Assembly (NCBI GenBank): GCA_007695035.1
Contig: REEO01000067.1
Coordinates: 62,001 to 126,000, forward strand
Direction: 5' to 3'
Length of the DNA: 64,000 bases
DNA from: Saprospirales bacterium
GTDB lineage: Bacteria > Bacteroidota > Bacteroidia > Chitinophagales > Saprospiraceae
Shown: positions 1 to 64,000 of the stretch, in pieces
Layout of the letters: each line of letters begins with the position of its first letter
Numbering within the stretch: the first letter of the stretch is position 1
Made by a program: the position numbers and the translations under genes
Notes under the pieces: model-generated
Databases searched by the model: none
What the model was told of the DNA's origin: nothing
Seen by the model: only the letters and a program-made list of their open reading frames with translations

Positions 1-781
1 ACATTGTGCCGTTGGGCGTGATTAGGTATTAGTAAGAGATACTATCAAAGGTTGAATATAGTGATGTTGATACCTAAATGCTGTTAATCGCTTTACAAAC
101 CCTCAGCATTGAGGAAAGTACCAGGAGGAGCTATCAAGGATTTGGGCATTAGTAAGAAGGGGGTAAGGCCAATTCCCTATCACTTCAGAGCCAGTAGAGA
201 CAGAAAATACCTTCAGATTTCATGAAATCTCCGCAACAGACCCCAACGGGGTCAAGCAACAAAACGGTGGGCCATCGCCCATCGCTAAAGCACGCCCTCA
301 GAACAGCACCCTGAAGAGGTTCAGCAAAATTGTGGCCATGCGCGAAAATCCTCGAACTGTACAACCCTCAAAATTTAGAGATAGATCCAACCAAGCTATA
401 CTTACAGCTTGCCCTCTCTCCAAAACGTAGTCTGCCTACAATCCTTTGGTGGGGGGCAAGAACACTTTGGGGTCTAGTGGTCCACCACAGGGGAACCGAG
501 AGCACAGTGAGTGGACCATGGACAATCTGAGACAAAAATTATGGTGTCGTTGCGAGACCGTATAGGCCGATAAAATTATAATTGGTCTATATTGAATTGT
601 CCGGTCTTTGAAGTTGGTGCAATATTTAACCTGTCAATTGATGAGTCCACTCCGTCGAAGTGTAAAAAATGACTAAGTTTGCTTGTACCGTTACCAATAT
701 CTCCCCATTTGGGATGAAAATGGGGTTCGACATCTGGAGTTGACCGAAGTTTTTTCAAGATTCACCTGGAACTCAAAAGAT
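1..781. other. gene-poor stretch, no recognised gene
   Basis: I see no convincing gene here. One forward frame stays open from about 167 to 428 but has only a late start codon and no family resemblance that I recognise. A short perfect hairpin (gacccc-aac-ggggtc) lies near 239-253. A 12-base match to the terminal repeat of the MITE at 27.8 kb occurs near 642-653. The composition suggests decayed or intergenic DNA rather than a functional locus. Confidence 0.4.
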
Positions 782-991
782 ATGAAACGAGTAATACTTA
801 AAGTGCCGGACAAAAAATTGAGCTTCTTCTTAGAGCTTATTCAACACCTGGGCATTGAGGTTGCCGAAGAAACTGATATTGCCGAAGAGCACAAAGCCAT
901 CGTTCGGGATCGTATCGAAACGGCAAAAGATGAGGATTTTGTTCCCTGGGATGAGGCTCGTAAGGAGCCTACTTTTAAAGGCATTCCCTGA
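782..991 (+). CDS. orphan antitoxin-like small protein
   Basis: A 69-residue protein starting MKRVILKVPDKK. Its layout of a short beta-strand start, a helical middle with EEHKAIVRDRI, and a C-terminal 'PWDEARK' box resembles small Bacteroidota proteins that usually precede a RelE/ParE-type toxin and act as its antitoxin. The frame is open further upstream (to 683), but the ATG at 782 gives the usual family length. No toxin reading frame follows: the next 500 bases contain only a terminator and a tRNA. It is therefore either an orphan antitoxin or a remnant of a toxin-antitoxin pair. Assignment is by resemblance only. Confidence 0.55.
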   Translation: MKRVILKVPDKKLSFFLELIQHLGIEVAEETDIAEEHKAIVRDRIETAKDEDFVPWDEARKEPTFKGIP

Positions 992-1360
992 GATGTTGTT
1001 AATTTATGGTGGCGGAGGGACTCGCCGGGAATTGTGATGCCGACCTGGGATTGCGGTAGCGTTTGTTTCCGAAATGGGGTGGAGCATCTGCCAACCAGAA
1101 CACTGGTACACTTTTAGATTGAACCGGGTCTTTCTGAAAAGCGATGGTTGCTATAAACAACCTGCATCTTAGAAATTCTGCTTCAGCCCATTTTTGTCAA
1201 CCTAAAAATAATATTTGCTGGAGTGCCTGCTTTGAGACAGTACTTGATTGGCTGAAGTGTAATTGGTGTTACCCTTAATTCCTCACAGGCTTTTGGAGCC
1301 TGCGGAATCCCATTGTATCCGTCACCAATCTCACTAATATGGTTTTGTCCCTATACAAAG

Positions 1361-1422
1361 AAAAAAGCCCTGCACTCCTTATCGGTTTTGGTAAATTCAT
1401 CGAATTATCAGGAGTGCAGGGC
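1361..1422 (-). terminator. Rho-independent terminator of the tRNA-Arg transcript
   Basis: A 12-bp perfect inverted repeat (gccctgcactcc at 1367-1378 and its complement at 1411-1422) encloses a 32-base loop. On the minus strand it is followed by six T residues (complement of 1361-1366). It lies just downstream of the tRNA gene in the direction of tRNA transcription. Confidence 0.7.
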
Positions 1423-1493
1423 AGTGGTTTTGGCACTCTTTTCGCCACCTCCTCAGCACAAAAAACTGTATTTGAGAGGCTTAGGTGGCATGG

Positions 1494-1570
1494 TGGTGAC
1501 CCCGGAAGGATTCGAACCCTCAACCCCCAGAGCCGAAATCTGGTGCTCTATCCAGTTGAGCTACGGAGCC
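1494..1570 (-). tRNA. tRNA-Arg (anticodon UCG)
   Basis: On the minus strand a full cloverleaf can be drawn: acceptor GGCTCCG pairs with CGGGGTC (with G-T pairs), D arm with AGCTCAACTGGATAGAGC, anticodon stem CCAGA/TCTGG with loop TTTCGGC, and T arm with GGTTCGAATCC. U33 precedes anticodon UCG and G37 follows, as expected for an arginine tRNA reading CGN codons. The 3' CCA is encoded in the DNA at 1494-1496. A strong terminator lies downstream. Confidence 0.93.
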
Positions 1571-1752
1571 ATGGTGCAAAAGTAGCCATTTTTTAAAAAA
1601 GCGTATGGATTGTGCCCACAAATTAGTCGGGCTTTTTTCAGAGGTATTTTTTTGTCATCTTTGAGGTTTGAAACAACCGCCAGTGGACTGCGGCAAATCG
1701 ACTTTTTAGTGAGTTGGTATGGTGTGGAACTTTTGAGCGGACATATTTTAGC

Positions 1753-3534
1753 ATGGGAAAAAAAGATAAACAGGCCAAAGTATCCAAAGAGGGTTTGAGA
1801 ACCTTTTTCAGGGTGTTTTATTACATCAGACCCTATGGGTTGCAGTTTGCCGGTGGTCTTATACTGCTGGTATTGGGCAGCTTGCTGTTTATGATCTTTC
1901 CCGGTGCTGCCGGTGAAATGGCCAATGCGGCAGCAGGTGAAAGCCGCTTTGAATTCACGGTCTCGGACTACGCGCTGCTCTTTTTGGTGATATTAGTGTT
2001 TCAGGGTGCTTTCTCCTATTTTCGCACGGTGCTGTTTGCCATTGTGAGTGAAAAAGGTATGGCAGATGTCAGAAAGGACCTTTTCGCCAAAATGATGTCT
2101 CAACACCTCAGTTTTTTTGAGGATAGAAGGGTGGGGGAGTTGACCAGCCGAATCACTGCTGACGTGGAGCAATTGCAAAGTGCTTTTTCGATAACACTGG
2201 CCGAATTTTTGAGGCAAATTGTGGTGCTGATTGTGGGCATTGCCATACTGGCCTGGCTCACTCCGGTCCTATCGCTCATCATGTTGCTGACCTTTCCGGT
2301 AATTGTACTGTTGGCCATGCTCTTTGGAAGGTACATCCGCCGCATTTCAAAGAAAAGACAGGATGAAATAGCCCAGACCAATACCATCGCCGAAGAGGCA
2401 TTTCAGTCTTTCCAGGTAGTAAAATCTTTTGCCAACGAGTGGTTTGAAACGCTTCGCTACAGCAAGTCCGTCGATCAGGTGGTACAAATAAGTCTGCGCT
2501 ACGCCCGCATTCGCGGTGCCTTTTTTGTCTTCATTATCACCGTGCTGTTCGGGGGCATCTTTTTTATACTCTGGCGCGGCGCGTTAATGGTGGAGCAGGG
2601 GACCATGCCTCTGGGCGACCTCTTTGCATTTATAATTTACACGGGAATTATCGGAGGGGCGATAGCCGGTATTGGAAACCTCTACACCTCGCTGGCAGGA
2701 GCAGTGGGCGCATCGGAGCGCGTGATGGAAATTCTGGAAACCGAGGGTGAGATCGATGGTGTTTCCAAAACAGAAGTGAAGGGTGAAAAAATAAGAGGCG
2801 GACTGCAATTCGAATCGGTTAGCTTTTCGTATCCCGGGCGGCTGGAGAGTCCCGTGCTGGAGGATATTGATTTTTCGGTTGAAAAAGGCGAGAAAGTGGC
2901 TCTTGTGGGTGTGAGTGGCAGTGGGAAAAGCACCATTGTCAAACTGCTTCTCCGTTTTTACAATCCGCTCTCGGGCCAAATATACCTGGACAACCGCCCC
3001 GTGGAAGAATTCGACCTGAAAGCCTACCGTAATAATTTTGCTCTGGTGCCTCAGGAGGTTGTGATGTTTGGGGGAACCATACGAGAGAATATTGAATACG
3101 GAAAGCCGGGCGCTCCCGAAGAGGAGGTTATTGAAGCGGCGAGACTCGCGAACGCCCTGGAGTTTATAGAGCGTTTTTCAGATGGGTTTGACACCGTGGT
3201 TGGCGACAGGGGCGTCAAACTGTCAGGTGGTCAGCGGCAGCGCATCGCCATCGCGCGGGCCATTCTCAAAGACCCGGAGATACTCATACTGGACGAGGCC
3301 ACTTCATCACTGGATGCCGATTCGGAAAAAATCGTTCAGGCGGCATTGGACAATCTGCTGCAGGGAAGAACCGCCATTATCATCGCTCACAGGCTGGCAA
3401 CCATCCGCAATGCCGATAAAATATTGGTTCTGGACAAAGGCAAAGTTGCCGAGCAGGGAAAACACGAGGAATTGATCAATTCCGGCGGACTTTATTCCAG
3501 ACTTGCGGGTCTTCAATTTGAATCCATTAATTAA
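1753..3534 (+). CDS. ABC exporter, fused permease and ATPase (MsbA/BmrA type)
   Basis: A 593-residue half-transporter of the type I exporter family, expected to work as a homodimer in the inner membrane. Residues about 20-310 form the six-helix transmembrane domain; the rest is the nucleotide-binding domain. Visible motifs are Walker A GVSGSGKST near residue 386, the signature LSGGQRQR at 490, Walker B ILILDEA, and the H-loop in IIIAHRLAT. The ATG at 1753 (MGKKDKQ) is chosen because the upstream extension in the same frame does not look like protein. The substrate cannot be told from sequence; lipid or drug export is typical of the family. A small membrane protein and an outer-membrane-like protein follow closely. 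Confidence 0.9.
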   Translation: MGKKDKQAKVSKEGLRTFFRVFYYIRPYGLQFAGGLILLVLGSLLFMIFPGAAGEMANAAAGESRFEFTVSDYALLFLVILVFQGAFSYFRTVLFAIVSEKGMADVRKDLFAKMMSQHLSFFEDRRVGELTSRITADVEQLQSAFSITLAEFLRQIVVLIVGIAILAWLTPVLSLIMLLTFPVIVLLAMLFGRYIRRISKKRQDEIAQTNTIAEEAFQSFQVVKSFANEWFETLRYSKSVDQVVQISLRYARIRGAFFVFIITVLFGGIFFILWRGALMVEQGTMPLGDLFAFIIYTGIIGGAIAGIGNLYTSLAGAVGASERVMEILETEGEIDGVSKTEVKGEKIRGGLQFESVSFSYPGRLESPVLEDIDFSVEKGEKVALVGVSGSGKSTIVKLLLRFYNPLSGQIYLDNRPVEEFDLKAYRNNFALVPQEVVMFGGTIRENIEYGKPGAPEEEVIEAARLANALEFIERFSDGFDTVVGDRGVKLSGGQRQRIAIARAILKDPEILILDEATSSLDADSEKIVQAALDNLLQGRTAIIIAHRLATIRNADKILVLDKGKVAEQGKHEELINSGGLYSRLAGLQFESIN

Positions 3535-3559
3535 CTTTCAGCGTTTTAAATGTCAGGTT

Positions 3560-4099
3560 ATGAAACTCAGTAAACAGGATCTTATAAAAATACTCGCTTC
3601 GATATCCGCTTTTATCCTGCTGGTGTTTATTTTTATCAGGGAGATACCTTATAATATCAACACTTTCAACCGCATGGAAGTGCTGCTGATATCCATCGGG
3701 GCCGGGGTCGTGGCGGGTGTGCTGCTGGCCCTTTATTTCAAGCGTTACGCCGAAGAACTCATCGCCAAGTTTCAGATATTTGTCTCACTGGCAGTAATGT
3801 GCGCCATTTTTTTTCCGTCCATCCTGAGTATGGTTAATCGCATCCAGGTTACTGAAACCGGAGAGCATTTGACTTATGTGGAAACCCGGGAGGTTTACGG
3901 AATGGTATTCAAAGGAAGACTCGATGAGGATGGGCAGGTTTCAGCAGACTCCTACGACATTGTCGTTGAGCGTGAGAACGGGAAACAGGAGGTCATTCGT
4001 TTTTCCAGGGAAATTTCTGCTGGTTGGGAGGAAGGACAGAGGGCTGATATTACGGTCCACAGGGGTTTGTTGGGCATTCACTTTGTATATCCTGAATAA
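3560..4099 (+). CDS. membrane protein of unknown function
   Basis: I do not recognise this 179-residue protein. Starting at MKLSKQDL it has three hydrophobic segments in its first ~110 residues (about 9-26, 40-58 and 75-95), followed by a beta-rich hydrophilic C-terminal part of about 75 residues that is likely outside the cytoplasm. The start at 3560 lies 26 bases after the ABC exporter stop, and the stop abuts the ATG of the next gene, so the three genes are probably co-transcribed. A role linked to the exporter is only an inference from position. Confidence 0.7.
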   Translation: MKLSKQDLIKILASISAFILLVFIFIREIPYNINTFNRMEVLLISIGAGVVAGVLLALYFKRYAEELIAKFQIFVSLAVMCAIFFPSILSMVNRIQVTETGEHLTYVETREVYGMVFKGRLDEDGQVSADSYDIVVERENGKQEVIRFSREISAGWEEGQRADITVHRGLLGIHFVYPE

Positions 4100-4714
4100 A
4101 TGAGGGTGAGGAATACCACTATTTTGTTGCTATTTTCTGCACTGTTTATCTCCATTCCGGCTGAGCGGCTGTACGGTCAATTTGGTTTCGGAATGCACTT
4201 TTCCAACGACCTGTATCAATCGGTGTCCAATCCCGATGAGGAGATACAATACAGCAACGCCAGGAGCATTGTTATAAGCCCTTCATTTGGTCCCAGGTTT
4301 TACTACGGTTTGGGAGAGTGGAGCGTCAGTGTGCAGACGGCCATCGGTATTTCGCCCTTTTCGTGGGATTGGGACGAATTCCGCGGTATGGGCACTCTCT
4401 ACGCTCCCTCGATCTTCAGTGTAAATTACGGAGGGCTCAGTGGGTTTGCAGAGGAGGAAGCGTCCTGGGGTTTTTCCGTGGGGGGCGGCATTCACCTGGG
4501 AATTACCGATTTTTATTTCCGTGATGATGAAATCCGGGACGAAGGTTTGAACCTGATCGCCACACCTCTCGCGCAAGTTGCGTTCGGATATGGAACCAAG
4601 GGGACTGCTGCCAGCGTGTACGTTCGTTACGGCAGGGAATCCGCCGGCAGTGAAATTTTTTCCGTAGGAGTGGCCCTCGACATCAATTTCCTCCAAAGAA
4701 GAAACTACCGGTAA
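4100..4714 (+). CDS. probable outer-membrane beta-barrel protein
   Basis: A 204-residue protein with a clear N-terminal signal peptide (MRVRNTTILLLFSALF..., cleavage probably near residue 25-27, before QFGFG). The remainder alternates hydrophobic and polar residues with many Gly, Tyr, Phe and Ser, as in small eight- to ten-stranded outer-membrane barrels common in Bacteroidota. No specific family is recognised. The start codon directly follows the stop of the preceding membrane-protein gene, which indicates translational coupling. Confidence 0.65.
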   Translation: MRVRNTTILLLFSALFISIPAERLYGQFGFGMHFSNDLYQSVSNPDEEIQYSNARSIVISPSFGPRFYYGLGEWSVSVQTAIGISPFSWDWDEFRGMGTLYAPSIFSVNYGGLSGFAEEEASWGFSVGGGIHLGITDFYFRDDEIRDEGLNLIATPLAQVAFGYGTKGTAASVYVRYGRESAGSEIFSVGVALDINFLQRRNYR

Positions 4715-5092
4715 CTCTTTTCACGACCGGCAGGAAAGACCTAACTGGAATCAGCCAAAAACCATCTTTCACGTTATTGAATAACCCCATAAGATCGGCT
4801 TTATACAGGATACTATACTCTCTCACGGTGCTAGCAGCCATCTGCCATCAATCAATAACCATCGGCCAATCGTGCCATCAACCATCGGCCAACAGCCGCT
4901 GCATTCTATGCAGCTAACAAGACCAAATTGTCAGAAATAAGTCGGTGGTAATGTAATAATATTTTATCTTCGCGTTCCAATTGAGACAGGTAAAATGCAG
5001 GGCTTGAATGTGCGAAAAGGACGGGTGAATTTACGGTTGCCGAAAGCTGTTAGAAGTGCATTTGATCCATGTAAAATGATATGCCTTAGTAT
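4715..5092. repeat. intergenic region with short direct repeats and a hairpin
   Basis: Contains two copies of the 13-mer AACCATCGGCCAA at 4857-4869 and 4880-4892 (period 23), within a run of related 'gccatca' words, and a perfect 7-bp hairpin GCTGCAT-tct-ATGCAGC at 4898-4914 without a T-tract. A possible -7 promoter box, TATCTTCG (variant of TAnnTTTG), lies at 4965-4972, 120 bases before ccmB. No gene is seen. Confidence 0.55.
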
Positions 5093-5746
5093 ATGACATT
5101 AGCCGGTTTTGGTACCATGATTCGCCACGAGTTTCTACTGGAGTTCAGACACAGGTTTGCCTCTGCCGCACTGCTTGTTTACGTGATTGCTGTGGCATTT
5201 ATCATATACCTCAGTTTTGCATCCCCGGAACCGGCTGTTTGGAACGCGCTTTTTTGGATGGTTATACTTTTTTCCGGTTTGCAATCCGGTACTATGGCTT
5301 TTTTGCGCGAATTTGGTGATGCCCACCTGTTTTACTACCAGTATGTCCATCCGCTTGCCCTGTTTTTGGCAAAAATTTTGTCGGTCTGGCTGAAGCTCTT
5401 CATGTTGGCGCTTTTGGCCTGGTTTGTAATGGGAGTGGTCCTCGGAAACCCCATTGTGGATGGAGTTATGTTCTTTTTGGCCATATTGCTCGGCTCCCTC
5501 GGATTTGCCGTTGTTTTTACGTTTTTATCTGCCGTTGCATTGAATGCGAACAACAGTGGCCTACTACTCGCAGTGCTTGGATTTCCGGTTTTGTTGCCGG
5601 TGCTTTTGTCTGTAATGAGGCTGAGTCTGGTTTCGATGGCGGTCAGGGACGTGGATGCAACCGAGAGTTTTTTGATGTTGGTGGCCGTGGTAATGCTGTT
5701 GATCGGCCTTGGGTTGATTTTGTTTCCCTATCTATGGAAAAACTGA
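5093..5746 (+). CDS. ccmB: cytochrome c maturation ABC permease CcmB
   Basis: A 217-residue integral membrane protein with six hydrophobic segments and the CcmB-like opening (MIRHEFLLEFRHRFA) found in Bacteroidota members. CcmB forms the membrane part of the CcmAB transporter that powers release of haem-loaded CcmE during cytochrome c assembly. ccmC begins three bases after its stop and ccmD follows, which supports the identification. No ccmA ATPase gene is adjacent; the ABC exporter at 1.7 kb has its own membrane domain and is not CcmA. The start could alternatively be the ATG at 5117. Confidence 0.9.
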   Translation: MTLAGFGTMIRHEFLLEFRHRFASAALLVYVIAVAFIIYLSFASPEPAVWNALFWMVILFSGLQSGTMAFLREFGDAHLFYYQYVHPLALFLAKILSVWLKLFMLALLAWFVMGVVLGNPIVDGVMFFLAILLGSLGFAVVFTFLSAVALNANNSGLLLAVLGFPVLLPVLLSVMRLSLVSMAVRDVDATESFLMLVAVVMLLIGLGLILFPYLWKN

Positions 5747-5749
5747 TGC

Positions 5750-6814
5750 ATGGAAGGATTTAGAAAACATTGGTACAAGTGGTTGTCGGTCGTTATACTC
5801 GTGTATGTCATTGCGGCAGGAATGCTGGTTCCCCTCCGGCCTGGTCTCATGAAAACCGATGCCTTTAATATTCAGGCGGGCGAGTCCCATGAATTGACTG
5901 TCCAGTCCTACAATACCTTTTACTCAAGGGCTGAAAATCACCGTGCCTGGCTTCGCTTACATGACGAATTTACCCTTTTGGCAAGTGAGATAGTGGTGGT
6001 AGACGACCGGCATATAGAAGCGACATTCGACATTCCTGAAAAAATGCCGACATCTGAGCGGGTGGCAATGGCTTCCCTTATTGTCGATACCGACTATGAT
6101 GGTTCTATGGTTTTGCCCGCTGCAGTTTCAATTATTGGACAGGAGGGACTGGAGGCCGATCCGGGCCCCTGGTTGGTAGAGCCGATAAGGGATTTGAGCC
6201 ATCGGTGGACCTGGTCCTTTCCGTGGAGAAATATTTTGGAAGAGACCATTCGCAATACCTACTATCACGTGCCGATGTGGTTTGGGATGATGTTGATCTT
6301 TTTACTGTCATCTTTTTACGCGGTGAAATTGCTGAGGACCGGAGACCAGCGGTTTGACTCCCGCGTTTATTCGCTCAATTTGACGGGTACGGTATTGGGT
6401 TTGTTGGGTATATTTACCGGAGCGATATGGGCACGGTACACCTGGGGTTCCTATTGGAGTGGTGATATTAAGCAGGATATGGCTGCCATTACGCTTCTGA
6501 TATTTATGGCGTATTTCCTGCTCCGGGAGGCGATGAGCCCGGGAGTGAAGAGAGGACGCGTGACGGCGGTTTATACGCTTTTTGCCTTTTTGGCCAGCAT
6601 TCCCCTTCTCTACATAATTCCGCGTATGCAGCCCAGTCTCCATCCCGGTAGCGGTGGAAATCCCGGTTTTGGCGGAGACGATTTGGATAATACCATGAAA
6701 ACAGTCTTTTATCCGGCCATCATCGGATGGACATTGTTTTCATATTGGATCAGCAATGTGGTTTACAGACTGTCGGAATTGAAGAAACGATCATTGGATA
6801 AAAATTATTCATAG
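5750..6814 (+). CDS. ccmC: cytochrome c biogenesis protein CcmC/CcsA with inserted periplasmic domain
   Basis: A 354-residue haem-handling membrane protein. Family signs are HVPMW before the second helix, the tryptophan-rich WARYTWGSYWSGD box in an external loop, and a second conserved His in SLHPG. CcmC loads haem onto CcmE. Compared with the usual ~220-240 residues, there is an insertion of about 125 residues between the first helix (ending near residue 30) and the NILEETIRN segment near residue 168. The insert is hydrophilic and beta-rich (for example EIVVVDDRHIEATFDIP), resembling an immunoglobulin-like domain, and should be periplasmic. The gene is three bases from ccmB. Confidence 0.9.
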   Translation: MEGFRKHWYKWLSVVILVYVIAAGMLVPLRPGLMKTDAFNIQAGESHELTVQSYNTFYSRAENHRAWLRLHDEFTLLASEIVVVDDRHIEATFDIPEKMPTSERVAMASLIVDTDYDGSMVLPAAVSIIGQEGLEADPGPWLVEPIRDLSHRWTWSFPWRNILEETIRNTYYHVPMWFGMMLIFLLSSFYAVKLLRTGDQRFDSRVYSLNLTGTVLGLLGIFTGAIWARYTWGSYWSGDIKQDMAAITLLIFMAYFLLREAMSPGVKRGRVTAVYTLFAFLASIPLLYIIPRMQPSLHPGSGGNPGFGGDDLDNTMKTVFYPAIIGWTLFSYWISNVVYRLSELKKRSLDKNYS

Positions 6815-6854
6815 AATTTACAGCAGTTATTATTTTTAGTAATAAATTCGGACC

Positions 6855-7094
6855 ATGATTGGAAAAAGCATAAATAGTTTGGCATTAACTCAGCAGATTC
6901 TCTTGTTTGCCTCGTTATATCTCATGATGTACCTCAACCCGGTCAATGATTTTATGCGAAGCATTGGAAAAATATGGGTCGTTGTGGCCTCTCTCCTAAT
7001 AATATTTTTTGGAATCGTCGTGTTCCTTTATTTCATTGAAAGAAGAATTTCAAAACTCGAAAAAGAATTTGATAATGAGCAACAAGAACATTAG
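6855..7094 (+). CDS. ccmD: CcmD family protein
   Basis: A 79-residue protein with two hydrophobic segments (about 12-28 and 40-62) and a charged C-terminal tail (ERRISKLEKEFDNE). This matches the short CcmD-like proteins that follow ccmC in Bacteroidota. CcmD helps release the haem-CcmE complex from CcmC. The gene lies 40 bases after ccmC, and its last 20 bases overlap the start of the glutamate dehydrogenase gene in another frame. Confidence 0.8.
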   Translation: MIGKSINSLALTQQILLFASLYLMMYLNPVNDFMRSIGKIWVVVASLLIIFFGIVVFLYFIERRISKLEKEFDNEQQEH

Positions 7095-8493
7095 TTTTTA
7101 CGAATCGGTCAACCTCAACTTTGACAGGGCTGCCAAGTTTGTCGATCTGCCAAAAGGATTGGTAGAGCAAATCAAAGTTTGTAATGCGGTTTACCAGATG
7201 AAGTTTCCTGTAAAGGTTGGCAACCAAATCAAGGTGATTGAAGCCTACAGGGTGCAGCATTCGCACCACCGCTTGCCTACCAAGGGTGGTATCAGGTACA
7301 GCATTCACGTCGATCAGGACGAAGTGATGGCATTGGCAGCACTGATGACCTATAAATGTGCCATTGTGGATGTGCCATTTGGTGGTGCAAAGGGAGGAGT
7401 CAAGATCAGCCCTTTTAAGTACACCGATCGCCAGCTTGAAAGTATCACGCGGAGATATACCACAGAGTTGATCAGAAAGAATTTCATCGGACCCGGTATT
7501 GATGTCCCGGCACCGGATTATGGAACCGGAGCCAGAGAAATGGCCTGGATACTGGATACTTACCTCACTTTCAAAAACGGAGAATTGGACTTCGCCGGTT
7601 GTGTAACCGGAAAACCCGTTAGCCAAAATGGAATCCGGGGCAGGGCAGAGGCCACCGGAAGAGGCGTTTACTACGGGCTTAGAGAGGCAGTAAGTTTCGA
7701 GGACGACATGAAAAAACTCGGCCTGGAAACTGGAATGGCCGGAAAAACTATGGTCATCCAGGGGCTTGGTAACGTGGGTTCTCACGCTGGCCTCATTTCT
7801 CAAAAAGAGGGAGATGCCAAAATTATCGCTGTATCTGAGTATGAAGGTGCTATCTATTCTGAAAAGGGGATTGACATGGAGAAGCTTCTCAAATTCAGAA
7901 AAGAAACCGGCTCCATTGTCGGCTACCCCGGTACTACCACCCTAGCACACAGAGATGCTGCACTGGAGTTGGAATGCGATATTCTCGTTCCCGCCGCACT
8001 GGAAAATGTCATCACTAAGGAAAACGCTCATAAAATCAAGGCAAAAATCATTGGAGAGGCTGCAAACGGTCCCATTTCTTTTGATGCGGAGGAGATACTC
8101 ATCAAAAATGGCATACTTGTAATACCTGATATGTATATCAATGCCGGTGGTGTTACCGTATCTTATTTCGAGTGGTTGAAAAACCTGTCTCACATGAGAT
8201 TTGGACGGATCGAAAAACGCTTTAACCAAAACACTTACAATTCGCTCGTGAATGTGGTCGAAAAGTTGACCGGAAAAACCATTGGAGAGAGGGAGCGCCG
8301 CATGGTGACGCGTGGAGCCGATGAAATTGACCTGGTGAGAAGTGGTCTTGAGGAAACCATGGTTGAAGCTTATCAGCAGATCAGGTTGGTGCGAAAGCGC
8401 AAAAAACGCATCAATGACCTGAGAAGCGCTGCTTTTGTAAGTGCACTCAATAAAGTTGGGAACGACTATCTCAACCTGGGAGTTTTCCCGTAA
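7075..8493 (+). CDS. Glu/Leu/Phe/Val dehydrogenase family (glutamate dehydrogenase)
   Basis: A 472-residue NAD(P)-dependent amino-acid dehydrogenase that interconverts glutamate and 2-oxoglutarate plus ammonia. The substrate and catalytic residues line up with the family: K70 in KGGIRY, K94 in TYKCA, K106 in FGGAKGG, and D148 in PAPDYGTG. The Rossmann motif GLGNVGSH follows in the second half. The ATG at 7075 (MSNKNISFYES) gives the normal length and overlaps ccmD by 20 bases, so it is probably translated from the ccm transcript. An Lrp-type regulator follows after a terminator. Cofactor preference cannot be read with confidence. Confidence 0.92.
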   Translation: MSNKNISFYESVNLNFDRAAKFVDLPKGLVEQIKVCNAVYQMKFPVKVGNQIKVIEAYRVQHSHHRLPTKGGIRYSIHVDQDEVMALAALMTYKCAIVDVPFGGAKGGVKISPFKYTDRQLESITRRYTTELIRKNFIGPGIDVPAPDYGTGAREMAWILDTYLTFKNGELDFAGCVTGKPVSQNGIRGRAEATGRGVYYGLREAVSFEDDMKKLGLETGMAGKTMVIQGLGNVGSHAGLISQKEGDAKIIAVSEYEGAIYSEKGIDMEKLLKFRKETGSIVGYPGTTTLAHRDAALELECDILVPAALENVITKENAHKIKAKIIGEAANGPISFDAEEILIKNGILVIPDMYINAGGVTVSYFEWLKNLSHMRFGRIEKRFNQNTYNSLVNVVEKLTGKTIGERERRMVTRGADEIDLVRSGLEETMVEAYQQIRLVRKRKKRINDLRSAAFVSALNKVGNDYLNLGVFP

Positions 8494-8558
8494 GACTTTA
8501 ATTTGGTATAAACCTTTCAAGAGTTTGCTTTGTTAGGAATTTTGATACTCCCACACTG

Positions 8559-8596
8559 AAAAATGTTACTGGCTTGCGGGTCAGTAACATTTTTTA
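8559..8596 (+). terminator. Rho-independent terminator after glutamate dehydrogenase
   Basis: A 12-bp stem (aaaatgttactg at 8560-8571, complement at 8582-8593) with a 10-base loop, followed by a T-run. Because the stem begins with A residues it could act in both directions, but it closes the ccm-gdh transcript on the plus strand. Confidence 0.8.
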
Positions 8597-8630
8597 AAAG
8601 GGGCTTAAACCTAACAGCAAATATATACCG

Positions 8631-9146
8631 ATGTCTAAACAACCGAAGCGCAAAAACAACGTCAGAGTTAAGATCGACAAGACCGACAGAAGAATTCTGA
8701 AAATTTTACAGGAAAACAGCAAACTCACCAACCTTGAATTGTCCAGATTAATCGGTTTGTCTCCGGCCCCAACCCTGGAGCGTGTAAAAAAACTTGAAAG
8801 AGCTGATGTTATTGCAAGCTATCACGCCAATCTCAACCCCAAGTCAATAGGTCTGAATGTAGAAACCTTTATTTTGGTCGATTTGGCCTGGCAAAAACCC
8901 AATGCTCTAGAGAAATTTTCCAACCAAATTAAGGAGATCGATGAGGTCATTGAAGCCTACATCATTACCGGAGAAGCCGACATGATGCTCAAAGTAGTTT
9001 GTTCCAATATGGCAGCTTACGAGGAGCTAATGTTCAAGAAGCTTAGTCAGATTAAGGAGATAGAGCGGCTTAAAACACTCATAGCCCTATCTAAAATTAA
9101 GGACAGTAAAGTGCTTCCCTACGACTACGGTGACAAAAAGAAATAA
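8631..9146 (+). CDS. Lrp/AsnC family transcriptional regulator
   Basis: A 171-residue regulator. Residues about 13-75 carry the winged helix-turn-helix (DKTDRRILKILQ..., LSRLIGLSPAPTLERVKKLE), and the C-terminal half is the RAM ligand-binding domain with the typical V-EAY-ITGEADMMLKV run. Family members sense amino acids and form octamers that bend DNA. Its position beside glutamate dehydrogenase suggests control of amino-acid or nitrogen metabolism, which is inference. It is about 20 residues longer at the N terminus than the minimal family length (MSKQPKRKNNVRVK, basic). Confidence 0.92.
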   Translation: MSKQPKRKNNVRVKIDKTDRRILKILQENSKLTNLELSRLIGLSPAPTLERVKKLERADVIASYHANLNPKSIGLNVETFILVDLAWQKPNALEKFSNQIKEIDEVIEAYIITGEADMMLKVVCSNMAAYEELMFKKLSQIKEIERLKTLIALSKIKDSKVLPYDYGDKKK

Positions 9147-9249
9147 CTCTTCCTGTGCACAACTACTTTTTTAAATTTCAAATAGATAAATCCTTTCTGA
9201 TCAAATCCGGCCGGTGCAGTTTATTAACCACTTTAACCACCACTGACAA

Positions 9250-10050
9250 GTGAAGAATAGTTTATTGTGGGCAATAGCAGATGGAGAAGATCTCAGGGGG
9301 TTTTTGTTTGGATCAATGCATCTGGCAGGACCCTCTGAGGTACATTTGATAAATTCTGCAGAGGTTATGCTCGATAGGGTGGAAAGTCTCATGCTCGAAT
9401 TTAATCCCGCTGAAATAAAACCCGATCAAATCGCTGATCTCCAGAAATTGCCTCAATCGAAGCGGTTGTCATTGAAAATTCCCCGTCGCAAGTACTTCCG
9501 CATCAGAGATAAATTAAAACGCTTCACAGGAATAAACATCCGTGAATTTGATCTCTTTCCCCCTCTGTACACCCTGAATGTAATCTATGCGGGGTTTTTA
9601 ACGGATAAAGAGAGCTTCTCAATGGATTTTCACCTGTTTCAAAAAGCCATGCGCAGGAAAATGCCGGTTACAGGATTGGAGTCAGTTGAAGACCAGACCA
9701 AAATCATCAAAGCCATTCCCCTGGAGCAACAAATTAGCTCCCTGGAAGATTTTTCAAAGAGAGTGGATGTGCACCGAAAAAGAATACTTCGGTCCGCAAG
9801 CCTGTATCGGGATCAGAAAATCCACGAGCTCTACCGTTACAACAAAAACCAGATGGGTCCTATCCGCCGGCAACTCATCTACGAACGCAATTTCAGGATG
9901 GCCGATAAAATTGAAGAACAGCTTCGCGAGCAAACGGCCCTGATTGCTGTGGGAGCAGGTCATTTGTCAGGCCGCTTTGGCCTTATTCGTCTGCTTAAGC
10001 GATGTGGTTATCGATTGAAGCCGGTGAAAAATATAAAATCGGACCTTTGA
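9250..10050 (+). CDS. TraB/GumN family protein
   Basis: A 266-residue protein of the TraB/GumN family, putative metal-dependent proteases related to the Tiki fold. It shows the family opening SLLWAI...FLFGSMH, the glutamate in MLEF near residue 50, the central GLES box, and the C-terminal GAGHLSGRFGLIRLL followed by a short strand. A GTG start at 9250 is needed because the family motif begins at residue 4 and an in-frame stop lies only two codons upstream. No signal peptide is seen, unlike many relatives, so the protein may be cytoplasmic. Confidence 0.85.
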   Translation: MKNSLLWAIADGEDLRGFLFGSMHLAGPSEVHLINSAEVMLDRVESLMLEFNPAEIKPDQIADLQKLPQSKRLSLKIPRRKYFRIRDKLKRFTGINIREFDLFPPLYTLNVIYAGFLTDKESFSMDFHLFQKAMRRKMPVTGLESVEDQTKIIKAIPLEQQISSLEDFSKRVDVHRKRILRSASLYRDQKIHELYRYNKNQMGPIRRQLIYERNFRMADKIEEQLREQTALIAVGAGHLSGRFGLIRLLKRCGYRLKPVKNIKSDL

Positions 10051-10084
10051 CAGACCCAAATGGGTGTTTATGTGTTTGGTCAAT

Positions 10085-12433
10085 ATGCAATTTTCATTTA
10101 CACTATTCGCACTATTCCTCCTGGGGTTTTCCTCCGCTGCAGAAACAACTGGAGAAGACTCTGACAGGCACACTATATCCGGCCATGTTACTGATGCTGA
10201 AACCGGAGAAAGTATTATTGGAGCCAATATCTTTCTCGCCGATAGGACCGGAACGGGAACAGTAACCAATACTTACGGCTTTTATTCCCTGACGCTGGAC
10301 AGCGGACCGCAGGAATTGGTTTATTCCTACATCGGCAAAAACTCTCAAAGGGTGGAGCTCGATTTGCAAAATGACACCATAATTAATATTCGGCTCTTCA
10401 GTGGAGTGGAAACCGCAGAGGTGGTGGTCACAGCTGAGGAGGGTGACCGAAATGTGACGAGGGCTGAGATGGGTGTCATTGAACTGGATATGGACCGCAT
10501 CAGTACGCTGCCCATTCTACTGGGAGAGCTGGATGTACTTAAAACCATCCAACTTTTGCCTGGTGTACTCTCCGCCGGGGAGGGCTTTTCCGGATTCCAC
10601 GTCAGGGGTGGTGGAGCCGATCAAAATCTAGTCCTTTTGGATGAAGCCACTGTGTACAATACAGGTCATTTACTGGGGTTTGTTTCGGTTTTCAACTCGG
10701 ATGCCATCAAAAATACAACCCTTATAAAAGGCGGGATGCCCCCTCAGTATGGAGGGCGGATTTCCTCGGTGCTGGATATTCAAATGAAGGAGGGCAACAA
10801 CCGGCAGTTTGAAGCTCAGGGTGGAATTGGACTGATTGCAAGTCGTCTCACTCTCCAGGGACCGATAGTCGAGGACAGGGCTTCGTTTTTGATCAGTGGC
10901 AGGAGGACGTATTTATTCGATTTGGCACAGCCCGCTCTAAAGGGCGGTAATTTTGAGGGGACCAATTACTTTTTTTACGATTTCAATGTCAAGGTCAACT
11001 ATAGGATTTCAGACAGGGACAGACTGTATTTTAGCTCATATTTGGGCCGGGATGTGCTCGATTTCAATACCCGTAGCCGGGATTTTACTCTCCGTATGCC
11101 GTACGGAAATACCACGGCTACCCTCCGGTGGAACAGAACCATTGGAAGCAGAATGTTCGTCAATACCTCCCTGATTTACAATGACTATCAATTTGACTTT
11201 AGGGGCCGGCAGGAGGATTTTAACTTCCGTCTCAAGTCGGGCATTAGGGATATCAATCTTAAAAGCGACTTTGATTTTTTCCCCTCTGACAAGCACCACG
11301 TCAAATTTGGTTTCAGCATTTCAGACCACAAATTATCACCCAATCAAACATCGGGGTCCTCCGGAGAAACGGTTTTTGAATCACCCGATGAACCTGAATA
11401 TGCCATTCAGGGAGGAATTTACGTACAGGATGAGTGGAAATTCCGGGACAACATAAGTCTGCTTGGTGGCCTTCGATATTCCTTTTTCAATCACAGGGGA
11501 CCTTATTTTGACGAGGAGACTTCAGAAGAATTAGACCGTGGGGAATCCACAGTTTGGTACGACGCCCTGGAGCCCCGACTGAGTGTAAATTGGCGTCTCA
11601 ACCCCGAAAGCTCCATCAAAGCCGGTTTTTCAGTCAATGAACAGTTTTTACACCTTGTCAGCAATTCCACCAGCACCCTTCCAACAGATATTTGGGTGCC
11701 GAGCACGAGGATGATACCCCCACAGCTAGGTATTCAGTACTCCCTGGGTTATTTTAGAAATTTCCTGGGCAATACCCTGGAAACTTCAGTGGAGGTCTAT
11801 TACAGGGACCTTCAAAATCAACTTGATTACCAGGAGAATTACGTGCCTTCCCTTTCAGGGCGATTGGAGAATGATTTTGCTGTGGGCAAAGGACGAGCCT
11901 ACGGAGCTGAATTTTTTGTGAATAAAACGAAGGGGAACTTCACCGGCTGGATAGCATACACTCTCTCCTTTACAGATCGGACCTTTGACGAAATAAACAA
12001 CGGCCGGAGTTTCTCAGCCCCCTTTGACAGGCGGCACGATCTGTCTGTAGTGGGCACCTGGGATCTGAGTGATCGGGTGGATATAGGAGCGACATTTGTG
12101 TTTGGCTCGGGACAGGTTTTTACACCAATTGAAGGCATGTACCTGATTGATGGTTTTCCGGTAGAGATATACGGAGAACGAAACAGCGCGAGTCTTCCGG
12201 ACTATCATCGTCTGGATCTTTCCGTGACACTGAGACCCCCACCGGAGAGAAGAGACGGTCGATTCAACAGCTACTGGACTTTTTCAGTGTACAATGTTTA
12301 CAGCAGAAAGAATCCGCTCTTCGTTTACCCTTCCTTCGAACAGGCAGGAGCCGAACAGGTCAATGCTGAGTTGGTGCAGGTCTCACTGTTTCCCATCATT
12401 CCCTCAGTAACCTGGAACTTCAATTTTAAATAG
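10085..12433 (+). CDS. TonB-dependent outer-membrane receptor with carboxypeptidase-like domain
   Basis: About 782 residues. A signal peptide (MQFSFTLFALFLLGFSSA) is followed by a carboxypeptidase regulatory-like beta-sandwich (GHVTDAETGESIIGANIFL), a plug domain with FHVRGGGADQNLVLLDE, and a 22-strand barrel ending with an aromatic-rich last strand (PSVTWNFNFK). It imports a substrate across the outer membrane using TonB energy. The start is uncertain: the frame is open from 10064, but the ATG at 10085 gives a clean signal peptide. The DUF4249 lipoprotein gene follows after six bases, a standard Bacteroidota pair. The substrate is unknown. Confidence 0.92.
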   Translation: MQFSFTLFALFLLGFSSAAETTGEDSDRHTISGHVTDAETGESIIGANIFLADRTGTGTVTNTYGFYSLTLDSGPQELVYSYIGKNSQRVELDLQNDTIINIRLFSGVETAEVVVTAEEGDRNVTRAEMGVIELDMDRISTLPILLGELDVLKTIQLLPGVLSAGEGFSGFHVRGGGADQNLVLLDEATVYNTGHLLGFVSVFNSDAIKNTTLIKGGMPPQYGGRISSVLDIQMKEGNNRQFEAQGGIGLIASRLTLQGPIVEDRASFLISGRRTYLFDLAQPALKGGNFEGTNYFFYDFNVKVNYRISDRDRLYFSSYLGRDVLDFNTRSRDFTLRMPYGNTTATLRWNRTIGSRMFVNTSLIYNDYQFDFRGRQEDFNFRLKSGIRDINLKSDFDFFPSDKHHVKFGFSISDHKLSPNQTSGSSGETVFESPDEPEYAIQGGIYVQDEWKFRDNISLLGGLRYSFFNHRGPYFDEETSEELDRGESTVWYDALEPRLSVNWRLNPESSIKAGFSVNEQFLHLVSNSTSTLPTDIWVPSTRMIPPQLGIQYSLGYFRNFLGNTLETSVEVYYRDLQNQLDYQENYVPSLSGRLENDFAVGKGRAYGAEFFVNKTKGNFTGWIAYTLSFTDRTFDEINNGRSFSAPFDRRHDLSVVGTWDLSDRVDIGATFVFGSGQVFTPIEGMYLIDGFPVEIYGERNSASLPDYHRLDLSVTLRPPPERRDGRFNSYWTFSVYNVYSRKNPLFVYPSFEQAGAEQVNAELVQVSLFPIIPSVTWNFNFK

Positions 12434-12439
12434 CGCACC

Positions 12440-13408
12440 ATGACAGCAATTAATCCAACGTATAAAATATTGAGCACAGTGACTACCTTGCTGCTTTTTA
12501 TGCTCATTTTACTGGTTTCTTCCTGCGAAGAGCCCTTTGATCCTGGTATTCCCGTCGATAGGAACGAAATAGTGGTTGAGGCTTATATAGAGTGGAGCGA
12601 AGGAGGCGAGATGCCCACCTTTGCGGTAATCAGCAGGAGTTTCCCATTTGCCGGATTAATCGATGCAGACTTTGCCAGTGATGTTTTTATCCGGGATGCC
12701 ATGGTATTCGTTTCTAAAGTAGATGAGATGGTAGAGCTAACTAAAGTGTGTCTGGAGGATATACCCGAAGACTTTAGAGATGAGGTGATATCCAATCTGG
12801 GAATTGATTCTGTATTGGTCAATATCTGTCTGTATGTGGATGTCAATGGAGAACTAGAAGCTTTTCCGGGCGAGCAATATGAATTGGAAGTGATTGTGGA
12901 TGATGTCACAGTCACATCCACTGTGGTTATACCGCGACCTGTTCCCCTGGACTCCCTGTGGGCAACCGCAGTGCCGGACCCAGATGCAGATACTCTTGCA
13001 CAATTGAGGTTGTCGCTGAGTGATCCTCCCGGTCCTGATTTCTACCGGTACTTCACCTCAGTCAATGGTGGTCCTTTTATTCCTCCAGTGGCCTCAGTTA
13101 CCGATGACGCCCTGTTTGACGGTCAGAGTTTTGAAGTCAATATTTTGAAAGCAGAGCCGCGGGGAACTGATTTTGACCCGGAGACTTTTGGCTTTTTTAG
13201 CCGGGGAGATGAGGTAATTTTAAAGTGGTGCACCATTGAAAGGGCACAATTTCGCTTTTGGGAAACTCTCGAGTACAACCGCAACAACCAGGGCCCTTTT
13301 ACTAATTACACCCTTGTCGAATCAAATATTGAAGGAGACAACGGACTCGGTGTTTTTGGGGCGCAATCCTGTTTTTACTACCAAATTACCATCCCTGAGG
13401 AGTTGTAA
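12440..13408 (+). CDS. DUF4249 lipoprotein
   Basis: A 322-residue surface or periplasmic lipoprotein with a lipobox (LLVSSC, Cys about residue 30) after an N-terminal hydrophobic helix. The sequence after the Cys (EEPFDPGIP...) and the Ser/Asp-rich beta structure with a late WCTIERAQFRFWETLEYN segment fit the DUF4249 family. These proteins are encoded directly behind TonB-dependent receptors and are thought to be accessory ligand-binding partners. The six-base gap to the receptor gene supports one operon. Confidence 0.88.
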   Translation: MTAINPTYKILSTVTTLLLFMLILLVSSCEEPFDPGIPVDRNEIVVEAYIEWSEGGEMPTFAVISRSFPFAGLIDADFASDVFIRDAMVFVSKVDEMVELTKVCLEDIPEDFRDEVISNLGIDSVLVNICLYVDVNGELEAFPGEQYELEVIVDDVTVTSTVVIPRPVPLDSLWATAVPDPDADTLAQLRLSLSDPPGPDFYRYFTSVNGGPFIPPVASVTDDALFDGQSFEVNILKAEPRGTDFDPETFGFFSRGDEVILKWCTIERAQFRFWETLEYNRNNQGPFTNYTLVESNIEGDNGLGVFGAQSCFYYQITIPEEL

Positions 13409-13504
13409 TATTTTCGCCATTCCTCCACTAATTTCCACCGGATTTCCACAATAATCCACTGAAAACCAAATGGCCATTGGACTGTTAGATTCAAAATACA
13501 GGGG

Positions 13505-14379
13505 ATGTACAGAATAATAGAAAGAGTACTCCCCCCCACCTGACCCATCCTGGGTGGCAAATGGATTCAGGACCCACAATTTTTTTCCATCCAGCTACCG
13601 GATATCCAGAATGATGAGTCCGTTTTACCTGTCGCACTACAACTCAAAGATCGAGTTCAACCCCTCTGACACTCTCAGGGGCGTGGATGTACATCCGCAC
13701 AAGGGATTTGAAACAGTAGCCATAGCGTATCACGGAAAAATCGCCACTACGACAGTGCGGGAAACAGTAGTGTTATCGGCAAGGGTGGTGTACAGTGGAT
13801 GACTGCCGGTTCGGGGGTGCTTCATAAGGAGTTTCACGAGGAGGATTTTCAGCAAAGTGGCGGTCTTTTCCAGATGGTCCAATTGTGGGTAAATCTGCCC
13901 GCCAAATACAAATCTGTGGATCCCCTCTATCAGGATATCAGGCACGAGGATAAAGGTAAAGTGGCCATTCCGGGAGACGGCGGGACCTGCTTTTTGATAG
14001 CCGGTGAATTAAATGGGGTTCAAGGCCCTGCAAAAACCTACTCTCCCATAGATATGTTTGACATTTATCTGAAAAAGGGAGGTCGATTCGAACTGCCCGT
14101 AAAAGTGGTTTTAATACCGGGATTTTAATTGTGGAGGTGAATCTCAAGGTCAATGGGGACCAAAAAGCCCCCACAGATCACTTTGTTTTCTTCAGACCTG
14201 ACGACAGCGGAGACAAAATTTTACTGGAGGCTTCTTAGGACTCGGTGGTGCTTTTTCTCTCGGGCGAACCCATTAATGAACCCATTGCTCAGTACAGACC
14301 ATTCCTGATAAATACCCGCGAAGAGCTGGATGAGGCTATCAGGGAATTTAATACAGGCAAGTTCGGTACACTGGAATGA
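13505..14379 (+). pseudogene. pirin family gene, inactivated by frameshifts and a stop
   Basis: Conserved pirin segments occur in successive frames: DPSWVANGF and VHPHKGFETVAIAYHGKIA in frame 3 (from 13533), then YDSAG...VQWMTAGSGVLHKEF in frame 2 (to about 14120), then GEPINEPIAQY...TREEL up to the stop at 14377 in frame 1. Three single-base shifts are needed: in the C7 run at 13531-13537 (joining a plausible ATG at 13505), near 13745, and near 14115. A TAG at about 14240 replaces a probable GAG. With all changes reverted, a full pirin (about 290 residues, cupin fold, putative quercetinase or regulator) would result. The C7 event alone could be sequencing error, but four lesions point to a true pseudogene. 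Confidence 0.9.
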
Positions 14380-14481
14380 TCTCCCCATCTCAGCCGCAGA
14401 TGCATTGAACTTTCACTTTTTTCAGAGGAGCTTAAAACATCCAAAGCGGGGTCTGTCCAATATTATTTCGGGGCTATTTGT

Positions 14482-14489
14482 TATATTTG
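14482..14489 (+). promoter_or_regulatory. candidate -7 promoter box of the glycosylation operon
   Basis: TATATTTG matches the Bacteroidota TAnnTTTG consensus and lies 28 bases before the ATG at 14518. No clear -33 TTTG partner is seen. Confidence 0.45.
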
Positions 14490-14517
14490 TGACTTAATCC
14501 AGTATCAACACTGAATA

Positions 14518-16053
14518 ATGTCCCGGAGAGAAGGCCAACATAATGGAGGCGACAGGCTGCTAATATTCATAGTTGCCTACAATGCGGAGAAGCACATTTC
14601 CAAAGTGCTTGACCGGATACACCGTTCCATTTTTGAGGATTATGATTACGAAATCCTCATTATTGATGACCACTCTGCTGACCGCACCTTTGAAGTGGCC
14701 CGTGAGTACCGCCGCTCCAACCCCGATCTCAACATAACGGTCCTTTTCAATCCCGACAACCAGGGGTACGGTGGCAATCAAAAACTCGGTTATCGCTATG
14801 CCATCATCAATGGGTTTGACTATGTGGTACTGCTGCACGGAGACGGCCAGTACGCCCCGGAATTTCTGGATAAAATGGTGGAGCCCCTTAAAGACGGAGG
14901 TCACCAGGCTGTTTTTGGCTCCAGGATGCTACGCAAAAAAGATGCTCTCAAAGGAGGGATGCCACTGTATAAATTTGTGGGAAACATCATTCTCACCCGG
15001 CTTCAAAATTTGATTCTCGGTGCCGGGCTTTCGGAATTTCACTCCGGTTACAGGGCCTATTCGGTGGAAGCACTCAGTGGACTCCCGATTGAGAGGAATT
15101 CCAATGATTTTGAATTTGATACCCAGATCATCATCCAGTTGTTATTGGCTCGGATGCAGATCGCCGAGATTCCCATTCCCACCTTTTACGGAGACGAAAT
15201 ATGCCATGTCAACGGCATAAGGTACGCCTGGAATGTACTTGTGGCATCGGTTCAGAGTAAATTGCACAGACTCAATTTGTTTTACAAAATGGAGTATGAT
15301 ATTGACTCTGGAAAAATCCCCTACACCCTGAAATTGGGATATACGAGTTCGCATACCATGGCTCTGGATCGCGTACCCGACAATAGCAAGGTACTCGATC
15401 TGGGAGCTGGTCCCGGACTGATGGCTGGAGAGCTTCTCAAAAAAGGCTGTGAGATTACCGGTCTGGACATTTACGATCAGGAGGAAAACATCAATTTCAA
15501 CAACTACATCAAAGGTAATCTCAATGCCCCTGATTTTAAGTTGCAGATCGGCGATTACGATGTGATTTTGATGTTGGACGTGATAGAACACGTGGACGAT
15601 CCCGAGTTATTGATGGATTATATCCGAAAGCACATTCACCCTTCGCGCAAACCACTGATTCTTTTGACCACTCCGAATATCGCTTTTTTCATTACCCGTT
15701 TGCAGTTGTTCTTCGGTAATTTTAATTACGGAAAAAAGGGGATACTAGACCGGACTCACAAAAGGCTTTTTACATTCGGAACACTCAAAAAACTCTGTAA
15801 TCAGACAGGCTACAAATTAAAGAAAACCAGAGGCATACCTGCTCCCTATCCGGAGGCCATTGGGCACAACTGGATATCCATACTGCTTCTGAGCTTGAAT
15901 AAGGGCTTGATCCGTATAAGCAAAAGGCTTTTTTCCTACCAGATATATGCGGAACTCCAACCCACACCCGTAGTAGAAAACCTCTTAAGGTACTCCATTG
16001 AACACAGTAGGGAAAAGGCAGAAGAAATCCGCGATAGTCAAATTTCCAATTGA
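14518..16053 (+). CDS. bifunctional glycosyltransferase family 2 / SAM-dependent methyltransferase
   Basis: A 511-residue fusion. Residues about 12-245 form a GT2 domain of the dolichyl-phosphate mannose synthase type (LLIFIVAYNAEKHI, then IIDDHSADRT, HGDGQY as the metal site, and SGYRAYS). Residues about 260-450 form a class I methyltransferase with SAM motif VLDLGAGPG near 292 and a DVIEHVDD post-motif. It probably transfers a sugar to a lipid carrier or related acceptor and methylates a sugar or lipid product. The next gene, a PMT-like transferase, begins 14 bases later, so the two likely act in one envelope glycosylation pathway. The true substrates are unknown. Confidence 0.88.
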   Translation: MSRREGQHNGGDRLLIFIVAYNAEKHISKVLDRIHRSIFEDYDYEILIIDDHSADRTFEVAREYRRSNPDLNITVLFNPDNQGYGGNQKLGYRYAIINGFDYVVLLHGDGQYAPEFLDKMVEPLKDGGHQAVFGSRMLRKKDALKGGMPLYKFVGNIILTRLQNLILGAGLSEFHSGYRAYSVEALSGLPIERNSNDFEFDTQIIIQLLLARMQIAEIPIPTFYGDEICHVNGIRYAWNVLVASVQSKLHRLNLFYKMEYDIDSGKIPYTLKLGYTSSHTMALDRVPDNSKVLDLGAGPGLMAGELLKKGCEITGLDIYDQEENINFNNYIKGNLNAPDFKLQIGDYDVILMLDVIEHVDDPELLMDYIRKHIHPSRKPLILLTTPNIAFFITRLQLFFGNFNYGKKGILDRTHKRLFTFGTLKKLCNQTGYKLKKTRGIPAPYPEAIGHNWISILLLSLNKGLIRISKRLFSYQIYAELQPTPVVENLLRYSIEHSREKAEEIRDSQISN

Positions 16054-16067
16054 AAACCGAATAGCCA

Positions 16068-18878
16068 ATGACTAAGAAGGGAAGCAAAAAGAGACAGAGG
16101 AAGGTGACCGGAAAGCGTGAAAAAAAGGGATTGGATATGCAGTTGGTAGTGGTGGCAGATTCCTTTTTCCCAAAGGATTTTAAAATGTTTCGCCCCGCCT
16201 TTTCTCTTTTTCAGGGTCCCCAAAACAACTGTCTTTACCTACGATCAAACGAGGGCCCTGCCGGAAGCCTGAGCGGTGAATTCGAAAATTTAAACATCTC
16301 GGTTTTAAAAGGTGAATCTGCTCGTGGTGATTTAATCTCCTCACTTGAAAAAGGGGAAGAAAACGCCCCGGTCCTCTTTATTGACAAGGATAGAATCAAA
16401 GGGACCGTGAATTGGAAAAGCCTCGCAGCAAAACTTTCCTCCACAGACATCAATAACCGTGCTGGCTGGGTTCTTTCAGGTTTCGGAGAAAAGGCTGGCC
16501 TTTTAGCACCTTTAGTTCTCGCTGAAAACCGGCTTGCTCATTTTGCAATCAATAAATCCGAGGATAATTCTGACGGCAATCCGATCGAAATGGTATCGGA
16601 TGAGGTTTTAATGCGCTATCCCGATGCGCAACTTGAAACAGGTGCTTTTATCTCAGGGGAGATCGAAACATTATCCAGACCCGGATGGCGAAAGAATATC
16701 CATTTTTTGAGCCGTGATGCGGTGCGGGAATGGAAGGGCAAAATTGTGCCGCCCTTGTCGATTGGATGCGAGAGTCCACTTTTCAGACTGGCTTTTGTCG
16801 GTCTTATGGTGGTTGCTTTTTTCGGGATGACCATTCTGAGTCAGAATGCCGGTATATCCGGGGATGAGTACAGGTATTTAGACCAGGCGGAGCGCGTCTA
16901 TAACTACTACACCTCTTTTGCGTCCGATAAAGCTGCAGTTTCTCAAAGAGGGATCGACCCACAGCACTACAATGCCCAGACATTTGACAACATTCTCTTC
17001 ACCGTCCAAAAGTGGTTGGGGATGCCGGCCGACTCTTTTGGATTCAGGCATTTTTGGAATGCAGTGGTGGGGTGGTTGGCCATTTTACTTGCCGCCTTAA
17101 TCGCCTTGAGACTGGGTGGGGGCTACAGGATGGCTTTTGTGGTTTGCCTCCTTCTTTTACTCTCACCGCGTTTTTTAGGGCACGCTTATAACAACCACCG
17201 GGATATACCGATGGCCACGACAGTCTTGTTTGCCTTTTACTGGATGATCCCTTTTTTGAGATCCCTTCCGAGGATAAACAAGAAAGCTGCCATCTGGGTG
17301 ATTGTCGGAATTGCATCAGCATTTAGTTTGAGACTTGGAGGTGGAGTGTTAATGGCCGGCTATCTGGTGTTTTTTGCCGGGATATTTTACGCGCTCAGAT
17401 TTCCCGTTAAGATGTGGTTTGCATCGGATAATCTCGGTGTGGCCGGAAAAATGGCAGGTTACTCAGTAGCTTTGGCGGCTATTGGTTGGGGAATCAGTTT
17501 GCTGTTTTGGCCCTTTGGACTGGAGGCCCCAATTCGACACAGTCTTGAAGTGCTGGACGCCACGGGAGATATAGGCGTGAGTCTGAGACAGGTTTTTGAA
17601 GGGGAGGAGTTGTTCTCTTCGGCTATGCCCTGGTACTACGTGTTGCGGTATATGCAACTCACCATTTCCCTGATTGTTCTGGCTGGATTTGCTGCCGGCC
17701 TTGCATTTGTCAGGGATTTTACGGACAGGCACAATCTTCCTGTGGTATTGATGGTGGTAGCCGCTATCATTTTGCCTCTGTATTACGCCTGCTTTATGAC
17801 CACCAATCACTACGGAGGCTGGCGCCACTTTATCTTTGTGTATCCGTTTGTTGTGCTTTTTGCAGGCATAGGGATAGAGGGTTTACTTCGAAAAATCAAC
17901 CAGAAGGTTGCAAGAGCAGGCATTTGGGTGGTGATTGCGCTGGGGTTGGCATTGCCGCTAAGGTATATTGTGCAAAATCACCCCTACGAGTACATCTATT
18001 ACAACGAACTGATTGGTGGAACCGGGGGTGCTGCCGGCTATTATGAATTGGACTATTCGATGATTTCTCTTCGCGAGACCTCCAACTGGCTGATAGAAAA
18101 TGTGGTGGAAGGTCACCGGGGGGAGGATAAACTGAGAATTGCCACCAATGACAGACGGGCTTCAATGTATTATTTTAGAGACCATTTGGATGTAGTGGAA
18201 ATTGTGTACACCCGTTACTATGAAAAATCTGAGGCAGATTGGGATTATGCGACTTTCTATTCTTCTTTTATTGCACCTTTTCAAATCAGAAACGGGCTAT
18301 GGCCACCTCATGAGGCGATTTACAATGCGGAGGTTGACGGAGCGATAGTGGGTGCAGTTATCAGGCGTGTCTCGAAGGAGGATTATAAGGGACATCAAAA
18401 ACTCCGCGAGGGCAATCCAGTCGAGGCTCTGGTCCACTTCTCCAATTACCTGGAAAAAGATCCCAATAACGCAGAAGTTTGGACGGCAATGGCAGATGCA
18501 TATATGTTTCTGGAACAGTATGAAGCAACAATTTCTGCAGCGCGAACTGCCTTAACCCTTTTGCCCGATTATGGCCCTGTGCTGGAATTAAAGGGAGGAG
18601 CCTTTTTGAATACAGGACAATACGAGGCGGCTGTCTCCGTATTTCAAGCGGTTTTGGAGGACATGCCCCATCATTACATGATACATTACTACAAGGCAGC
18701 TGCCCTGTTCAGAATGGGGGAATACCACCAGGCAATAGATGCAGCCACCATGTCTCTAGGCTACAATCCCAATTTTCAACTATCATACAGACTGCTGGCG
18801 GAGTGTTATTTGGCTATTGGGGACCACGCTTCCGCAGAACGCATAATGAGGGTGCTTGAGGAGCGACTGGGTGAGTAG
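16068..18878 (+). CDS. PMT/GT39-like membrane glycosyltransferase with unknown N-terminal domain and C-terminal TPRs
   Basis: A 936-residue three-part protein. Residues 1 to about 240 are soluble and unfamiliar (short strands and helices, VLFIDKDRI near 105). Residues about 243-680 contain around ten membrane helices with hallmarks of polyprenol-sugar-using GT-C enzymes: an Asp-Glu pair D266-E267 (ISGDEY) in the first external loop, and NNHRDIP at 375-381, matching the second acidic motif of the PMT fold. Residues about 774-936 hold four TPR-like repeats. It probably moves a sugar from a lipid carrier onto a periplasmic acceptor. It is co-transcribed with the GT2-methyltransferase 14 bases upstream, which could make that carrier. 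Confidence 0.8.
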   Translation: MTKKGSKKRQRKVTGKREKKGLDMQLVVVADSFFPKDFKMFRPAFSLFQGPQNNCLYLRSNEGPAGSLSGEFENLNISVLKGESARGDLISSLEKGEENAPVLFIDKDRIKGTVNWKSLAAKLSSTDINNRAGWVLSGFGEKAGLLAPLVLAENRLAHFAINKSEDNSDGNPIEMVSDEVLMRYPDAQLETGAFISGEIETLSRPGWRKNIHFLSRDAVREWKGKIVPPLSIGCESPLFRLAFVGLMVVAFFGMTILSQNAGISGDEYRYLDQAERVYNYYTSFASDKAAVSQRGIDPQHYNAQTFDNILFTVQKWLGMPADSFGFRHFWNAVVGWLAILLAALIALRLGGGYRMAFVVCLLLLLSPRFLGHAYNNHRDIPMATTVLFAFYWMIPFLRSLPRINKKAAIWVIVGIASAFSLRLGGGVLMAGYLVFFAGIFYALRFPVKMWFASDNLGVAGKMAGYSVALAAIGWGISLLFWPFGLEAPIRHSLEVLDATGDIGVSLRQVFEGEELFSSAMPWYYVLRYMQLTISLIVLAGFAAGLAFVRDFTDRHNLPVVLMVVAAIILPLYYACFMTTNHYGGWRHFIFVYPFVVLFAGIGIEGLLRKINQKVARAGIWVVIALGLALPLRYIVQNHPYEYIYYNELIGGTGGAAGYYELDYSMISLRETSNWLIENVVEGHRGEDKLRIATNDRRASMYYFRDHLDVVEIVYTRYYEKSEADWDYATFYSSFIAPFQIRNGLWPPHEAIYNAEVDGAIVGAVIRRVSKEDYKGHQKLREGNPVEALVHFSNYLEKDPNNAEVWTAMADAYMFLEQYEATISAARTALTLLPDYGPVLELKGGAFLNTGQYEAAVSVFQAVLEDMPHHYMIHYYKAAALFRMGEYHQAIDAATMSLGYNPNFQLSYRLLAECYLAIGDHASAERIMRVLEERLGE

Positions 18879-19021
18879 CAGGATGTCCTTTTCCGCAATT
18901 TTTGATCCAAATGTAGGATAGTTGAATTGGCAAACATTCAATAGGAGGCTGGAATTACTTCCGGATTCGTGATCGTTTATAACAATGCCTCTACTGTAAA
19001 CTATTTTTTGGAAAAATGAGT

Positions 19022-19029
19022 TATATTTG
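19022..19029 (+). promoter_or_regulatory. candidate -7 promoter box
   Basis: TATATTTG, a match to TAnnTTTG, 57 bases upstream of the redox-protein ATG at 19086. Confidence 0.4.
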
Positions 19030-19085
19030 GTAACCTTGTGACGCCTTTAATGGCAATAGAAAGAAGATAAATCAGCCTCTGTTTT

Positions 19086-19631
19086 ATGAACTACAAAACA
19101 ATCCCAGTCTCCACTTTAAAGGAAATGACCACCAGTAAAGGGGACGATGTGTACCACCTAAGTGGTAAAAAACCGACCCTAATTGTTTTTCTAAGAAATT
19201 TTGGATGCATGTTTTGCAGAGAGGCTATGGATGATATCAACAAGGTGAAAAAAGAAATTCAGTCCAAAGGGGTCGAAATAGTGCTGGTTCATATGTCTGA
19301 AACAGAAACTGCCAATAAATTCCTCAAAAAGTATAATATTCACGATCTTAGACATGTCAGCGACACTTCAGCAAAATTCTATCAGGCCTTTGGACTCATG
19401 AAGGGCAACTTCAATCAACTTTTTGGTTTTCAGAACTGGATGAGGGGCTTTGATGCTGCTTTTGCAAAAGGTCATGGAATGTCTGTCCCCATCGGAGACG
19501 GTTTTCAAATGCCGGGAATATTTTTGCTCAATGGAAATAAAATCGAGCAGAGTTACAACCACAAATCCATCTCAGACAGACCTGATTATATCAAATTAGC
19601 AGGTCTCAAGGTGGAGGAGTCCGAAAAATAA
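19086..19631 (+). CDS. thioredoxin-fold AhpC/TSA_2 family protein (SelL-related)
   Basis: A 181-residue protein of the AhpC/TSA-like antioxidant family. It has the strand TLIVFLRNFG followed by the redox motif C41-M-F-C44 at the head of the first helix, then the conserved HMSET segment and the late MPGIFLL strand with the cis-proline position. Proteins of this group (some with selenocysteine, SelL) are thiol redox enzymes whose substrate is not settled. No signal peptide is visible, so it is cytoplasmic. The gene stands alone with its own promoter-like box. Confidence 0.85.
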   Translation: MNYKTIPVSTLKEMTTSKGDDVYHLSGKKPTLIVFLRNFGCMFCREAMDDINKVKKEIQSKGVEIVLVHMSETETANKFLKKYNIHDLRHVSDTSAKFYQAFGLMKGNFNQLFGFQNWMRGFDAAFAKGHGMSVPIGDGFQMPGIFLLNGNKIEQSYNHKSISDRPDYIKLAGLKVEESEK

Positions 19632-19746
19632 ATATCCCAACTCGGGCGCTAAAATAGTTTCAATCGGTCCTGCGTTACTCAAAGAGGTTTCAATTCACAT
19701 ACTGAAACCACTGAATTATTTATTGATAATCTGTAGTTGACGATCC

Positions 19747-20658
19747 ATGAAATTATTCATCGCACCACTTATTCTCTGCCTCTTTTTTATCCCACCGGTA
19801 AGTAGCCAGCACCTTGAAACCAAGGTGGACACATTGATGTTTTACGCTGATGTACTGGTGAGTTCAAGATTGGATAAACACAGGCAGTTCGGAGCTGAAA
19901 ATTTCGAAAATATCTTCGTGGACATTCTCAATAAAGGCCCTGAGTCTTTTGATGATTTAAAAGACCTGCCAGTATTGTCAGTAAAAGTTGACCCGGATTC
20001 TACCTTCGCCCTCTACACCTGGCAGTTAATAGTCAATAATGGTTCTGATTTTCACTACTTTGGCTACATCCAGAGTCTGAAGGATGAATTCGAACCCATA
20101 CGTCTTGTCGATCGGATGCACAGCGGCAGAGTGGATGAATATGCCACCTTCCTCCCAGACCACTGGCCGGGCGCTTTTTACTACAATATGAAACCCTTTA
20201 TTTTGCCCGATGGGAATCAGGCCTTTCTGCTTTTTGGAATAAATGGTAAGTCGCGATTTAACAGATTGAGAGTAATGGATGTGCTCTATAAAGACGGTGA
20301 CCGCTTTTTATTTGGATTGCCGGTATTCGGTGAAGAACCTGAAGGAATTCAGCGGTCCGGGAAAACCAGGATTTTGATGGAATACAGTTATGACGCTCCC
20401 ATTTATCTGAATTTTGACCCGGAGTACGAATTGATAGTATTCAACCAGGTTGACCGAAAAGAAGGTATTCATCCCGGACAGGGCATGACCGGAATACCCA
20501 CAGGCGAATATCACGGCTATGAATACCAGGACGGATTGTGGATTTACGTCCCTGAAGTTGTAAGGGAACGCTCTGTGCCTGAGGTGTCACCACCACCTCC
20601 GGCTCGTGATCGACCTCGAAGAGACCTTTTTGGCCGACCTCAAAACAACCGCAACTAA
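19747..20658 (+). CDS. secreted hypothetical protein
   Basis: I do not recognise this 303-residue protein as a named family. It has a signal peptide (MKLFIAPLILCLFFIPPVSS, cleavage probably before QHLETK). The body is rich in beta structure, Asp, Phe and Tyr. The repeated pattern of 'LYTWQLIVNNGSDFHYFGYIQ' type strands suggests an all-beta periplasmic or outer-membrane-associated protein. The C-terminal 30 residues are Pro/Arg-rich (PPPPARDRPRRD) and probably disordered. The gene is monocistronic between two promoters. Confidence 0.65.
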   Translation: MKLFIAPLILCLFFIPPVSSQHLETKVDTLMFYADVLVSSRLDKHRQFGAENFENIFVDILNKGPESFDDLKDLPVLSVKVDPDSTFALYTWQLIVNNGSDFHYFGYIQSLKDEFEPIRLVDRMHSGRVDEYATFLPDHWPGAFYYNMKPFILPDGNQAFLLFGINGKSRFNRLRVMDVLYKDGDRFLFGLPVFGEEPEGIQRSGKTRILMEYSYDAPIYLNFDPEYELIVFNQVDRKEGIHPGQGMTGIPTGEYHGYEYQDGLWIYVPEVVRERSVPEVSPPPPARDRPRRDLFGRPQNNRN

Positions 20659-20846
20659 AACTAACTCCTGTCAGGCCGGTCGCACGATACTTTATTGTTG
20701 AGTTTCTGACATTTTGTAGTGTTTGACTTGTTCAAAATCGTATCCGAGGTCAAATGCGTTATACGCAAAGTTTTACTAATGCACATTGTTCCATAAATGC
20801 ATTTTTTATTAAGTGATTCAGCGCCAAAATGTGGTGCGGCTTTTTG

Positions 20847-20854
20847 TACCTTTG
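20847..20854 (+). promoter_or_regulatory. candidate -7 promoter box of ettA
   Basis: TACCTTTG, a full match to TAnnTTTG, 24 bases before the ettA ATG, giving a short leader. Confidence 0.5.
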
Positions 20855-20878
20855 CTTTAACAAATACCAGATCAAACG

Positions 20879-22567
20879 ATGGAAAAGAACATAATTTTCT
20901 CCATGATGGGGGTGAGCAAGACTTTGCCCCAGAATAACAAGACCATAATCAAGGATATTCACCTGTCTTTTTTCTACGGTGCCAAAATTGGTATTATCGG
21001 ATTGAATGGTTCCGGTAAATCAACTCTGTTGCGAATCATTGCAGGAGTCGATCAAAACTACCAGGGAAAAGTCGAGTTCCAAAAGGGCTATACCGTTGGA
21101 TTCCTCGAGCAGGAACCCGAATTGGATGAAAGTAAAACCGTAAAGGAAATCGTAAGTGAAGGTACACAGGAAGTAATGGACCTTCTCGCAGCCTACGAAG
21201 AAGTCAATGCGGCCATGGGTTTGGAAGAGAATTACAGCGATCCCGATAAAATGGACAAGCTGCTGGACAAGCAAGGTCAGCTCGGAGAGAAAATTGACCA
21301 TGTAAATGGCTGGGAAATTGATTCGGTTCTGGAGCGGGCAATGGATGCTCTCCGCTGCCCGGAGCCGGATAAACCCATCTCTGTTTGCTCCGGTGGGGAA
21401 CGCAGAAGGGTGGCACTGTGCAGACTCCTGCTCCAAAGTCCCGACATCCTTCTACTGGATGAGCCGACCAACCACCTTGACGCCGAATCTGTACATTGGT
21501 TGGAACAACATCTGGAGCGCTACAAGGGAACGGTCATAGCAGTTACCCACGACCGTTACTTCCTGGATAACGTGGCAGGATGGATACTCGAGCTCGACAG
21601 GGGAGAGGGCATACCCTGGGAAGGGAATTACTCCTCCTGGTTGGAGCAAAAGAAAAAGCGCCTGAAACTGGAGGAAAAACAGGAGAGCAAGCGGCAAAAA
21701 GCCCTCGAACGCGAGTTGGAATGGGTGCGTATGAATCCCAAAGGAAGACAGGCAAAAGCCAAGGCCAGGCTCAACAATTACGAAAAAATGGCCGCGGAAG
21801 AAGCCAAATCCAAAGAGGCCAAATTGGAGATATTTATCCCGGCAGGTCAGCGACTGGGCAACAATGTGATCAATGCTGAAGAACTCTACAAAGGCTATGA
21901 GGATCGCTTGCTTATCGAAAATCTCAGCTTCCAACTGCCCCCGGCGGGTATTGTCGGTGTTATCGGACCCAATGGCGCCGGTAAAACAACCCTGTTTAGA
22001 ATGATAATGGGACAGGAAAAACCGGACAAGGGGAATATTGAAATCGGTGAAACTGTCCAGATTGGTTATGTGGATCAGGCACATGAGGACATACACCCTG
22101 ACAAAACGGTGTTTGAGGTCGTATCGGGAGGAAATGACTTCATAGAACTCGGAAACACCTCGATTAACAGTAGGGCCTATCTTGCGCGATTTAATTTTAC
22201 GGGCTCTGATCAGGAGAAAAAATGCGGTGTGTTGTCCGGGGGAGAGAGAAACAGATTGCACCTCGCCATGTGCCTAAAGCAACAGGCCAATGTGCTGCTG
22301 CTGGATGAGCCCACCAATGATATTGACATCAACACTCTTCGAGCACTGGAGGAAGCCATTGAGAATTTTGCGGGATGTGCAGTGATTATTTCGCATGACC
22401 GTTGGTTCCTCGATAGGGTGGCAACCCATATTTTGGCCTTTGAAGGAAATGCTCAGGTGCACTTTTTTGAAGGGGACTACTCTGCTTACGAGGAAAACAG
22501 ACGAAAAAGATTGGGTGAAGTGGGTAGCCAAAAATTTAAGTACAAAAAACTGAAGGGAGAATCCTGA
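20879..22567 (+). CDS. ettA: energy-dependent translational throttle protein EttA (ABC-F)
   Basis: A 562-residue ABC-F protein with two ATPase domains and no membrane segments. Walker A motifs are GLNGSGKST (residues 41-49) and GPNGAGKTT in the second domain; the signatures are CSGGERRRV and LSGGERNRL; the Walker B motifs are LLLDEPTNHLD and LLLDEPTNDID. The charged linker between the domains and the arm-like insert after the first Walker A are typical of EttA. It binds the ribosomal E site and gates the first elongation step according to the ADP/ATP ratio. Length and opening residues match the bacterial orthologues. Confidence 0.93.
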   Translation: MEKNIIFSMMGVSKTLPQNNKTIIKDIHLSFFYGAKIGIIGLNGSGKSTLLRIIAGVDQNYQGKVEFQKGYTVGFLEQEPELDESKTVKEIVSEGTQEVMDLLAAYEEVNAAMGLEENYSDPDKMDKLLDKQGQLGEKIDHVNGWEIDSVLERAMDALRCPEPDKPISVCSGGERRRVALCRLLLQSPDILLLDEPTNHLDAESVHWLEQHLERYKGTVIAVTHDRYFLDNVAGWILELDRGEGIPWEGNYSSWLEQKKKRLKLEEKQESKRQKALERELEWVRMNPKGRQAKAKARLNNYEKMAAEEAKSKEAKLEIFIPAGQRLGNNVINAEELYKGYEDRLLIENLSFQLPPAGIVGVIGPNGAGKTTLFRMIMGQEKPDKGNIEIGETVQIGYVDQAHEDIHPDKTVFEVVSGGNDFIELGNTSINSRAYLARFNFTGSDQEKKCGVLSGGERNRLHLAMCLKQQANVLLLDEPTNDIDINTLRALEEAIENFAGCAVIISHDRWFLDRVATHILAFEGNAQVHFFEGDYSAYEENRRKRLGEVGSQKFKYKKLKGES

Positions 22568-22577
22568 GTCTCGGATT

Positions 22578-23087
22578 TTAATCGACGGAAAACCGGAGGT
22601 CCACTATTCGTAACCGGTGCCACCGGTCAAAGCGGTAGTGGAATTGATCGTTGACCACCTTGAACAGTCCTCCGGTGGCAGCCAGACTACCCGCGCCTGC
22701 TACAAAACCCCAGTCGTATGAGCCCGACCATATCCAGTCACCTACGCTGAATATCAGGGTGCCCGCCAGAAAATTCAGGCCGGCATGAAACACTGTATTT
22801 CCACGTCTTTTTTGCCGCATAGTTCGCATTGACCTGATCTCAGCGGGCTTCACCATTCCAATGTCAAATTCGATCAATTCCTGCTCGGGGAGTATCTTCC
22901 AGATAGTGACTTCCACCCAGGTTCTTGTATCGTCATAAAGTCTGATCTCAAACTGATCACCGGACTGAAATTTGTGTGTTTTGATCCTGTTTTGCCGCTC
23001 TACCTGTAGGTATATTTGACTGAGGAGAGAAACGGGAATGGCCCATATTACTGCGGTGAGCAAAATTGTTTTCAATGTCTTTTGCAT
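22578..23087 (-). CDS. hypothetical protein with N-terminal membrane segment
   Basis: A 169-residue protein starting at MQKTLKTIL (an ATG four codons upstream at 23099 is also possible). A hydrophobic N terminus (about 7-25) serves as signal or anchor. A short beta domain with RLYDDTRTWVEVTIWKI follows, then a hydrophobic Gly-rich stretch (FHAGLNFLAGTLIFSVGDW) and another (WGFVAGAGSLAATGGLF). I do not recognise the family. The gene converges on ettA, with only ten bases between the stops. Confidence 0.6.
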   Translation of the reverse strand: MQKTLKTILLTAVIWAIPVSLLSQIYLQVERQNRIKTHKFQSGDQFEIRLYDDTRTWVEVTIWKILPEQELIEFDIGMVKPAEIRSMRTMRQKRRGNTVFHAGLNFLAGTLIFSVGDWIWSGSYDWGFVAGAGSLAATGGLFKVVNDQFHYRFDRWHRLRIVDLRFSVD

Positions 23088-23393
23088 TGGTGTACCCATG
23101 TTTTATTTGTTTGGAAATGCGAGTTTTTGTAATAAATGTTTTCCACAAAAGAGATGTACTCAAATATTTCATATGCACAAGGTACAAAATTGCCGGAATT
23201 CCATAAGTAGGTGGGTTTTGGAAATGGAAATTGTATTTGATCTTTCTTCATCCACACAAAAGATGGATTCTGCATTGTGGCCGATTGAGGCGCAATCCAA
23301 AAGTCAAAGGCCAGGTGCAAGGCATAAATTTTTATTACGTGAGTTAAAACAGATGTCCTTTTTGTGTACATTTGTCACCCAATCAGAAAACCT
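23088..23393. promoter_or_regulatory. divergent intergenic region with a candidate -7 box
   Basis: About 300 bases between divergent genes. TACATTTG at 23367-23374 matches TAnnTTTG and lies 20 bases before the ATG at 23394, so that transcript would have a very short leader. Nothing else recognisable is present. Confidence 0.45.
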
Positions 23394-23909
23394 ATGAGTG
23401 CTGAAATAGTAATTCTTACAGAAGAAGAGGGCAAAGACAACTCGGCCTATCTCAAAAAATGGATTGAGAAAAACAAGCTCCGGGCTCACGGAGTGTTGGT
23501 GCCTGAAATAAAAGGGGTAAGGTATTTTTACAATCCCTATATGGATGTCAAGGTGGAGGTAGAACCTCAGCAAAAGGTCAAAGACCCGGATAAAATATAC
23601 GAATCCAGGGATGAGGTTTATTCCAGGAAAGCCTACAAAGTGGCCGCTTCGTGGTTGCGGATGAAACCTCCTCTCAACAGCGATTATTTTTTGATAGATG
23701 GCATCGGCAGACTTGAACTGGAGGATGAGGGATTAGAGCCTGAACTCGGCCGTGTAATCAAGGCTGCCAAGGATGGTAAAATGGACCATTGTCTATTATT
23801 GGGTGTCAGAATCGGCTGCAAGACCAAAGTAATAAAAAAGTACAGCCTGCACTCCGCTCGCTCCATCTATCACGAAGACCTTCAGGATTTACTTGACGAA
23901 AGGGAATAA
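23394..23909 (+). CDS. THEP1-like nucleotide-binding-fold protein lacking a P-loop
   Basis: A 171-residue protein, tentatively related to the THEP1-type nucleoside triphosphatases. It shares the order of an N-terminal strand, a GVLVPEIKGVRYFY segment similar to the 'GF-TEE--GRR-GF' region, and FLIDGIGRLEL, which resembles the THEP1 Walker B 'IIDEIGKMEL'. Where the P-loop should be, after the first strand (IVILTEEEGKDNSA), there is no GxxGxGK[ST], and the Walker B Glu is replaced by Gly. If the relationship holds, it is a catalytically dead or repurposed member. It is monocistronic and its function is unknown. Confidence 0.5.
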   Translation: MSAEIVILTEEEGKDNSAYLKKWIEKNKLRAHGVLVPEIKGVRYFYNPYMDVKVEVEPQQKVKDPDKIYESRDEVYSRKAYKVAASWLRMKPPLNSDYFLIDGIGRLELEDEGLEPELGRVIKAAKDGKMDHCLLLGVRIGCKTKVIKKYSLHSARSIYHEDLQDLLDERE

Positions 23910-23931
23910 CCCTTGTATATATGGTGGTAAA

Positions 23932-24645
23932 TCAGCTAAATTCACCACATCCCAATGTAGTGATGTAGAGATTTTTGGCCCCACTTTCGAGTATTTCTCT
24001 ACCACAACTCTCAAGCGTGGCACCAGTAGTAATCACATCGTCCACCAGCAGGATATTTTTACCCTCGGTGTTTTCCGGTTTAGTCACTTTGAAAAGCGAT
24101 TGGCTGTTGTCGAAGCGGCGGTCTCTTCCCAGTTTGGTTTGCGAGGGGTTGTTTCTGATTCGCGCAACCGTATTCGTACTCCAGGGAATGTCCATGACTT
24201 CGCTCATTCCCTTTGCGAGCAAGTCACATTGATTGAAACCCCGTTTGGCTTTTTTCCCTGGATGCAAAGGGACCGGCAATATCAAATCGACCCTGTTGAA
24301 GTGTTCAGATTTTTTCAAAAAGTGGCCCATGGCTTTTCCAATCTCAATCCCCAAATCTTTTCGACCCTCGTACTTTATTCGGCCTATCAGGTTTTGGGTT
24401 TTACCTCCCGGAGAGAAGAATAAGAGCGCTGCCGCAGCCGCAACTGGCAATCGACCCCAGAAAGTGGAGGCCAATTCGTTTTCAAGCGGGTTGCGGTGGT
24501 GATTGGTCAGTGGAAGATCGGCCAGGCAATTAAGACAGAGGTAGTGGCCGGTAATAGGTTGTTCATATCTGCAAAAAGGGCACAGCTCCGGGTAAACAAG
24601 GTTCAGCAGTCCCTCCAGGATATTCGGAGATTTTATTGTAAGCAT
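23932..24645 (-). CDS. comF: ComF family phosphoribosyltransferase-like protein
   Basis: A 237-residue ComF homologue. An N-terminal zinc-ribbon has cysteines at 22, 25, 37 and 40 (CPFC...CLNC). It is followed by the conserved PVPLHPGKKAKRGFNQ segment and the PRPP-binding loop ILLVDDVITTGAT. In naturally competent bacteria ComF takes part in uptake or processing of transforming DNA; in other species the role is unclear. The gene is transcribed alone on the minus strand, converging on the THEP1-like gene. Confidence 0.92.
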   Translation of the reverse strand: MLTIKSPNILEGLLNLVYPELCPFCRYEQPITGHYLCLNCLADLPLTNHHRNPLENELASTFWGRLPVAAAAALLFFSPGGKTQNLIGRIKYEGRKDLGIEIGKAMGHFLKKSEHFNRVDLILPVPLHPGKKAKRGFNQCDLLAKGMSEVMDIPWSTNTVARIRNNPSQTKLGRDRRFDNSQSLFKVTKPENTEGKNILLVDDVITTGATLESCGREILESGAKNLYITTLGCGEFS

Positions 24646-24792
24646 TTTTGTTATTTCTTTGTATTCAGGTGTTTTAAATCGTGAAAATGTACCCAGATAG
24701 CACCCTTTTTCTACAAAAGAAAATGAGCATGGCAGTTAAAAAGTATCGCTTCCACTTATTGAGAACCCGAGAAGGCAGAAGGTAAGATTGAA

Positions 24793-24832
24793 AAAAAGCA
24801 TATCCGAAGGAAGCCAATCGGATATGCTTTTT
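24793..24832 (-). terminator. strong bidirectional terminator
   Basis: A 15-bp perfect stem (24793-24807 with 24818-24832) with a 10-base loop. It has A residues on its left arm and T residues on its right arm, so either strand ends in a U-tract. It lies 112 bases downstream of the HtrA-like gene on the minus strand. Confidence 0.85.
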
Positions 24833-24943
24833 CAAAGATCAAATGAGAGTGATAAAACCGTCATTGACGGCAGTAATTTTTTGAATGAGGCGCTGGTAGG
24901 ATATTCTCTAAGCTTAACATGCACTTCAGCTATTTTCAAAAAA

Positions 24944-26155
24944 CTATTCCCTGAGGGGTACAGCTACTGTGACGACCTCACCCCCTCTGAGAACAGTTAC
25001 ATTTAGTATGTCACCAACCCTGGAGGCACCAACTATTGCTTGAATTTCCGATGCATTACGAATATCTCTGCCATCTATGGACACAATTATGTCATCGGAT
25101 TCCAGGCCGGCCAGATAAGCTGAGCTCTCCTCTTCCACCTCCTTTATCAATACCCCTGATGTTACATCAACACCTATTTCATTGGCAAGGGATGAGCTCA
25201 TTTCAGTAATGGTGATTCCAAGGAAAACTCTTCTGTAATAGCCGTATTCAATGATGTCATCGATAATTTTGGCAGCCAGATTAATGGGAATGGCAAAGGA
25301 GTACCCTGCATAAACTCCGGTTGGGGTGGCAATGGCTGTATTAATGCCGAGCAGTCTGCCCGAATCATCCACTAGCGCACCTCCGCTATTACCCGGATTT
25401 ACTGCCGCATCCGTTTGGATAAAGCTCTCGATGGACCCCTCAGTGTCTATGATGTTTAGATTTCTTCCTTTGGCTGAAATGATGCCTGCCGTAATTGTTG
25501 AAGTCAGGTAGTCAAAGGGATTTCCCACAGCGAGCACCCAGTCGCCAACCCTGCTCTTATCTGAGTCAGCAAACTCAAGGGTGGGAAGGTTGCTACCTTC
25601 TATTTTTAGAACAGCGAGGTCGGTGGTTTCATCCCGGCCTACCAGTTCTGCCTCAAAGGTCCTGTTGTCGTTAAGGGTTACGGTAATTTCGTCGGCGAAC
25701 CGTAACACATGGTTGTTGGTGACCACATAACCATCGCTGGAGACAATAACCCCGGACCCTGTACCGCGTCTTTGGAAGAATTCAGGACTTCGCTGACCCC
25801 GAAATTGGTCCATACCAAAAAAGTCGCCGTGAAACCAATCGTCCGGCCCGAAAAAGCGGTAAAATGGGTTTTGTCGCTGACGCTGTTGTTGCATGCGCTC
25901 CCTTGCACTCTCTTCACTTTCTCTTGCTCTGATGTGAACCACCGCAGGCGTTGACTTTTCAGCAGCCTCCGCAAAGGAAACCGGTGTCCGCATGGTTGTC
26001 GTTGGTGCTTCAAAGTGAGTCACATTCCTCGTAAAGACATTGTCGAATTGTTGTTCAGCCTGTGTTGGCTTTTCGTCTAAAAAAAGAACAAAGCCGGCAA
26101 GGACAATAAGTCCTCCTACCACTCCTGATAGCGTGAATGCAATTAGTCGCTTCAT
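24944..26155 (-). CDS. HtrA/DegS-like serine protease, membrane-anchored, one PDZ domain
   Basis: A 403-residue trypsin-fold protease. The catalytic triad is visible: H149 in TNNHV, D179 in TTDLAV and S257 in GNSGG. A single C-terminal PDZ domain follows (about 310-400). The N terminus (residues 4-26) is one hydrophobic helix without a clear cleavage site, so it could remain as an anchor, as in DegS; DegP/DegQ have two PDZ domains and are soluble. It should act in the periplasm on misfolded envelope proteins. Immediately upstream on the same strand lie an anti-sigma-like membrane protein and a sigma factor, an arrangement that recalls the sigmaE-RseA-DegS circuit. Confidence 0.9.
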   Translation of the reverse strand: MKRLIAFTLSGVVGGLIVLAGFVLFLDEKPTQAEQQFDNVFTRNVTHFEAPTTTMRTPVSFAEAAEKSTPAVVHIRARESEESARERMQQQRQRQNPFYRFFGPDDWFHGDFFGMDQFRGQRSPEFFQRRGTGSGVIVSSDGYVVTNNHVLRFADEITVTLNDNRTFEAELVGRDETTDLAVLKIEGSNLPTLEFADSDKSRVGDWVLAVGNPFDYLTSTITAGIISAKGRNLNIIDTEGSIESFIQTDAAVNPGNSGGALVDDSGRLLGINTAIATPTGVYAGYSFAIPINLAAKIIDDIIEYGYYRRVFLGITITEMSSSLANEIGVDVTSGVLIKEVEEESSAYLAGLESDDIIVSIDGRDIRNASEIQAIVGASRVGDILNVTVLRGGEVVTVAVPLRE

Positions 26156-26369
26156 AGTCTAATTTTTTAAGTTAAGACAATTTAGTTAGGATATTCTTGT
26201 CATAGATTGGACAAGGATACACATGTATAACGCTGCAAATCGTCAAATTAGTGAGGCAAGGAAAAAAAATCGGAGCTCCTATATTCGCCCCATTATGGTC
26301 ACTGATTTCCAAATGTATTTCAATGACATTTACACCGGAGTAATCCCGATTCAATTTGGGTAGAAGATC

Positions 26370-27179
26370 TCAAATAAACAACCTGCCAAAGGTAAATCGA
26401 AGGCCGCGCATTTCGGATTTGAGTCCTTGTGCGGCCTTTTGATATAAATGGGTGGTGTCTTCTGCAATTCTATCAAGCTCTATCTGGTAATCTTGATTAA
26501 ATGGCTCACTCTCGAGCTGTATTAAGACTTTTTTCCACTCTGCCCGGTCAATATGCCAGCGATCGTCTGCTGTTTCGAGTATATTGTTGTATTGATCCAG
26601 AGCTGCACCAATATTACCAATCCTGTACTTTGAATCGGCTAAAAGAAAATTTAGTGTCATTTTCTCATCAGTGCTAATTGGCTGGTACTGCCGGCTAGCT
26701 TCAATAACACTTTCCCATTCCCCTGCTGCGTAAAGTTGGTGGATTTCTCTGAGGTCTATCGGCATATCTTGCTCTGTTCCTCTCTCTGTCAGTGTGTATT
26801 CTCCTGTATTTCTCTCTGCAAATACATTGCTCGCATGTCTGGGCGAATCTACATACAAGTAAGATACACCGACGACAAATGCCAACAATGAGGCCGCAAT
26901 ACCGTAGGATATCATTCTTCTGACCACACCCTGTTTGGGACCAGCCCCCTTGGCTTCTTTATCAGAAGTGCCCGTATTTTGAGCTTTCCATTTCTTCATT
27001 CGATTTCTGAGGTCATGCTCCGCCAGTGATTCTGCTACCAACCTTGCTGCTTTATGAGCCTCCAATTTCTCCCGGAGTTTTTCATCCACTTCCAGGCGTT
27101 CCATGAATTCTTTCAATTCATCGTCACTAAGCTTGCCATCGATAAATGCCTCAATTCTATCAAATTCTTCACTCCCCAT
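26370..27179 (-). CDS. putative anti-sigma factor, membrane protein with TPR-like periplasmic part
   Basis: A 269-residue single-pass protein. The N-terminal ~95 residues are helical, acidic and basic in turn, and predicted cytoplasmic (EAFIDGKLSDDELKEFMERL). A membrane helix lies at about 90-109 (ISYGIAASLLAFVVGVSYLYV). The remaining ~160 residues look like TPR-type helices (LYAAGEWESVIEASRQY, SKYRIGNIGAALDQYNNIL). The sigma factor gene ends four bases before its ATG, so the two are translationally linked, as expected for a sigma/anti-sigma pair. It lacks the zinc motif HxxxCxxC of classical ZAS anti-sigma domains. Confidence 0.7.
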   Translation of the reverse strand: MGSEEFDRIEAFIDGKLSDDELKEFMERLEVDEKLREKLEAHKAARLVAESLAEHDLRNRMKKWKAQNTGTSDKEAKGAGPKQGVVRRMISYGIAASLLAFVVGVSYLYVDSPRHASNVFAERNTGEYTLTERGTEQDMPIDLREIHQLYAAGEWESVIEASRQYQPISTDEKMTLNFLLADSKYRIGNIGAALDQYNNILETADDRWHIDRAEWKKVLIQLESEPFNQDYQIELDRIAEDTTHLYQKAAQGLKSEMRGLRFTFGRLFI

Positions 27180-27183
27180 GGTC

Positions 27184-27765
27184 TTAGTTGTTTAGTTCGT
27201 TAACCAGATTCGGCCGTCCTGCCAGGTATTTTACCAGCCTTTTGTGGCATCGGTATTTGTACTTGATCGCAAGGCGTTCTGAACTCAGGTCAAGCTTTTC
27301 GGCAATTTCACGCATGGAAAAATCCTCCATCCACAATTTTAAAATCTCTTTACACTGGTCGGTCAGATTACCAATTATCTCATCTATCAATTTTCTCTTT
27401 TCCCGCCTCTCTAAATGCTCGTCGCAGCAAACCGAAACCGATGCATCGTTGGCGTATTTATTCTGATAGTTCTCTGCTACTTTGTTGGCGCGTGAGGTGT
27501 TTTTCCAGAGGTTTCTCGCGATCGCAACGAGGTAGTTCCTGGTATTGAAATCATTCTGGTGTTCGCCCTTGTCCAGTTTTTTTATCAAAACCAAATAGGC
27601 TTCCTGAAATAGATCTTCGGCATCATGCAAGGTTCCGCGATAAGGTTCAATACTGCGGTAAATAATATTTACACAGCCCTCGTCCCTCAATTTTTTGTAT
27701 AATTTTTCCTGGGCTGTATATCTGTCATTTCCCCCATTTTTTAGCAATACAAGTAATTTCTCCAT
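27184..27765 (-). CDS. sigma-70 family (ECF-type) RNA polymerase sigma factor
   Basis: A 193-residue sigma factor with only regions 2 and 4. Region 2 includes AEDLFQEAYLVLIKKL and NYLVAIARNLWKN; region 4 has LTDQCKEILKLWMEDFSMREIAEKLDLS with a helix-turn-helix. It should redirect RNA polymerase to a small regulon, and the adjacent membrane protein is its likely inhibitor. The ATG at 27765 lies only 25 bases from the edge of an inserted MITE, so its promoter must be inside or beyond that element. Confidence 0.88.
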   Translation of the reverse strand: MEKLLVLLKNGGNDRYTAQEKLYKKLRDEGCVNIIYRSIEPYRGTLHDAEDLFQEAYLVLIKKLDKGEHQNDFNTRNYLVAIARNLWKNTSRANKVAENYQNKYANDASVSVCCDEHLERREKRKLIDEIIGNLTDQCKEILKLWMEDFSMREIAEKLDLSSERLAIKYKYRCHKRLVKYLAGRPNLVNELNN

Positions 27766-27790
27766 TGGGGCAACATCTTTGAGTATTTAT

Positions 27791-27967
27791 GAGTCCACTC
27801 CGAAAACCTCTTTTTATTACAAATGGCTGTAAAAGCCAATATCTTCGTCATCAGGAAAAATCTTTCCTCAACTTAGCTATGGCTACGCCTGCGGAATATT
27901 TTCCCTTCTTCCTCGATCTTAAATTTTTCGCTCATTTTCATGACAAAAGGGTTTTCGGAGTGGACTC
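27791..27967. mobile_element. MITE-like element with 18-bp terminal inverted repeats and 6-bp target duplication
   Basis: A 177-bp element bounded by perfect 18-bp inverted repeats: GAGTCCACTCCGAAAACC at 27791-27808 and its complement at 27950-27967. Both sides are flanked by the direct repeat ATTTAT (27785-27790 and 27968-27973), a convincing target-site duplication. No transposase fits in this length. A short minus-strand frame of about 18 codons (MKMSEKFKIEEEGKIFRRR) is present inside but is probably not a gene. It sits between the divergent sigma factor gene and the SRAP gene. Confidence 0.88.
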
Positions 27968-28173
27968 ATTTATGGTGTTTCAAAATAAACATTGGGACCC
28001 AAAAGTAAGGGTTTTTTTTCCAAAATAAAATTTTAGCGCAACAAAATTAGCCGCAATGCTTGTTGTCTCTTTAATTGTTGTATTAAACCTGTGAAGAAAT
28101 TATGCGGCCTTAATTTCGGTATTCATATGGTTTGCAGGATGTTATGTGAAAATATTTGAATAAAATTACAGTA

Positions 28174-28887
28174 ATGTGTGGCAGAGTAACTTTGGTGGCA
28201 GATCGTGAAAAGGTGGAAAATTACTTTGAGACTCCGTTTGAGGATGGAGACGGGGAGGAGTACGATCAACTTTTTCCGCTTTACAATGGAGCTCCGACCC
28301 AGTACCTGCCGGTACTGCTGCAAGAGGAGGAGCGAAAACTCGATTTGTTGCAGTGGGGTCTGGTTCCCTTTTGGGCGAAAGATCGAAAAATTGGCTACAA
28401 ACTCATCAATGCCAGGGTGGAGACTGTCGCTGAAAAACCCTCCTTTAGGAATGCCTTTAAAAAACGACGCTGTCTGATCGCGGTGGATGGTTATTACGAG
28501 TGGGTTGTGAAGGACGGAAAAAAAGTGCCCTTTAGAATTGTACCTGAAGACGATGGTTTATTTGCTCTCTGCGGGTTGTGGGAGTCTTGGACCGCTCCAA
28601 AGACCGGAAAGGAGTTGAGAACTTTTACCATTGTTACCATGCAAGCCGTAGATTCCATCGCACATCTGCACCACAGAATGCCCTTTGCCATCTTACCCGG
28701 GGATTTTGACAACTGGTTGCAAGGTGAACTCTCTGAAAAGGATTTGCAAAAGCTCTTGGATGAATCTGCTGTCAGGTTTTCAAAAACCTACCGCGTGAGT
28801 AACGAAGTAAATGCAGTCAAAAACAACCATGAAGGATTGTTGAAACCTGCAGAAGAGGATGGCAGAGGCCCCCTGTTTGATCAATAA
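28174..28887 (+). CDS. SOS response-associated peptidase (SRAP/YedK/HMCES family)
   Basis: A 237-residue SRAP-domain protein. Family members flip onto single-stranded DNA and form a covalent thiazolidine crosslink with abasic sites through Cys2 after removal of Met1. The start must be the ATG at 28174, giving MCGRVTL with Cys2; the in-frame TTG at 28156 would destroy the active site. Other hallmarks are the Asn in KLINARVET, the Glu in GYYEW, and the His in HLHHRMP. It acts in the cytoplasm in abasic-site tolerance. It is monocistronic, downstream of the MITE. Confidence 0.93.
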   Translation: MCGRVTLVADREKVENYFETPFEDGDGEEYDQLFPLYNGAPTQYLPVLLQEEERKLDLLQWGLVPFWAKDRKIGYKLINARVETVAEKPSFRNAFKKRRCLIAVDGYYEWVVKDGKKVPFRIVPEDDGLFALCGLWESWTAPKTGKELRTFTIVTMQAVDSIAHLHHRMPFAILPGDFDNWLQGELSEKDLQKLLDESAVRFSKTYRVSNEVNAVKNNHEGLLKPAEEDGRGPLFDQ

Positions 28888-28908
28888 TTTTCCCGAAAAA
28901 AAGCCTTA

Positions 28909-29784
28909 TCAGATCAATTCATCCAGTACTTCTCCGACCATTTTCCGGACAGATTTATAAGGGTCTTTTGAAAAACGACCGGCGGTTCGATTGGCGATGA
29001 TGCAATTAAAGGAAATGGCCCGGTGTCCGAGCAGATCACTTAGACCAAAAATAGCCGAGGACTCCATCTCGATGTTGGCAAAACGCTTTCCCTTGTATTC
29101 GAATGACTGAAGGATATCGATAAGTTTTGGGTATCGCCCGGCAAGTCTCAATTCCCTTCCTTGTGGCCCGTAAAATCCATGCATGGTGGTGGTGATGCCC
29201 ATTTTGTAGTGAGGACCAAACTTTTTGATGAGCTCAGGATGTGCTTGAGTCAAATACACCGGATAGGAGAGCCCGCGCAGGTGAAAGTGAAACCGGATGG
29301 CCTTTTCCAATTCAATAAAAAATGGCTCCTGGTTCTCTGCTTTTTGATACATAAACATAAGGGCATCAAATCCCAGGGCGTATTCGGAAACTACTACCGT
29401 ATCGACATCGGCTTCCGGATCTATGCTCCCGCTGGTGCCGAGTCTCACAAAAGTTAGTTGCCGGAATTTTTCGCGTATTTCTCGCTTATCCAGATCGATG
29501 TTGGCCACTGCGTCAAGTTCATTGATAGCTATGTCAATATTTGAGGTGCTTATCCCTGTGGACATCACGGAGACGGGCTTTCCCCTGAGGGTTCCGGTGT
29601 GGGTTATAAATTCCCGCTTTTCTCTTTTGATATCGATGGTATCAAAAAAGGAAGAGACTACCTCCACGCGCTGTGGGTCGCCCACCAAAATGATGGTATT
29701 TGCAATGTCGTCACCACACAAATCGAGGTGATATATTCTACCTGCATCGTTAATTATCAGATTCGCTGTATCCCATTTTTCCAT
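28909..29784 (-). CDS. nucleoside phosphorylase (uridine phosphorylase-like)
   Basis: A 291-residue member of the purine/uridine phosphorylase family (PNP_UDP_1). It has the phosphate-binding ILVGDPQRVE loop, the VMSTGISTSNIDIAINEL segment, RLGTSGSI, and the late IEMESSAIF motif with the catalytic Glu-Met-Glu. It cleaves a nucleoside with phosphate to free base and (deoxy)ribose 1-phosphate in salvage. The ATG at 29784 (MEKWDTAN) is preferred to an upstream TTG because a promoter-like TTTACCTTTA stretch lies in between. The base specificity cannot be fixed by eye. Confidence 0.87.
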   Translation of the reverse strand: MEKWDTANLIINDAGRIYHLDLCGDDIANTIILVGDPQRVEVVSSFFDTIDIKREKREFITHTGTLRGKPVSVMSTGISTSNIDIAINELDAVANIDLDKREIREKFRQLTFVRLGTSGSIDPEADVDTVVVSEYALGFDALMFMYQKAENQEPFFIELEKAIRFHFHLRGLSYPVYLTQAHPELIKKFGPHYKMGITTTMHGFYGPQGRELRLAGRYPKLIDILQSFEYKGKRFANIEMESSAIFGLSDLLGHRAISFNCIIANRTAGRFSKDPYKSVRKMVGEVLDELI

Positions 29785-30128
29785 ATTCCGGTCTTTTACT
29801 GGCCTAAAGGTAAAAAATTGCCTCACTATGTCTTGCACCTCCGCCAATTAAATTCACCACTGTGTTTTTTGCCCTACTCTTTAAGTCCCCCTCCGCTTTC
29901 CACATTTTATCCACAGTAAACAGGCATATATTAACACACATTAAAAATATTTAATATATAAAATCGATTAATAATAAATTGGTAGTAAGATTTTTTCACA
30001 CCTTGCTGAAATAGTGGATAACTTTTTCACCGGTAAAATACCATCCGGAGGATAAATAATTTACAGTGAGAATTTTCAAAGGTCATTCTGGTGGGGTGCA
30101 GTAGTATTAATTTTATTCGCGGCAAAAG
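29785..30128. other. AT-rich intergenic region with clustered DnaA-box-like sites
   Basis: Contains a perfect DnaA-box consensus TTATCCACA at 29907-29915, a TTTTTCACA (fits TTWTNCACA) at 29992-30000, and a one-mismatch box on the other strand at 30013-30021 (AGTGGATAA). Between them lies a very AT-rich run at 29930-29990 that could unwind. This is the make-up of a small replication origin, but no dnaA, gidA or parAB gene is near, so the call is speculative. Confidence 0.3.
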
Positions 30129-31250
30129 TCACTCAGCCAGTAGAAGAAATTCGTCCAGTATTTTAAGTGACACCCGCATGTTTTTGTGCTCTTGTTGAGA
30201 ATTCTCCGGTCTTGGATAAATCATCCTTCGATTGGCGTATCCCTTCCATTCCAGGCGGGTCGAATCTACCCCATTATCGACCAGGTAGTTGAAAATGGAC
30301 TTTGCCCGTTTTTCTGATAGTTCTTGAAGATTATGTGCTGATCTGATACCGGGTGGGAAGTTTACATGTCCCTGAATCTCAAATCGATAATCGGCGGCCT
30401 GGCTAATCATCATCAGCAGACGGGGAAGCTCGTACAGGCTTTCAAGGTACACTTTTGCAGTTCTGGGATAAAACAATATATCCCGAAAATCAAATTGGTT
30501 TCCAGCCTGTAGTTTTGTTGGGTGAATGACACCCAGTCCCGGGCCTGTGCGTGCAGGATTGAAAAAACGGGGTTCCATGTAGTGGTCTTTAGAGAAAAAC
30601 TCGAGAGAAAAATTTTCTCCTTTGGGAACAGGAATACAAAACACCCCTGTACCCTGCACCGCAAAGGTGTCCTGGTAGAACCGGGTGCCAATCAGAATTA
30701 CCCCCTTCATATCTCTCTCTTTTTCAGCTTCTGAAGAAAATCTTCCCGATATCATTTGTACAGGACGATACATGCCTGCTTGTACCTTAACAGAACGGTT
30801 GATCTTTCTTCCAGAAGCAGTTTGGTTGGAGGCCAAAGGGGTGTCTTCTCCATATACATATTCAATAAACTGTTTGTTTTCCACCCCTCTTTTCTCCAGT
30901 TCCTCCCTCGTGAAATCCAGCCGCCTTTGCGCGAGTCTCCTGTTATATTCAGGACTCCCTATGCTGTCTGTTCTGGCTTCCATCCTGACGCTGAATTCCG
31001 GGTGGTCCTCAAGGGCACTGAGAAGCTTTTTTATATCATTTTCCGGAAGGGTGTCGGTTTGATGGCGGTTGGTCTCAAAGTGTATGAGGAAGGTGTAGCT
31101 CTCGATAAACATGGTGTCACCGGTTGAATAGTAATTGGACTGCCCGGTAGCACTGGATGGTAAAACTATGGAGGCCATTAGTGCAAAAAAGCATAGTAAA
31201 GCCCTTAATTTCCAATTAATTTTGTTTCCATTACAATTTCGTGCTACCAT
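30129..31250 (-). CDS. double-OmpA-domain envelope protein (copy 1)
   Basis: A 373-residue exported protein with a signal peptide ending near residue 36 (...SATGQ). Two OmpA-like peptidoglycan-binding domains flank a central beta domain. The first (about 50-165) shows LIHFETNR, EARTDSIGSPEYNRRLAQRR and RGV; the second (about 255-370) shows FEIQGHVN, LSEKRAKSIFNYLVDNGVD, and NMRVSLKIL. The middle (VILIGTRFYQDTFAVQGTGVFCIPVPKG) looks like a carboxypeptidase-regulatory beta sandwich. It probably tethers the outer membrane or a complex to peptidoglycan. A paralogue of the same layout lies 100 bases upstream. Confidence 0.78.
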   Translation of the reverse strand: MVARNCNGNKINWKLRALLCFFALMASIVLPSSATGQSNYYSTGDTMFIESYTFLIHFETNRHQTDTLPENDIKKLLSALEDHPEFSVRMEARTDSIGSPEYNRRLAQRRLDFTREELEKRGVENKQFIEYVYGEDTPLASNQTASGRKINRSVKVQAGMYRPVQMISGRFSSEAEKERDMKGVILIGTRFYQDTFAVQGTGVFCIPVPKGENFSLEFFSKDHYMEPRFFNPARTGPGLGVIHPTKLQAGNQFDFRDILFYPRTAKVYLESLYELPRLLMMISQAADYRFEIQGHVNFPPGIRSAHNLQELSEKRAKSIFNYLVDNGVDSTRLEWKGYANRRMIYPRPENSQQEHKNMRVSLKILDEFLLLAE

Positions 31251-31350
31251 AGAATGATTGGGTTTTCCTGGTTTTTCGATTAAAAGCTAAGATAATAATT
31301 TTTGAAAATTTTGTCCTGGCGGCTTAGAACATTGCCCGGACCGGTTAGTC

Positions 31351-32502
31351 TCACTGATCATCCTCGATTTTACCGAGGACTTTCACAGTAACCCTTCTAT
31401 TGTATTTCATCTCATTTTCAGTCCTGGCTCTGGGGTATATCATTTTGGAATTTGAGTAAGCTTTCCACTCCAGCCGGGTAGAATCGATGTTGTTTTCAAT
31501 CAGGTAGTTGTACACTTTTCTGGCCCTTCGCTCTGACAGGTCGTAGTAAAATGTGCCCCGTGGTTGTGGGGGGCTGAACGGATTGTTGACATGGCCCTGT
31601 ATTTCGAACCGATAATTTGCAGCAAAGCGCACTGTCCTCAAGAGACGGGGGAGTGCATCCTGAAATCCCGGCATGAGTACAGCCTTGTTTGAAATGAACA
31701 GTATGTCTTCAAAATCAAAAGTGGCCCCAACTTCCAGCCTTTCAATCTCAACTTCTCCGAGTGTGGGGGCCTCACGGCCAAGATTGTGATAGGTTCGCTC
31801 CATGATGTGGTCCCCGGAGTAAAACTCCATGGAGAAAATTTCCCCTGCCGGTGCGATAAATGTAAATTTTCCCGTGCTGTCCGTAAATAAGGTGTCTCGA
31901 TGATAGCGGGAACCGATAATCATCATACCCTCAATACCGCCGTTTTCTCCATCCTTCGAAATTATGCTCCCTGTAATTTCTTGAAAGGGGGTTTGATATC
32001 CCGCTGCAACTTTTACCGATCGGTTTGTTTGCCTGCCCTCCCTGCTGATGTTCGGGGCGAGCGGCAAGTCCTCCCCGTACACGTTTTCAATAAACCGGTC
32101 ACCTTTAACCCCTCTTTGCTTCAATTCTCGTTTAGCAAACTCCATCCTGCGGGTTGCCAGGTCTTTGTTGTAGGTGTAATCGCCTACGCTGTCTGTTCTC
32201 GCCTCGAGTCGCACCTTTAAATTCGGGTTATCTTCTAAAACTTCTAACAGTCTATCAGTCTCCTCCTCCGGGAAGGCGCGGGTGTAATCCCAGTCCGTAT
32301 TGAAGAGAATTAGAAAGGATGTTTTTTCAAAAAGGACGGAATCTTCACTGACTGGAATGGGACTCTGAGCAGAGAGGTAACCGGCATTATCAGGCATCCA
32401 AAGGAAAAACAACAGCAGGGCCAAACAGCCCCAAGACCATTTTCTTAGTTGAGTTTGTATTGAGAAGTTATTGCGCATCCCTTTGTTTTTTGAAGTACGC
32501 AT
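31351..32502 (-). CDS. double-OmpA-domain envelope protein (copy 2)
   Basis: A 383-residue paralogue of the neighbouring gene with the same order: signal peptide (to about residue 45, ...AGYLSAQ), OmpA domain with EARTDSVGDYTYNKDLATRR, central beta-sandwich with FTFIAPAGEIFSMEFYSGDH, and second OmpA domain with FEIQGHVNNP and LSERRARKVYNYLIENNID. The ATG at 32502 is chosen over the TTG at 32517. The two genes have diverged well but are clearly a tandem duplication, transcribed in the same direction and probably together. The role in cell-wall anchoring is inferred from the OmpA domains. Confidence 0.78.
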   Translation of the reverse strand: MRTSKNKGMRNNFSIQTQLRKWSWGCLALLLFFLWMPDNAGYLSAQSPIPVSEDSVLFEKTSFLILFNTDWDYTRAFPEEETDRLLEVLEDNPNLKVRLEARTDSVGDYTYNKDLATRRMEFAKRELKQRGVKGDRFIENVYGEDLPLAPNISREGRQTNRSVKVAAGYQTPFQEITGSIISKDGENGGIEGMMIIGSRYHRDTLFTDSTGKFTFIAPAGEIFSMEFYSGDHIMERTYHNLGREAPTLGEVEIERLEVGATFDFEDILFISNKAVLMPGFQDALPRLLRTVRFAANYRFEIQGHVNNPFSPPQPRGTFYYDLSERRARKVYNYLIENNIDSTRLEWKAYSNSKMIYPRARTENEMKYNRRVTVKVLGKIEDDQ

Positions 32503-32751
32503 TGTTTTTGTGCTCAAGAACCCCCATGACTTAGAGAAACTTGAGAAACTCCGCTCGTGTTAGGGCGAGTTGCATGCAGGGTGTTTTGACTTTGCAACTC
32601 ATTTGTCGCTGACCCATGTTATGCTACGCTGGTACTTGTTTATTTAACGAAAACAGTAGGTCTGAGTATTTGTTTTTCCCAAAATACCTATCTTTACAAT
32701 TCTATGAGGATTTTTGGGTTAGTAATTTTATATGTTGAATAAAAGTAATAG

Positions 32752-34674
32752 ATGTTGAGTAGGTTTCTTGTGCAAACCAAGTTTTCCGATTCGTTGAAAA
32801 GTGGATATAGAGCTGGATTTAACCCTGTTAACCGGGAGAGTGGTTGTTTGGTAGATAAATATTTCAGTCGGGTTTTATGGGTGGTCTTTTTCACCCTTTT
32901 AATCCTGATGCAAGTCAGTGCGCAGTCCTTGCTTCAAAAGGATGAGTATTTTGCGCATGAGGGCTTTGAGGATGGAAAATATGTTGAATTGACTGGTGAT
33001 ATTTTGAGGGCTGATTTGCCTGAGCACTTCGTGGCTGCCAGTGTAATGCCTTTTTTGGAGTTCGAAGTCGAAATAATTTCTCTTGATGAAAAAAGTGCCA
33101 CTGTGGTATTTCTCATGGTTGAGACGGGAGGACAGGATCTCGAATTACTTTTGAATGTCGATTTTTTACATCCGGGAGAAAGTATCCACTATTATCGTAT
33201 TGGTAGTGAGAACTCCCAGGAATTTGAGAGAAGACAGACTCCTGTTTTTACAGAAAAGGAGCGCGGTAAATTGGTTGTGGAGTGGAATGGAAGCGCTGAT
33301 CGGGCAGAAGAAGTAGTGGAGGAGAATCCGTTGCGCAATGCATACCTGCACATTGGTTCCTACCGATCAAATGAAACGGGATTTGGAACTTCCCTGGAGT
33401 GCCATATCAATGTAACTTGCCCTGAGGGACTGAATTTTAACGAGGTGAGAGATGGTATTAACCGCATCCGGGTGGTGGTTGAAGAGGGTATTGGTCACTG
33501 CAGTGGAGCATTGATAAATAACACGGCAGAAGACCACACACCTTATTTGCTTACTGCCTACCACTGTATGGATGGTTTTACGCCCCTTTATGACATGTGG
33601 CGTTTTGATTTTTTCTACGAGTCTCTCAGCTGTTCTGATCCTTTGGATGAGCCTGATTTTTTTAGTCTGACAGGGGCAGAATTCAGGGCCGGTCATCCCG
33701 ATACGGATTTTTTACTACTGGAGTTGACCGCAGACTTTCCCGGAGATTTTGAGGTGCCATTTCTTGGCTGGGATCGCCGGGAGCATTATATGCCTCAGAA
33801 CACGGCACTTATTCATCACCCATCTGCCGATATTAAAAAAGTGTCCCTCTACAGTTCATCCCTGCGGGTGCATCCCAATAGGATAAACTGGAATAATGGA
33901 GTGACTACGCCCGTTCATTCTCACTACCGACAAGACCTCACTTCAGGTACTTTTGAACCCGGTTCCTCTGGAAGTCCGCTCTTGTCCCCAGAGGGTAGAA
34001 TTATGGGACAGTTGCACGGGGGAAATCCCTCATGCTCCACCTTTTTAGCTTACAGTGGCATACTTTACTATAGTTGGGACCTGGGAGACGATTCCTCAGA
34101 GCGATTAAGAGACTGGTTGGACCCATTAAATACCGGACAGTTGACACTGGATCACAACTTGAGAGAGGAAGCTTTTGATGAGTTTATTGTCCACGGTACA
34201 GTCAGAACCCCTGTGGATATGCCTGTGGGCATGGTAGAGGTGGTGCTTGAATGTGGCGAGGAGAGTTGGGAAACGATCACTGGAGCTGATGGCTTATTTG
34301 AGATTGAAGTATCCCTTCCTGCTGGTGAGGTAGAAGCCTGCCAACTCTCATTTCGCAAGAATACCCATCCGAGGAATGGGGTCAATGTCCTGGATGTGGC
34401 TGCAATGCGGAGACATATCCTGAATATTGAATCGCTGGAAGGCTACTCTTTTCAGGCTGCGGATTTAAATGGCGACGGGCTTGTAAATATTTTGGATATT
34501 CTAATAATGCAAAGGTTGATACTCCAAATCATTAACCAGTTCCCCGATTCCGATTCCTGGAAAATGTTGCCGGACGCACTCAATTTTGACCTGAATGGCA
34601 ATCCCGGTTATTTCTTTGAGATAACCGGCTTGAAAATGGGGGACGTGGATTTTTCTGCCAATCCCTCCAATTGA
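32752..34674 (+). CDS. secreted trypsin-like (S1) protease with C-terminal dockerin-like repeats
   Basis: A 640-residue secreted protein resembling lysyl endopeptidase-type proteases. A long N-terminal leader ends in a signal helix (about 40-58, ...MQVSAQ). The catalytic triad is visible: H271 in LTAYHC, D317 or D319 in HPDTDFLLLEL, and S406 in PGSSGSP. The Cys residues around them fit disulfides. After the protease comes a carboxypeptidase-regulatory-like beta domain (about 475-540) and two EF-hand-like dockerin repeats (VNVLDVAAMRRHILN and DLNGDGLVNILDILIMQRLIL). No usual T9SS signal is obvious. The first 40 residues before the signal helix are unusual, and the true start may be later. Confidence 0.82.
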   Translation: MLSRFLVQTKFSDSLKSGYRAGFNPVNRESGCLVDKYFSRVLWVVFFTLLILMQVSAQSLLQKDEYFAHEGFEDGKYVELTGDILRADLPEHFVAASVMPFLEFEVEIISLDEKSATVVFLMVETGGQDLELLLNVDFLHPGESIHYYRIGSENSQEFERRQTPVFTEKERGKLVVEWNGSADRAEEVVEENPLRNAYLHIGSYRSNETGFGTSLECHINVTCPEGLNFNEVRDGINRIRVVVEEGIGHCSGALINNTAEDHTPYLLTAYHCMDGFTPLYDMWRFDFFYESLSCSDPLDEPDFFSLTGAEFRAGHPDTDFLLLELTADFPGDFEVPFLGWDRREHYMPQNTALIHHPSADIKKVSLYSSSLRVHPNRINWNNGVTTPVHSHYRQDLTSGTFEPGSSGSPLLSPEGRIMGQLHGGNPSCSTFLAYSGILYYSWDLGDDSSERLRDWLDPLNTGQLTLDHNLREEAFDEFIVHGTVRTPVDMPVGMVEVVLECGEESWETITGADGLFEIEVSLPAGEVEACQLSFRKNTHPRNGVNVLDVAAMRRHILNIESLEGYSFQAADLNGDGLVNILDILIMQRLILQIINQFPDSDSWKMLPDALNFDLNGNPGYFFEITGLKMGDVDFSANPSN

Positions 34675-34834
34675 TTTTCAAATCATTACTCTATTGTCAA
34701 TTCACTTTACTAACTGCCCTTGCATTGGGGGTAGTCATTTATAAAGCACCTACTTGAGTTAAAATTTCGGGAAAATATAAGCCTGGCAATTGCTAATAGT
34801 TAACCTTTTATTTATAATAAATTAATATTGTCCC

Positions 34835-34842
34835 TATATTTG
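34835..34842 (+). promoter_or_regulatory. candidate -7 promoter box of the HlyD-VTC-DUF4956 operon
   Basis: TATATTTG matches TAnnTTTG and lies 85 bases before the ATG at 34928, in an AT-rich stretch. This is the only box seen upstream of the four-gene operon. Confidence 0.4.
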
Positions 34843-34927
34843 TATTTGGTTAAAAGGTGGGATGTTCATCCGTTTTTGGGCATCTCATATAGATAAATTG
34901 TGCGTGTAAATTGCTGAAGGGGTTCCC

Positions 34928-36004
34928 ATGCTGAAACGAAAGAGGTACACCATTTTTCTCGTCTTGTTTATTGGTGGTTTATTTGCTGCCCTGTACTGGA
35001 TTCCTCATGAATTTCCCTACAGTATAAGAACCAAGGCGCTGATTCAGCCGGTTCAGGAGTGGGAGTTGAGCCGACTGCCGGATGGGAGTTTGTCGTCACT
35101 TATAAGAAACCAACTCACCGGCTCCATTGATTCTTATGGCGTCACGGAATTCAGGCGGGGGGATGTGGTTAGTTTTAACCTCAGACCGGAGATCTATCGC
35201 AAGGGTTATGTCGCCGAGGGAGATACCATTGGTTTCCTGTACTCAAATGATGAGCAGGTTCGCATTGCAGAGCTAAGGGGCCAGGTGGATGTGCTCAGGG
35301 CTGAATTACAGTACTACATGACCGGGCAAAAAGCAGAGGATGTGAGAAGGGCTGAACGAGAGATAGAGCTCGCCCTGGAGAGAGTAGAAAATCAACGCCG
35401 CATTCTCGATCGCTCGAGAATGTTAATGGTTGATTCCCTTATTTCTGTACAGCAATTGGAGATCGATGAACACGATTTGGAGATGAGGAAAAAGGAAGTA
35501 GAGCTGGCCGAAGCCCGTTTGGAAATTGTGACCTCGGGAGACAAACCGGAGCAAATTGAACTCATCAGGACTCGCAAGGCAGCTTTAAAAGATCGAATAA
35601 GCCAGTTAGAGGGACGCATGGAGCAATTAATCCTGTTGGCTCCTATAGATGGGAAGGTCGTGTTGGACCGGAATTATATGAGGCGGGACGTATTGGTGCG
35701 GGTTGTTGACACCACTGCCTTTGTCGGAGTGGCTCCAGTCCTCTTGAGAGACAGAAATTATGTTCAGGCAGGTCAACCGGTGAGGATGAGGCATCAGACG
35801 CATGGGTTTTCTGCAGAGGGTACGGTTTATGATTTTAACAATGTAGCAGAGGTGTTGAATGGTGAGCCGGTGGTTTTCATCACAACCTGGTTCAAAAGCA
35901 ATCCAAACTCCATGTTGCCCGGAAAAATGGTTGAAATAGAAGTGGAGGGAGTTGGCCTCCGTCCCTGGGATTACGCGCTTAAGTTGTTCCAATCCCCGAT
36001 GTAA
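34928..36004 (+). CDS. HlyD family periplasmic adaptor (membrane fusion protein)
   Basis: A 358-residue protein anchored by one N-terminal helix (about 8-24). A lipoyl/barrel-sandwich half motif (TEFRRGDVVSFN...YVAEGDTIGFL) precedes a long coiled coil at about 110-220 (RAEREIELALERVENQRRIL, ELAEARLEIV). It closes with the second lipoyl half (LLAPIDGKVVLDRN) and a beta-barrel. Such adaptors bridge inner-membrane transporters to the outer membrane. No transporter is adjacent. Instead VTC and DUF4956 genes follow, the first starting two bases after this stop, so it probably works with them. Confidence 0.85.
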   Translation: MLKRKRYTIFLVLFIGGLFAALYWIPHEFPYSIRTKALIQPVQEWELSRLPDGSLSSLIRNQLTGSIDSYGVTEFRRGDVVSFNLRPEIYRKGYVAEGDTIGFLYSNDEQVRIAELRGQVDVLRAELQYYMTGQKAEDVRRAEREIELALERVENQRRILDRSRMLMVDSLISVQQLEIDEHDLEMRKKEVELAEARLEIVTSGDKPEQIELIRTRKAALKDRISQLEGRMEQLILLAPIDGKVVLDRNYMRRDVLVRVVDTTAFVGVAPVLLRDRNYVQAGQPVRMRHQTHGFSAEGTVYDFNNVAEVLNGEPVVFITTWFKSNPNSMLPGKMVEIEVEGVGLRPWDYALKLFQSPM

Positions 36005-36006
36005 GT

Positions 36007-36738
36007 ATGGCATACAAACTTCGCTACGAGAGAAAATACCTGGTCCCTAACCATCTTATAGACGATGTAAGGGAGGCGCTCAGCCCCTTTTTGAGGCCTG
36101 ATGTGTACGCCGGAAGGGTGGATGGCAGACCCCAATACACCGTGCGATCCATTTATTTTGACAGCATACATCGCCATGCAGTTTTTGAAAAAATTGAGGG
36201 CCTGCGCGACCGGAAAAAACTGAGGATAAGGGGCTACAACACCAGAGAAGATGACAGTTTAGTCATTGCAGAGATAAAGAGAAAGATATCCAATCGGATA
36301 TGCAAAAACCGCGCTCCATTTCGCTACAACGACATACAGCATGTAATTGAAACCGGTGATTACGAGCCCTTTTTGCTCAAAAATAATCAACAGTCCAGAG
36401 ACGATGCAGCAAGATTTTTGTACAATCTCAAGCGTTTTCACATGGAGCCGGTGAATCTGATAGTATATCACAGGGAACCTTACCACGGCGTTTTCAATCC
36501 CGATACCCGCATCACCTTCGACAAAGACATTAGGTCCCGCATCTATCCCCATGTCACAGAGTTGTTTGAAAATGTGGATTTTGTCTATCCGTGGGCCGGT
36601 CATTTTATCATGGAGATAAAGTATTTTGACCCTCCGATGCCATCCTGGGCCAAGGCCGTGGTCTGGGAGTTTGATCTGAAGGCAGAGGCACTTTCCAAGT
36701 ACGTGGAGGGATTCAGGTGCCATCCATTGGCATATTAA
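36007..36738 (+). CDS. VTC-domain protein (polyphosphate polymerase-like)
   Basis: A 243-residue VTC domain, the fold of the yeast vacuolar polyphosphate polymerase and of triphosphate tunnel enzymes. Basic and acidic residues lining the tunnel are visible in order: RYERKYLV, RSIYFDS, KKLRIRGY, IAEIKRK, YNLKRF, ITFDKDI and IMEIKY. Bacterial VTC proteins are encoded with DUF4956 membrane proteins and sometimes CotH kinases. Polyphosphate synthesis is the family's known activity, but it has not been shown for this type as far as I know. It starts two bases after the HlyD gene and ends 19 bases before the DUF4956 gene. Confidence 0.88.
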   Translation: MAYKLRYERKYLVPNHLIDDVREALSPFLRPDVYAGRVDGRPQYTVRSIYFDSIHRHAVFEKIEGLRDRKKLRIRGYNTREDDSLVIAEIKRKISNRICKNRAPFRYNDIQHVIETGDYEPFLLKNNQQSRDDAARFLYNLKRFHMEPVNLIVYHREPYHGVFNPDTRITFDKDIRSRIYPHVTELFENVDFVYPWAGHFIMEIKYFDPPMPSWAKAVVWEFDLKAEALSKYVEGFRCHPLAY

Positions 36739-36757
36739 AATTGATAGCAAAGACTTT

Positions 36758-37432
36758 ATGGAAGAGCAACTTGAAAATATTTTCATATTCAGAATTACAC
36801 CGGCGGAAGCTCTCACTAATCTGGCGGTAGCCCTGATTTGCGGCATTTTGATCAGTCTGTTTTACAGGGTGACCTACAAAGGCGTGAGTTATTCGTCTCA
36901 CTATGTAATCTCAATAATCATGCTCGCAATGATCACCGCACTGGTAATTATGGTCATTGGAAACAATCTGGCCCGGGCTTTTGGTCTGGTGGGGGCGATG
37001 TCCATTATTCGATTCCGTACAGCCGTTAAAGACACCCAGGACATCATGTATATTTTCTTTGCTCTCGCTGCCGGACTTGCTTGCGGTGCGGGTATGTACG
37101 CCATTGCGGTGACCGGGACTTTGTTCATCGGCTTTTCCCTCATGATCGCCTCTGCTGTGTACGCCGAAAACCCGGCGAAGAGAGAATACCTCCTGCAAAT
37201 TGTGCATCTCGGTTCAAAGGTGGAAAAAGGACTCTTCAACCGAACCATCGAGAAGTATGTGACCAGGTACAATCTGGTGAATGTAAAAAATCTGACAGAT
37301 GACCGGGGTGACATAATGGAGTTTTCTTACTACATCATGCTAAAAAAAGATTCCCGGGCTCCGAAATTACTCGCTGAACTCAGGGAAATACCCAATGTAG
37401 ACAAAGTAAATCTGTTTTTCGATGAAGAGTGA
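36758..37432 (+). CDS. DUF4956 membrane protein
   Basis: A 224-residue inner-membrane protein of the DUF4956 family. It has four membrane helices in the first ~140 residues and a conserved GLVGAMSIIRFRTAVKDTQD segment between helices two and three. The C-terminal ~80 residues form a cytoplasmic ferredoxin-like domain (YNLVNVKNL...IMEFSYYIMLKK). Members nearly always accompany VTC-domain proteins, suggesting the pair works as a polymer-making and -exporting unit. The last 11 bases overlap the start of the next lipoprotein gene. Confidence 0.9.
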   Translation: MEEQLENIFIFRITPAEALTNLAVALICGILISLFYRVTYKGVSYSSHYVISIIMLAMITALVIMVIGNNLARAFGLVGAMSIIRFRTAVKDTQDIMYIFFALAAGLACGAGMYAIAVTGTLFIGFSLMIASAVYAENPAKREYLLQIVHLGSKVEKGLFNRTIEKYVTRYNLVNVKNLTDDRGDIMEFSYYIMLKKDSRAPKLLAELREIPNVDKVNLFFDEE

Positions 37433-38420
37433 TCTGTGGAGCTTTTTTGGAAGTTGTTTTTGGAGGTCTTCGTTGCAGTTGGCTTCCTGTCTGTTTTTTG
37501 TTTCGTTCCTGTGTAGCAGTTGCGGCGATACTTCAGCACCTGAGTGTGCTGATCCATCAGCAATTAACTTCAACGCTGATGCCATTGGATTCTCGGACTG
37601 TGAATTTGACGAACATACCGCTGATCCCGAATGGTTGACGTTTCTTGATCAGGCAGTTGAAGAGACGTCAGGCCTTGCCATTGTGAACGATCGCTTGATA
37701 ACACATAACGACCGTGGCCACAGCAATGAACTCTTTGTAGTTGATCCCGAAACTGGTCTGGTCTTGAACACATTTGAGGTTGTCGGAGCTGAAAATGAGG
37801 ACTGGGAAGACCTGGCTCAAAGCGATGAAATTCTTTTCGTAGGTGATATGGGAAACAATCCCGGAGACCGGAAGAATCTGCGGATATATATGGTGAAGAA
37901 GTCCGACTTTGATTTTGGAACTGAAACCGGAGAAGTTACCATCTCGGGGCTGATAGAATTTTACTACCCGGAACAGGAAGTTTTTGAAGCCAACAATAAT
38001 CACAACTGGGATTGCGAAGCCCTGATCTACCGGGAGGGCTATTTATATCTCTTTATGAAGCACCGAAAGGACCCCTTGAGCAATTTATACAGAATACCCG
38101 CTGAAGAAGGCTCCCACACCGCTCAATTATTGGCCTACTTCAACGCCGGCCATAGGATCACGGGTGGTGATATATCCCCCGATGGAAACCAAATTGCTCT
38201 AGTAGGCTACAACAAGGATGACAATTGTGTGGTTTGGTTGCTGGATGGCTTTGGAGATGGTCACCCACTTTCAGGTTCAAAAAGAATGTTCACTCTCGGT
38301 TCTTTTTCTGCCCTTGGTCAAATTGAGGCAATCGTCTATACAAATGACAGCACCTTTTATATCTCAGCCGAAGAAGTAGATGGCATCCCACCCAGGTTGT
38401 ACAGACTGGAACTTCCCTAA
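37422..38420 (+). CDS. lipoprotein, probable beta-propeller
   Basis: A 332-residue lipoprotein with a lipobox (FLCSSC, Cys about residue 34) and a short Cys/Asp/Asn-rich linker. The body shows repeated strands of beta-propeller style: SGLAIVNDRLITHNDRG, LFVVDPETGLVL, EDLAQSDEILFVGDMGNN, CEALIYREGYLYLFMKH, ITGGDISPDGNQIALVGY and QIEAIVYTNDSTFYISAEE. This resembles phytase- or SdiA-regulated-type propellers. Its ATG overlaps the DUF4956 stop by 11 bases, so it belongs to the HlyD-VTC-DUF4956 operon, possibly as a surface or periplasmic partner. Function is not recognised. Confidence 0.72.
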   Translation: MKSDLWSFFGSCFWRSSLQLASCLFFVSFLCSSCGDTSAPECADPSAINFNADAIGFSDCEFDEHTADPEWLTFLDQAVEETSGLAIVNDRLITHNDRGHSNELFVVDPETGLVLNTFEVVGAENEDWEDLAQSDEILFVGDMGNNPGDRKNLRIYMVKKSDFDFGTETGEVTISGLIEFYYPEQEVFEANNNHNWDCEALIYREGYLYLFMKHRKDPLSNLYRIPAEEGSHTAQLLAYFNAGHRITGGDISPDGNQIALVGYNKDDNCVVWLLDGFGDGHPLSGSKRMFTLGSFSALGQIEAIVYTNDSTFYISAEEVDGIPPRLYRLELP

Positions 38421-38583
38421 ATCCAATGTTTCGATTTGTTATTTGATATCAACCCCAATTCGCACCTGGTAAGACAGTATGGGCTCCCCTGAAAAAATGT
38501 TAAAAAACAGGTAATAAAATTTGGCTATTGGGTTAAAATATGTTAAATTTATGCCATTAAATTGATGACCTAAATTCTTTCTT

Positions 38584-38844
38584 ATGAAGATAACATTTAA
38601 TGAGCTCAGGAGAATTAAGCACGCTCTACCTACCGGAAGCATCAGAAGAATTGCTGCTGCGTTGGGAATTGAAGAGCAAACAGTACGCAACTACTTTGGT
38701 GCCCGGAAGTATGTGGATGGCGAGGTGGTAAGCCTGCATGTTGAACCCGGTCCTGATGGAGGTGTGGTTCACCTCGACCGAAGCGACATTCTCGAAATGG
38801 CGAGAAAATTGGCCGATTCTCCACGTGCTAAAGCCCCTGTCTGA
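38584..38844 (+). CDS. small helix-turn-helix DNA-binding protein
   Basis: An 86-residue protein. Residues about 4-45 contain a helix-turn-helix of the kind FNELRRIKHALP-GSIRRIAAALGIEEQTVRNYF, followed by a short beta-rich tail (EVVSLHVEPGPDGGVVHLDRSDILEMARKL). Related small proteins are widespread in Bacteroidota, sometimes annotated only as DNA-binding. It has its own upstream region and ends in a weak terminator-like hairpin. Targets are unknown. Confidence 0.7.
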   Translation: MKITFNELRRIKHALPTGSIRRIAAALGIEEQTVRNYFGARKYVDGEVVSLHVEPGPDGGVVHLDRSDILEMARKLADSPRAKAPV

Positions 38845-38866
38845 ATCCCTGTCTTTATGGGGTTTT
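38830..38866 (+). terminator. weak terminator-like hairpin
   Basis: aaagcccc (38830-38837) can pair with ggggtttt (38859-38866, one G-T pair), followed by cttttatt. It overlaps the end of the small HTH gene. Confidence 0.4.
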
Positions 38867-38904
38867 CTTTTATTAAGGCAGTACGCGTAATGTTTTATCA
38901 ATGC

Positions 38905-39078
38905 TTTCCCGGTGTCGGGAAACAGTCGAGGCTTGCAAGTTCACTTTTTCCCTGATGGTGGTTTAAAGATTGTCGGGAGAGTGACCCGATGAAAAAAGGG
39001 TTCACCCTACTAAAGCAAGTTCGAGTTTCCCTTTAGGGTGGTTAAATGTTGATTAGCCCGGTTCCGGGTTTTGAACTG
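38905..39078. repeat. two imperfect ~45-base direct repeats and small hairpins
   Basis: A GCAAGTTC...TTTCCC...GGTGGTTTAAA-type unit starting at 38935 recurs at 39015 (GCAAGTTC...GGGTGGTTAAAT), a spacing of 80 bases with roughly three-quarters identity. A 7-bp hairpin TTTCCCG/CGGGAAA (38905-38922) precedes the first unit and CCCGG/CCGGG (39057-39067) ends the second, followed by a short T-run. It may encode a structured RNA or be a degraded repeat. Confidence 0.4.
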
Positions 39079-39150
39079 TATCATCTTTTTAAGGCTGACA
39101 GAGCGCCGTACTTTTTGACTTCTTAATATTGGACTTCCATTTTTTGCCCC

Positions 39151-40476
39151 TCAAAAAACCATTACCTGACTGCATTCGCGGTCCTGATCATCTCTCAAAC
39201 ATATTATATAAACTCCTGAAGGATAGCCCTCAAATCCAATCATGTGTACCCGGCCAAAACTACTGCGTTCAGAGAAAACCAATCGACCTGCCATGTCAAA
39301 GACTTCAATATCTAAAGAATAGTTGCCCTGCCGGGGTGCAAACAACCCTATTCTCTGAGGGCCTGGGAACCAATTTACCTGTATTTCAGCTAGATCTGCA
39401 CTATTCTCAGCAGGAACTCCCGGTGGATCACAGACGTCACTTTCCAGTAAATTCTGCCGGTGTAATTCCAGGCTGGCAATCATGCGCTCTTTCTGACCGT
39501 GGGTAAACATTGCGAGGCATTGGTCTTCAGGATAATCCATGAAATTGGTAACTATGTCCTCACTTCCACAGGATTCGGTGGTTTCGTTGCTGCAGGAGCG
39601 ATAGGGGCCAATCTGATTTGGCGTATCCTCCACAAAATCATCCGTATCGCAACTACCCGAACCCGGGCCCCACGGGTGGTGAAGATTGAAGTAATGCCCG
39701 ATTTCATGCACCAGAGTCTTGCCGCCATCTGCGAATGGCAGTTTTTCTACGCCCGTTCCAATACTCCCAATGGCCCTGTAATCCACTACAACGCCCTCAG
39801 CTTCAGGGTAGGGCGCGCTATTGGGAAATGTGGCAGAACCCAGAATGTTCCCGCCTATCTCACATACCCAGATATTGAGGTACTGGTCCGGGTCCCAAAG
39901 GTCCTTGCCTCCGTATTCAGAAAAGTGTATTGCTCTTTTTGTGAAATCAATCCGCTCATTTCCAATGCCTTCCACATCGGTTTGTGTGCGAGTAATTCCG
40001 GTTGTTGGCATTCCATCCGGGGCTCTTTTGGCCAGGCAGAACTCGATTTGTACATCGGAAATCAGATGGCGAAACTGCCCCCTGACGGTATGCAAATTGC
40101 GGTTTTGCATATTAAAGGCCCGGTTTAAGATTTCGAGCTGATCGTAAATTTGCAGGTCGGATATATTTTGCTCCTCAGTATGCCACACGACGTGAAAAAC
40201 TACAGGGATGGTGATGTTGGTGCGCGGTAGAGCACGGTGTTCTTTTATGTGCTCCTGGAGCTCTTGCTCCCACTTCACTCTTTTTTCTTTCAATTCAGAA
40301 CGATGCTCAAGTGCTTCCTGAAGAAAGACATCCGCTGCGCAGCGGACGATGGTGTCCTGGCCTTGAATAAAGAGCGAAGGAAGAATTAGAAAACACACTA
40401 ACACCATCCATTTCCAGCCAGTCGGGGATTGGAGGTGCTGAAAATCGGTAGTTTGTTTTCCAGGTATTGGGTACAT
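39151..40476 (-). CDS. secreted M43-family zinc metalloprotease with type A sorting domain
   Basis: A 441-residue metalloprotease of the pappalysin (M43) group. A signal helix lies at about 24-40. The zinc site HEIGHYFNLHH is at 257-267, and the downstream Met-turn is in VTNFMDY. Cysteine pairs surround it, as in secreted family members. The last ~80 residues (WFPGPQRIGLFAPRQGNYSLDIEVFDMAGRLV...YPSGVYII) are a C-terminal sorting domain of the T9SS type A kind, so it is exported and anchored by that system. The ATG at 40476 is chosen over a TTG six codons upstream. Confidence 0.9.
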   Translation of the reverse strand: MYPIPGKQTTDFQHLQSPTGWKWMVLVCFLILPSLFIQGQDTIVRCAADVFLQEALEHRSELKEKRVKWEQELQEHIKEHRALPRTNITIPVVFHVVWHTEEQNISDLQIYDQLEILNRAFNMQNRNLHTVRGQFRHLISDVQIEFCLAKRAPDGMPTTGITRTQTDVEGIGNERIDFTKRAIHFSEYGGKDLWDPDQYLNIWVCEIGGNILGSATFPNSAPYPEAEGVVVDYRAIGSIGTGVEKLPFADGGKTLVHEIGHYFNLHHPWGPGSGSCDTDDFVEDTPNQIGPYRSCSNETTESCGSEDIVTNFMDYPEDQCLAMFTHGQKERMIASLELHRQNLLESDVCDPPGVPAENSADLAEIQVNWFPGPQRIGLFAPRQGNYSLDIEVFDMAGRLVFSERSSFGRVHMIGFEGYPSGVYIICLRDDQDRECSQVMVF

Positions 40477-40575
40477 TCGATGCCTTAAGTTCAAAGATGG
40501 TATTCCACGGCGGACTCAAAATTACAGAGCTGCGCCAGAAAACCACCTAAAGAACGCAGGAAAATCTGAAATAAT

Positions 40576-41544
40576 TTAATCGCGCTGGACCAGCTCAAAT
40601 AATTTACTTAGGTCAGGCGAGAGAATAATCTCCGTGCGCCTGTTGAGCGCTTTGTTTTCGGGGCTGTCATTTGGAGCCACCGGATCGTATAACGCCCTGC
40701 CCGAAGCGGTGATCCTGATTGGATCCACACCGGCCCTGGTCAGGATTTTTACCACAGAGGTTGCCCTGCTGACACTCAGGTCCCAGTTTCTCTCGGCGCT
40801 CCCATCGCTATCGGTATGCCCCTCTACCGTAATGGCGATATCGGGATTGACATTGAGTACCTCGGCCAGTTTGTTGATTGCATCGCGGCCCTTGGCATCA
40901 ATCCGGTCACTTCCCACCTCAAACAACAGTTGCTGACTGAGTGAAATATAAACCCTTCCATCCTTTTGGGTTACTGTGAGGTCGGCATCTGAAAAACCCA
41001 TCAGTGCCTGCTCAATCCCCGCCATTACATTATCGAGAATATCGCGCTGGGCATTGATCTGATCGTTGAGTTCATTGATTCTGGCCTCGCGTTCCTCCAG
41101 TGAAGCCTGCAATTTATTAAGGTCTTTCTCCTTTTCGTCCAAATCTCGCTGAAGCCGTTCAAGACTCCTCTCTTTTTGGGCTATTTCGTTTTCCTTCCTG
41201 CCCAACTCCTCGACCAGGGCTTGTCTTTCTTCTGTAGCCGAAGCCAGCAATACCTCGTTCTGGCTTAAAAGAGATTCGTATTCTACATTTAATTTGTCGA
41301 GATTCTCCCTTAGATTGTTGGCCCTTCTTTCGAGTTCAGATTTCTCTCTTACAAGCCGATCACGCTCACTTTGAAGTGCTTCGTGGTCAACAACCAATTT
41401 GTCGTATGCTTGCTTTACCTGCTCAAGCCTGTCCACCCTGGATTCCAGACTTTTGTTGGTCGCCAACAACTCGTCGTATTTTCGCTGTGAGACACATGAA
41501 CCCAACATCAATGCTATCATGGATAAGATGAAAAGATTCCTCAT
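40576..41544 (-). CDS. OmpA-family lipoprotein with coiled coil
   Basis: A 322-residue lipoprotein with a lipobox (LMLGSC, Cys about residue 17). A long heptad-rich coiled coil runs from about 25 to 180 (KYDELLATNKSLESRVDRLEQ, EKERSLERLQRDLDEKEKDL). The C-terminal OmpA peptidoglycan-binding domain includes ITVEGHTDSDGSAERNWDLSVSRA. It would link the outer membrane to the cell wall over a long spacer. The ATG at 41544 (MRNLFILS) starts the signal peptide; an upstream in-frame extension to 41577 is unlikely. Confidence 0.9.
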   Translation of the reverse strand: MRNLFILSMIALMLGSCVSQRKYDELLATNKSLESRVDRLEQVKQAYDKLVVDHEALQSERDRLVREKSELERRANNLRENLDKLNVEYESLLSQNEVLLASATEERQALVEELGRKENEIAQKERSLERLQRDLDEKEKDLNKLQASLEEREARINELNDQINAQRDILDNVMAGIEQALMGFSDADLTVTQKDGRVYISLSQQLLFEVGSDRIDAKGRDAINKLAEVLNVNPDIAITVEGHTDSDGSAERNWDLSVSRATSVVKILTRAGVDPIRITASGRALYDPVAPNDSPENKALNRRTEIILSPDLSKLFELVQRD

Positions 41545-42135
41545 TTGTAAGTATTTATGAATTAGATAAAATATCAATACAAATATACACTACTTTCCTA
41601 AACCTCCAATGGGATTGGAATATTTTACAGTCGTTTGTAATAATTTTCGCCCTGGATTTTGAAGTGATGACCTTGTGAGCAATTTTGGTAGAGTTGAGCG
41701 AGTATAAGTTTGGCATTTTTCGGTGAGTTGTATTGCGATTAAAAGATTTAGTTTCCTGATACAGTGGATGTAATACCGGATTTGGTTTGAACTCAAATGG
41801 GTTGGCAGCAATTGTTTATTTGAGTTGTTCGGAAATTAAAGGGCCTGGAATTGTTGAGGCTAAATTCTATCCAATAAGTGAAAAAGCCCGGTGTTTGAGC
41901 GCAGAGATACCTGAAATTTTTATATCTTTGAGGGGAGAAAACCGAATGGTGGAAGTAAAGCCCACGAAAACCTTTTTTTATCCAGTGCCAGCAGTGACCA
42001 AAGAAACCTGAAGAAGGCTGTCGGTGCTTCCAATCACAGTGGGTGTTGTTGACCAACCGCATTTTTTAAGAATACCGGGAATTGGAGTCCTCTTAGGATT
42101 TGCAAACCGGATTTAAACTGCACAAAATTTAATTA
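41545..42135. other. intergenic region upstream of pckG
   Basis: About 590 bases without a convincing gene; a 74-codon frame at 41787-42011 has no family look. TATCTTTG at 41923-41930 fits TAnnTTTG and would give a leader of about 200 bases to pckG. No riboswitch or operator is recognised. Confidence 0.45.
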
Positions 42136-43968
42136 ATGATGGAAGAAGTGAATAATCCTGAGAATCTCAATCACGACGAACTGAAAAGCTGGGTGGAGGA
42201 AGTTGCCTCCCTCTGCAAACCTGATCGGGTTTACTGGTGTGACGGGAGTCAAAGAGAGTACAATGAATTGTGCGACATGCTGGTGGAGAAGGGCACTTTC
42301 AAGCGGTTGAATCCGGAAAAGCGCCCAAACAGTTTTGCCTGTTTTTCGGACCCTTCCGATGTGGCAAGAGTGGAGGATAGAACATACATCTGCAGTCGCC
42401 TGGAGGAAGATGCTGGTCCGACCAACAACTGGATGGACCCGCGCGAGATGAAGAAAACCCTCCAACCACTTCTCACCGGTTCAATGCGAGGAAGAACGAT
42501 GTATGTCATTCCCTTTTGCATGGGGCCGTTGGGCTCGCCCATAAGTAAATACGGAATTGAAATTACCGATTCGGAATACGTGGTGGTCAATATGAAGATC
42601 ATGACACGCATGGGAAAGGAGGTGTATGACCAAATTGGCAAAAAGGGGGAGTATGTCAAGGCGCTGCATACCCTGGGAGCTCCATTAGAACCAGGTCAGG
42701 AGGACGTCAAGTGGCCCTGCAATCCGGATGTGAAATACATAGTCCACTACCCTGAGGAGCGTAGCATAGTTTCCTACGGCAGTGGATACGGGGGCAATGC
42801 CCTCCTTGGTAAAAAGTGTTTTGCACTCAGGATTGCCTCTGCCATGGCCAGAGATGAACAGTGGCTTGCAGAACATATGTTGATTCTTGGAATGGAGGAC
42901 CCGGGTGGCAAAAAAGATTATGTCGCTGCTGCATTTCCCAGTGCTTGTGGAAAGACGAATTTTGCCATGATTATTCCACCTAAGGAATTTGAGGGATACA
43001 AAATTACCACGGTAGGGGACGATATTGCATGGATCAAACAGGGTAAAGACGGCCGGTTGTATGCTATCAACCCGGAGGCTGGGTTTTTCGGGGTGGCGCC
43101 CGGGACCAACTACGAGACCAATCCCAACGCCATGGAGACCATCAAAGGCAACAGTATTTTTACCAACGTGGGAATTACTGAGGATGGAGATGTCTGGTGG
43201 GAAGGGTTGTCTGAAAAACCACCTGAGGGAGTGATCAATTGGAAAAACAAAGTCCACGATCCTGAATCCGGAGACCCAGTAGCGCATCCCAACGCGCGTT
43301 TTACTACACCAGCCTCACAATGTCCCAGTATAGATCCAGCCTGGGAGAATCCTGAGGGAGTGCCGATCAGTGCTTTTATATTCGGAGGCAGAAGGAGCAC
43401 CACTATGCCGCTTGTTTTCCAAAGCTACAACTGGAATTTCGGTGTTTATATGGCGGCCACCATGGGCTCAGAAATGACGGCTGCCGCATTCGGAGAGATT
43501 GGAAAAGTGAGGAGAGATCCCTTTGCAATGCTTCCATTTGCGGGTTACCACATGGCCGATTATTTTCTTCACTGGCTCAAATTCGGTCGTCAGCTACCTG
43601 CACCGCCCAGGATTTTCTCCGTAAATTGGTTTCGAAAGGATAAAAACGGGAATTTTATTTGGCCGGGATTTGGAGAGAATATGCGGGTGCTCAAATGGAT
43701 CGTGGATAGAATCAATGGCAAAACTTCAGCCGCGGAATCCCCCATAGGGTGGATGCCCTCTTATGAAGACCTCGATATGACGGGACTTGATTTTTCCAAA
43801 GAGGACTTCGATGAAATTATGTCCATTGACCGCGAAGACTGGAAGCGCGAATTGCTGGACCACCAGGATTTATTTGAGAAAATGTACGACAGAACGCCAA
43901 AGGACTTCTTCTTCATGAGGGAATTGTTGTTATCCGGACTGTGGCGCTCCCCTAAAAAATGGTCCTGA
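42136..43968 (+). CDS. pckG: phosphoenolpyruvate carboxykinase (GTP)
   Basis: A 610-residue GTP-type PEP carboxykinase, making PEP from oxaloacetate in gluconeogenesis or running in reverse. The P-loop with the reactive cysteine (PSACGKTN, C271) is the hallmark of the GTP-dependent class. Other landmarks are the [11 protein letters not shown] substrate site, the GDDIAWIK metal-binding segment, and FGGRRSTT. Length agrees with the family. It is cytoplasmic and monocistronic, with a long upstream region. Confidence 0.95.
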
Positions 43969-44064
43969 GCTTTACTCATTTGACCTCTTTTTAGTGTTTT
44001 TGTTTTCTGATGATAGTATCTGAGCTAGTTGCAAAAGTGTTTTATCGAAATAATTTCCATTCCG

Positions 44065-45132
44065 ATGATTGGGATTCTGTATCGAAAACTGTTGAGACCG
44101 GTTTTATTCTGTTTTGACCCGGATAAAGTGCACAAAGCTTTCGTCAGTCTGGGTAAAATTTTGGGGGAATTTGCTGTTGGTAGGTGGTTCATAGGATGGC
44201 TTTACGATTACCCCGGACAGAAATTGGAGAAGAAAATCGATGGAGTGGTCCATCGGACACCCATCGGACTGGCAGCCGGATTTGATTACAACGGTGAATT
44301 GGCGAACATTCTGCCCTACATGACATTTGGCTCAGAAGAGGTGGGGTCTGTTACTGCCCGACCCTGTCCCGGCAACCCCAAACCCCGGCTAAGGAGAATG
44401 GTGAAATCCAAGGCCCTGGTGGTTTACAAAGGGTTGAAAAATCAGGGTGTTGACAGGATTATTGCGCGCTTGAAAAAGGCGAGGCCACGGGGCGGATTTG
44501 TACTTGGCATCAGCATAGCTAAAACCAATGACCGGGAGAGTGTGGGGTTGGAGAAAGGAATTGAGGACTACTACTATTCATTAAAGAGATTGACGGAAGA
44601 GCAGGTAGGAGACTTTTACACCATCAATATTTCCTGTCCCAATGTACACGGTGGTGAGGATTTTTCCAGCCCGGAGAGACTGGAGAAGTTGTTGACCAGA
44701 CTAAGGACCATTAAGCACGATAAACCAATGTATGCCAAAATGCCCATCAACCAGGATTGGGATTCATTTAATAAAATGCTAAAGGTTATTGATAAGACCG
44801 GGTTGCACGGAGTGGTGATTGGCAACCTGAATAAAAACTACGACGAAGCTCCCTATCCGGAGGAAGCCCCTAATGAATACCGGGGTGGATTGAGTGGCAG
44901 TCTTTGTAGAACCCGCTCCACGGAGTTGATTCGTCAAACTCGTTCGAATTGGGGCGATAGATTTACTATTATAGGTTGTGGAGGCATACTCACCGCTGAG
45001 GACGCCATCGAAAAATTAGAGGCCGGCGCAGACCTCTTGCAACTGATCACGGGAATGATCTTTCACGGTCCTCACCTCATGAAAAATATTTGTAGAAAAC
45101 TTGAAAAGAAGGGGAGTAAGGCGCGTTCATGA
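44065..45132 (+). CDS. pyrD: dihydroorotate dehydrogenase, class 2-like but with Cys at the catalytic position
   Basis: A 355-residue flavoprotein of de novo pyrimidine synthesis. The N-terminal helices (MIGILYRKLLRPVLFCFDPDKVHK) are those of the membrane-associated, quinone-linked class 2 enzymes. GLAAGFDYNGE, VGSVTARPCPGNPKPR, YAKMPIN, and IIGCGGILTAEDA bind FMN and substrate. At the catalytic loop it reads NISCPN (C191), where class 2 normally has Ser (SSPN) and class 1 has Cys. The tail after it (VHGGEDF) is also unlike common class 2 enzymes. The ATG at 44065 is preferred to a TTG at 44029. Which electron acceptor it uses is uncertain. Confidence 0.85.
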   Translation: MIGILYRKLLRPVLFCFDPDKVHKAFVSLGKILGEFAVGRWFIGWLYDYPGQKLEKKIDGVVHRTPIGLAAGFDYNGELANILPYMTFGSEEVGSVTARPCPGNPKPRLRRMVKSKALVVYKGLKNQGVDRIIARLKKARPRGGFVLGISIAKTNDRESVGLEKGIEDYYYSLKRLTEEQVGDFYTINISCPNVHGGEDFSSPERLEKLLTRLRTIKHDKPMYAKMPINQDWDSFNKMLKVIDKTGLHGVVIGNLNKNYDEAPYPEEAPNEYRGGLSGSLCRTRSTELIRQTRSNWGDRFTIIGCGGILTAEDAIEKLEAGADLLQLITGMIFHGPHLMKNICRKLEKKGSKARS

Positions 45133-45625
45133 AAAGCAGTGTCCAGGGAACTCCATCATTATCGCGCCCCGGTACTTTTTCTAGTTGGGTTATAAATAGA
45201 TCCTTGTCACCAATAAGGGTGAGGCAATTTGGACGAGGCCCCCATTCCATCCTGAGATTTCCCGGTTGAAATTTTTGCCTAAATGGTCCCAAAAAATTGC
45301 ATACCTCATTAAGTCTTTATCGAGGAGTTCAATTGTGAGTTCACAACCTTTTTTCAATGCGCTATTGTTTACTAATCTGCTAACCTGTTTATGGTTTGTC
45401 CTGATTATTAAGTTGATAGCAACAGGGCCGTTGTCTGCATATTTTCTGATAAATAATGGAAAGGGGCACAGTTTGGGGAAATTTACCCGGATTTGCCCTC
45501 CTCCTACCCCAGGTAATATACTATGCCTGCCTCCTCATTTCAAAAAAACGGACTGGAAAAGAGATAAAGTCTCCAATAGTTCGAACAATCTCCGATATTC
45601 AATTATTTTTGGTGTAAATGTAAAT
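45133..45625. other. intergenic region with a possible decayed gene on the minus strand
   Basis: No intact gene. On the minus strand a frame stays open for about 110 codons (from about 45530 down to about 45190) and reads in part KKGCELTIELLDKDLMRYA, then seems to continue in another frame as CLTLIGDKDLFITQLEK. It has no early start codon. TATTTTTG at 45604-45611 is a candidate promoter box for the gene at 45626. Confidence 0.25.
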
Positions 45626-46399
45626 ATGGCAACTGTTTCCCCTAAGAGAAAAAACAGGCGTTTTTTATTGAAAGCCAATCAGCACCTCTACCGCTACAGT
45701 GGAATCTATTTTGTAGTGTTTTTTTTACTCGCGCTTATCGCCTTTTGGTCTTCTTACTATGGACGATTGACAGCTCCGATGGATTTTGAGATGCACTTCC
45801 ACGGCATTGCGATGACACTTTGGTGCATTATGCTCATCAGCCAGGCCTTTTTTATAAGATTCAAAAAATTCAGTTGGCATCGGTTTTCTGGCAAGCTCTC
45901 CTACGTGTTGGTTCCACTGGTAATAATCTCCGGGTTCAATATTGCCCATTTTACCATCGAAAATACACCGGTGGGACATCCTGCCCGGTATTACCAATCC
46001 GCACTGATGTTCAACTCCATTCTGGTATTTGCAATAATTTATGGCCTGGCAATTTACTTCAGGAAAAAACCGCTTCAGCACGCTCGCTACATGGTCTGCA
46101 CCATTCTCCCTTTCATAACTCCCATTACTGACAGAATAATATTCAAGTACATCCCTGCTTTGGTAAGTTATGCGCCGACAGCAGATGGAATCCGCATGGT
46201 TCCTGCACTGGGCTTTTTACTTGGACAGATCATACTCATTTCTTTGATCATATGGGATTGGAAAAAGAACAAGCAGCTCAATGCTTTTATCATTGTTTGG
46301 ATACCATTGACCATATATCACCTATCCGTGCTCCACTTTTATCAATACTCCTTTTGGCATCGCTTCACTGAGTGGTTGATGGGCCTGCCACTCTCATAA
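45626..46399 (+). CDS. multi-pass membrane protein of unknown function
   Basis: A 257-residue protein with seven or so hydrophobic helices separated by short loops and several His residues within or near helices (HFHGIAMTLW, WHRFSGKLSY, HARYMV, YHLSVLHFYQYSFWHRF). The His pattern recalls haem- or metal-binding membrane proteins, but I cannot place it in a named family. The ATG at 45626 (MATVSPKRKNRR) is preferred; the frame is open much further upstream but that part reads as non-coding. It is a single gene with a close promoter-like box. Confidence 0.7.
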   Translation: MATVSPKRKNRRFLLKANQHLYRYSGIYFVVFFLLALIAFWSSYYGRLTAPMDFEMHFHGIAMTLWCIMLISQAFFIRFKKFSWHRFSGKLSYVLVPLVIISGFNIAHFTIENTPVGHPARYYQSALMFNSILVFAIIYGLAIYFRKKPLQHARYMVCTILPFITPITDRIIFKYIPALVSYAPTADGIRMVPALGFLLGQIILISLIIWDWKKNKQLNAFIIVWIPLTIYHLSVLHFYQYSFWHRFTEWLMGLPLS

Positions 46400-46515
46400 A
46401 GTCGATGGGTAAATTTTTGAAAAAAGTGACTCATTGCCCCAAAAAATGCTTTTGACTAATTGGCAAAGGGATGCAAGAATTGACCTTTGGGTTTAGTTCT
46501 AATGCACATATTCCC

Positions 46516-46523
46516 TATATTTG
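46516..46523 (+). promoter_or_regulatory. candidate -7 promoter box of the M28 peptidase operon
   Basis: TATATTTG, a match to TAnnTTTG, 21 bases before the ATG at 46545. A TTTG at 46486-46489 may be the -33 element, though the 26-base gap is slightly long. Confidence 0.5.
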
Positions 46524-46544
46524 CCCAAACTAAATTAATGAGCC

Positions 46545-48233
46545 ATGATGTTTAGAAATATTTTTTATTGTTGCCTTACTTTTTGCATGATCGTACTGGG
46601 TTATTCCTGCGCAGAACCCGAAGTGGTCGAAGAACATCCCGTAATGGATATCGAACTCAGTGAAGAAAATCTGGAGCGGCATATTGGCGAACTCGCTTCT
46701 GATGAATACATGGGAAGAATGCCCATGACAGAAGGCGGAGAACTCACCAAGCAATACCTGGTCAATGAGCTTGAAGATATTGGAATCGAACCGGGAAATT
46801 TCGGAAGTTGGTTTCAGGAAGTCGGCCTGGTAGAGGTAAATAGCGCATCTGACGATCAACTGGATGTGAGGGGTGGTTCCGAGCCATTTACGATTAATTT
46901 CGGCCCTGATTATGTGATTTATTCTCAGTTAATGGACGATGAAATATCCGTGGAAGATGCTGAAATAGTATTTTGCGGATACGGAGTGGTAGCACCTGAA
47001 TACGGCTGGAATGATTATGAGGGAATTGATATGGAGGGAAAAATCGCCCTTGTTTTAGTAAATGACCCGGGTTTTGCCATTGGAGACGAGGATTTGTTTA
47101 CCGGAAATGCCATGACGTACTACGGTCGCTGGACCTACAAATATGAGGAAGCGGCTCGCCAGGGTGCATCCGGTGTGATTATAATCCATGAAGATGAGGC
47201 TGCGGGTTATCCCTGGGCTGTGGTCGAGCGGTCCTGGTCTGGTCCCAAGCTGCAGTTGGACATGCCGGAAGCAGAACTCGAGCGCGCACCGCTTCAGGGT
47301 TGGGTGACCTCTGATGTAGCTTCGCGCCTTTTTGAGATAAGCGGACAGGATCAGGAGAGCTTGTTTGAAAGTGCCAAAAGTGCGGATTTTGAACCGGTGC
47401 CCCTCGGATTGGAAATAAGTGCTACTATCAATAATACCTTCGACCACGGGGTATCGCAAAATGTGATAGGAATGATAGAGGGCTCCGAGCGCCCGGATGA
47501 GTACATAATTTATTCCGCACACTGGGACCACCTTGGAGTAGGAGATCCGGTTGACGGAGACAGCATATACAACGGTGCGGTTGACAATGCCACTGGTGTG
47601 GCCATACTGCTGGAAATCGCCAGGTCTGTTCAGGAAATGGAAACCCCACCGGCCAGAACGCTGGTTTTTCTCTTTGTCACTGCAGAGGAACAGGGACTCC
47701 TCGGGTCAGCCTATTATGCCAACAATCCACTGTTCCCCACCAACCAAACCGTAGCCAATCTAAACGTCGATGGAATTTATCCCTTCGGCCCCACCAATGA
47801 TATCATTGTAATTGGTGACGATCAGTCCGAAATGACACATTGGGGTGAAAAAATCGCCGAGACCCAGGGCCGCTACATTACTCCTGATCAGGAACCTGAA
47901 AAGGGCTTTTTTTACCGATCTGATCAATTCAGCTTTGCCAAAGTGGGTGTGCCTGCTTTTTACGGTCTGGGAGGAACAGATCTCATAGAGGGCGGCAAAG
48001 AGCTTGGAAAAGAACTTCGAGAACGTTACAATGCCGAGCGTTATCACCGCCCCGGAGATGTTTACGATCCCGATACCTGGGACCTGGGGGGCGTTTCCCA
48101 GGATGGTCAGTTTTATCTGAGATTGGGGGTGAAATTGGCCGAGAGCGATGATTGGCCGGAGTGGAGTGATCACTCGGAATTCCGTGCCGTCAGAGAGGCT
48201 GATATGATAAAAAAGGAAGATGTTATAGAATGA
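46545..48233 (+). CDS. M28-family metallopeptidase lipoprotein with PA domain
   Basis: A 562-residue zinc aminopeptidase-type enzyme. The lipobox (LGYSC, Cys near residue 22) implies a lipid anchor. A protease-associated (PA) domain is inserted at about 130-290 (GKIALVLVNDPG, GASGVIIIHED). The M28 catalytic core carries the paired-zinc ligands in SAHWDHLG, GAVDNATG, VTAEEQGLLGS, NVDG and ERYHRPGD. It probably trims peptides outside the inner membrane. The cytosine-deaminase gene overlaps its stop by four bases, so the two are co-translated. Confidence 0.92.
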   Translation: MMFRNIFYCCLTFCMIVLGYSCAEPEVVEEHPVMDIELSEENLERHIGELASDEYMGRMPMTEGGELTKQYLVNELEDIGIEPGNFGSWFQEVGLVEVNSASDDQLDVRGGSEPFTINFGPDYVIYSQLMDDEISVEDAEIVFCGYGVVAPEYGWNDYEGIDMEGKIALVLVNDPGFAIGDEDLFTGNAMTYYGRWTYKYEEAARQGASGVIIIHEDEAAGYPWAVVERSWSGPKLQLDMPEAELERAPLQGWVTSDVASRLFEISGQDQESLFESAKSADFEPVPLGLEISATINNTFDHGVSQNVIGMIEGSERPDEYIIYSAHWDHLGVGDPVDGDSIYNGAVDNATGVAILLEIARSVQEMETPPARTLVFLFVTAEEQGLLGSAYYANNPLFPTNQTVANLNVDGIYPFGPTNDIIVIGDDQSEMTHWGEKIAETQGRYITPDQEPEKGFFYRSDQFSFAKVGVPAFYGLGGTDLIEGGKELGKELRERYNAERYHRPGDVYDPDTWDLGGVSQDGQFYLRLGVKLAESDDWPEWSDHSEFRAVREADMIKKEDVIE

Positions 48234-48691
48234 GTACCATTTCTACGAGGTTCCACCATGAATTCCTTAGGGAGGCTATCCTGGAAGCAAAAAAAGGACA
48301 GTCTTCCGGCGGAATTCCCATTGGTTCGATAGTCGTCCACAATGGCAAAATATTGGGAAGAGGTCACAACCAGCGGGAACAGAAAAAGAGTCCCGTACTG
48401 CACGCTGAGATGGATGCGCTCGAAAATGCTGGCAGGTTACCCGCCAGGGTTTATCGAGAATGTGTATTGTACACCACACTTTCACCCTGCTCCATGTGCT
48501 CCGGTGCGATTTTGCTCTATGGAATTCCGAAAATTGTGATAGGCGAGAATGTCAATTTTATGGGCGAGGAAGAGCTTCTCAAAAGTAGAGGAGTGGAGTT
48601 GATTGTAATGAATGACCCGGAATGCATTGAGATGATGAATCAATTTGTGGCCGAAAAACCGGAATTGTGGTGTGAGGATATTGGCAAGTAA
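48230..48691 (+). CDS. nucleoside/cytosine deaminase (yeast Fcy1-like)
   Basis: A 153-residue zinc deaminase. H58-A-E60 and P86-C87-S-M-C90 make the catalytic zinc site. The later segment GIPKIVIGENVNFMGEEELLKSRGVE and the C-terminal LWCEDIGK are characteristic of the fungal-type cytosine deaminase branch, not of TadA or CDD. It should convert cytosine to uracil in pyrimidine salvage. The ATG overlaps the M28 peptidase stop by four bases (ATGA), an unusual partnership for a cytoplasmic salvage enzyme. Confidence 0.88.
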   Translation: MSTISTRFHHEFLREAILEAKKGQSSGGIPIGSIVVHNGKILGRGHNQREQKKSPVLHAEMDALENAGRLPARVYRECVLYTTLSPCSMCSGAILLYGIPKIVIGENVNFMGEEELLKSRGVELIVMNDPECIEMMNQFVAEKPELWCEDIGK

Positions 48692-48836
48692 ACCAATCGA
48701 AAAAAAGGCTCTTACCCATTTCATTCGTTTAAAAACCAGCTTTCCAAAAGGTGCACCATTCACAGTATTGCTCCTTTATGTATTATTTATACCTCAAATA
48801 CGACCAGGGAAGGAAAAATCCACCTTCATACTTAAG

Positions 48837-48878
48837 TTCTTAAAAGTTATTAAGAATAGCAACATACCGCTATTTTTG
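48837..48878 (+). promoter_or_regulatory. argS promoter region with inverted repeat
   Basis: TATTTTTG at 48871-48878 fits TAnnTTTG, 27 bases before the argS ATG. A perfect 7-bp inverted repeat, TTCTTAA (48837-48843) and TTAAGAA (48850-48856) with a 6-base spacer, lies where the -33 region would be and could be an operator. Confidence 0.4.
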
Positions 48879-48904
48879 CAACTTAATTTCGTCAAAAGTG
48901 AACC

Positions 48905-50761
48905 ATGCTACTATACACGCATACGGCCTCCCTGTTGTCCGATTTTTTTTCGGACGAATACGACCTGGAGTTAAGTGCCGACCAACTCCAATTTGCTCAT
49001 ACTAGGAAGGACTTCGAAGGGGATTACACCCTGGTTGTTTTTCCACTGGTCCGGTTTATGAAAAAGTCCCCGGAAGAATGCGGTGATGTTCTGGGACAGT
49101 ATTTAATGGAGCGCTCTGACTTTATCGACGGATACAATGTAGTAAAGGGGTTTCTGAACTTGTCTGTTTCTGTCCACTTTTGGAAGGAGAGCCTGAAAAT
49201 AACTGCCGACCCTGCCAAGATGACGGCAAGTACTGAAAACAAAGGCAAGCTGGTAGTGGAATACTCCTCCCCGAACACCAACAAGCCGCTTCATCTCGGA
49301 CACATCAGAAATATCCTCATCGGTTGGTCTATGTACCGGATTTTGGAGCGCTACGGCTATGAATTGGTAAAAACCCAAATCGTCAATGATCGCGGTGTGG
49401 CTATCTGTAAGAGTATGCTGGCATGGAAAAAATTCGCCAACGGAGAAACGCCTGAAAAATCCGAAATTAAAGGTGACCACCTGGTGGGTAAATACTACGT
49501 TAAATTCGACGCGGAACTGCGGGAAGAATACCTCCAATGGCAGGAATCTCCGGAAGCGGATAATGCATTTAACTCCAATGCTAAAAAGGACGAATCAAAG
49601 GACGCTTTTTTCAAGCGCTGGAAAAATGATTACTTCAATGAAGTCAGCCAACTTGGGGCAGAGGTACGCCAGATGCTAAGAGATTGGGAATCCGGAAAAA
49701 AGGAAGTGGTGCACCTCTGGGAAACCATGAATACCTGGGTGTACAGTGGTTTTGACGAGACTTATGAAAAACTCGGGGTTGATTTTGACAAAACCTATTA
49801 CGAATCAGACACATACAAACTCGGTAAAAACCTGGTTAAGGAGGGTTTGAAAAAAGGGGTGTTTTTCACCGAAGAGGATGGCTCTGTTTGGGCAGACCTG
49901 ACTGACGAGGGCATGGATAAGAAGCTGTTGCTGCGAGGCGACGGAACTTCTGTCTATATGACTCAGGACCTCGGAACTGCAAGAGTTCGGTACGATGATT
50001 TTAAAATGGACCGGATGGTCTATGTGGTGGGTAATGAACAGGATTATCACTTTAAAGTGCTTTTCAGCATTCTCAAGCTGTTGAAGGAACCATATGCCAA
50101 CGGCCTTTACCACCTATCATACGGAATGGTTGATCTACCGGGCGGTAGAATGAAAAGCAGGGAGGGGACGGTGGTTGATGCCGATGACCTGATTGCAGAA
50201 GTGGTACAGATAGCTGCAAATAATGTAGAGGAGCGCGATGGAATGACAAACCTCAGCCCGGAAGATCAAGAGGAGAGTGTGCGGAGAATAGGCATTGCTG
50301 CATTGAAATACCAATTGCTCAAGGTCAATCCCAAAAAACGCATGGTCTTCAACCCCGAGGAATCGGTTGATTTGCAGGGACATACCGGACCCTATATTCA
50401 AAATGCCTTTGTGCGGATCAAATCAATACTGAGAAAGTTAGATGAATCAGGGGATGCAATAGCTGATGGTAGTATTGATGACTATTTCCACCTGAAAGAC
50501 CAGGAGCGCGAGTTGCTCAAACTCCTGCTGTCATATCGCGAGGTAATCGAGCGGTCTGCATCTGATTATGATCCCGCACATCTGGCCAATTTTGCCTACC
50601 AACTCGCCCGCACCTACCACCGGTTTTATCATGAGCACCAAATTATCAGGGCAGAATCCGACGCCGCACGCGCTTTCAGGATCAAACTGTCCGGGGTGGT
50701 GGCTTCTGCACTTGAGGACTCTATGTTTTTGTTGGGTATTGAGATGCCCGAGCGAATGTAA
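48905..50761 (+). CDS. argS: arginine--tRNA ligase
   Basis: A 618-residue class I synthetase that charges tRNA-Arg. The HIGH motif is HLGH at 130-133 (SSPNTNKPLHLGHIRN), preceded by an N-terminal tRNA-binding domain. The KMSKS-equivalent is GGRMKSREG, and the C-terminal anticodon-binding helical domain ends with the typical LGIEMPERM. Sequence and length agree with Bacteroidota orthologues. glnS follows after 19 bases, so both are likely in one operon. Confidence 0.95.
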   Translation: MLLYTHTASLLSDFFSDEYDLELSADQLQFAHTRKDFEGDYTLVVFPLVRFMKKSPEECGDVLGQYLMERSDFIDGYNVVKGFLNLSVSVHFWKESLKITADPAKMTASTENKGKLVVEYSSPNTNKPLHLGHIRNILIGWSMYRILERYGYELVKTQIVNDRGVAICKSMLAWKKFANGETPEKSEIKGDHLVGKYYVKFDAELREEYLQWQESPEADNAFNSNAKKDESKDAFFKRWKNDYFNEVSQLGAEVRQMLRDWESGKKEVVHLWETMNTWVYSGFDETYEKLGVDFDKTYYESDTYKLGKNLVKEGLKKGVFFTEEDGSVWADLTDEGMDKKLLLRGDGTSVYMTQDLGTARVRYDDFKMDRMVYVVGNEQDYHFKVLFSILKLLKEPYANGLYHLSYGMVDLPGGRMKSREGTVVDADDLIAEVVQIAANNVEERDGMTNLSPEDQEESVRRIGIAALKYQLLKVNPKKRMVFNPEESVDLQGHTGPYIQNAFVRIKSILRKLDESGDAIADGSIDDYFHLKDQERELLKLLLSYREVIERSASDYDPAHLANFAYQLARTYHRFYHEHQIIRAESDAARAFRIKLSGVVASALEDSMFLLGIEMPERM

Positions 50762-50780
50762 TTTATCATAAAACACAGCA

Positions 50781-52451
50781 ATGAGCGAAAAAGAATCAGT
50801 CAATTTTATCGAACAGATTATACAAAATGACCTCGCTGAGGGTAAATTTCCGGATGGAATTAAAACGCGGTTTCCACCAGAACCCAACGGATATCTACAC
50901 ATTGGACACGCCAAGTCCATCGTGCTGAATTTCGGTCTGACCCAAATGTACAAGGGAACCACCAATCTTAGATTTGACGATACCAACCCGGAGACGGAAA
51001 GTACGGAATATGTCAATTCCATCAAGCGAGATATACGCTGGCTGGGCTACGATTGGGAGGACCGGGAGTATTACACCTCCGATTACTTTGATCAGTTGTA
51101 TGATTTCGCCCTGAAGCTGATAAAAGAAGGTCTGGCCTATGTGGACGATTCTGATTCGGAGACCATACTGGAGCAAAAGGGGACGGTAACCGTACCGGGT
51201 ACTGAAAGTACATTCCGGTCTCGTTCAGTGGAGGAAAACCTGGATCTCTTTGAGGGTATGAAAAAAGGGGAGTTTGAAGAGGGTTCCAGAGTTCTGAGAG
51301 CTAAAATTGACATGGCCTCTCCCAATATGCACATGCGGGACCCTGTGATTTATAGGATCAAGCGAATGGCCCATCACCGCACGGGAAACAAATGGAATAT
51401 TTATCCCATGTATGATTTTGCGCATGGTCAGTCAGATTCCATCGAAGAAATCACCCACTCGCTTTGTACCCTTGAGTTTGAGAATCACCGTCCGCTCTAC
51501 AATTGGCTGATTGAAAAGCTGGAAATATACCCTTCCAGACAGATTGAATTTGCCCGCCTGAACCTCAATTACACTGTAATGAGCAAGCGGAAGTTGATGC
51601 AACTAGTCGAGAAGGGAGTGGTGTCCGGTTGGGATGATCCGAGAATGCCTACCATATCCGGTATGCGCAACAGAGGATATACACCGGCAGCTATTCGTCT
51701 TTTTTGTGAAAAAGTGGGCATAGCGAAAAGAGAGAATGTTATCGACATGTCGCTGCTGGAATTCTGTGTGCGTGAGGACCTGAACAGGGTGGCAGAGCGC
51801 AGGATGGCTGTGTTGAATCCAGTTAAATTAATCATTGAAAATTACGATGAGCACAAGGAGGAAATGCTACCTGCCATCAACAATCCCGAAGACGAAGCAG
51901 CGGGAGAGCGGGAAATGCCTTTTTGCCGGGAATTGTACGTAGAGCGCGACGATTTTATGGAAGACCCACCCAAAAAGTTCTTCCGGCTGGCTCCGGGCAG
52001 AAACGTCAGACTGAAACATGCCTTTATCATCCATTGTACCGGCTTTGAAAGGGATGAGAATGGGGAGTTGGTTGAGATCAGGGCTGAGTATTACCCGGAC
52101 TCACGCAGCGGTAGTGATACTTCGGGCATTAAAGCTAAAGGTACCCTTCACTGGGTCAGCGCAAGACACGCAGACAATGCCGTTGTGCACATGTACGACC
52201 GCCTATTCAAAGTTCCCGAGCCATTGGCTGATAAAGAAGTCGATTTTTTGGAGCATGTCAATGAAGACAGCCTGGAGGTTGTCAAAGGAGTGAAAATTGA
52301 ACCCTCCCTCACTGAATCCGAAGCACTCAAACCCTTTCAGTTCTTGAGAAAGGGGTATTTTGTAAGAGCTGAAAATTCTGATGGTGACCTTCCCACCTTT
52401 AACATGACCGTGGGATTGAGAGATAGCTGGGGAGGCAAGAACAAGAAATAA
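50781..52451 (+). CDS. glnS: glutamine--tRNA ligase
   Basis: A 556-residue class I synthetase that charges tRNA-Gln directly. It has HIGH at 40-43 (GYLHIGHAKS) and the second motif VMSKRK at 266-271. Its beta-barrel anticodon-binding domain in the C-terminal part (GLRDSWGG near the end) and the FDDTNPE segment mark GlnRS rather than GluRS. Presence of glnS means glutaminyl-tRNA need not come only from transamidation. It lies 19 bases behind argS. Confidence 0.95.
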   Translation: MSEKESVNFIEQIIQNDLAEGKFPDGIKTRFPPEPNGYLHIGHAKSIVLNFGLTQMYKGTTNLRFDDTNPETESTEYVNSIKRDIRWLGYDWEDREYYTSDYFDQLYDFALKLIKEGLAYVDDSDSETILEQKGTVTVPGTESTFRSRSVEENLDLFEGMKKGEFEEGSRVLRAKIDMASPNMHMRDPVIYRIKRMAHHRTGNKWNIYPMYDFAHGQSDSIEEITHSLCTLEFENHRPLYNWLIEKLEIYPSRQIEFARLNLNYTVMSKRKLMQLVEKGVVSGWDDPRMPTISGMRNRGYTPAAIRLFCEKVGIAKRENVIDMSLLEFCVREDLNRVAERRMAVLNPVKLIIENYDEHKEEMLPAINNPEDEAAGEREMPFCRELYVERDDFMEDPPKKFFRLAPGRNVRLKHAFIIHCTGFERDENGELVEIRAEYYPDSRSGSDTSGIKAKGTLHWVSARHADNAVVHMYDRLFKVPEPLADKEVDFLEHVNEDSLEVVKGVKIEPSLTESEALKPFQFLRKGYFVRAENSDGDLPTFNMTVGLRDSWGGKNKK

Positions 52452-52645
52452 AAAACTGAAACTTGCTTATCCCTGAAGCTTGCATCTCTTGCTTTTGTAT
52501 TAAGATAAACTTGTGTGACCGCAAGCTTGTCTTTTGAGATGAGATGCTAAAGGAACATAGTCAACCTACACCCGTTAGCAGATGACATTACGCAGACACC
52601 AAATTAGCCTTCAGAAATGGAAATAAACGAAAAATCCTTTAGGTA

Positions 52646-53059
52646 TCAAGTAAGATAATTCACCGGATCATCTGGATATGCCTTTGCGTAGGCATACTTG
52701 ATAATGTCGAATGAAGTGATCAAACCTACCAGCTTGTCTTCATCGTCCACTATGGGAATTGCGTGGAACCAGTTTCTCAGAAAAATATCCGCTGCGGCAC
52801 CAATCTTATCATGCGGTCCCATCTTGGCAATCCGGGTAGTCATCACGGATTTAGCCTTTATTTTGTTGTACTCTTCAAAAGGTCTGTTTAACCACATCAG
52901 GTCTGAGGTAGTGACAAGCCCGACTATATGCCCATTTTTAGTAATTGGCAGGTGGTGAATTTTTCTGGATTTGAAAATGTCCCTGATCTTGTCTAGCGTC
53001 ACTTCCGGAGAAGCTGTGATCAGGTTTGTGGTCATTATAGTTGATACTGGTTCGTTCAT
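52646..53059 (-). CDS. tandem CBS-domain protein
   Basis: A 137-residue protein consisting of two CBS domains only: VSTIMTTNLITASPEVTLDKIRDIF...VTTSDLMWL and AKSVMTTRIAKMGPHDKIGAAADIF...ITSFDIIKYA. Stand-alone CBS pairs bind adenine nucleotides and act as regulatory modules; the target here is not evident. It is cytoplasmic, monocistronic on the minus strand, and sits between glnS and hutU with no visible functional link. Confidence 0.9.
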   Translation of the reverse strand: MNEPVSTIMTTNLITASPEVTLDKIRDIFKSRKIHHLPITKNGHIVGLVTTSDLMWLNRPFEEYNKIKAKSVMTTRIAKMGPHDKIGAAADIFLRNWFHAIPIVDDEDKLVGLITSFDIIKYAYAKAYPDDPVNYLT

Positions 53060-53182
53060 AAGAGTAAAATTTTGGATAAAAGTAATACAATATTTTGAAA
53101 TCGAAAAGCCCTTTAATACAATTTTAACCCTTTTGAGGGGCTGGCCGGGACCAAATTTTCAAATTCCGGACTTTTCATGTGG

Positions 53183-55210
53183 TCACCGGAACAAACTATT
53201 CAGCAAGTCTGCATCTGTTTTCTCGGGAAGCGTCACCTTTAAGTCGGGCCGGGATTCCATGGCTCTTTTTATCGCGAAGATGGCCTCGTCATTGCGGGCC
53301 CAGGCTCTCCGTGAGATGCCATTGTTTACATCCCAAAACAACATAGACTCAAGCCTGCGATCCGATTCCTTCGAACCATCGAGTACCATTCCGAATCCAC
53401 CATTGATAACCTCACCCCAGCCGACTCCACCACCGTTGTGCAAACTCACCCAGGTTGCACCGCGAAATGAATCACCGATGACGTTGTGCACGGCCATGTC
53501 GGCTGTAAATTTGGAGCCGTCGTATATGTTTGCTGTTTCCCGAAAGGGGGAGTCGGTCCCGGATACATCGTGGTGATCGCGACCGAGCACAAGCGGAGCG
53601 CTCAGTTTTCCGGATTTTATGGCCTCGTTAAAAGCCCGCGCAATGGCGATGCGGCCGTCTGAATCTGCATACAAAATGCGCGACTTCGAACCCACATTGG
53701 GGATGTTGTCCAGTGCCTGTTGAATCCATTTTATGTTGTCCGAAAGCTGCCCGCAGATTTCAGCAGGTGCATGGGCCTTTTGCTTTTCCAAAACCTCGGC
53801 GGCTATCCGGTCCGAAGTCCGCAGGTCTTCCATTGAACCCGAGGTACACACCCAGCGAAAAGGACCAAAACCATAGTCAAAACACATGGGCCCCATGATA
53901 TCCTCTACATATGAGGAATACCTGAAAATCCTCTCTTCTTCGTTTTTCCATATATCGGCTCCGGCCTCTCCGGCTTCCTTCAAAAATGCATTTCCATAAT
54001 CCCAAAAATACATGCCGCGTTGGGCCATGGTGTTCACGGCTGCAACATGACGGATGAGGGATTTTTTCACTGCCTCTAAAAATGCTGCTTTGTCACTGTA
54101 AAGGAGTTTTTTTGCTTCTTCAAAAGAGTATCCCGCCGGGCAGTAACCCAGGTCTGTGATGTTGTGCAGGGAAGTTTGATCGGAGCCGAACTCCACGGCT
54201 ATGTTTTTCTCTACAAGTGCCTCCCAGAGATCGACTATGTTACCGGAATATATCAGCGAAACTGCCTCACCGGACTTTTTGGCATCCGCGGTCCTGGCAA
54301 GTAATTCATCCAGGTCGGTGTACACATTTTCTTTTTGGACGTATCCATCTGTAATTCTCTGCTGAATGGAATCCGGGTCAACTTCTGCAATTATTGCAGT
54401 AGCGCCGGTTATTTCAGCGGCTTTTGACTGGGCACCGGACATGCCTCCAAGGCCCGAAGTGACAAACAGCTTTCCTTTGAGATCGTCAATACATGCCTGA
54501 ATTCTCCGCCCTGCATTGAGCAGGGTGATAGTCGTTCCGTGAATGATTCCCTGTGGACCGATATACATGAAGGAACCCGCCGTCATTTGTCCGTACTGTG
54601 TCACCCCCAGGGCGTTGAATTTGTTCCAGTCCTCTTTTGAGGAGTAGTTGGGAATCATCATGCCGTTGGTAACTACCACGCGCGGGGCTTCTTCTGAAGA
54701 TGGAAAAAGTCCCATAGGATGACCTGAGTACAAGACCAGGGTTTGTTCATCGGACATTTCAGCGAGGTATTTCATACACAGCCTGTACTGAGCCCAGTTT
54801 TGAAAAACGGCACCGTTACCCCCGTAGGTGATCAGCTCCCTGGGGTGTTTGGCGATGGTGTCACAAAGGTTGTTTTGTATCATGAGCATAATGGCTGCCG
54901 CTTGCTTCGACCTGGCCGGGTACTCATCAATTGGCCGGGGGACAATTTCGTGGACTGGCCTGAATCGATACATGTAAATCCTGCCGTACTTTTCGAGTTC
55001 CGAGGCAAATTCAGCAGCCAGTTCTCCGTGAAACTTTTTGGGGAAATACCTAAGGGCATTGGCGACGGCCAGCCTTTTTTCCTTGAGAGTCAGAGAGGCT
55101 GTGTCCCGGATCGGCGCCCGGCTGATATTTTCTTCAATGGGTCTGGTGGCGGGCAGGTAATCGGGTATGCCCTCCAGTATTTCATCCGTAAAACTTATTT
55201 TACTTGACAT
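53183..55210 (-). CDS. hutU: urocanate hydratase
   Basis: A 675-residue urocanase, the second step of histidine breakdown (urocanate to imidazolonepropionate), with tightly bound NAD+ as electrophile. Clear family segments are PRELITYGGNGAVFQNWAQ, LVLYSGHPMGLFPS, TSGLGGMSGAQSKAAEITG for NAD+ binding, and the late VSLHNGGGVGWGEVINGGFGMVLDG. It is about 120 residues longer than the E. coli-type enzyme, as in other Bacteroidota. No hutH, hutI or hutG lies in the window, so the pathway genes are scattered. Confidence 0.93.
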   Translation of the reverse strand: MSSKISFTDEILEGIPDYLPATRPIEENISRAPIRDTASLTLKEKRLAVANALRYFPKKFHGELAAEFASELEKYGRIYMYRFRPVHEIVPRPIDEYPARSKQAAAIMLMIQNNLCDTIAKHPRELITYGGNGAVFQNWAQYRLCMKYLAEMSDEQTLVLYSGHPMGLFPSSEEAPRVVVTNGMMIPNYSSKEDWNKFNALGVTQYGQMTAGSFMYIGPQGIIHGTTITLLNAGRRIQACIDDLKGKLFVTSGLGGMSGAQSKAAEITGATAIIAEVDPDSIQQRITDGYVQKENVYTDLDELLARTADAKKSGEAVSLIYSGNIVDLWEALVEKNIAVEFGSDQTSLHNITDLGYCPAGYSFEEAKKLLYSDKAAFLEAVKKSLIRHVAAVNTMAQRGMYFWDYGNAFLKEAGEAGADIWKNEEERIFRYSSYVEDIMGPMCFDYGFGPFRWVCTSGSMEDLRTSDRIAAEVLEKQKAHAPAEICGQLSDNIKWIQQALDNIPNVGSKSRILYADSDGRIAIARAFNEAIKSGKLSAPLVLGRDHHDVSGTDSPFRETANIYDGSKFTADMAVHNVIGDSFRGATWVSLHNGGGVGWGEVINGGFGMVLDGSKESDRRLESMLFWDVNNGISRRAWARNDEAIFAIKRAMESRPDLKVTLPEKTDADLLNSLFR

Positions 55211-55287
55211 CGGGTTTTTCTTTGCTAATTTTTATCTTATTGACCTAAGGTTGAAGTCGGTTTTGAAGGTTTTTGTTCACAGTTTTT

Positions 55288-55827
55288 TCAGCTTCCAGCC
55301 CCAGGGATATTCAGGGGAGTTTCCCGTTTAATTACCCTCGAATCATCCGGGCATTCTCTCAGTAATTGACGGATGGTTTTCCCGGATACGGGATGAATGA
55401 GATCCGGGGCTAGTTCATTCAAGGGTTCCAGTACAAAGCTTCTTACCGGCAATCCCCTGTGAGGAATCTTCAGATTTTCCAAATCCACTATATGTTTTCC
55501 GAAGAGCAAAATATCAATATCGATATTGCGATTTTGAAACATTCCCTTGCCGCTTTTTCGACCCAGTTGTCGCTCTATTGATTCTACCCTTTGCAGCAAT
55601 TGCAGCGGGGGCAATGTGGTCTCAATTTGAATAACCATATTCAGAAAGGGCTTCAGGTTTTCATCTCCCCAGGCTTCGGTTTCAAAAACACTGCTGTGGG
55701 CTTTAATCTGAATCTCATCTCCATTCAGGGCGTCTATAGCATTGATCAGGTGATCTTCCCTATTGCCCAAATTACTTCCCAGGCCAAGAAAAACAGTCTC
55801 TTTGGGGAGCTTAGTTTTTGGCCTCAT
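55288..55827 (-). CDS. folK: 2-amino-4-hydroxy-6-hydroxymethyldihydropteridine diphosphokinase
   Basis: A 179-residue HPPK, which moves pyrophosphate from ATP to the pterin in folate synthesis. Motifs are [11 protein letters not shown] near the start, the [10 protein letters not shown] strand, [11 protein letters not shown] for Mg-ATP, and [15 protein letters not shown]. The AGCS transporter gene upstream overlaps its start by 17 bases, so folK is probably expressed from the transporter transcript. Confidence 0.93.
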
Positions 55828-57400
55828 AGTTTTTTATGGCTTTCAGATATTTTTTCAACTCTGACCGCACATCGGGCAACAAGAGGAAAAGACCGATCAT
55901 GTTGGGAACCAGCATTGCAAAGATCATCGCATCTGAAAAGTCAATAACTGCATCCAGTGTGGCACCTGCACCTATGACGATGAAGAAACAGAAGACCACT
56001 TTGTAGGTGATGTCTGAGGCTCTTGACCGGCCAAAAAGGTACATCCACGATTGCAGCCCGTAATAACTCCAGGAAAGCATGGTTGAAAAGGCAAAAAGAA
56101 CCACTGCAAAAGTCAGCACATAGGGGAACCATGGAATGATGGTCTCAAATGCACTGGAGGTGAGGTCAACTCCGCTCAGCCCGTCCACATTAATGTAAGC
56201 ACCTGTAATAATGATGACCAATGCAGTCATAGTACATACAATTACAGTATCAACAAAAGGCTCTAAGAGAGCGACAATTCCTTCACTTGCAGGGTACTTG
56301 GTCTTTACGGCTGAGTGCGCAATGGGGGCGGAACCAATACCCGCCTCATTTGAGAAAGCCGCACGCTGAATTCCAATGATTAGTACACCGATGAGACCAC
56401 CTGTGATGCCATCTGGTGAAAAGGCACCAGCAAGGATAAGTCCGAATGCCTCAGGGATTTGAGGTATGTGTAAGAAAAGTATAGTAAGGGCCGCAAGCAC
56501 ATAAATTCCAACCATGAAGGGAACAACTTTGGCCGTTACCTTACCTATTCGCTTGATTCCTCCGATGATCACGAGGGCTACAAAGGCTGCCAAAATGATT
56601 CCAAAAATGGTACCTGCATTTCCAGACTCCACATCGGCTCCGATCATTTGATTAAACTGTAAGGCTGCCTGGTTGGATTGAAACATATTTCCTCCACCAA
56701 AAGATCCGCCAATACACATGATACAGAAAACAACAGCTGCGACTTTACCCACACCCTCCATTCCACGCTTTTTCAAACCCTTGGAGATGTAGTACATGGG
56801 ACCTCCATACACAGTGCCGTCCGGGCCAATATCTCTGTATTTTACACCAAGCGTACACTCGACAAACTTGGTCGCCATACTAAAAAAGCCGGCTACTATC
56901 ATCCAAAATGTTGCACCCGGTCCACCTATTGTGATGGCAATAGCCACACCGGCGATGTTACCGAGTCCGACAGTAGCGGAGAGGGCAGCTGTCAGGGCCT
57001 GAAAATGGGAGATTTCACCCTTTTTTCCCTCTACCTTTATGGTTTCTAAAATATCTCCTTCGTCTGTGGTTTGTGGAGGTCCTTCGGGAAGGGCTTCATG
57101 TGGGGACATTTTGTCGTATTTGCCCCTCACCGTATTGATGGCAATTTTGAACCCCCTTAAATTTATAAACTTAAAGTGGATGGTGAAAAATATGGCCGCT
57201 GTCACCAATAGAAGAACTACCACTGGCAGATTTACACCATCAGCGACGGGAATACCGTAGAAGACGACTCCGGTTATAAAATTACTCACCGGTTCGAAGG
57301 CATCGTTAATCCGCTCGTCCCAGCCCCTTGAATTCTCCTGTGCAAAAAGCCCTGTGCTCGCGTAAAGCATTGCAGCCAGGGTGAGTAAAAATCCTTTCAT
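55811..57400 (-). CDS. alanine/glycine:cation symporter (AGCS family)
   Basis: A 529-residue sodium-coupled amino-acid importer with about eleven membrane helices. Family marks are [25 protein letters not shown], and [19 protein letters not shown]. The N-terminal ~40 residues, [21 protein letters not shown], look like a signal peptide ahead of the first true helix, a feature seen in several Bacteroidota members. The ATG at 57400 fits this; an upstream in-frame extension is improbable. The gene's 3' end overlaps folK by 17 bases. Confidence 0.93.
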
Positions 57401-57731
57401 CTTTCTTGGTTTTCCATTAAATAATACTAGGCAGATGAGCTTTATCATCCGGCTTGTGTCTATGATTTAATCGCCACCACTATGGACGGCCTTATGGTTG
57501 GTCAGGCTTTAGTTGGATTTTTTCCGAATGATCAACATTTTCACTCAATACTTTTTAAGTTCGGATCGAAACCTATTCTCTGTTTCGCTTCTCCCGGAAA
57601 AGGTCGCAATTAACAACTATTTGTTTAATACACCAAAATATGATCAAAATTATTTTTTGTGCAGACCAGTCGTCCGGTCAGATTAAATAGCCGATTATCA
57701 GGTCTTTATAGTCAGAATATCGGAATGTATA
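57401..57731. other. intergenic region upstream of the AGCS/folK pair
   Basis: About 330 AT-rich bases between two minus-strand genes. I see no gene, terminator or clear regulatory element; it should contain the AGCS promoter. Confidence 0.4.
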
Positions 57732-59105
57732 TCAATTGATAATTCTATGAGCAGTGGGGTAGAGGTTGGTCCATTTTTTGCCGTCCTTGTGCACCTTTGC
57801 CCATCCAAGTGAGGCATTGTGATATTTCACAATTCGATAGCCCTTTGAGAGTGAAGCTGAAGTGGAAAAGGTTTGGCGTCTTAAGTAATTTCTGCTTTGT
57901 GAAAGATTGAGGGAGAGGGGATTAGCTGCTTGATAGTGAAACCCCGCCATGGCTGAAAAATGATGGGGTTTGAATCGGTCTTTTCGAAAAGTACCGATGG
58001 GCAGTGTACTGCACTTTACGTATCCGGTGATCAAATCCCAAAGTGATCGCTGTTTACGACTCATCAAGTGAATTTGTCCTCTTTCATCTTCAAAAAGGGT
58101 ATGACCTTCCATTTTTTTTGGATCAAAAATACCTGAGAGGACTTTTCTTTTCCCGGAAGATAATTCTGAAAGTTGGGGTCGCTTTTTTATTGAGATCCCG
58201 GGATCGTGATCGTTTTCGAGCATTTTGAAGCAGGACCAGGTCATTCCTCCCCCCTTCACCCGATGTGGCAAAAAGCGTATAAATTGGTGGTTGTTTTCTG
58301 TGGTTTCCAGCAAAATCCATTCATCGGGGTATTTAAGGTCTATTCCCTCTACCTCAAATTCTTCACCCAGGCCCGTAATTACGGCCTCATTTTCAGTGCG
58401 GTTGAGCGTGCAGGTACAGTAGATGACGATCCCACCGGGTTTCACTAGACGCAGGGCTTTTTGCATCAATTCTTTCTGCCGCTCTGCATTCATCTCCACC
58501 AACTCCGGAGTCCATGCTTTAACCGCGGCTTCGCTTTTCCTGAACATTCCCTCCCCCGAGCAGGGAACATCCATCAGCAAAAGATCGAAAAGTGGTGGTA
58601 GCTTCAGGAGTTGGTCTATGCGGTGATTGCTCAACATCACATTGGTGTGTCCCCATTTGGTTAAGTTGTCCTTCAACACTTGAAATCGCTTGGGAATTAT
58701 TTCATTGGAAAATAAAACTCCTCTGCCATTCAGATGATTTAATAGACCGACAGATTTTCCTCCAGGTGCTGCACAAAGGTCTCCAATAACAGGCTCTGTG
58801 GGAAGTAGATCCTCAAGCTGCACTACAATGTACTCCGCAAACATGGCAGAAGGGTCCTGAACATAGTATATTCCTGCGTGAAAAAAGGGGTCGTTGGTGA
58901 ATGATGGTCGCTCTTTCAAAATTCTTCCCGATGCATTCCAGGGAACCAATTCAGCTCCATCGAAATCTGGCTGAGATATCGGTTTTCGGGAGTTTAACTT
59001 AAGGCCGGTCACGGGATCTTTTAGCAGGGAGTTTTTGAAATCAGAAAACTCACGCTCAGGTATTACCTCCTTTGCCATGCTGAAAAAATGCGGACTCGGT
59101 TCCAT
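57732..59105 (-). CDS. RsmF/NOL1-type m5C RNA methyltransferase
   Basis: A 457-residue SAM-dependent RNA cytosine-5 methyltransferase of the RsmF/YebU-like group. The SAM site is GDLCAAPGGKS (about 108-118). The two cysteines of the mechanism are visible: C182 in DVPCSGEG and C232 in YCTCTLN. The C-terminal ~150 residues form the RsmF-type RNA-binding extension (LPIGTFRKDRFKPHHFSAMA). The target is probably rRNA, possibly tRNA. The ATG at 59105 is chosen over a TTG seven codons upstream. Confidence 0.9.
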   Translation of the reverse strand: MEPSPHFFSMAKEVIPEREFSDFKNSLLKDPVTGLKLNSRKPISQPDFDGAELVPWNASGRILKERPSFTNDPFFHAGIYYVQDPSAMFAEYIVVQLEDLLPTEPVIGDLCAAPGGKSVGLLNHLNGRGVLFSNEIIPKRFQVLKDNLTKWGHTNVMLSNHRIDQLLKLPPLFDLLLMDVPCSGEGMFRKSEAAVKAWTPELVEMNAERQKELMQKALRLVKPGGIVIYCTCTLNRTENEAVITGLGEEFEVEGIDLKYPDEWILLETTENNHQFIRFLPHRVKGGGMTWSCFKMLENDHDPGISIKKRPQLSELSSGKRKVLSGIFDPKKMEGHTLFEDERGQIHLMSRKQRSLWDLITGYVKCSTLPIGTFRKDRFKPHHFSAMAGFHYQAANPLSLNLSQSRNYLRRQTFSTSASLSKGYRIVKYHNASLGWAKVHKDGKKWTNLYPTAHRIIN

Positions 59106-59450
59106 ATTATTTGATTTGTGGACCAAAGGTAATTGAGTGGTTGAAAAATATCGCCATTTCCGACAGAATGTTATGTCTTGGTAGAGTCACTCATGTGAAT
59201 TAGGCCATTCAATTTTAGAAGCTGAATTTTCATGCGCGAGAAATAGCATTATCAAGCTGTTCCGGAAGCCTCTGACACGATGGTATTTCATGATTTTTGT
59301 GAAATGATTTTCCGAAAACATTGCCTGATTTTTGCCAGCATTTGGAAAAGTAGTAGTTTTGAGGTGTTTTTAGATATGGAAAACATATATATAATATATA
59401 TGTATATCTAAGACCATAATTACTATTACTTTCACGAAAAGGAAGGAAAT
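59106..59450. promoter_or_regulatory. divergent region between RsmF-like gene and thyA
   Basis: TACCTTTG on the minus strand (complement of 59124-59131) fits the TAnnTTTG box but overlaps the leader closely, 19 bases from the RsmF-like ATG. An AT palindrome of 10+1+10 bases at 59383-59403 with outer arms TAGATAT/ATATCTA (59371-59377, 59404-59410) lies about 40 bases before thyA. A ribosome-binding site aaggaagg at about 59439-59446 precedes the TTG start of thyA. Confidence 0.45.
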
Positions 59451-60245
59451 TTGAAGCAATATTTACAGCTGTTGAATCACATCTTAAAAGAGGGAAATGA
59501 CAGGAGCGATCGGACCGGAACCGGTACAAGGAGTGTGTTTGGCTATCAAATGCGTTTTGATTTGCGAACGGGTTTTCCCCTTCTGACTACCAAAAAGGTT
59601 CACTTCAAGTCCATTGTGCACGAATTGTTGTGGTTTTTGAAAGGCGATACCAATGTGGCATATCTCCAGGAAAACGGTATCAGAATTTGGAATGAATGGG
59701 CCGATGAGAATGGCGACCTGGGCCCTGTTTATGGCAAACAATGGAGATCGTGGGAAGCCCCGGATGGCAGTAAAGTGGACCAAATTAAATACGTCATCAA
59801 TCTCATCCGAAATCAGCCCGAATCCAGGAGAATTTTAGTGAATGCCTGGAACAGCGGTGAACTGGATAAAATGGCGCTTACGCCCTGTCACTGCCTCTTT
59901 CAATTCTATGTTGAAGAAGGGCATTTAAGCTGTCAACTGTATCAGCGGTCCGCTGATGTATTCCTGGGTGTTCCCTTTAATATCGCATCCTACAGCTTAC
60001 TCACGCACATGATTGCTCAAATATGCGGTCTGAAACCGGGTGAATTTATTCATACTTTCGGAGATGTCCATCTTTACACCAATCACTTTGAGCAGGCAAA
60101 AACACAACTTCAGCGAAAGCCGGGATGCCTTCCACAATTGGAGTTAAATACAGCCATTAAAGACATAGATCAGTTTAAGTGTCAAGATATCAGATTGTTA
60201 GAGTATGATCCGGCACCGGGCATTCGCGCGCCCATTGCTGTTTGA
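59451..60245 (+). CDS. thyA: thymidylate synthase ThyA
   Basis: A 264-residue thymidylate synthase, identical in length to the E. coli enzyme. It methylates dUMP with methylenetetrahydrofolate. The nucleophile is C146 in [12 protein letters not shown]. The dUMP site [19 protein letters not shown] and the C-terminal PIAV end are present. The start is TTG at 59451 (reading [10 protein letters not shown]), supported by the standard N terminus and a good ribosome-binding site. Its product demand links it to folK at 55 kb through folate. The alternative complex III genes begin 138 bases downstream. Confidence 0.95.
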
Positions 60246-60383
60246 TCAATTTAGAATATATCTAAATAATTTGGATTCGATTAATTGTATTGCTAAAGAT
60301 AACCTATTGACCTAAATTTGCCCCGACATTGGATTAAATGTCACAGTATTGTTAAAAACATTTCACATAAATTATATATCAGG

Positions 60384-61877
60384 ATGAGATTTACGCTACT
60401 TGGTTACGTCCTTTTATTTATAGGTTTGATGCTACTGACTTCGCAGGATCTATTCTCTCAGGAAGATATTCAGGAGGAGTTGGAGGCCATGGAAGAGATG
60501 GCTGAAGTTGAAGCCGAGGCTGAAGCGGAGGGTATCGACCTGGAGGAAGGTCGCGAGATTTTCAGGACCCAGTGTGCTTCGTGCCACAACCGCAACATGG
60601 TTGATGACCTCACAGGTCCGGCACTCGGTGGAGTTCAGGAGCGCTGGGCGGATTATCCCATTGAAGACCTGCGATACTTTATTCGCTACTCTCAACGGAT
60701 GATAGAAGAAGGCCATCCCAAAGCTGTTGAAATTTGGGATGAGTGGGCACCCGCCATCATGAATAATTTCCCAAATCTCACGGATGGTGAGATCGACAAT
60801 ATCCTCGCTTATGTAGATGCTGTTTATAAAGGTGAATATGGAGTTCCTGACGTAGCTGTTCGCGAGGTTGGTGAAGTGGAAGAGGAAGAACGAGACAACA
60901 CATTCCTGTTGATCTCACTTATTGTTATTCTCACCTTGTTCGCGCTAATTTTGGCTAGAATCGCCAATGTTCTCAGATCCATCCACATAGCCAAAGAGAC
61001 CGGACAGGCGCCCGAGCCGGGAACCATAATGAGTATGCTGACAAGCAAGACGGTAATCGGCCTCGTGCTGTTTGCGGTCATTGTTCTGGGTGGATATACT
61101 ACTGTAAATAATGCTATAGATCTCGGGCGACAACAAAATTACGCCCCTCAGCAACCCATTGAATTCTCCCATGCTGTTCATGCCGGCTTACACGAAATAG
61201 ATTGCCAGTACTGTCACGATGCGGCTAGAAGGAGTAAAAATGCATTGATTCCACCTACTTCTACCTGTATGAATTGTCACACTGCCATTAAGATTGGTTC
61301 GGAGCACGGAACCGCTGAGCTGGTTAAAATCTTTGCATCCATTGGCTTTGATCCCGCAAATGATGAATACATCGAGAATTACGAAGAGATGCCAATGGAC
61401 GAAGTTGCCGCCATATATAAAAGATGGATTGAAGAACAATATGTCAGAGAAAATGAGCTGGATTACATAGATGCCGCTGGCCGAAGAGAAGTGGACCGGC
61501 AGTGGGAAAATGTGGTGTCCAGTCTAACTCATGAAGATCGCGATCACGTGGCCGGACCTATTGAGTGGGTGCGAGTTCACAATCTACCTGATCACGTTTA
61601 CTTTAACCACGCTCAACACGTAGTGGCCGGTAATGTGGATTGTCAAACCTGTCACGGAAAAGTGGAAGAAATGGAGGTTTTGGCTCAGTACAGCACCCTT
61701 TCTATGGGATGGTGTATAAATTGTCATAGACAGACCGAAGTTCAGGGATTTGCAGATGGTAATGAATACTATATGCAGGCTTATCAGAAATATCACGATG
61801 CGCTCTCAAGAGATGAGATGGACCGCGTAACTGTTGAAGATATTGGTGGATTGCAGTGTCAGGCTTGCCACTATTGA
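60384..61877 (+). CDS. actA: alternative complex III, multihaem cytochrome subunit ActA with fused N-terminal monohaem domain
   Basis: A 497-residue membrane cytochrome c with six CxxCH sites. The first, CASCH at 64-68, lies in an N-terminal monohaem domain that follows a signal helix and an acidic stretch (EELEAMEEMAEVEAEAEAEG). Two membrane helices follow at about 175-197 and 225-243. The remaining five (CQYCH, CMNCH, CQTCH, CINCH, CQACH) are the ActA-type pentahaem domain. Alternative complex III oxidises quinol and passes electrons to a cytochrome oxidase or carrier. actB follows 34 bases later. Confidence 0.9.
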   Translation: MRFTLLGYVLLFIGLMLLTSQDLFSQEDIQEELEAMEEMAEVEAEAEAEGIDLEEGREIFRTQCASCHNRNMVDDLTGPALGGVQERWADYPIEDLRYFIRYSQRMIEEGHPKAVEIWDEWAPAIMNNFPNLTDGEIDNILAYVDAVYKGEYGVPDVAVREVGEVEEEERDNTFLLISLIVILTLFALILARIANVLRSIHIAKETGQAPEPGTIMSMLTSKTVIGLVLFAVIVLGGYTTVNNAIDLGRQQNYAPQQPIEFSHAVHAGLHEIDCQYCHDAARRSKNALIPPTSTCMNCHTAIKIGSEHGTAELVKIFASIGFDPANDEYIENYEEMPMDEVAAIYKRWIEEQYVRENELDYIDAAGRREVDRQWENVVSSLTHEDRDHVAGPIEWVRVHNLPDHVYFNHAQHVVAGNVDCQTCHGKVEEMEVLAQYSTLSMGWCINCHRQTEVQGFADGNEYYMQAYQKYHDALSRDEMDRVTVEDIGGLQCQACHY

Positions 61878-61911
61878 TTTTTCTTAAAAAAGCTTTCAAA
61901 GTCATCATAAA

Positions 61912-64000
61912 ATGAAGCATAAAAATTCCAATGTTTGGGTGGGACCTGAAGAGGTCAATAATCCCGAAAATTTTAAAGAGAACTCCTCTAAAGAGTTTTT
62001 TGATGCACCTGTTTTGAATGACCTCTCCGATGAGGAAGTTGCCGACAGTGAAATGCATCAGGCTTCGAGAAGAGATTTTTTGAAATACCTCGGCTTCGGA
62101 TTGGGAGCTGCGACGCTGGCAGCCAGTTGTGAAATGCCGGTTAGAAGAGCTTTGCCGTATGTAGTGCAGCCTGACTCAATTGTTCCCGGTGTTTCCACCT
62201 ATTACTCAAGTAATTTTGTTAAAGGGGGTGATTTTTGTCCGGTCATAGTCAAAACCCGCGAGGGAAGACCCATAAAGATCGAGGGCAACCCACTCTCTCC
62301 CTATGCCGGAGGTGGAACTTCTGCAAAGGCCCAGGCTTCAGTGCTCGAACTTTACGATACCAGTCGGTTGAAGTACCCGGGAAAGGTTAAAGATGAGGGT
62401 GGTATTGAAAAAATGAGTTGGGAGGAGATAGATGAAAAAATAATCGGTGAATTGGCTGAAGATGCCAATATCGCTATTTTGTCTAATACAGTGCACAGCC
62501 CCTCCACCAGAAGAGCGGTGGAAGCTTTTAAAGAAAAGTATTCCAATGCCACCCACGTTCAGTACGACGCTGTCTCATCAGCTGCCATGCTGGATGCTTA
62601 TGAGGAGGCATTTGGCAGAAGAGCCTTACCGAGCCATCGCTTTGATGAAGCTTCTGTGGTGGTTTCCCTGGGTGCTGACTTCCTTGGTACCTGGTTATCT
62701 CCGGTTCAATTTGCTCATCAGTGGGCCAAAAAGCGCAAGATCCGCGATCCGAAAAATGCTGAGATGAGCAGGGTTATTTGCATAGAACCGCATTTCTCTC
62801 TCACCGGATCCAATGCCGATAACAGGGTACTGGTTCGCCCATCTGAAATGGGTTTGGCCACTGCCATGCTTCACAATGAAGTTGCAAGCCTACTCAATGC
62901 AGGTGGACAGGTGACCGTAAGTGGATCATTTAAGAACCCAAAGGCAGAGAATGGTATAAAGAGAGCGGCTCAAAACCTGGTGGATGCCTACAGAAACGGC
63001 CATGCAACCATGGTCTTAGCCGGCACCAACAATAAAGCTGAGCATCTCATTGCAATTCGATTAAATCAACTGCTGGAAAACTACGGCAGGTCGCTGGATA
63101 AAAACCAGGCTATGAACCTAAAGCTCGGTAGCGATGCAGCTATGAATGAGTTGATTAGTGATATGGAAAATGGTAGGGTAGATGCACTCATCGTATTGGA
63201 TGAAGCCAATCCGGTTTTTGATCTTCCCGACGGCGAAAAATTTGAAAGGGCTATGAATAATGTGGGTTTGAGGATATCGATGACCACACTCCCCAACGAA
63301 ACTCTCGCAAAATGTCACTACTCTTGCCCAACTCATCATTTTCTGGAGTCATGGGGAGATGTAAATCCAATGGATGGACACTATGGCATCGTTCAGCCTA
63401 CCATTCACCCCCTCTTTGAAACCAGAGAAAAGGAAGAGAGTATTTTGAAATGGGCCGATGCCTTACCTGAAGCAACAGGTCAGGGACGCCCGTTTTATCA
63501 CTTTATAAGAGAGACATGGGAGGAAGAGGTATTCCCCCGTCAGAGCCGGTTTGCAGGATTTCAGCGGTTTTGGGACCACAGTCTGCACAATGGTTTTGTA
63601 GATATCCCTCTTGAAAATAACGACAATGGAGAGGAGTATGGAACCATTGAGGTTTCCGGGCTTGGAAACAGAGTTTCCAGTCCTTCCTCCGCTGAATTAG
63701 AACTTAGTTTTTACGAGACTGTTCACGTGGGCAATGGTCAGTATGCCAACAACCCCTGGTTGCAAGAGATGCCGGATCCACTTCTGAGGACAGTTTACGA
63801 CAGTTGTCTTTCGGTTAGCTTGAAATGGGATGGGCGCAACAAAATTACCGGTTGGAAGGGCTTTGAGGATGGCGACCAGGCTGAATTGAAGATTGGTGAG
63901 AAGGTGTATGACGTACCAGTAACCACGCAATATGGTTTGCTTGAGGGTCAGGTAGCGATGCCGCTCGGATATGGTAGGGTCGTATCAGGACCTGCCGGGA
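61912..64000 (+). CDS. actB: alternative complex III, ActB iron-sulfur/molybdopterin-like subunit (partial)
   Basis: The first 696 codons of ActB; the gene runs off the window. A TAT-like motif ASRRDFLKYLGFG (about 51-63) is followed by a lipobox-like AASC (C73), as in many Bacteroidota ActB proteins. The next part (FCPVIVKTREGRPIKIEGNPLSP) is the molybdopterin-oxidoreductase-like domain, which in ActB no longer holds a cofactor. The iron-sulfur half would lie beyond 64000. It pairs with ActA in the quinol-oxidising complex. Confidence 0.93.
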   Translation, partial: MKHKNSNVWVGPEEVNNPENFKENSSKEFFDAPVLNDLSDEEVADSEMHQASRRDFLKYLGFGLGAATLAASCEMPVRRALPYVVQPDSIVPGVSTYYSSNFVKGGDFCPVIVKTREGRPIKIEGNPLSPYAGGGTSAKAQASVLELYDTSRLKYPGKVKDEGGIEKMSWEEIDEKIIGELAEDANIAILSNTVHSPSTRRAVEAFKEKYSNATHVQYDAVSSAAMLDAYEEAFGRRALPSHRFDEASVVVSLGADFLGTWLSPVQFAHQWAKKRKIRDPKNAEMSRVICIEPHFSLTGSNADNRVLVRPSEMGLATAMLHNEVASLLNAGGQVTVSGSFKNPKAENGIKRAAQNLVDAYRNGHATMVLAGTNNKAEHLIAIRLNQLLENYGRSLDKNQAMNLKLGSDAAMNELISDMENGRVDALIVLDEANPVFDLPDGEKFERAMNNVGLRISMTTLPNETLAKCHYSCPTHHFLESWGDVNPMDGHYGIVQPTIHPLFETREKEESILKWADALPEATGQGRPFYHFIRETWEEEVFPRQSRFAGFQRFWDHSLHNGFVDIPLENNDNGEEYGTIEVSGLGNRVSSPSSAELELSFYETVHVGNGQYANNPWLQEMPDPLLRTVYDSCLSVSLKWDGRNKITGWKGFEDGDQAELKIGEKVYDVPVTTQYGLLEGQVAMPLGYGRVVSGPAG

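Follow-up and report, generated by a model that had tools for sequence, protein, structure and literature searches.

VTC-domain and DUF4956 genes recur as neighbours in bacteria, and our literature search found no established role for the pair. At the locus studied here the pair lies between genes for a HlyD-type periplasmic adaptor and a lipoprotein, which raises the question whether these genes belong together and whether their products span the cell envelope. The window, i.e., the whole stretch of 64,000 nucleotides that was analysed, is derived from a Saprospirales bacterium (contig REEO01000067.1). ORF calls placed four co-directional genes on the + strand between positions 34928 and 38420 (Table 1). 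The ORFs, their order, the 2 bp gap between HlyD and VTC and the 11 bp overlap between DUF4956 and the lipoprotein gene were all reproduced as described in the first-pass annotation of this DNA; VTC and DUF4956 are separated by 19 bp.

Table 1. Coordinates of genes and sequence features within the window.
Feature	Position	Strand	Remarks
HlyD-type periplasmic adaptor (membrane-fusion protein)	34928..36004	+	358 aa; cassette core; NCBIfam HlyD-type matches below cut-off
Putative TolC-binding RLS motif Rx3Lx6S	35411..35446	+	adaptor residues 162-173
VTC-domain (triphosphate-tunnel) polyphosphate polymerase-like protein	36007..36738	+	243 aa; without SPX domain; PF09359
DUF4956 inner-membrane protein	36758..37432	+	224 aa; PF16316
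Near-invariant DUF4956 stretch GNNLARAFGLVGAMSIIRFRTAVKD	36959..37033	+	residues 68-92; 34-sequence alignment
Beta-propeller lipoprotein, YjiK/SdiA-regulated-like fold	37422..38420	+	332 aa; accessory; predicted model and fold match

The first three genes are a conserved cassette. VTC was located directly upstream of the window-type DUF4956 gene in all 80 loci found, and HlyD preceded VTC in 79 of the 79 loci whose contig extends far enough (VTC or DUF4956 of L105, L127, L155 and L174 were located by tblastn). The carriers belong to the Bacteroidota, Calditrichota and Latescibacterota. The converse search in 148 genomes of the phylum yielded a full-length adaptor of the window family in 13 genomes and at 14 loci (including L069), and all 14 precede VTC-DUF4956; among the relatives, L054 is the exception in which VTC-DUF4956 occurs without HlyD. 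The tight spacing is not a matter of chance, as across 73 named loci the median gap is 3 bp between HlyD and VTC (20 bp or less in 69 loci) and 12 bp between VTC and DUF4956. The earlier annotation had treated the four genes as one unit, whose grouping would be accidental if HlyD and the lipoprotein were missing from most VTC-DUF4956 loci in close relatives. The order HlyD-VTC-DUF4956 stands, but the lipoprotein gene adjoins the cassette at 16 of 80 loci only and, among the window's genome and its relatives, in 8 of the 12 genomes with the cassette, indicating that it is accessory. An apparent HlyD-VTC gene fusion on the GC-rich contig of L183 was an ORF-picking artefact, since tblastn gives separate frames. 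The protease and OmpA genes upstream were dropped as cassette parts (protease homologues were seen in 5 loci, the window included), and a role in anti-phage defence was rejected, as no PADLOC family was matched by any of the four proteins searched. The literature search retrieved no publication that describes VTC-DUF4956 in its HlyD/TolC-linked form.

The lipoprotein itself gave no Pfam match above cut-off and no useful match in sequence searches against the PDB. Its AlphaFold2 model (mean pLDDT 89, all beta) matched YjiK (3qqz; Z 20.5, 226 residues, rmsd 3.3), bearing out the label 'propeller' that had been given to it. As the glutaminyl cyclase propeller 3nok ties with YjiK at Z 20.5, the fold leaves the function unsettled. 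The fold is common to YjiK/SdiA-regulated beta-propellers, whereas their profile PF06977 is not matched by the window protein; a PF06977 protein is present beside the cassette of L163. A phytase function is not claimed, since the PF13449 match is sub-threshold (E 0.1). Cys34 is nearly invariant. Members of the wider family were found in 36 of 60 relatives, where they mostly lie apart from the cassette, and no family match was found in the same-genus cassette genomes G005 and G007. This distribution, together with the rare adjacency, led us to reject the lipoprotein as a core part.

The sole Pfam match of the window VTC protein is PF09359 (E 1.2e-31; 110.5 bits, above the curated cut-off of 23 bits). 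A search of the PDB with the single sequence gave no useful match; the VTC profile matched the yeast Vtc4 structure 3g3q (E 2.8e-9). In the alignment to 3g3q, window residues K10, R73, R75 and K91 correspond to K200, R264, R266 and K281 of Vtc4, and R156, R168, E203 and K231 to R361, R373, E426 and K458; among these, K200, K281, R361, R373 and K458 were picked as what we take to be catalytic tunnel positions. All eight tunnel residues are the same in every one of the 124 VTC rows, which include duplicates of some contigs. The excerpted text of PMC9911596 describes Vtc4 R264A/R266A/E426N as a catalytically impaired form. Two further residues, R47 and K62, are present in 98 of 98 HlyD-linked rows and in just 2 and 1, respectively, of the 26 other rows. 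None of the papers found in the literature search reports that a bacterial VTC acts as a polymerase. Taken by themselves, the intact VTC residues suggest that the product may be polyphosphate. Like the eukaryotic VTC complex (yeast Vtc1/Vtc3/Vtc4; PDB 7ytj, 8i6v), the cassette has a catalytic domain of this family in which the tunnel residues are retained, and it pairs the polymerase domain with a membrane part. In contrast to that complex, the window VTC protein lacks the SPX domain and no membrane domain was found on its chain, the membrane part is DUF4956, which is not known to be related to that of VTC, and the cassette additionally includes an adaptor reaching towards the outer membrane.

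DUF4956 matched PF16316 (E 3.9e-16). The protein is predicted to have five membrane helices, with an ACT/ferredoxin-like domain at its C-terminus, and the C-terminal fold of the model, which is of moderate confidence (pLDDT 71.6), matches S6/ACT domains. With the topology taken from model and charges, R73, R85, R87 and K91 probably face the predicted cytoplasmic mouth.

For the window adaptor, no Pfam match was obtained at E 0.01, and its NCBIfam matches, including PRK03598 'secretion protein HlyD' (E 6.3e-10), are all under the curated cut-offs; the orthologue of L077 exceeds that of HlyD_3 (PF13437; 26.8 vs 22.2 bits). The TolC-binding RLS motif as defined in PMC3391258, Rx3Lx6S/T, is complete in the window adaptor (R162-L166-S173); such a motif is expected at the hairpin tip. 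Across 80 adaptors R162 is found in all, L166 in 75 (M in 5) and S/T173 in 53, with A or P at the serine position in 27. At 7 of 80 loci an OEP/TolC-family gene directly follows DUF4956 within the operon, as it does in L077 (E 2.7e-29); carriers with an OEP gene in the operon include the Sporocytophaga of L134. None was found directly downstream in 73 of the 80 named loci, and none is encoded in the window operon; the window's genome holds 8 OEP genes available as partners. A second DUF4956 type in the same family lies beside HlyD and an OEP-like gene at 11 loci, with no VTC nearby. The cassette has in common with type I secretion and tripartite efflux systems a HlyD-type adaptor with RLS motif residues and, in part of the operons, a TolC-family channel. 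It differs from them in that no ABC, RND or MFS inner-membrane transporter gene is present in the window cassette; across the cassette loci inspected, VTC and DUF4956 hold that place.

Based on HlyD conservation and on OEP/TolC and CotH partner genes, a trans-envelope arrangement is well supported by the anatomy of the locus. The first-pass annotation had proposed a machine of this kind and had suggested a search for an outer-membrane channel or a co-occurring CotH kinase; the adaptor is indeed conserved and channel and CotH partners occur at part of the loci, but the lipoprotein is only an accessory. We tentatively propose, with a probability that falls a little short of even, that the cassette is a synthase-exporter of a phosphate polymer, in which VTC polymerises, DUF4956 conducts, and HlyD and TolC carry the product across the envelope. 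On the cytoplasmic face, VTC would build a chain of polyphosphate, or of a phosphate polymer much like it, from a nucleotide and pass the chain to DUF4956, whose transmembrane helices would occupy the place that the membrane-spanning portion has in the eukaryotic VTC complex. From its anchor in the inner membrane, HlyD would bridge DUF4956 to a TolC-type outer-membrane channel, which may be operon-encoded in some species and encoded elsewhere in the genome in others, including that of the window. At the cell surface, the propeller lipoprotein, secreted CotH kinases or both might act on or with the polymer. Within this scheme we infer the identity of the polymer, its direction, the energy source and the direct contacts. 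PPK1 is encoded in the window's genome, so that the cassette would be superfluous if it served storage only. As DUF4956-HlyD-OEP loci occur without VTC nearby, the material transported may be something other than what VTC makes. Counted against the proposal are the missing OEP gene in the window operon and directly downstream at most named loci, the RLS serine variation, L054 without HlyD and the moderate DUF4956 model. In addition, deletion of the VTC homologue SIR_1593 of Streptococcus intermedius had no effect on Pel or aggregation according to the excerpted text of PMC12345266.

The CotH genes give rise to a different emphasis, namely that polyphosphate or activated phosphate is exported mainly as a phosphoryl donor, with which secreted CotH phosphorylates surface proteins where ATP is absent. 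A CotH kinase gene is located within five genes of the cassette in 21 of 80 loci; 13 CotH genes follow DUF4956 immediately and 5 immediately precede HlyD, on the same strand. The chance probability of this adjacency is 1e-8 at the highest CotH density in relatives (22 per genome), with relatedness ignored. In 3 of the 12 cassette genomes searched (those of L108, L154 and L162) every CotH found adjoins the cassette by coordinates, and the gene orders DUF4956-CotH-VTC and CotH-DUF4956-HlyD-OEP occur in the same family. T9SS sorting domains are present in the CotH proteins of L107, L108 and L045. CotH is encoded in all 12 cassette genomes; however, this says little by itself, since it is also found in 50 of 60 relatives. 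Moreover, the single CotH of the window's genome is on another contig and thus not beside VTC-DUF4956, and in the abstracts of the listed papers on both, and in the excerpted text of PMC12345266, no CotH using polyphosphate was found. We regard a mainly phosphoryl-donating role as unlikely.

A further possibility is that the cassette modifies, or aids the secretion of, another surface polymer, with VTC supplying phosphate substituents and not a free chain. VTC and DUF4956 also stand side by side in the Gram-positive Pel clusters (SIR_1592-1594 of Streptococcus intermedius), where, according to the excerpted texts of PMC12345266 and PMC7112168, the DUF4956 homologue is called MgtC plus ACT. The excerpts further state that VTC, DUF4956 and CotH accompany Pel clusters as accessory genes (PMC7112168) and that deletion of the DUF4956 homologue SIR_1592 alters the amount of Pel and lowers aggregation (PMC12345266). 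The Pel-linked set resembles the cassette in that CotH is nearby in part of the cassette loci, too. However, in the cassette HlyD precedes VTC and TolC may be added, and PelG was absent from all 12 cassette genomes searched, the window's included, so that a Pel accessory function was rejected. No polysaccharide synthase stood out among the cassette neighbours, a minority of which were identified. The excerpted text of PMC12345266 reports that the three-gene synteny CotH-VTC-DUF4956 was not found outside Pel loci; in our set, VTC, DUF4956 and CotH lie next to each other in genomes that lack PelG, for instance those of L108 and L162. Service to another surface polymer is judged improbable.

To the same low degree we credit an MgtC-like exporter of small molecules or ions formed by DUF4956, HlyD and TolC, with VTC as a regulating nucleotide or polyphosphate sensor instead of a polymerase: DUF4956 has weak matches to MgtC (PF02308 at E 8.7e-4 and 20.1 bits, below the cut-off of 31.4, hence MgtC membership was rejected) and to the MgtC/SapB family, and these, together with the ACT-like domain and the 11 VTC-free DUF4956-HlyD-OEP loci, point that way, but a sensor would not need the polymerase-tunnel residues, which are kept throughout and whose loss impairs Vtc4 catalysis.

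The proposed synthase-exporter can be extended to a dedicated Gram-negative polyphosphate secretion system, in which the chain produced by VTC is threaded by DUF4956 and exported through HlyD-TolC in a single step; CotH kinases at the surface would draw phosphate from it to phosphorylate surface proteins, and the exported polyanion would also help the cells at high soda-lake pH. We consider this full version decidedly improbable. Should export be true, the cassette would represent a route by which polyphosphate crosses both membranes, and it might supply the energy for extracellular protein phosphorylation. The HlyD-linked form ties VTC-DUF4956 to the outer membrane. It is a defined unit of three genes that has kinase neighbours and a partner in the outer membrane, and its cultured carriers make polyphosphate synthesis by a bacterial VTC and the destination of the polymer directly testable. 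Cultured environmental carriers of the cassette are Belliella (e.g., B. buryatensis), Alkaliflexus (e.g., A. imshenetskii), Alkalitalea and Natronoflexus, and many carriers inhabit soda lakes.

All four genes claimed by the first-pass annotation were found on the plus strand, separated by 2 bp (HlyD-VTC), 19 bp (VTC-DUF4956) and an 11-bp overlap (DUF4956-lipoprotein). The adaptor orthologue in a related genome (L077) scores above the HlyD_3 cut-off. VTC and DUF4956 are each present once in the window's genome. The gene upstream of the cassette encodes a secreted protein, and a gene of this trypsin/dockerin type precedes the cassette also in some genus members (L034, L035). The two OmpA-type genes further upstream are alike in design, and such genes border the cassette in some relatives, too (L032, L034, L035).

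Features of the window and of selected DUF4956 loci
Feature	Contig	Position	Strand	Match
Two tandem OmpA-type genes (373 and 388 aa)	window	30129-32517	-	
Secreted protein	window	32752-34674		trypsin-like domain, E 1e-5 (just below cut-off); dockerin-like domain, E 7.8e-9
HlyD-like adaptor	window	34928-36004	+	sub-threshold HlyD-type matches only
VTC	window	36007-36738	+	Pfam, E 1.2e-31
VTC residue R47	window	36145-36147		
VTC residue K62	window	36190-36192		
DUF4956	window	36758-37432	+	Pfam, E 3.9e-16
Lipoprotein	window	37422-38420	+	without family match
CotH, DUF4956, HlyD, OEP-like; no VTC nearby	L041	347-5706		
CotH, DUF4956, HlyD, OEP-like; no VTC nearby	L045	2414-8350		
DUF4956, CYTH, CotH-like, then VTC	L072	2680-6474		CYTH, E 9.3e-7

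To avoid presupposing HlyD, DUF4956 was used as the anchor. A scan of genome contigs with a window-type DUF4956 alignment returned 386 stretches, 324 of them relatives, and the best 80 of these 324, i.e., the most window-like loci, were analyzed (the gene sets of L091, L105, L127 and L155 were completed by tblastn). Each of these best 80 has VTC directly upstream of DUF4956, and 79 have HlyD directly upstream of VTC; the contig of the other one, L091, starts within VTC. By record title, the loci belong to Bacteroidota (Saprospirales, Bacteroidales, Flavobacteriales and others), Melioribacteraceae/Ignavibacteriales, ‘Candidatus Chrysopegis’, Calditrichaeota (L163) and Latescibacterota (L162). 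In the reverse direction, 148 genomes of the phylum, each at least 90% complete, were searched with a cassette-adaptor profile. Full-length family members (at least 127 bits) occurred in 13 genomes at 14 loci, followed by a partial match (109.5 bits) and, below that, generic adaptors; VTC and DUF4956 come after the adaptor in 14/14 loci (12 fetched, the window and L069). The forward and reverse tests thus agree: in almost all of the cases examined, this adaptor family goes with the VTC-DUF4956 pair and the pair with the adaptor. DUF4956 occurs in 42 of 60 related genomes, and the HlyD-VTC-DUF4956 order was present in 11 loci of these relatives in addition to the window (L021, L032-L037, L039, L069, L071, L077; the L033 contig starts just before DUF4956). 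An exception is L054, a window-like VTC-DUF4956 pair without HlyD.

The proposed conservation of the four-gene order thus held for HlyD-VTC-DUF4956 but not for the lipoprotein, which adjoins the cassette in only 16 of the 80 (in 10 it directly follows DUF4956, in four it follows the OEP and in two it precedes HlyD; a weak match on the opposite strand of L165 is not included). It is adjacent in 8/12 cassette genomes (the window's and its relatives), and its family is wider than the cassette (36/60 relatives), with longer homologues in L069 and L071. Its designation as a propeller was borne out by an AlphaFold2 beta-propeller model (pLDDT 89), to which E. coli YjiK and glutaminyl cyclases are the closest folds (Z 20.5 each). 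One of eight aligned family proteins has a match to a T9SS sorting domain (Por_Secre_tail, E 3.3e-6), suggesting a surface location. In L163, the cassette neighbors an SdiA-regulated/phytase-like protein (PF06977, E 5.8e-21).

The TolC-binding RLS motif of adaptors is described as Rx3Lx6S, with serine as the permissive position, in PMC3391258. The window adaptor carries these residues (R162, L166, S173). Across the 80 adaptors, R is present in 80, L in 75 and S/T in 53 (A in 16 and P in 11 instead), and 49/80 contain the exact Rx3Lx6[ST], compared to 6% in shuffled sequence. An outer-membrane channel, considered in the first-pass annotation as a possible partner, was indeed encoded directly after DUF4956 in 7/80 loci (L099, L104, L109, L119, L129, L134, L148) and in L077, outside the 80 (PF02321, E 2.7e-29). 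The window operon contains no OEP gene; eight occur across its genome.

In the PDB, yeast Vtc4 (3g3q, E 2.8e-9) is matched by the profile of HlyD-linked VTCs. On this alignment, window K10, R73, R75, K91 and E203 correspond to Vtc4 K200, R264, R266, K281 and E426; read by motif, R156, R168 and K231 correspond to R361, R373 and K458. All eight are invariant in 124/124 VTC rows from all contexts, which include duplicates of some contigs. The catalytically impaired Vtc4 mutant of a cryo-EM study was R264A/R266A/E426N (PMC9911596). No SPX or membrane domain was identified in the window VTC by Pfam. R47 and K62 occur in 98/98 HlyD-linked rows, but in two and one, respectively, of the other 26: a signature of the HlyD-linked VTC clade, almost absent from the order's other VTCs.

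DUF4956 was modeled with five membrane-length helices (34 sequences, pLDDT 71.6) and a C-terminal beta-alpha-beta-beta-alpha-beta domain like ribosomal S6 and ACT domains; the positive charges are consistent with an N-terminus in the periplasm and a C-terminal domain in the cytoplasm. The S. intermedius homologue is called MgtC-like with an ACT domain in PMC12345266. The stretch GNNLARAFGLVGAMSIIRFRT is almost invariant, and its arginines could line a polyanion entry.

Envelope or surface partners are common to all DUF4956 contexts, of which three besides the cassette occur in the same family and order. In the second, DUF4956 is followed by another HlyD and an OEP-like protein with no VTC nearby (11 loci: L041, L042, L045, L047, L049, L051, L052, L064, L065, L067, L076; the L067 contig ends ahead of the OEP-like gene). 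These adaptors align with those of the cassette (216 profile columns, E 1.6e-11), and two of ten OEP-like proteins match PF02321. L041 and L045, where CotH adjoins at either end, suggest that DUF4956 may serve another cargo with HlyD-TolC. In a third context, DUF4956 precedes a protein of approximately 1000 aa, often with a short VTC after it; the one such protein scanned matches CotH with a score exactly on the cut-off. In L072, L048 and L053, a CYTH-domain protein lies between DUF4956 and the CotH-like protein, with VTC after the latter; as CYTH is another triphosphate-tunnel family, these operons hold two tunnel-fold proteins. The fourth is lipoprotein-VTC-DUF4956-DUF2490 barrel; the DUF4956-DUF2490 pair BT3498-99 of Bacteroides thetaiotaomicron is listed in an iron-response table (PMC10434189).

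The co-occurrence with CotH raised in the first-pass annotation was observed within five genes of DUF4956 in 21/80 loci, with 13 same-strand genes directly downstream of DUF4956 and five directly upstream of HlyD; the L107 and L108 proteins combine lamin-tail, CotH and T9SS domains. By coordinates, L108, L154 and L162 belong to genomes in which every CotH found adjoins the cassette. CotH was present in 12/12 cassette genomes; however, it is also common without regard to the cassette (50/60 relatives), which counts against a specific linkage, and the sole CotH of the window's genome lies on another contig. PelG was found in 0/12 cassette genomes. While CotH-VTC-DUF4956 synteny is reported as not found outside Pel loci in PMC12345266, the three are neighbors here, e.g., in L108 and L162, with PelG not found in the genome.

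The three-part module is evident from its anatomy; we infer polymer identity and direction of transport. In the best-supported picture, VTC would synthesize a phosphate polymer and feed it into DUF4956 as a membrane conduit, which the adaptor would couple to TolC. We hold this tentatively, at slightly below an even chance, because of the VTC-less DUF4956-HlyD-OEP loci, the HlyD-less L054, the OEP-less loci, and SIR_1593, a Gram-positive VTC homologue described as without an aggregation phenotype in PMC12345266. As PPK1 is also present in the window's genome, VTC is not its sole candidate polyphosphate synthase. A literature search covering few subscription journals and preprints found no pairing of ‘polyphosphate polymerase’ with ‘HlyD’, nor of HlyD with VTC-DUF4956.

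Record prefixes CSSed, CSBr16 and T3Sed10, denoting Kulunda soda-lake projects with 871 and 1032 reported MAGs (PMC6146748, PMC6704655), account for 40 of the best 80 of 324 loci, a ranking that favors window kin. The expected Kulunda share, at most about 2% of 84,980 genomes, is 1.8/80. Even a generous null (all Kulunda MAGs Bacteroidota, and Bacteroidota assumed to be 1/10 of the collection) gives 18 expected (P 6e-8), a statistic that ignores relatedness and reads soda-lake origin from prefixes. Five more prefixes (PLM2, DLM2, GEM2) presumably denote Canadian soda-lake mats, and several of the carriers in culture (Alkaliflexus, Alkalitalea, Natronoflexus, Belliella buryatensis, Lunatimonas lonarensis) are alkaliphiles. 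The cassette may be associated with a haloalkaline way of life. The gene just upstream of the cassette in L111, L112, L114, L116, L121, L123-L125, L135, L140 and L157 (with one small ORF in between in L135) codes for a small membrane protein that carries a heavy-metal-associated domain (PF00403 in L111).
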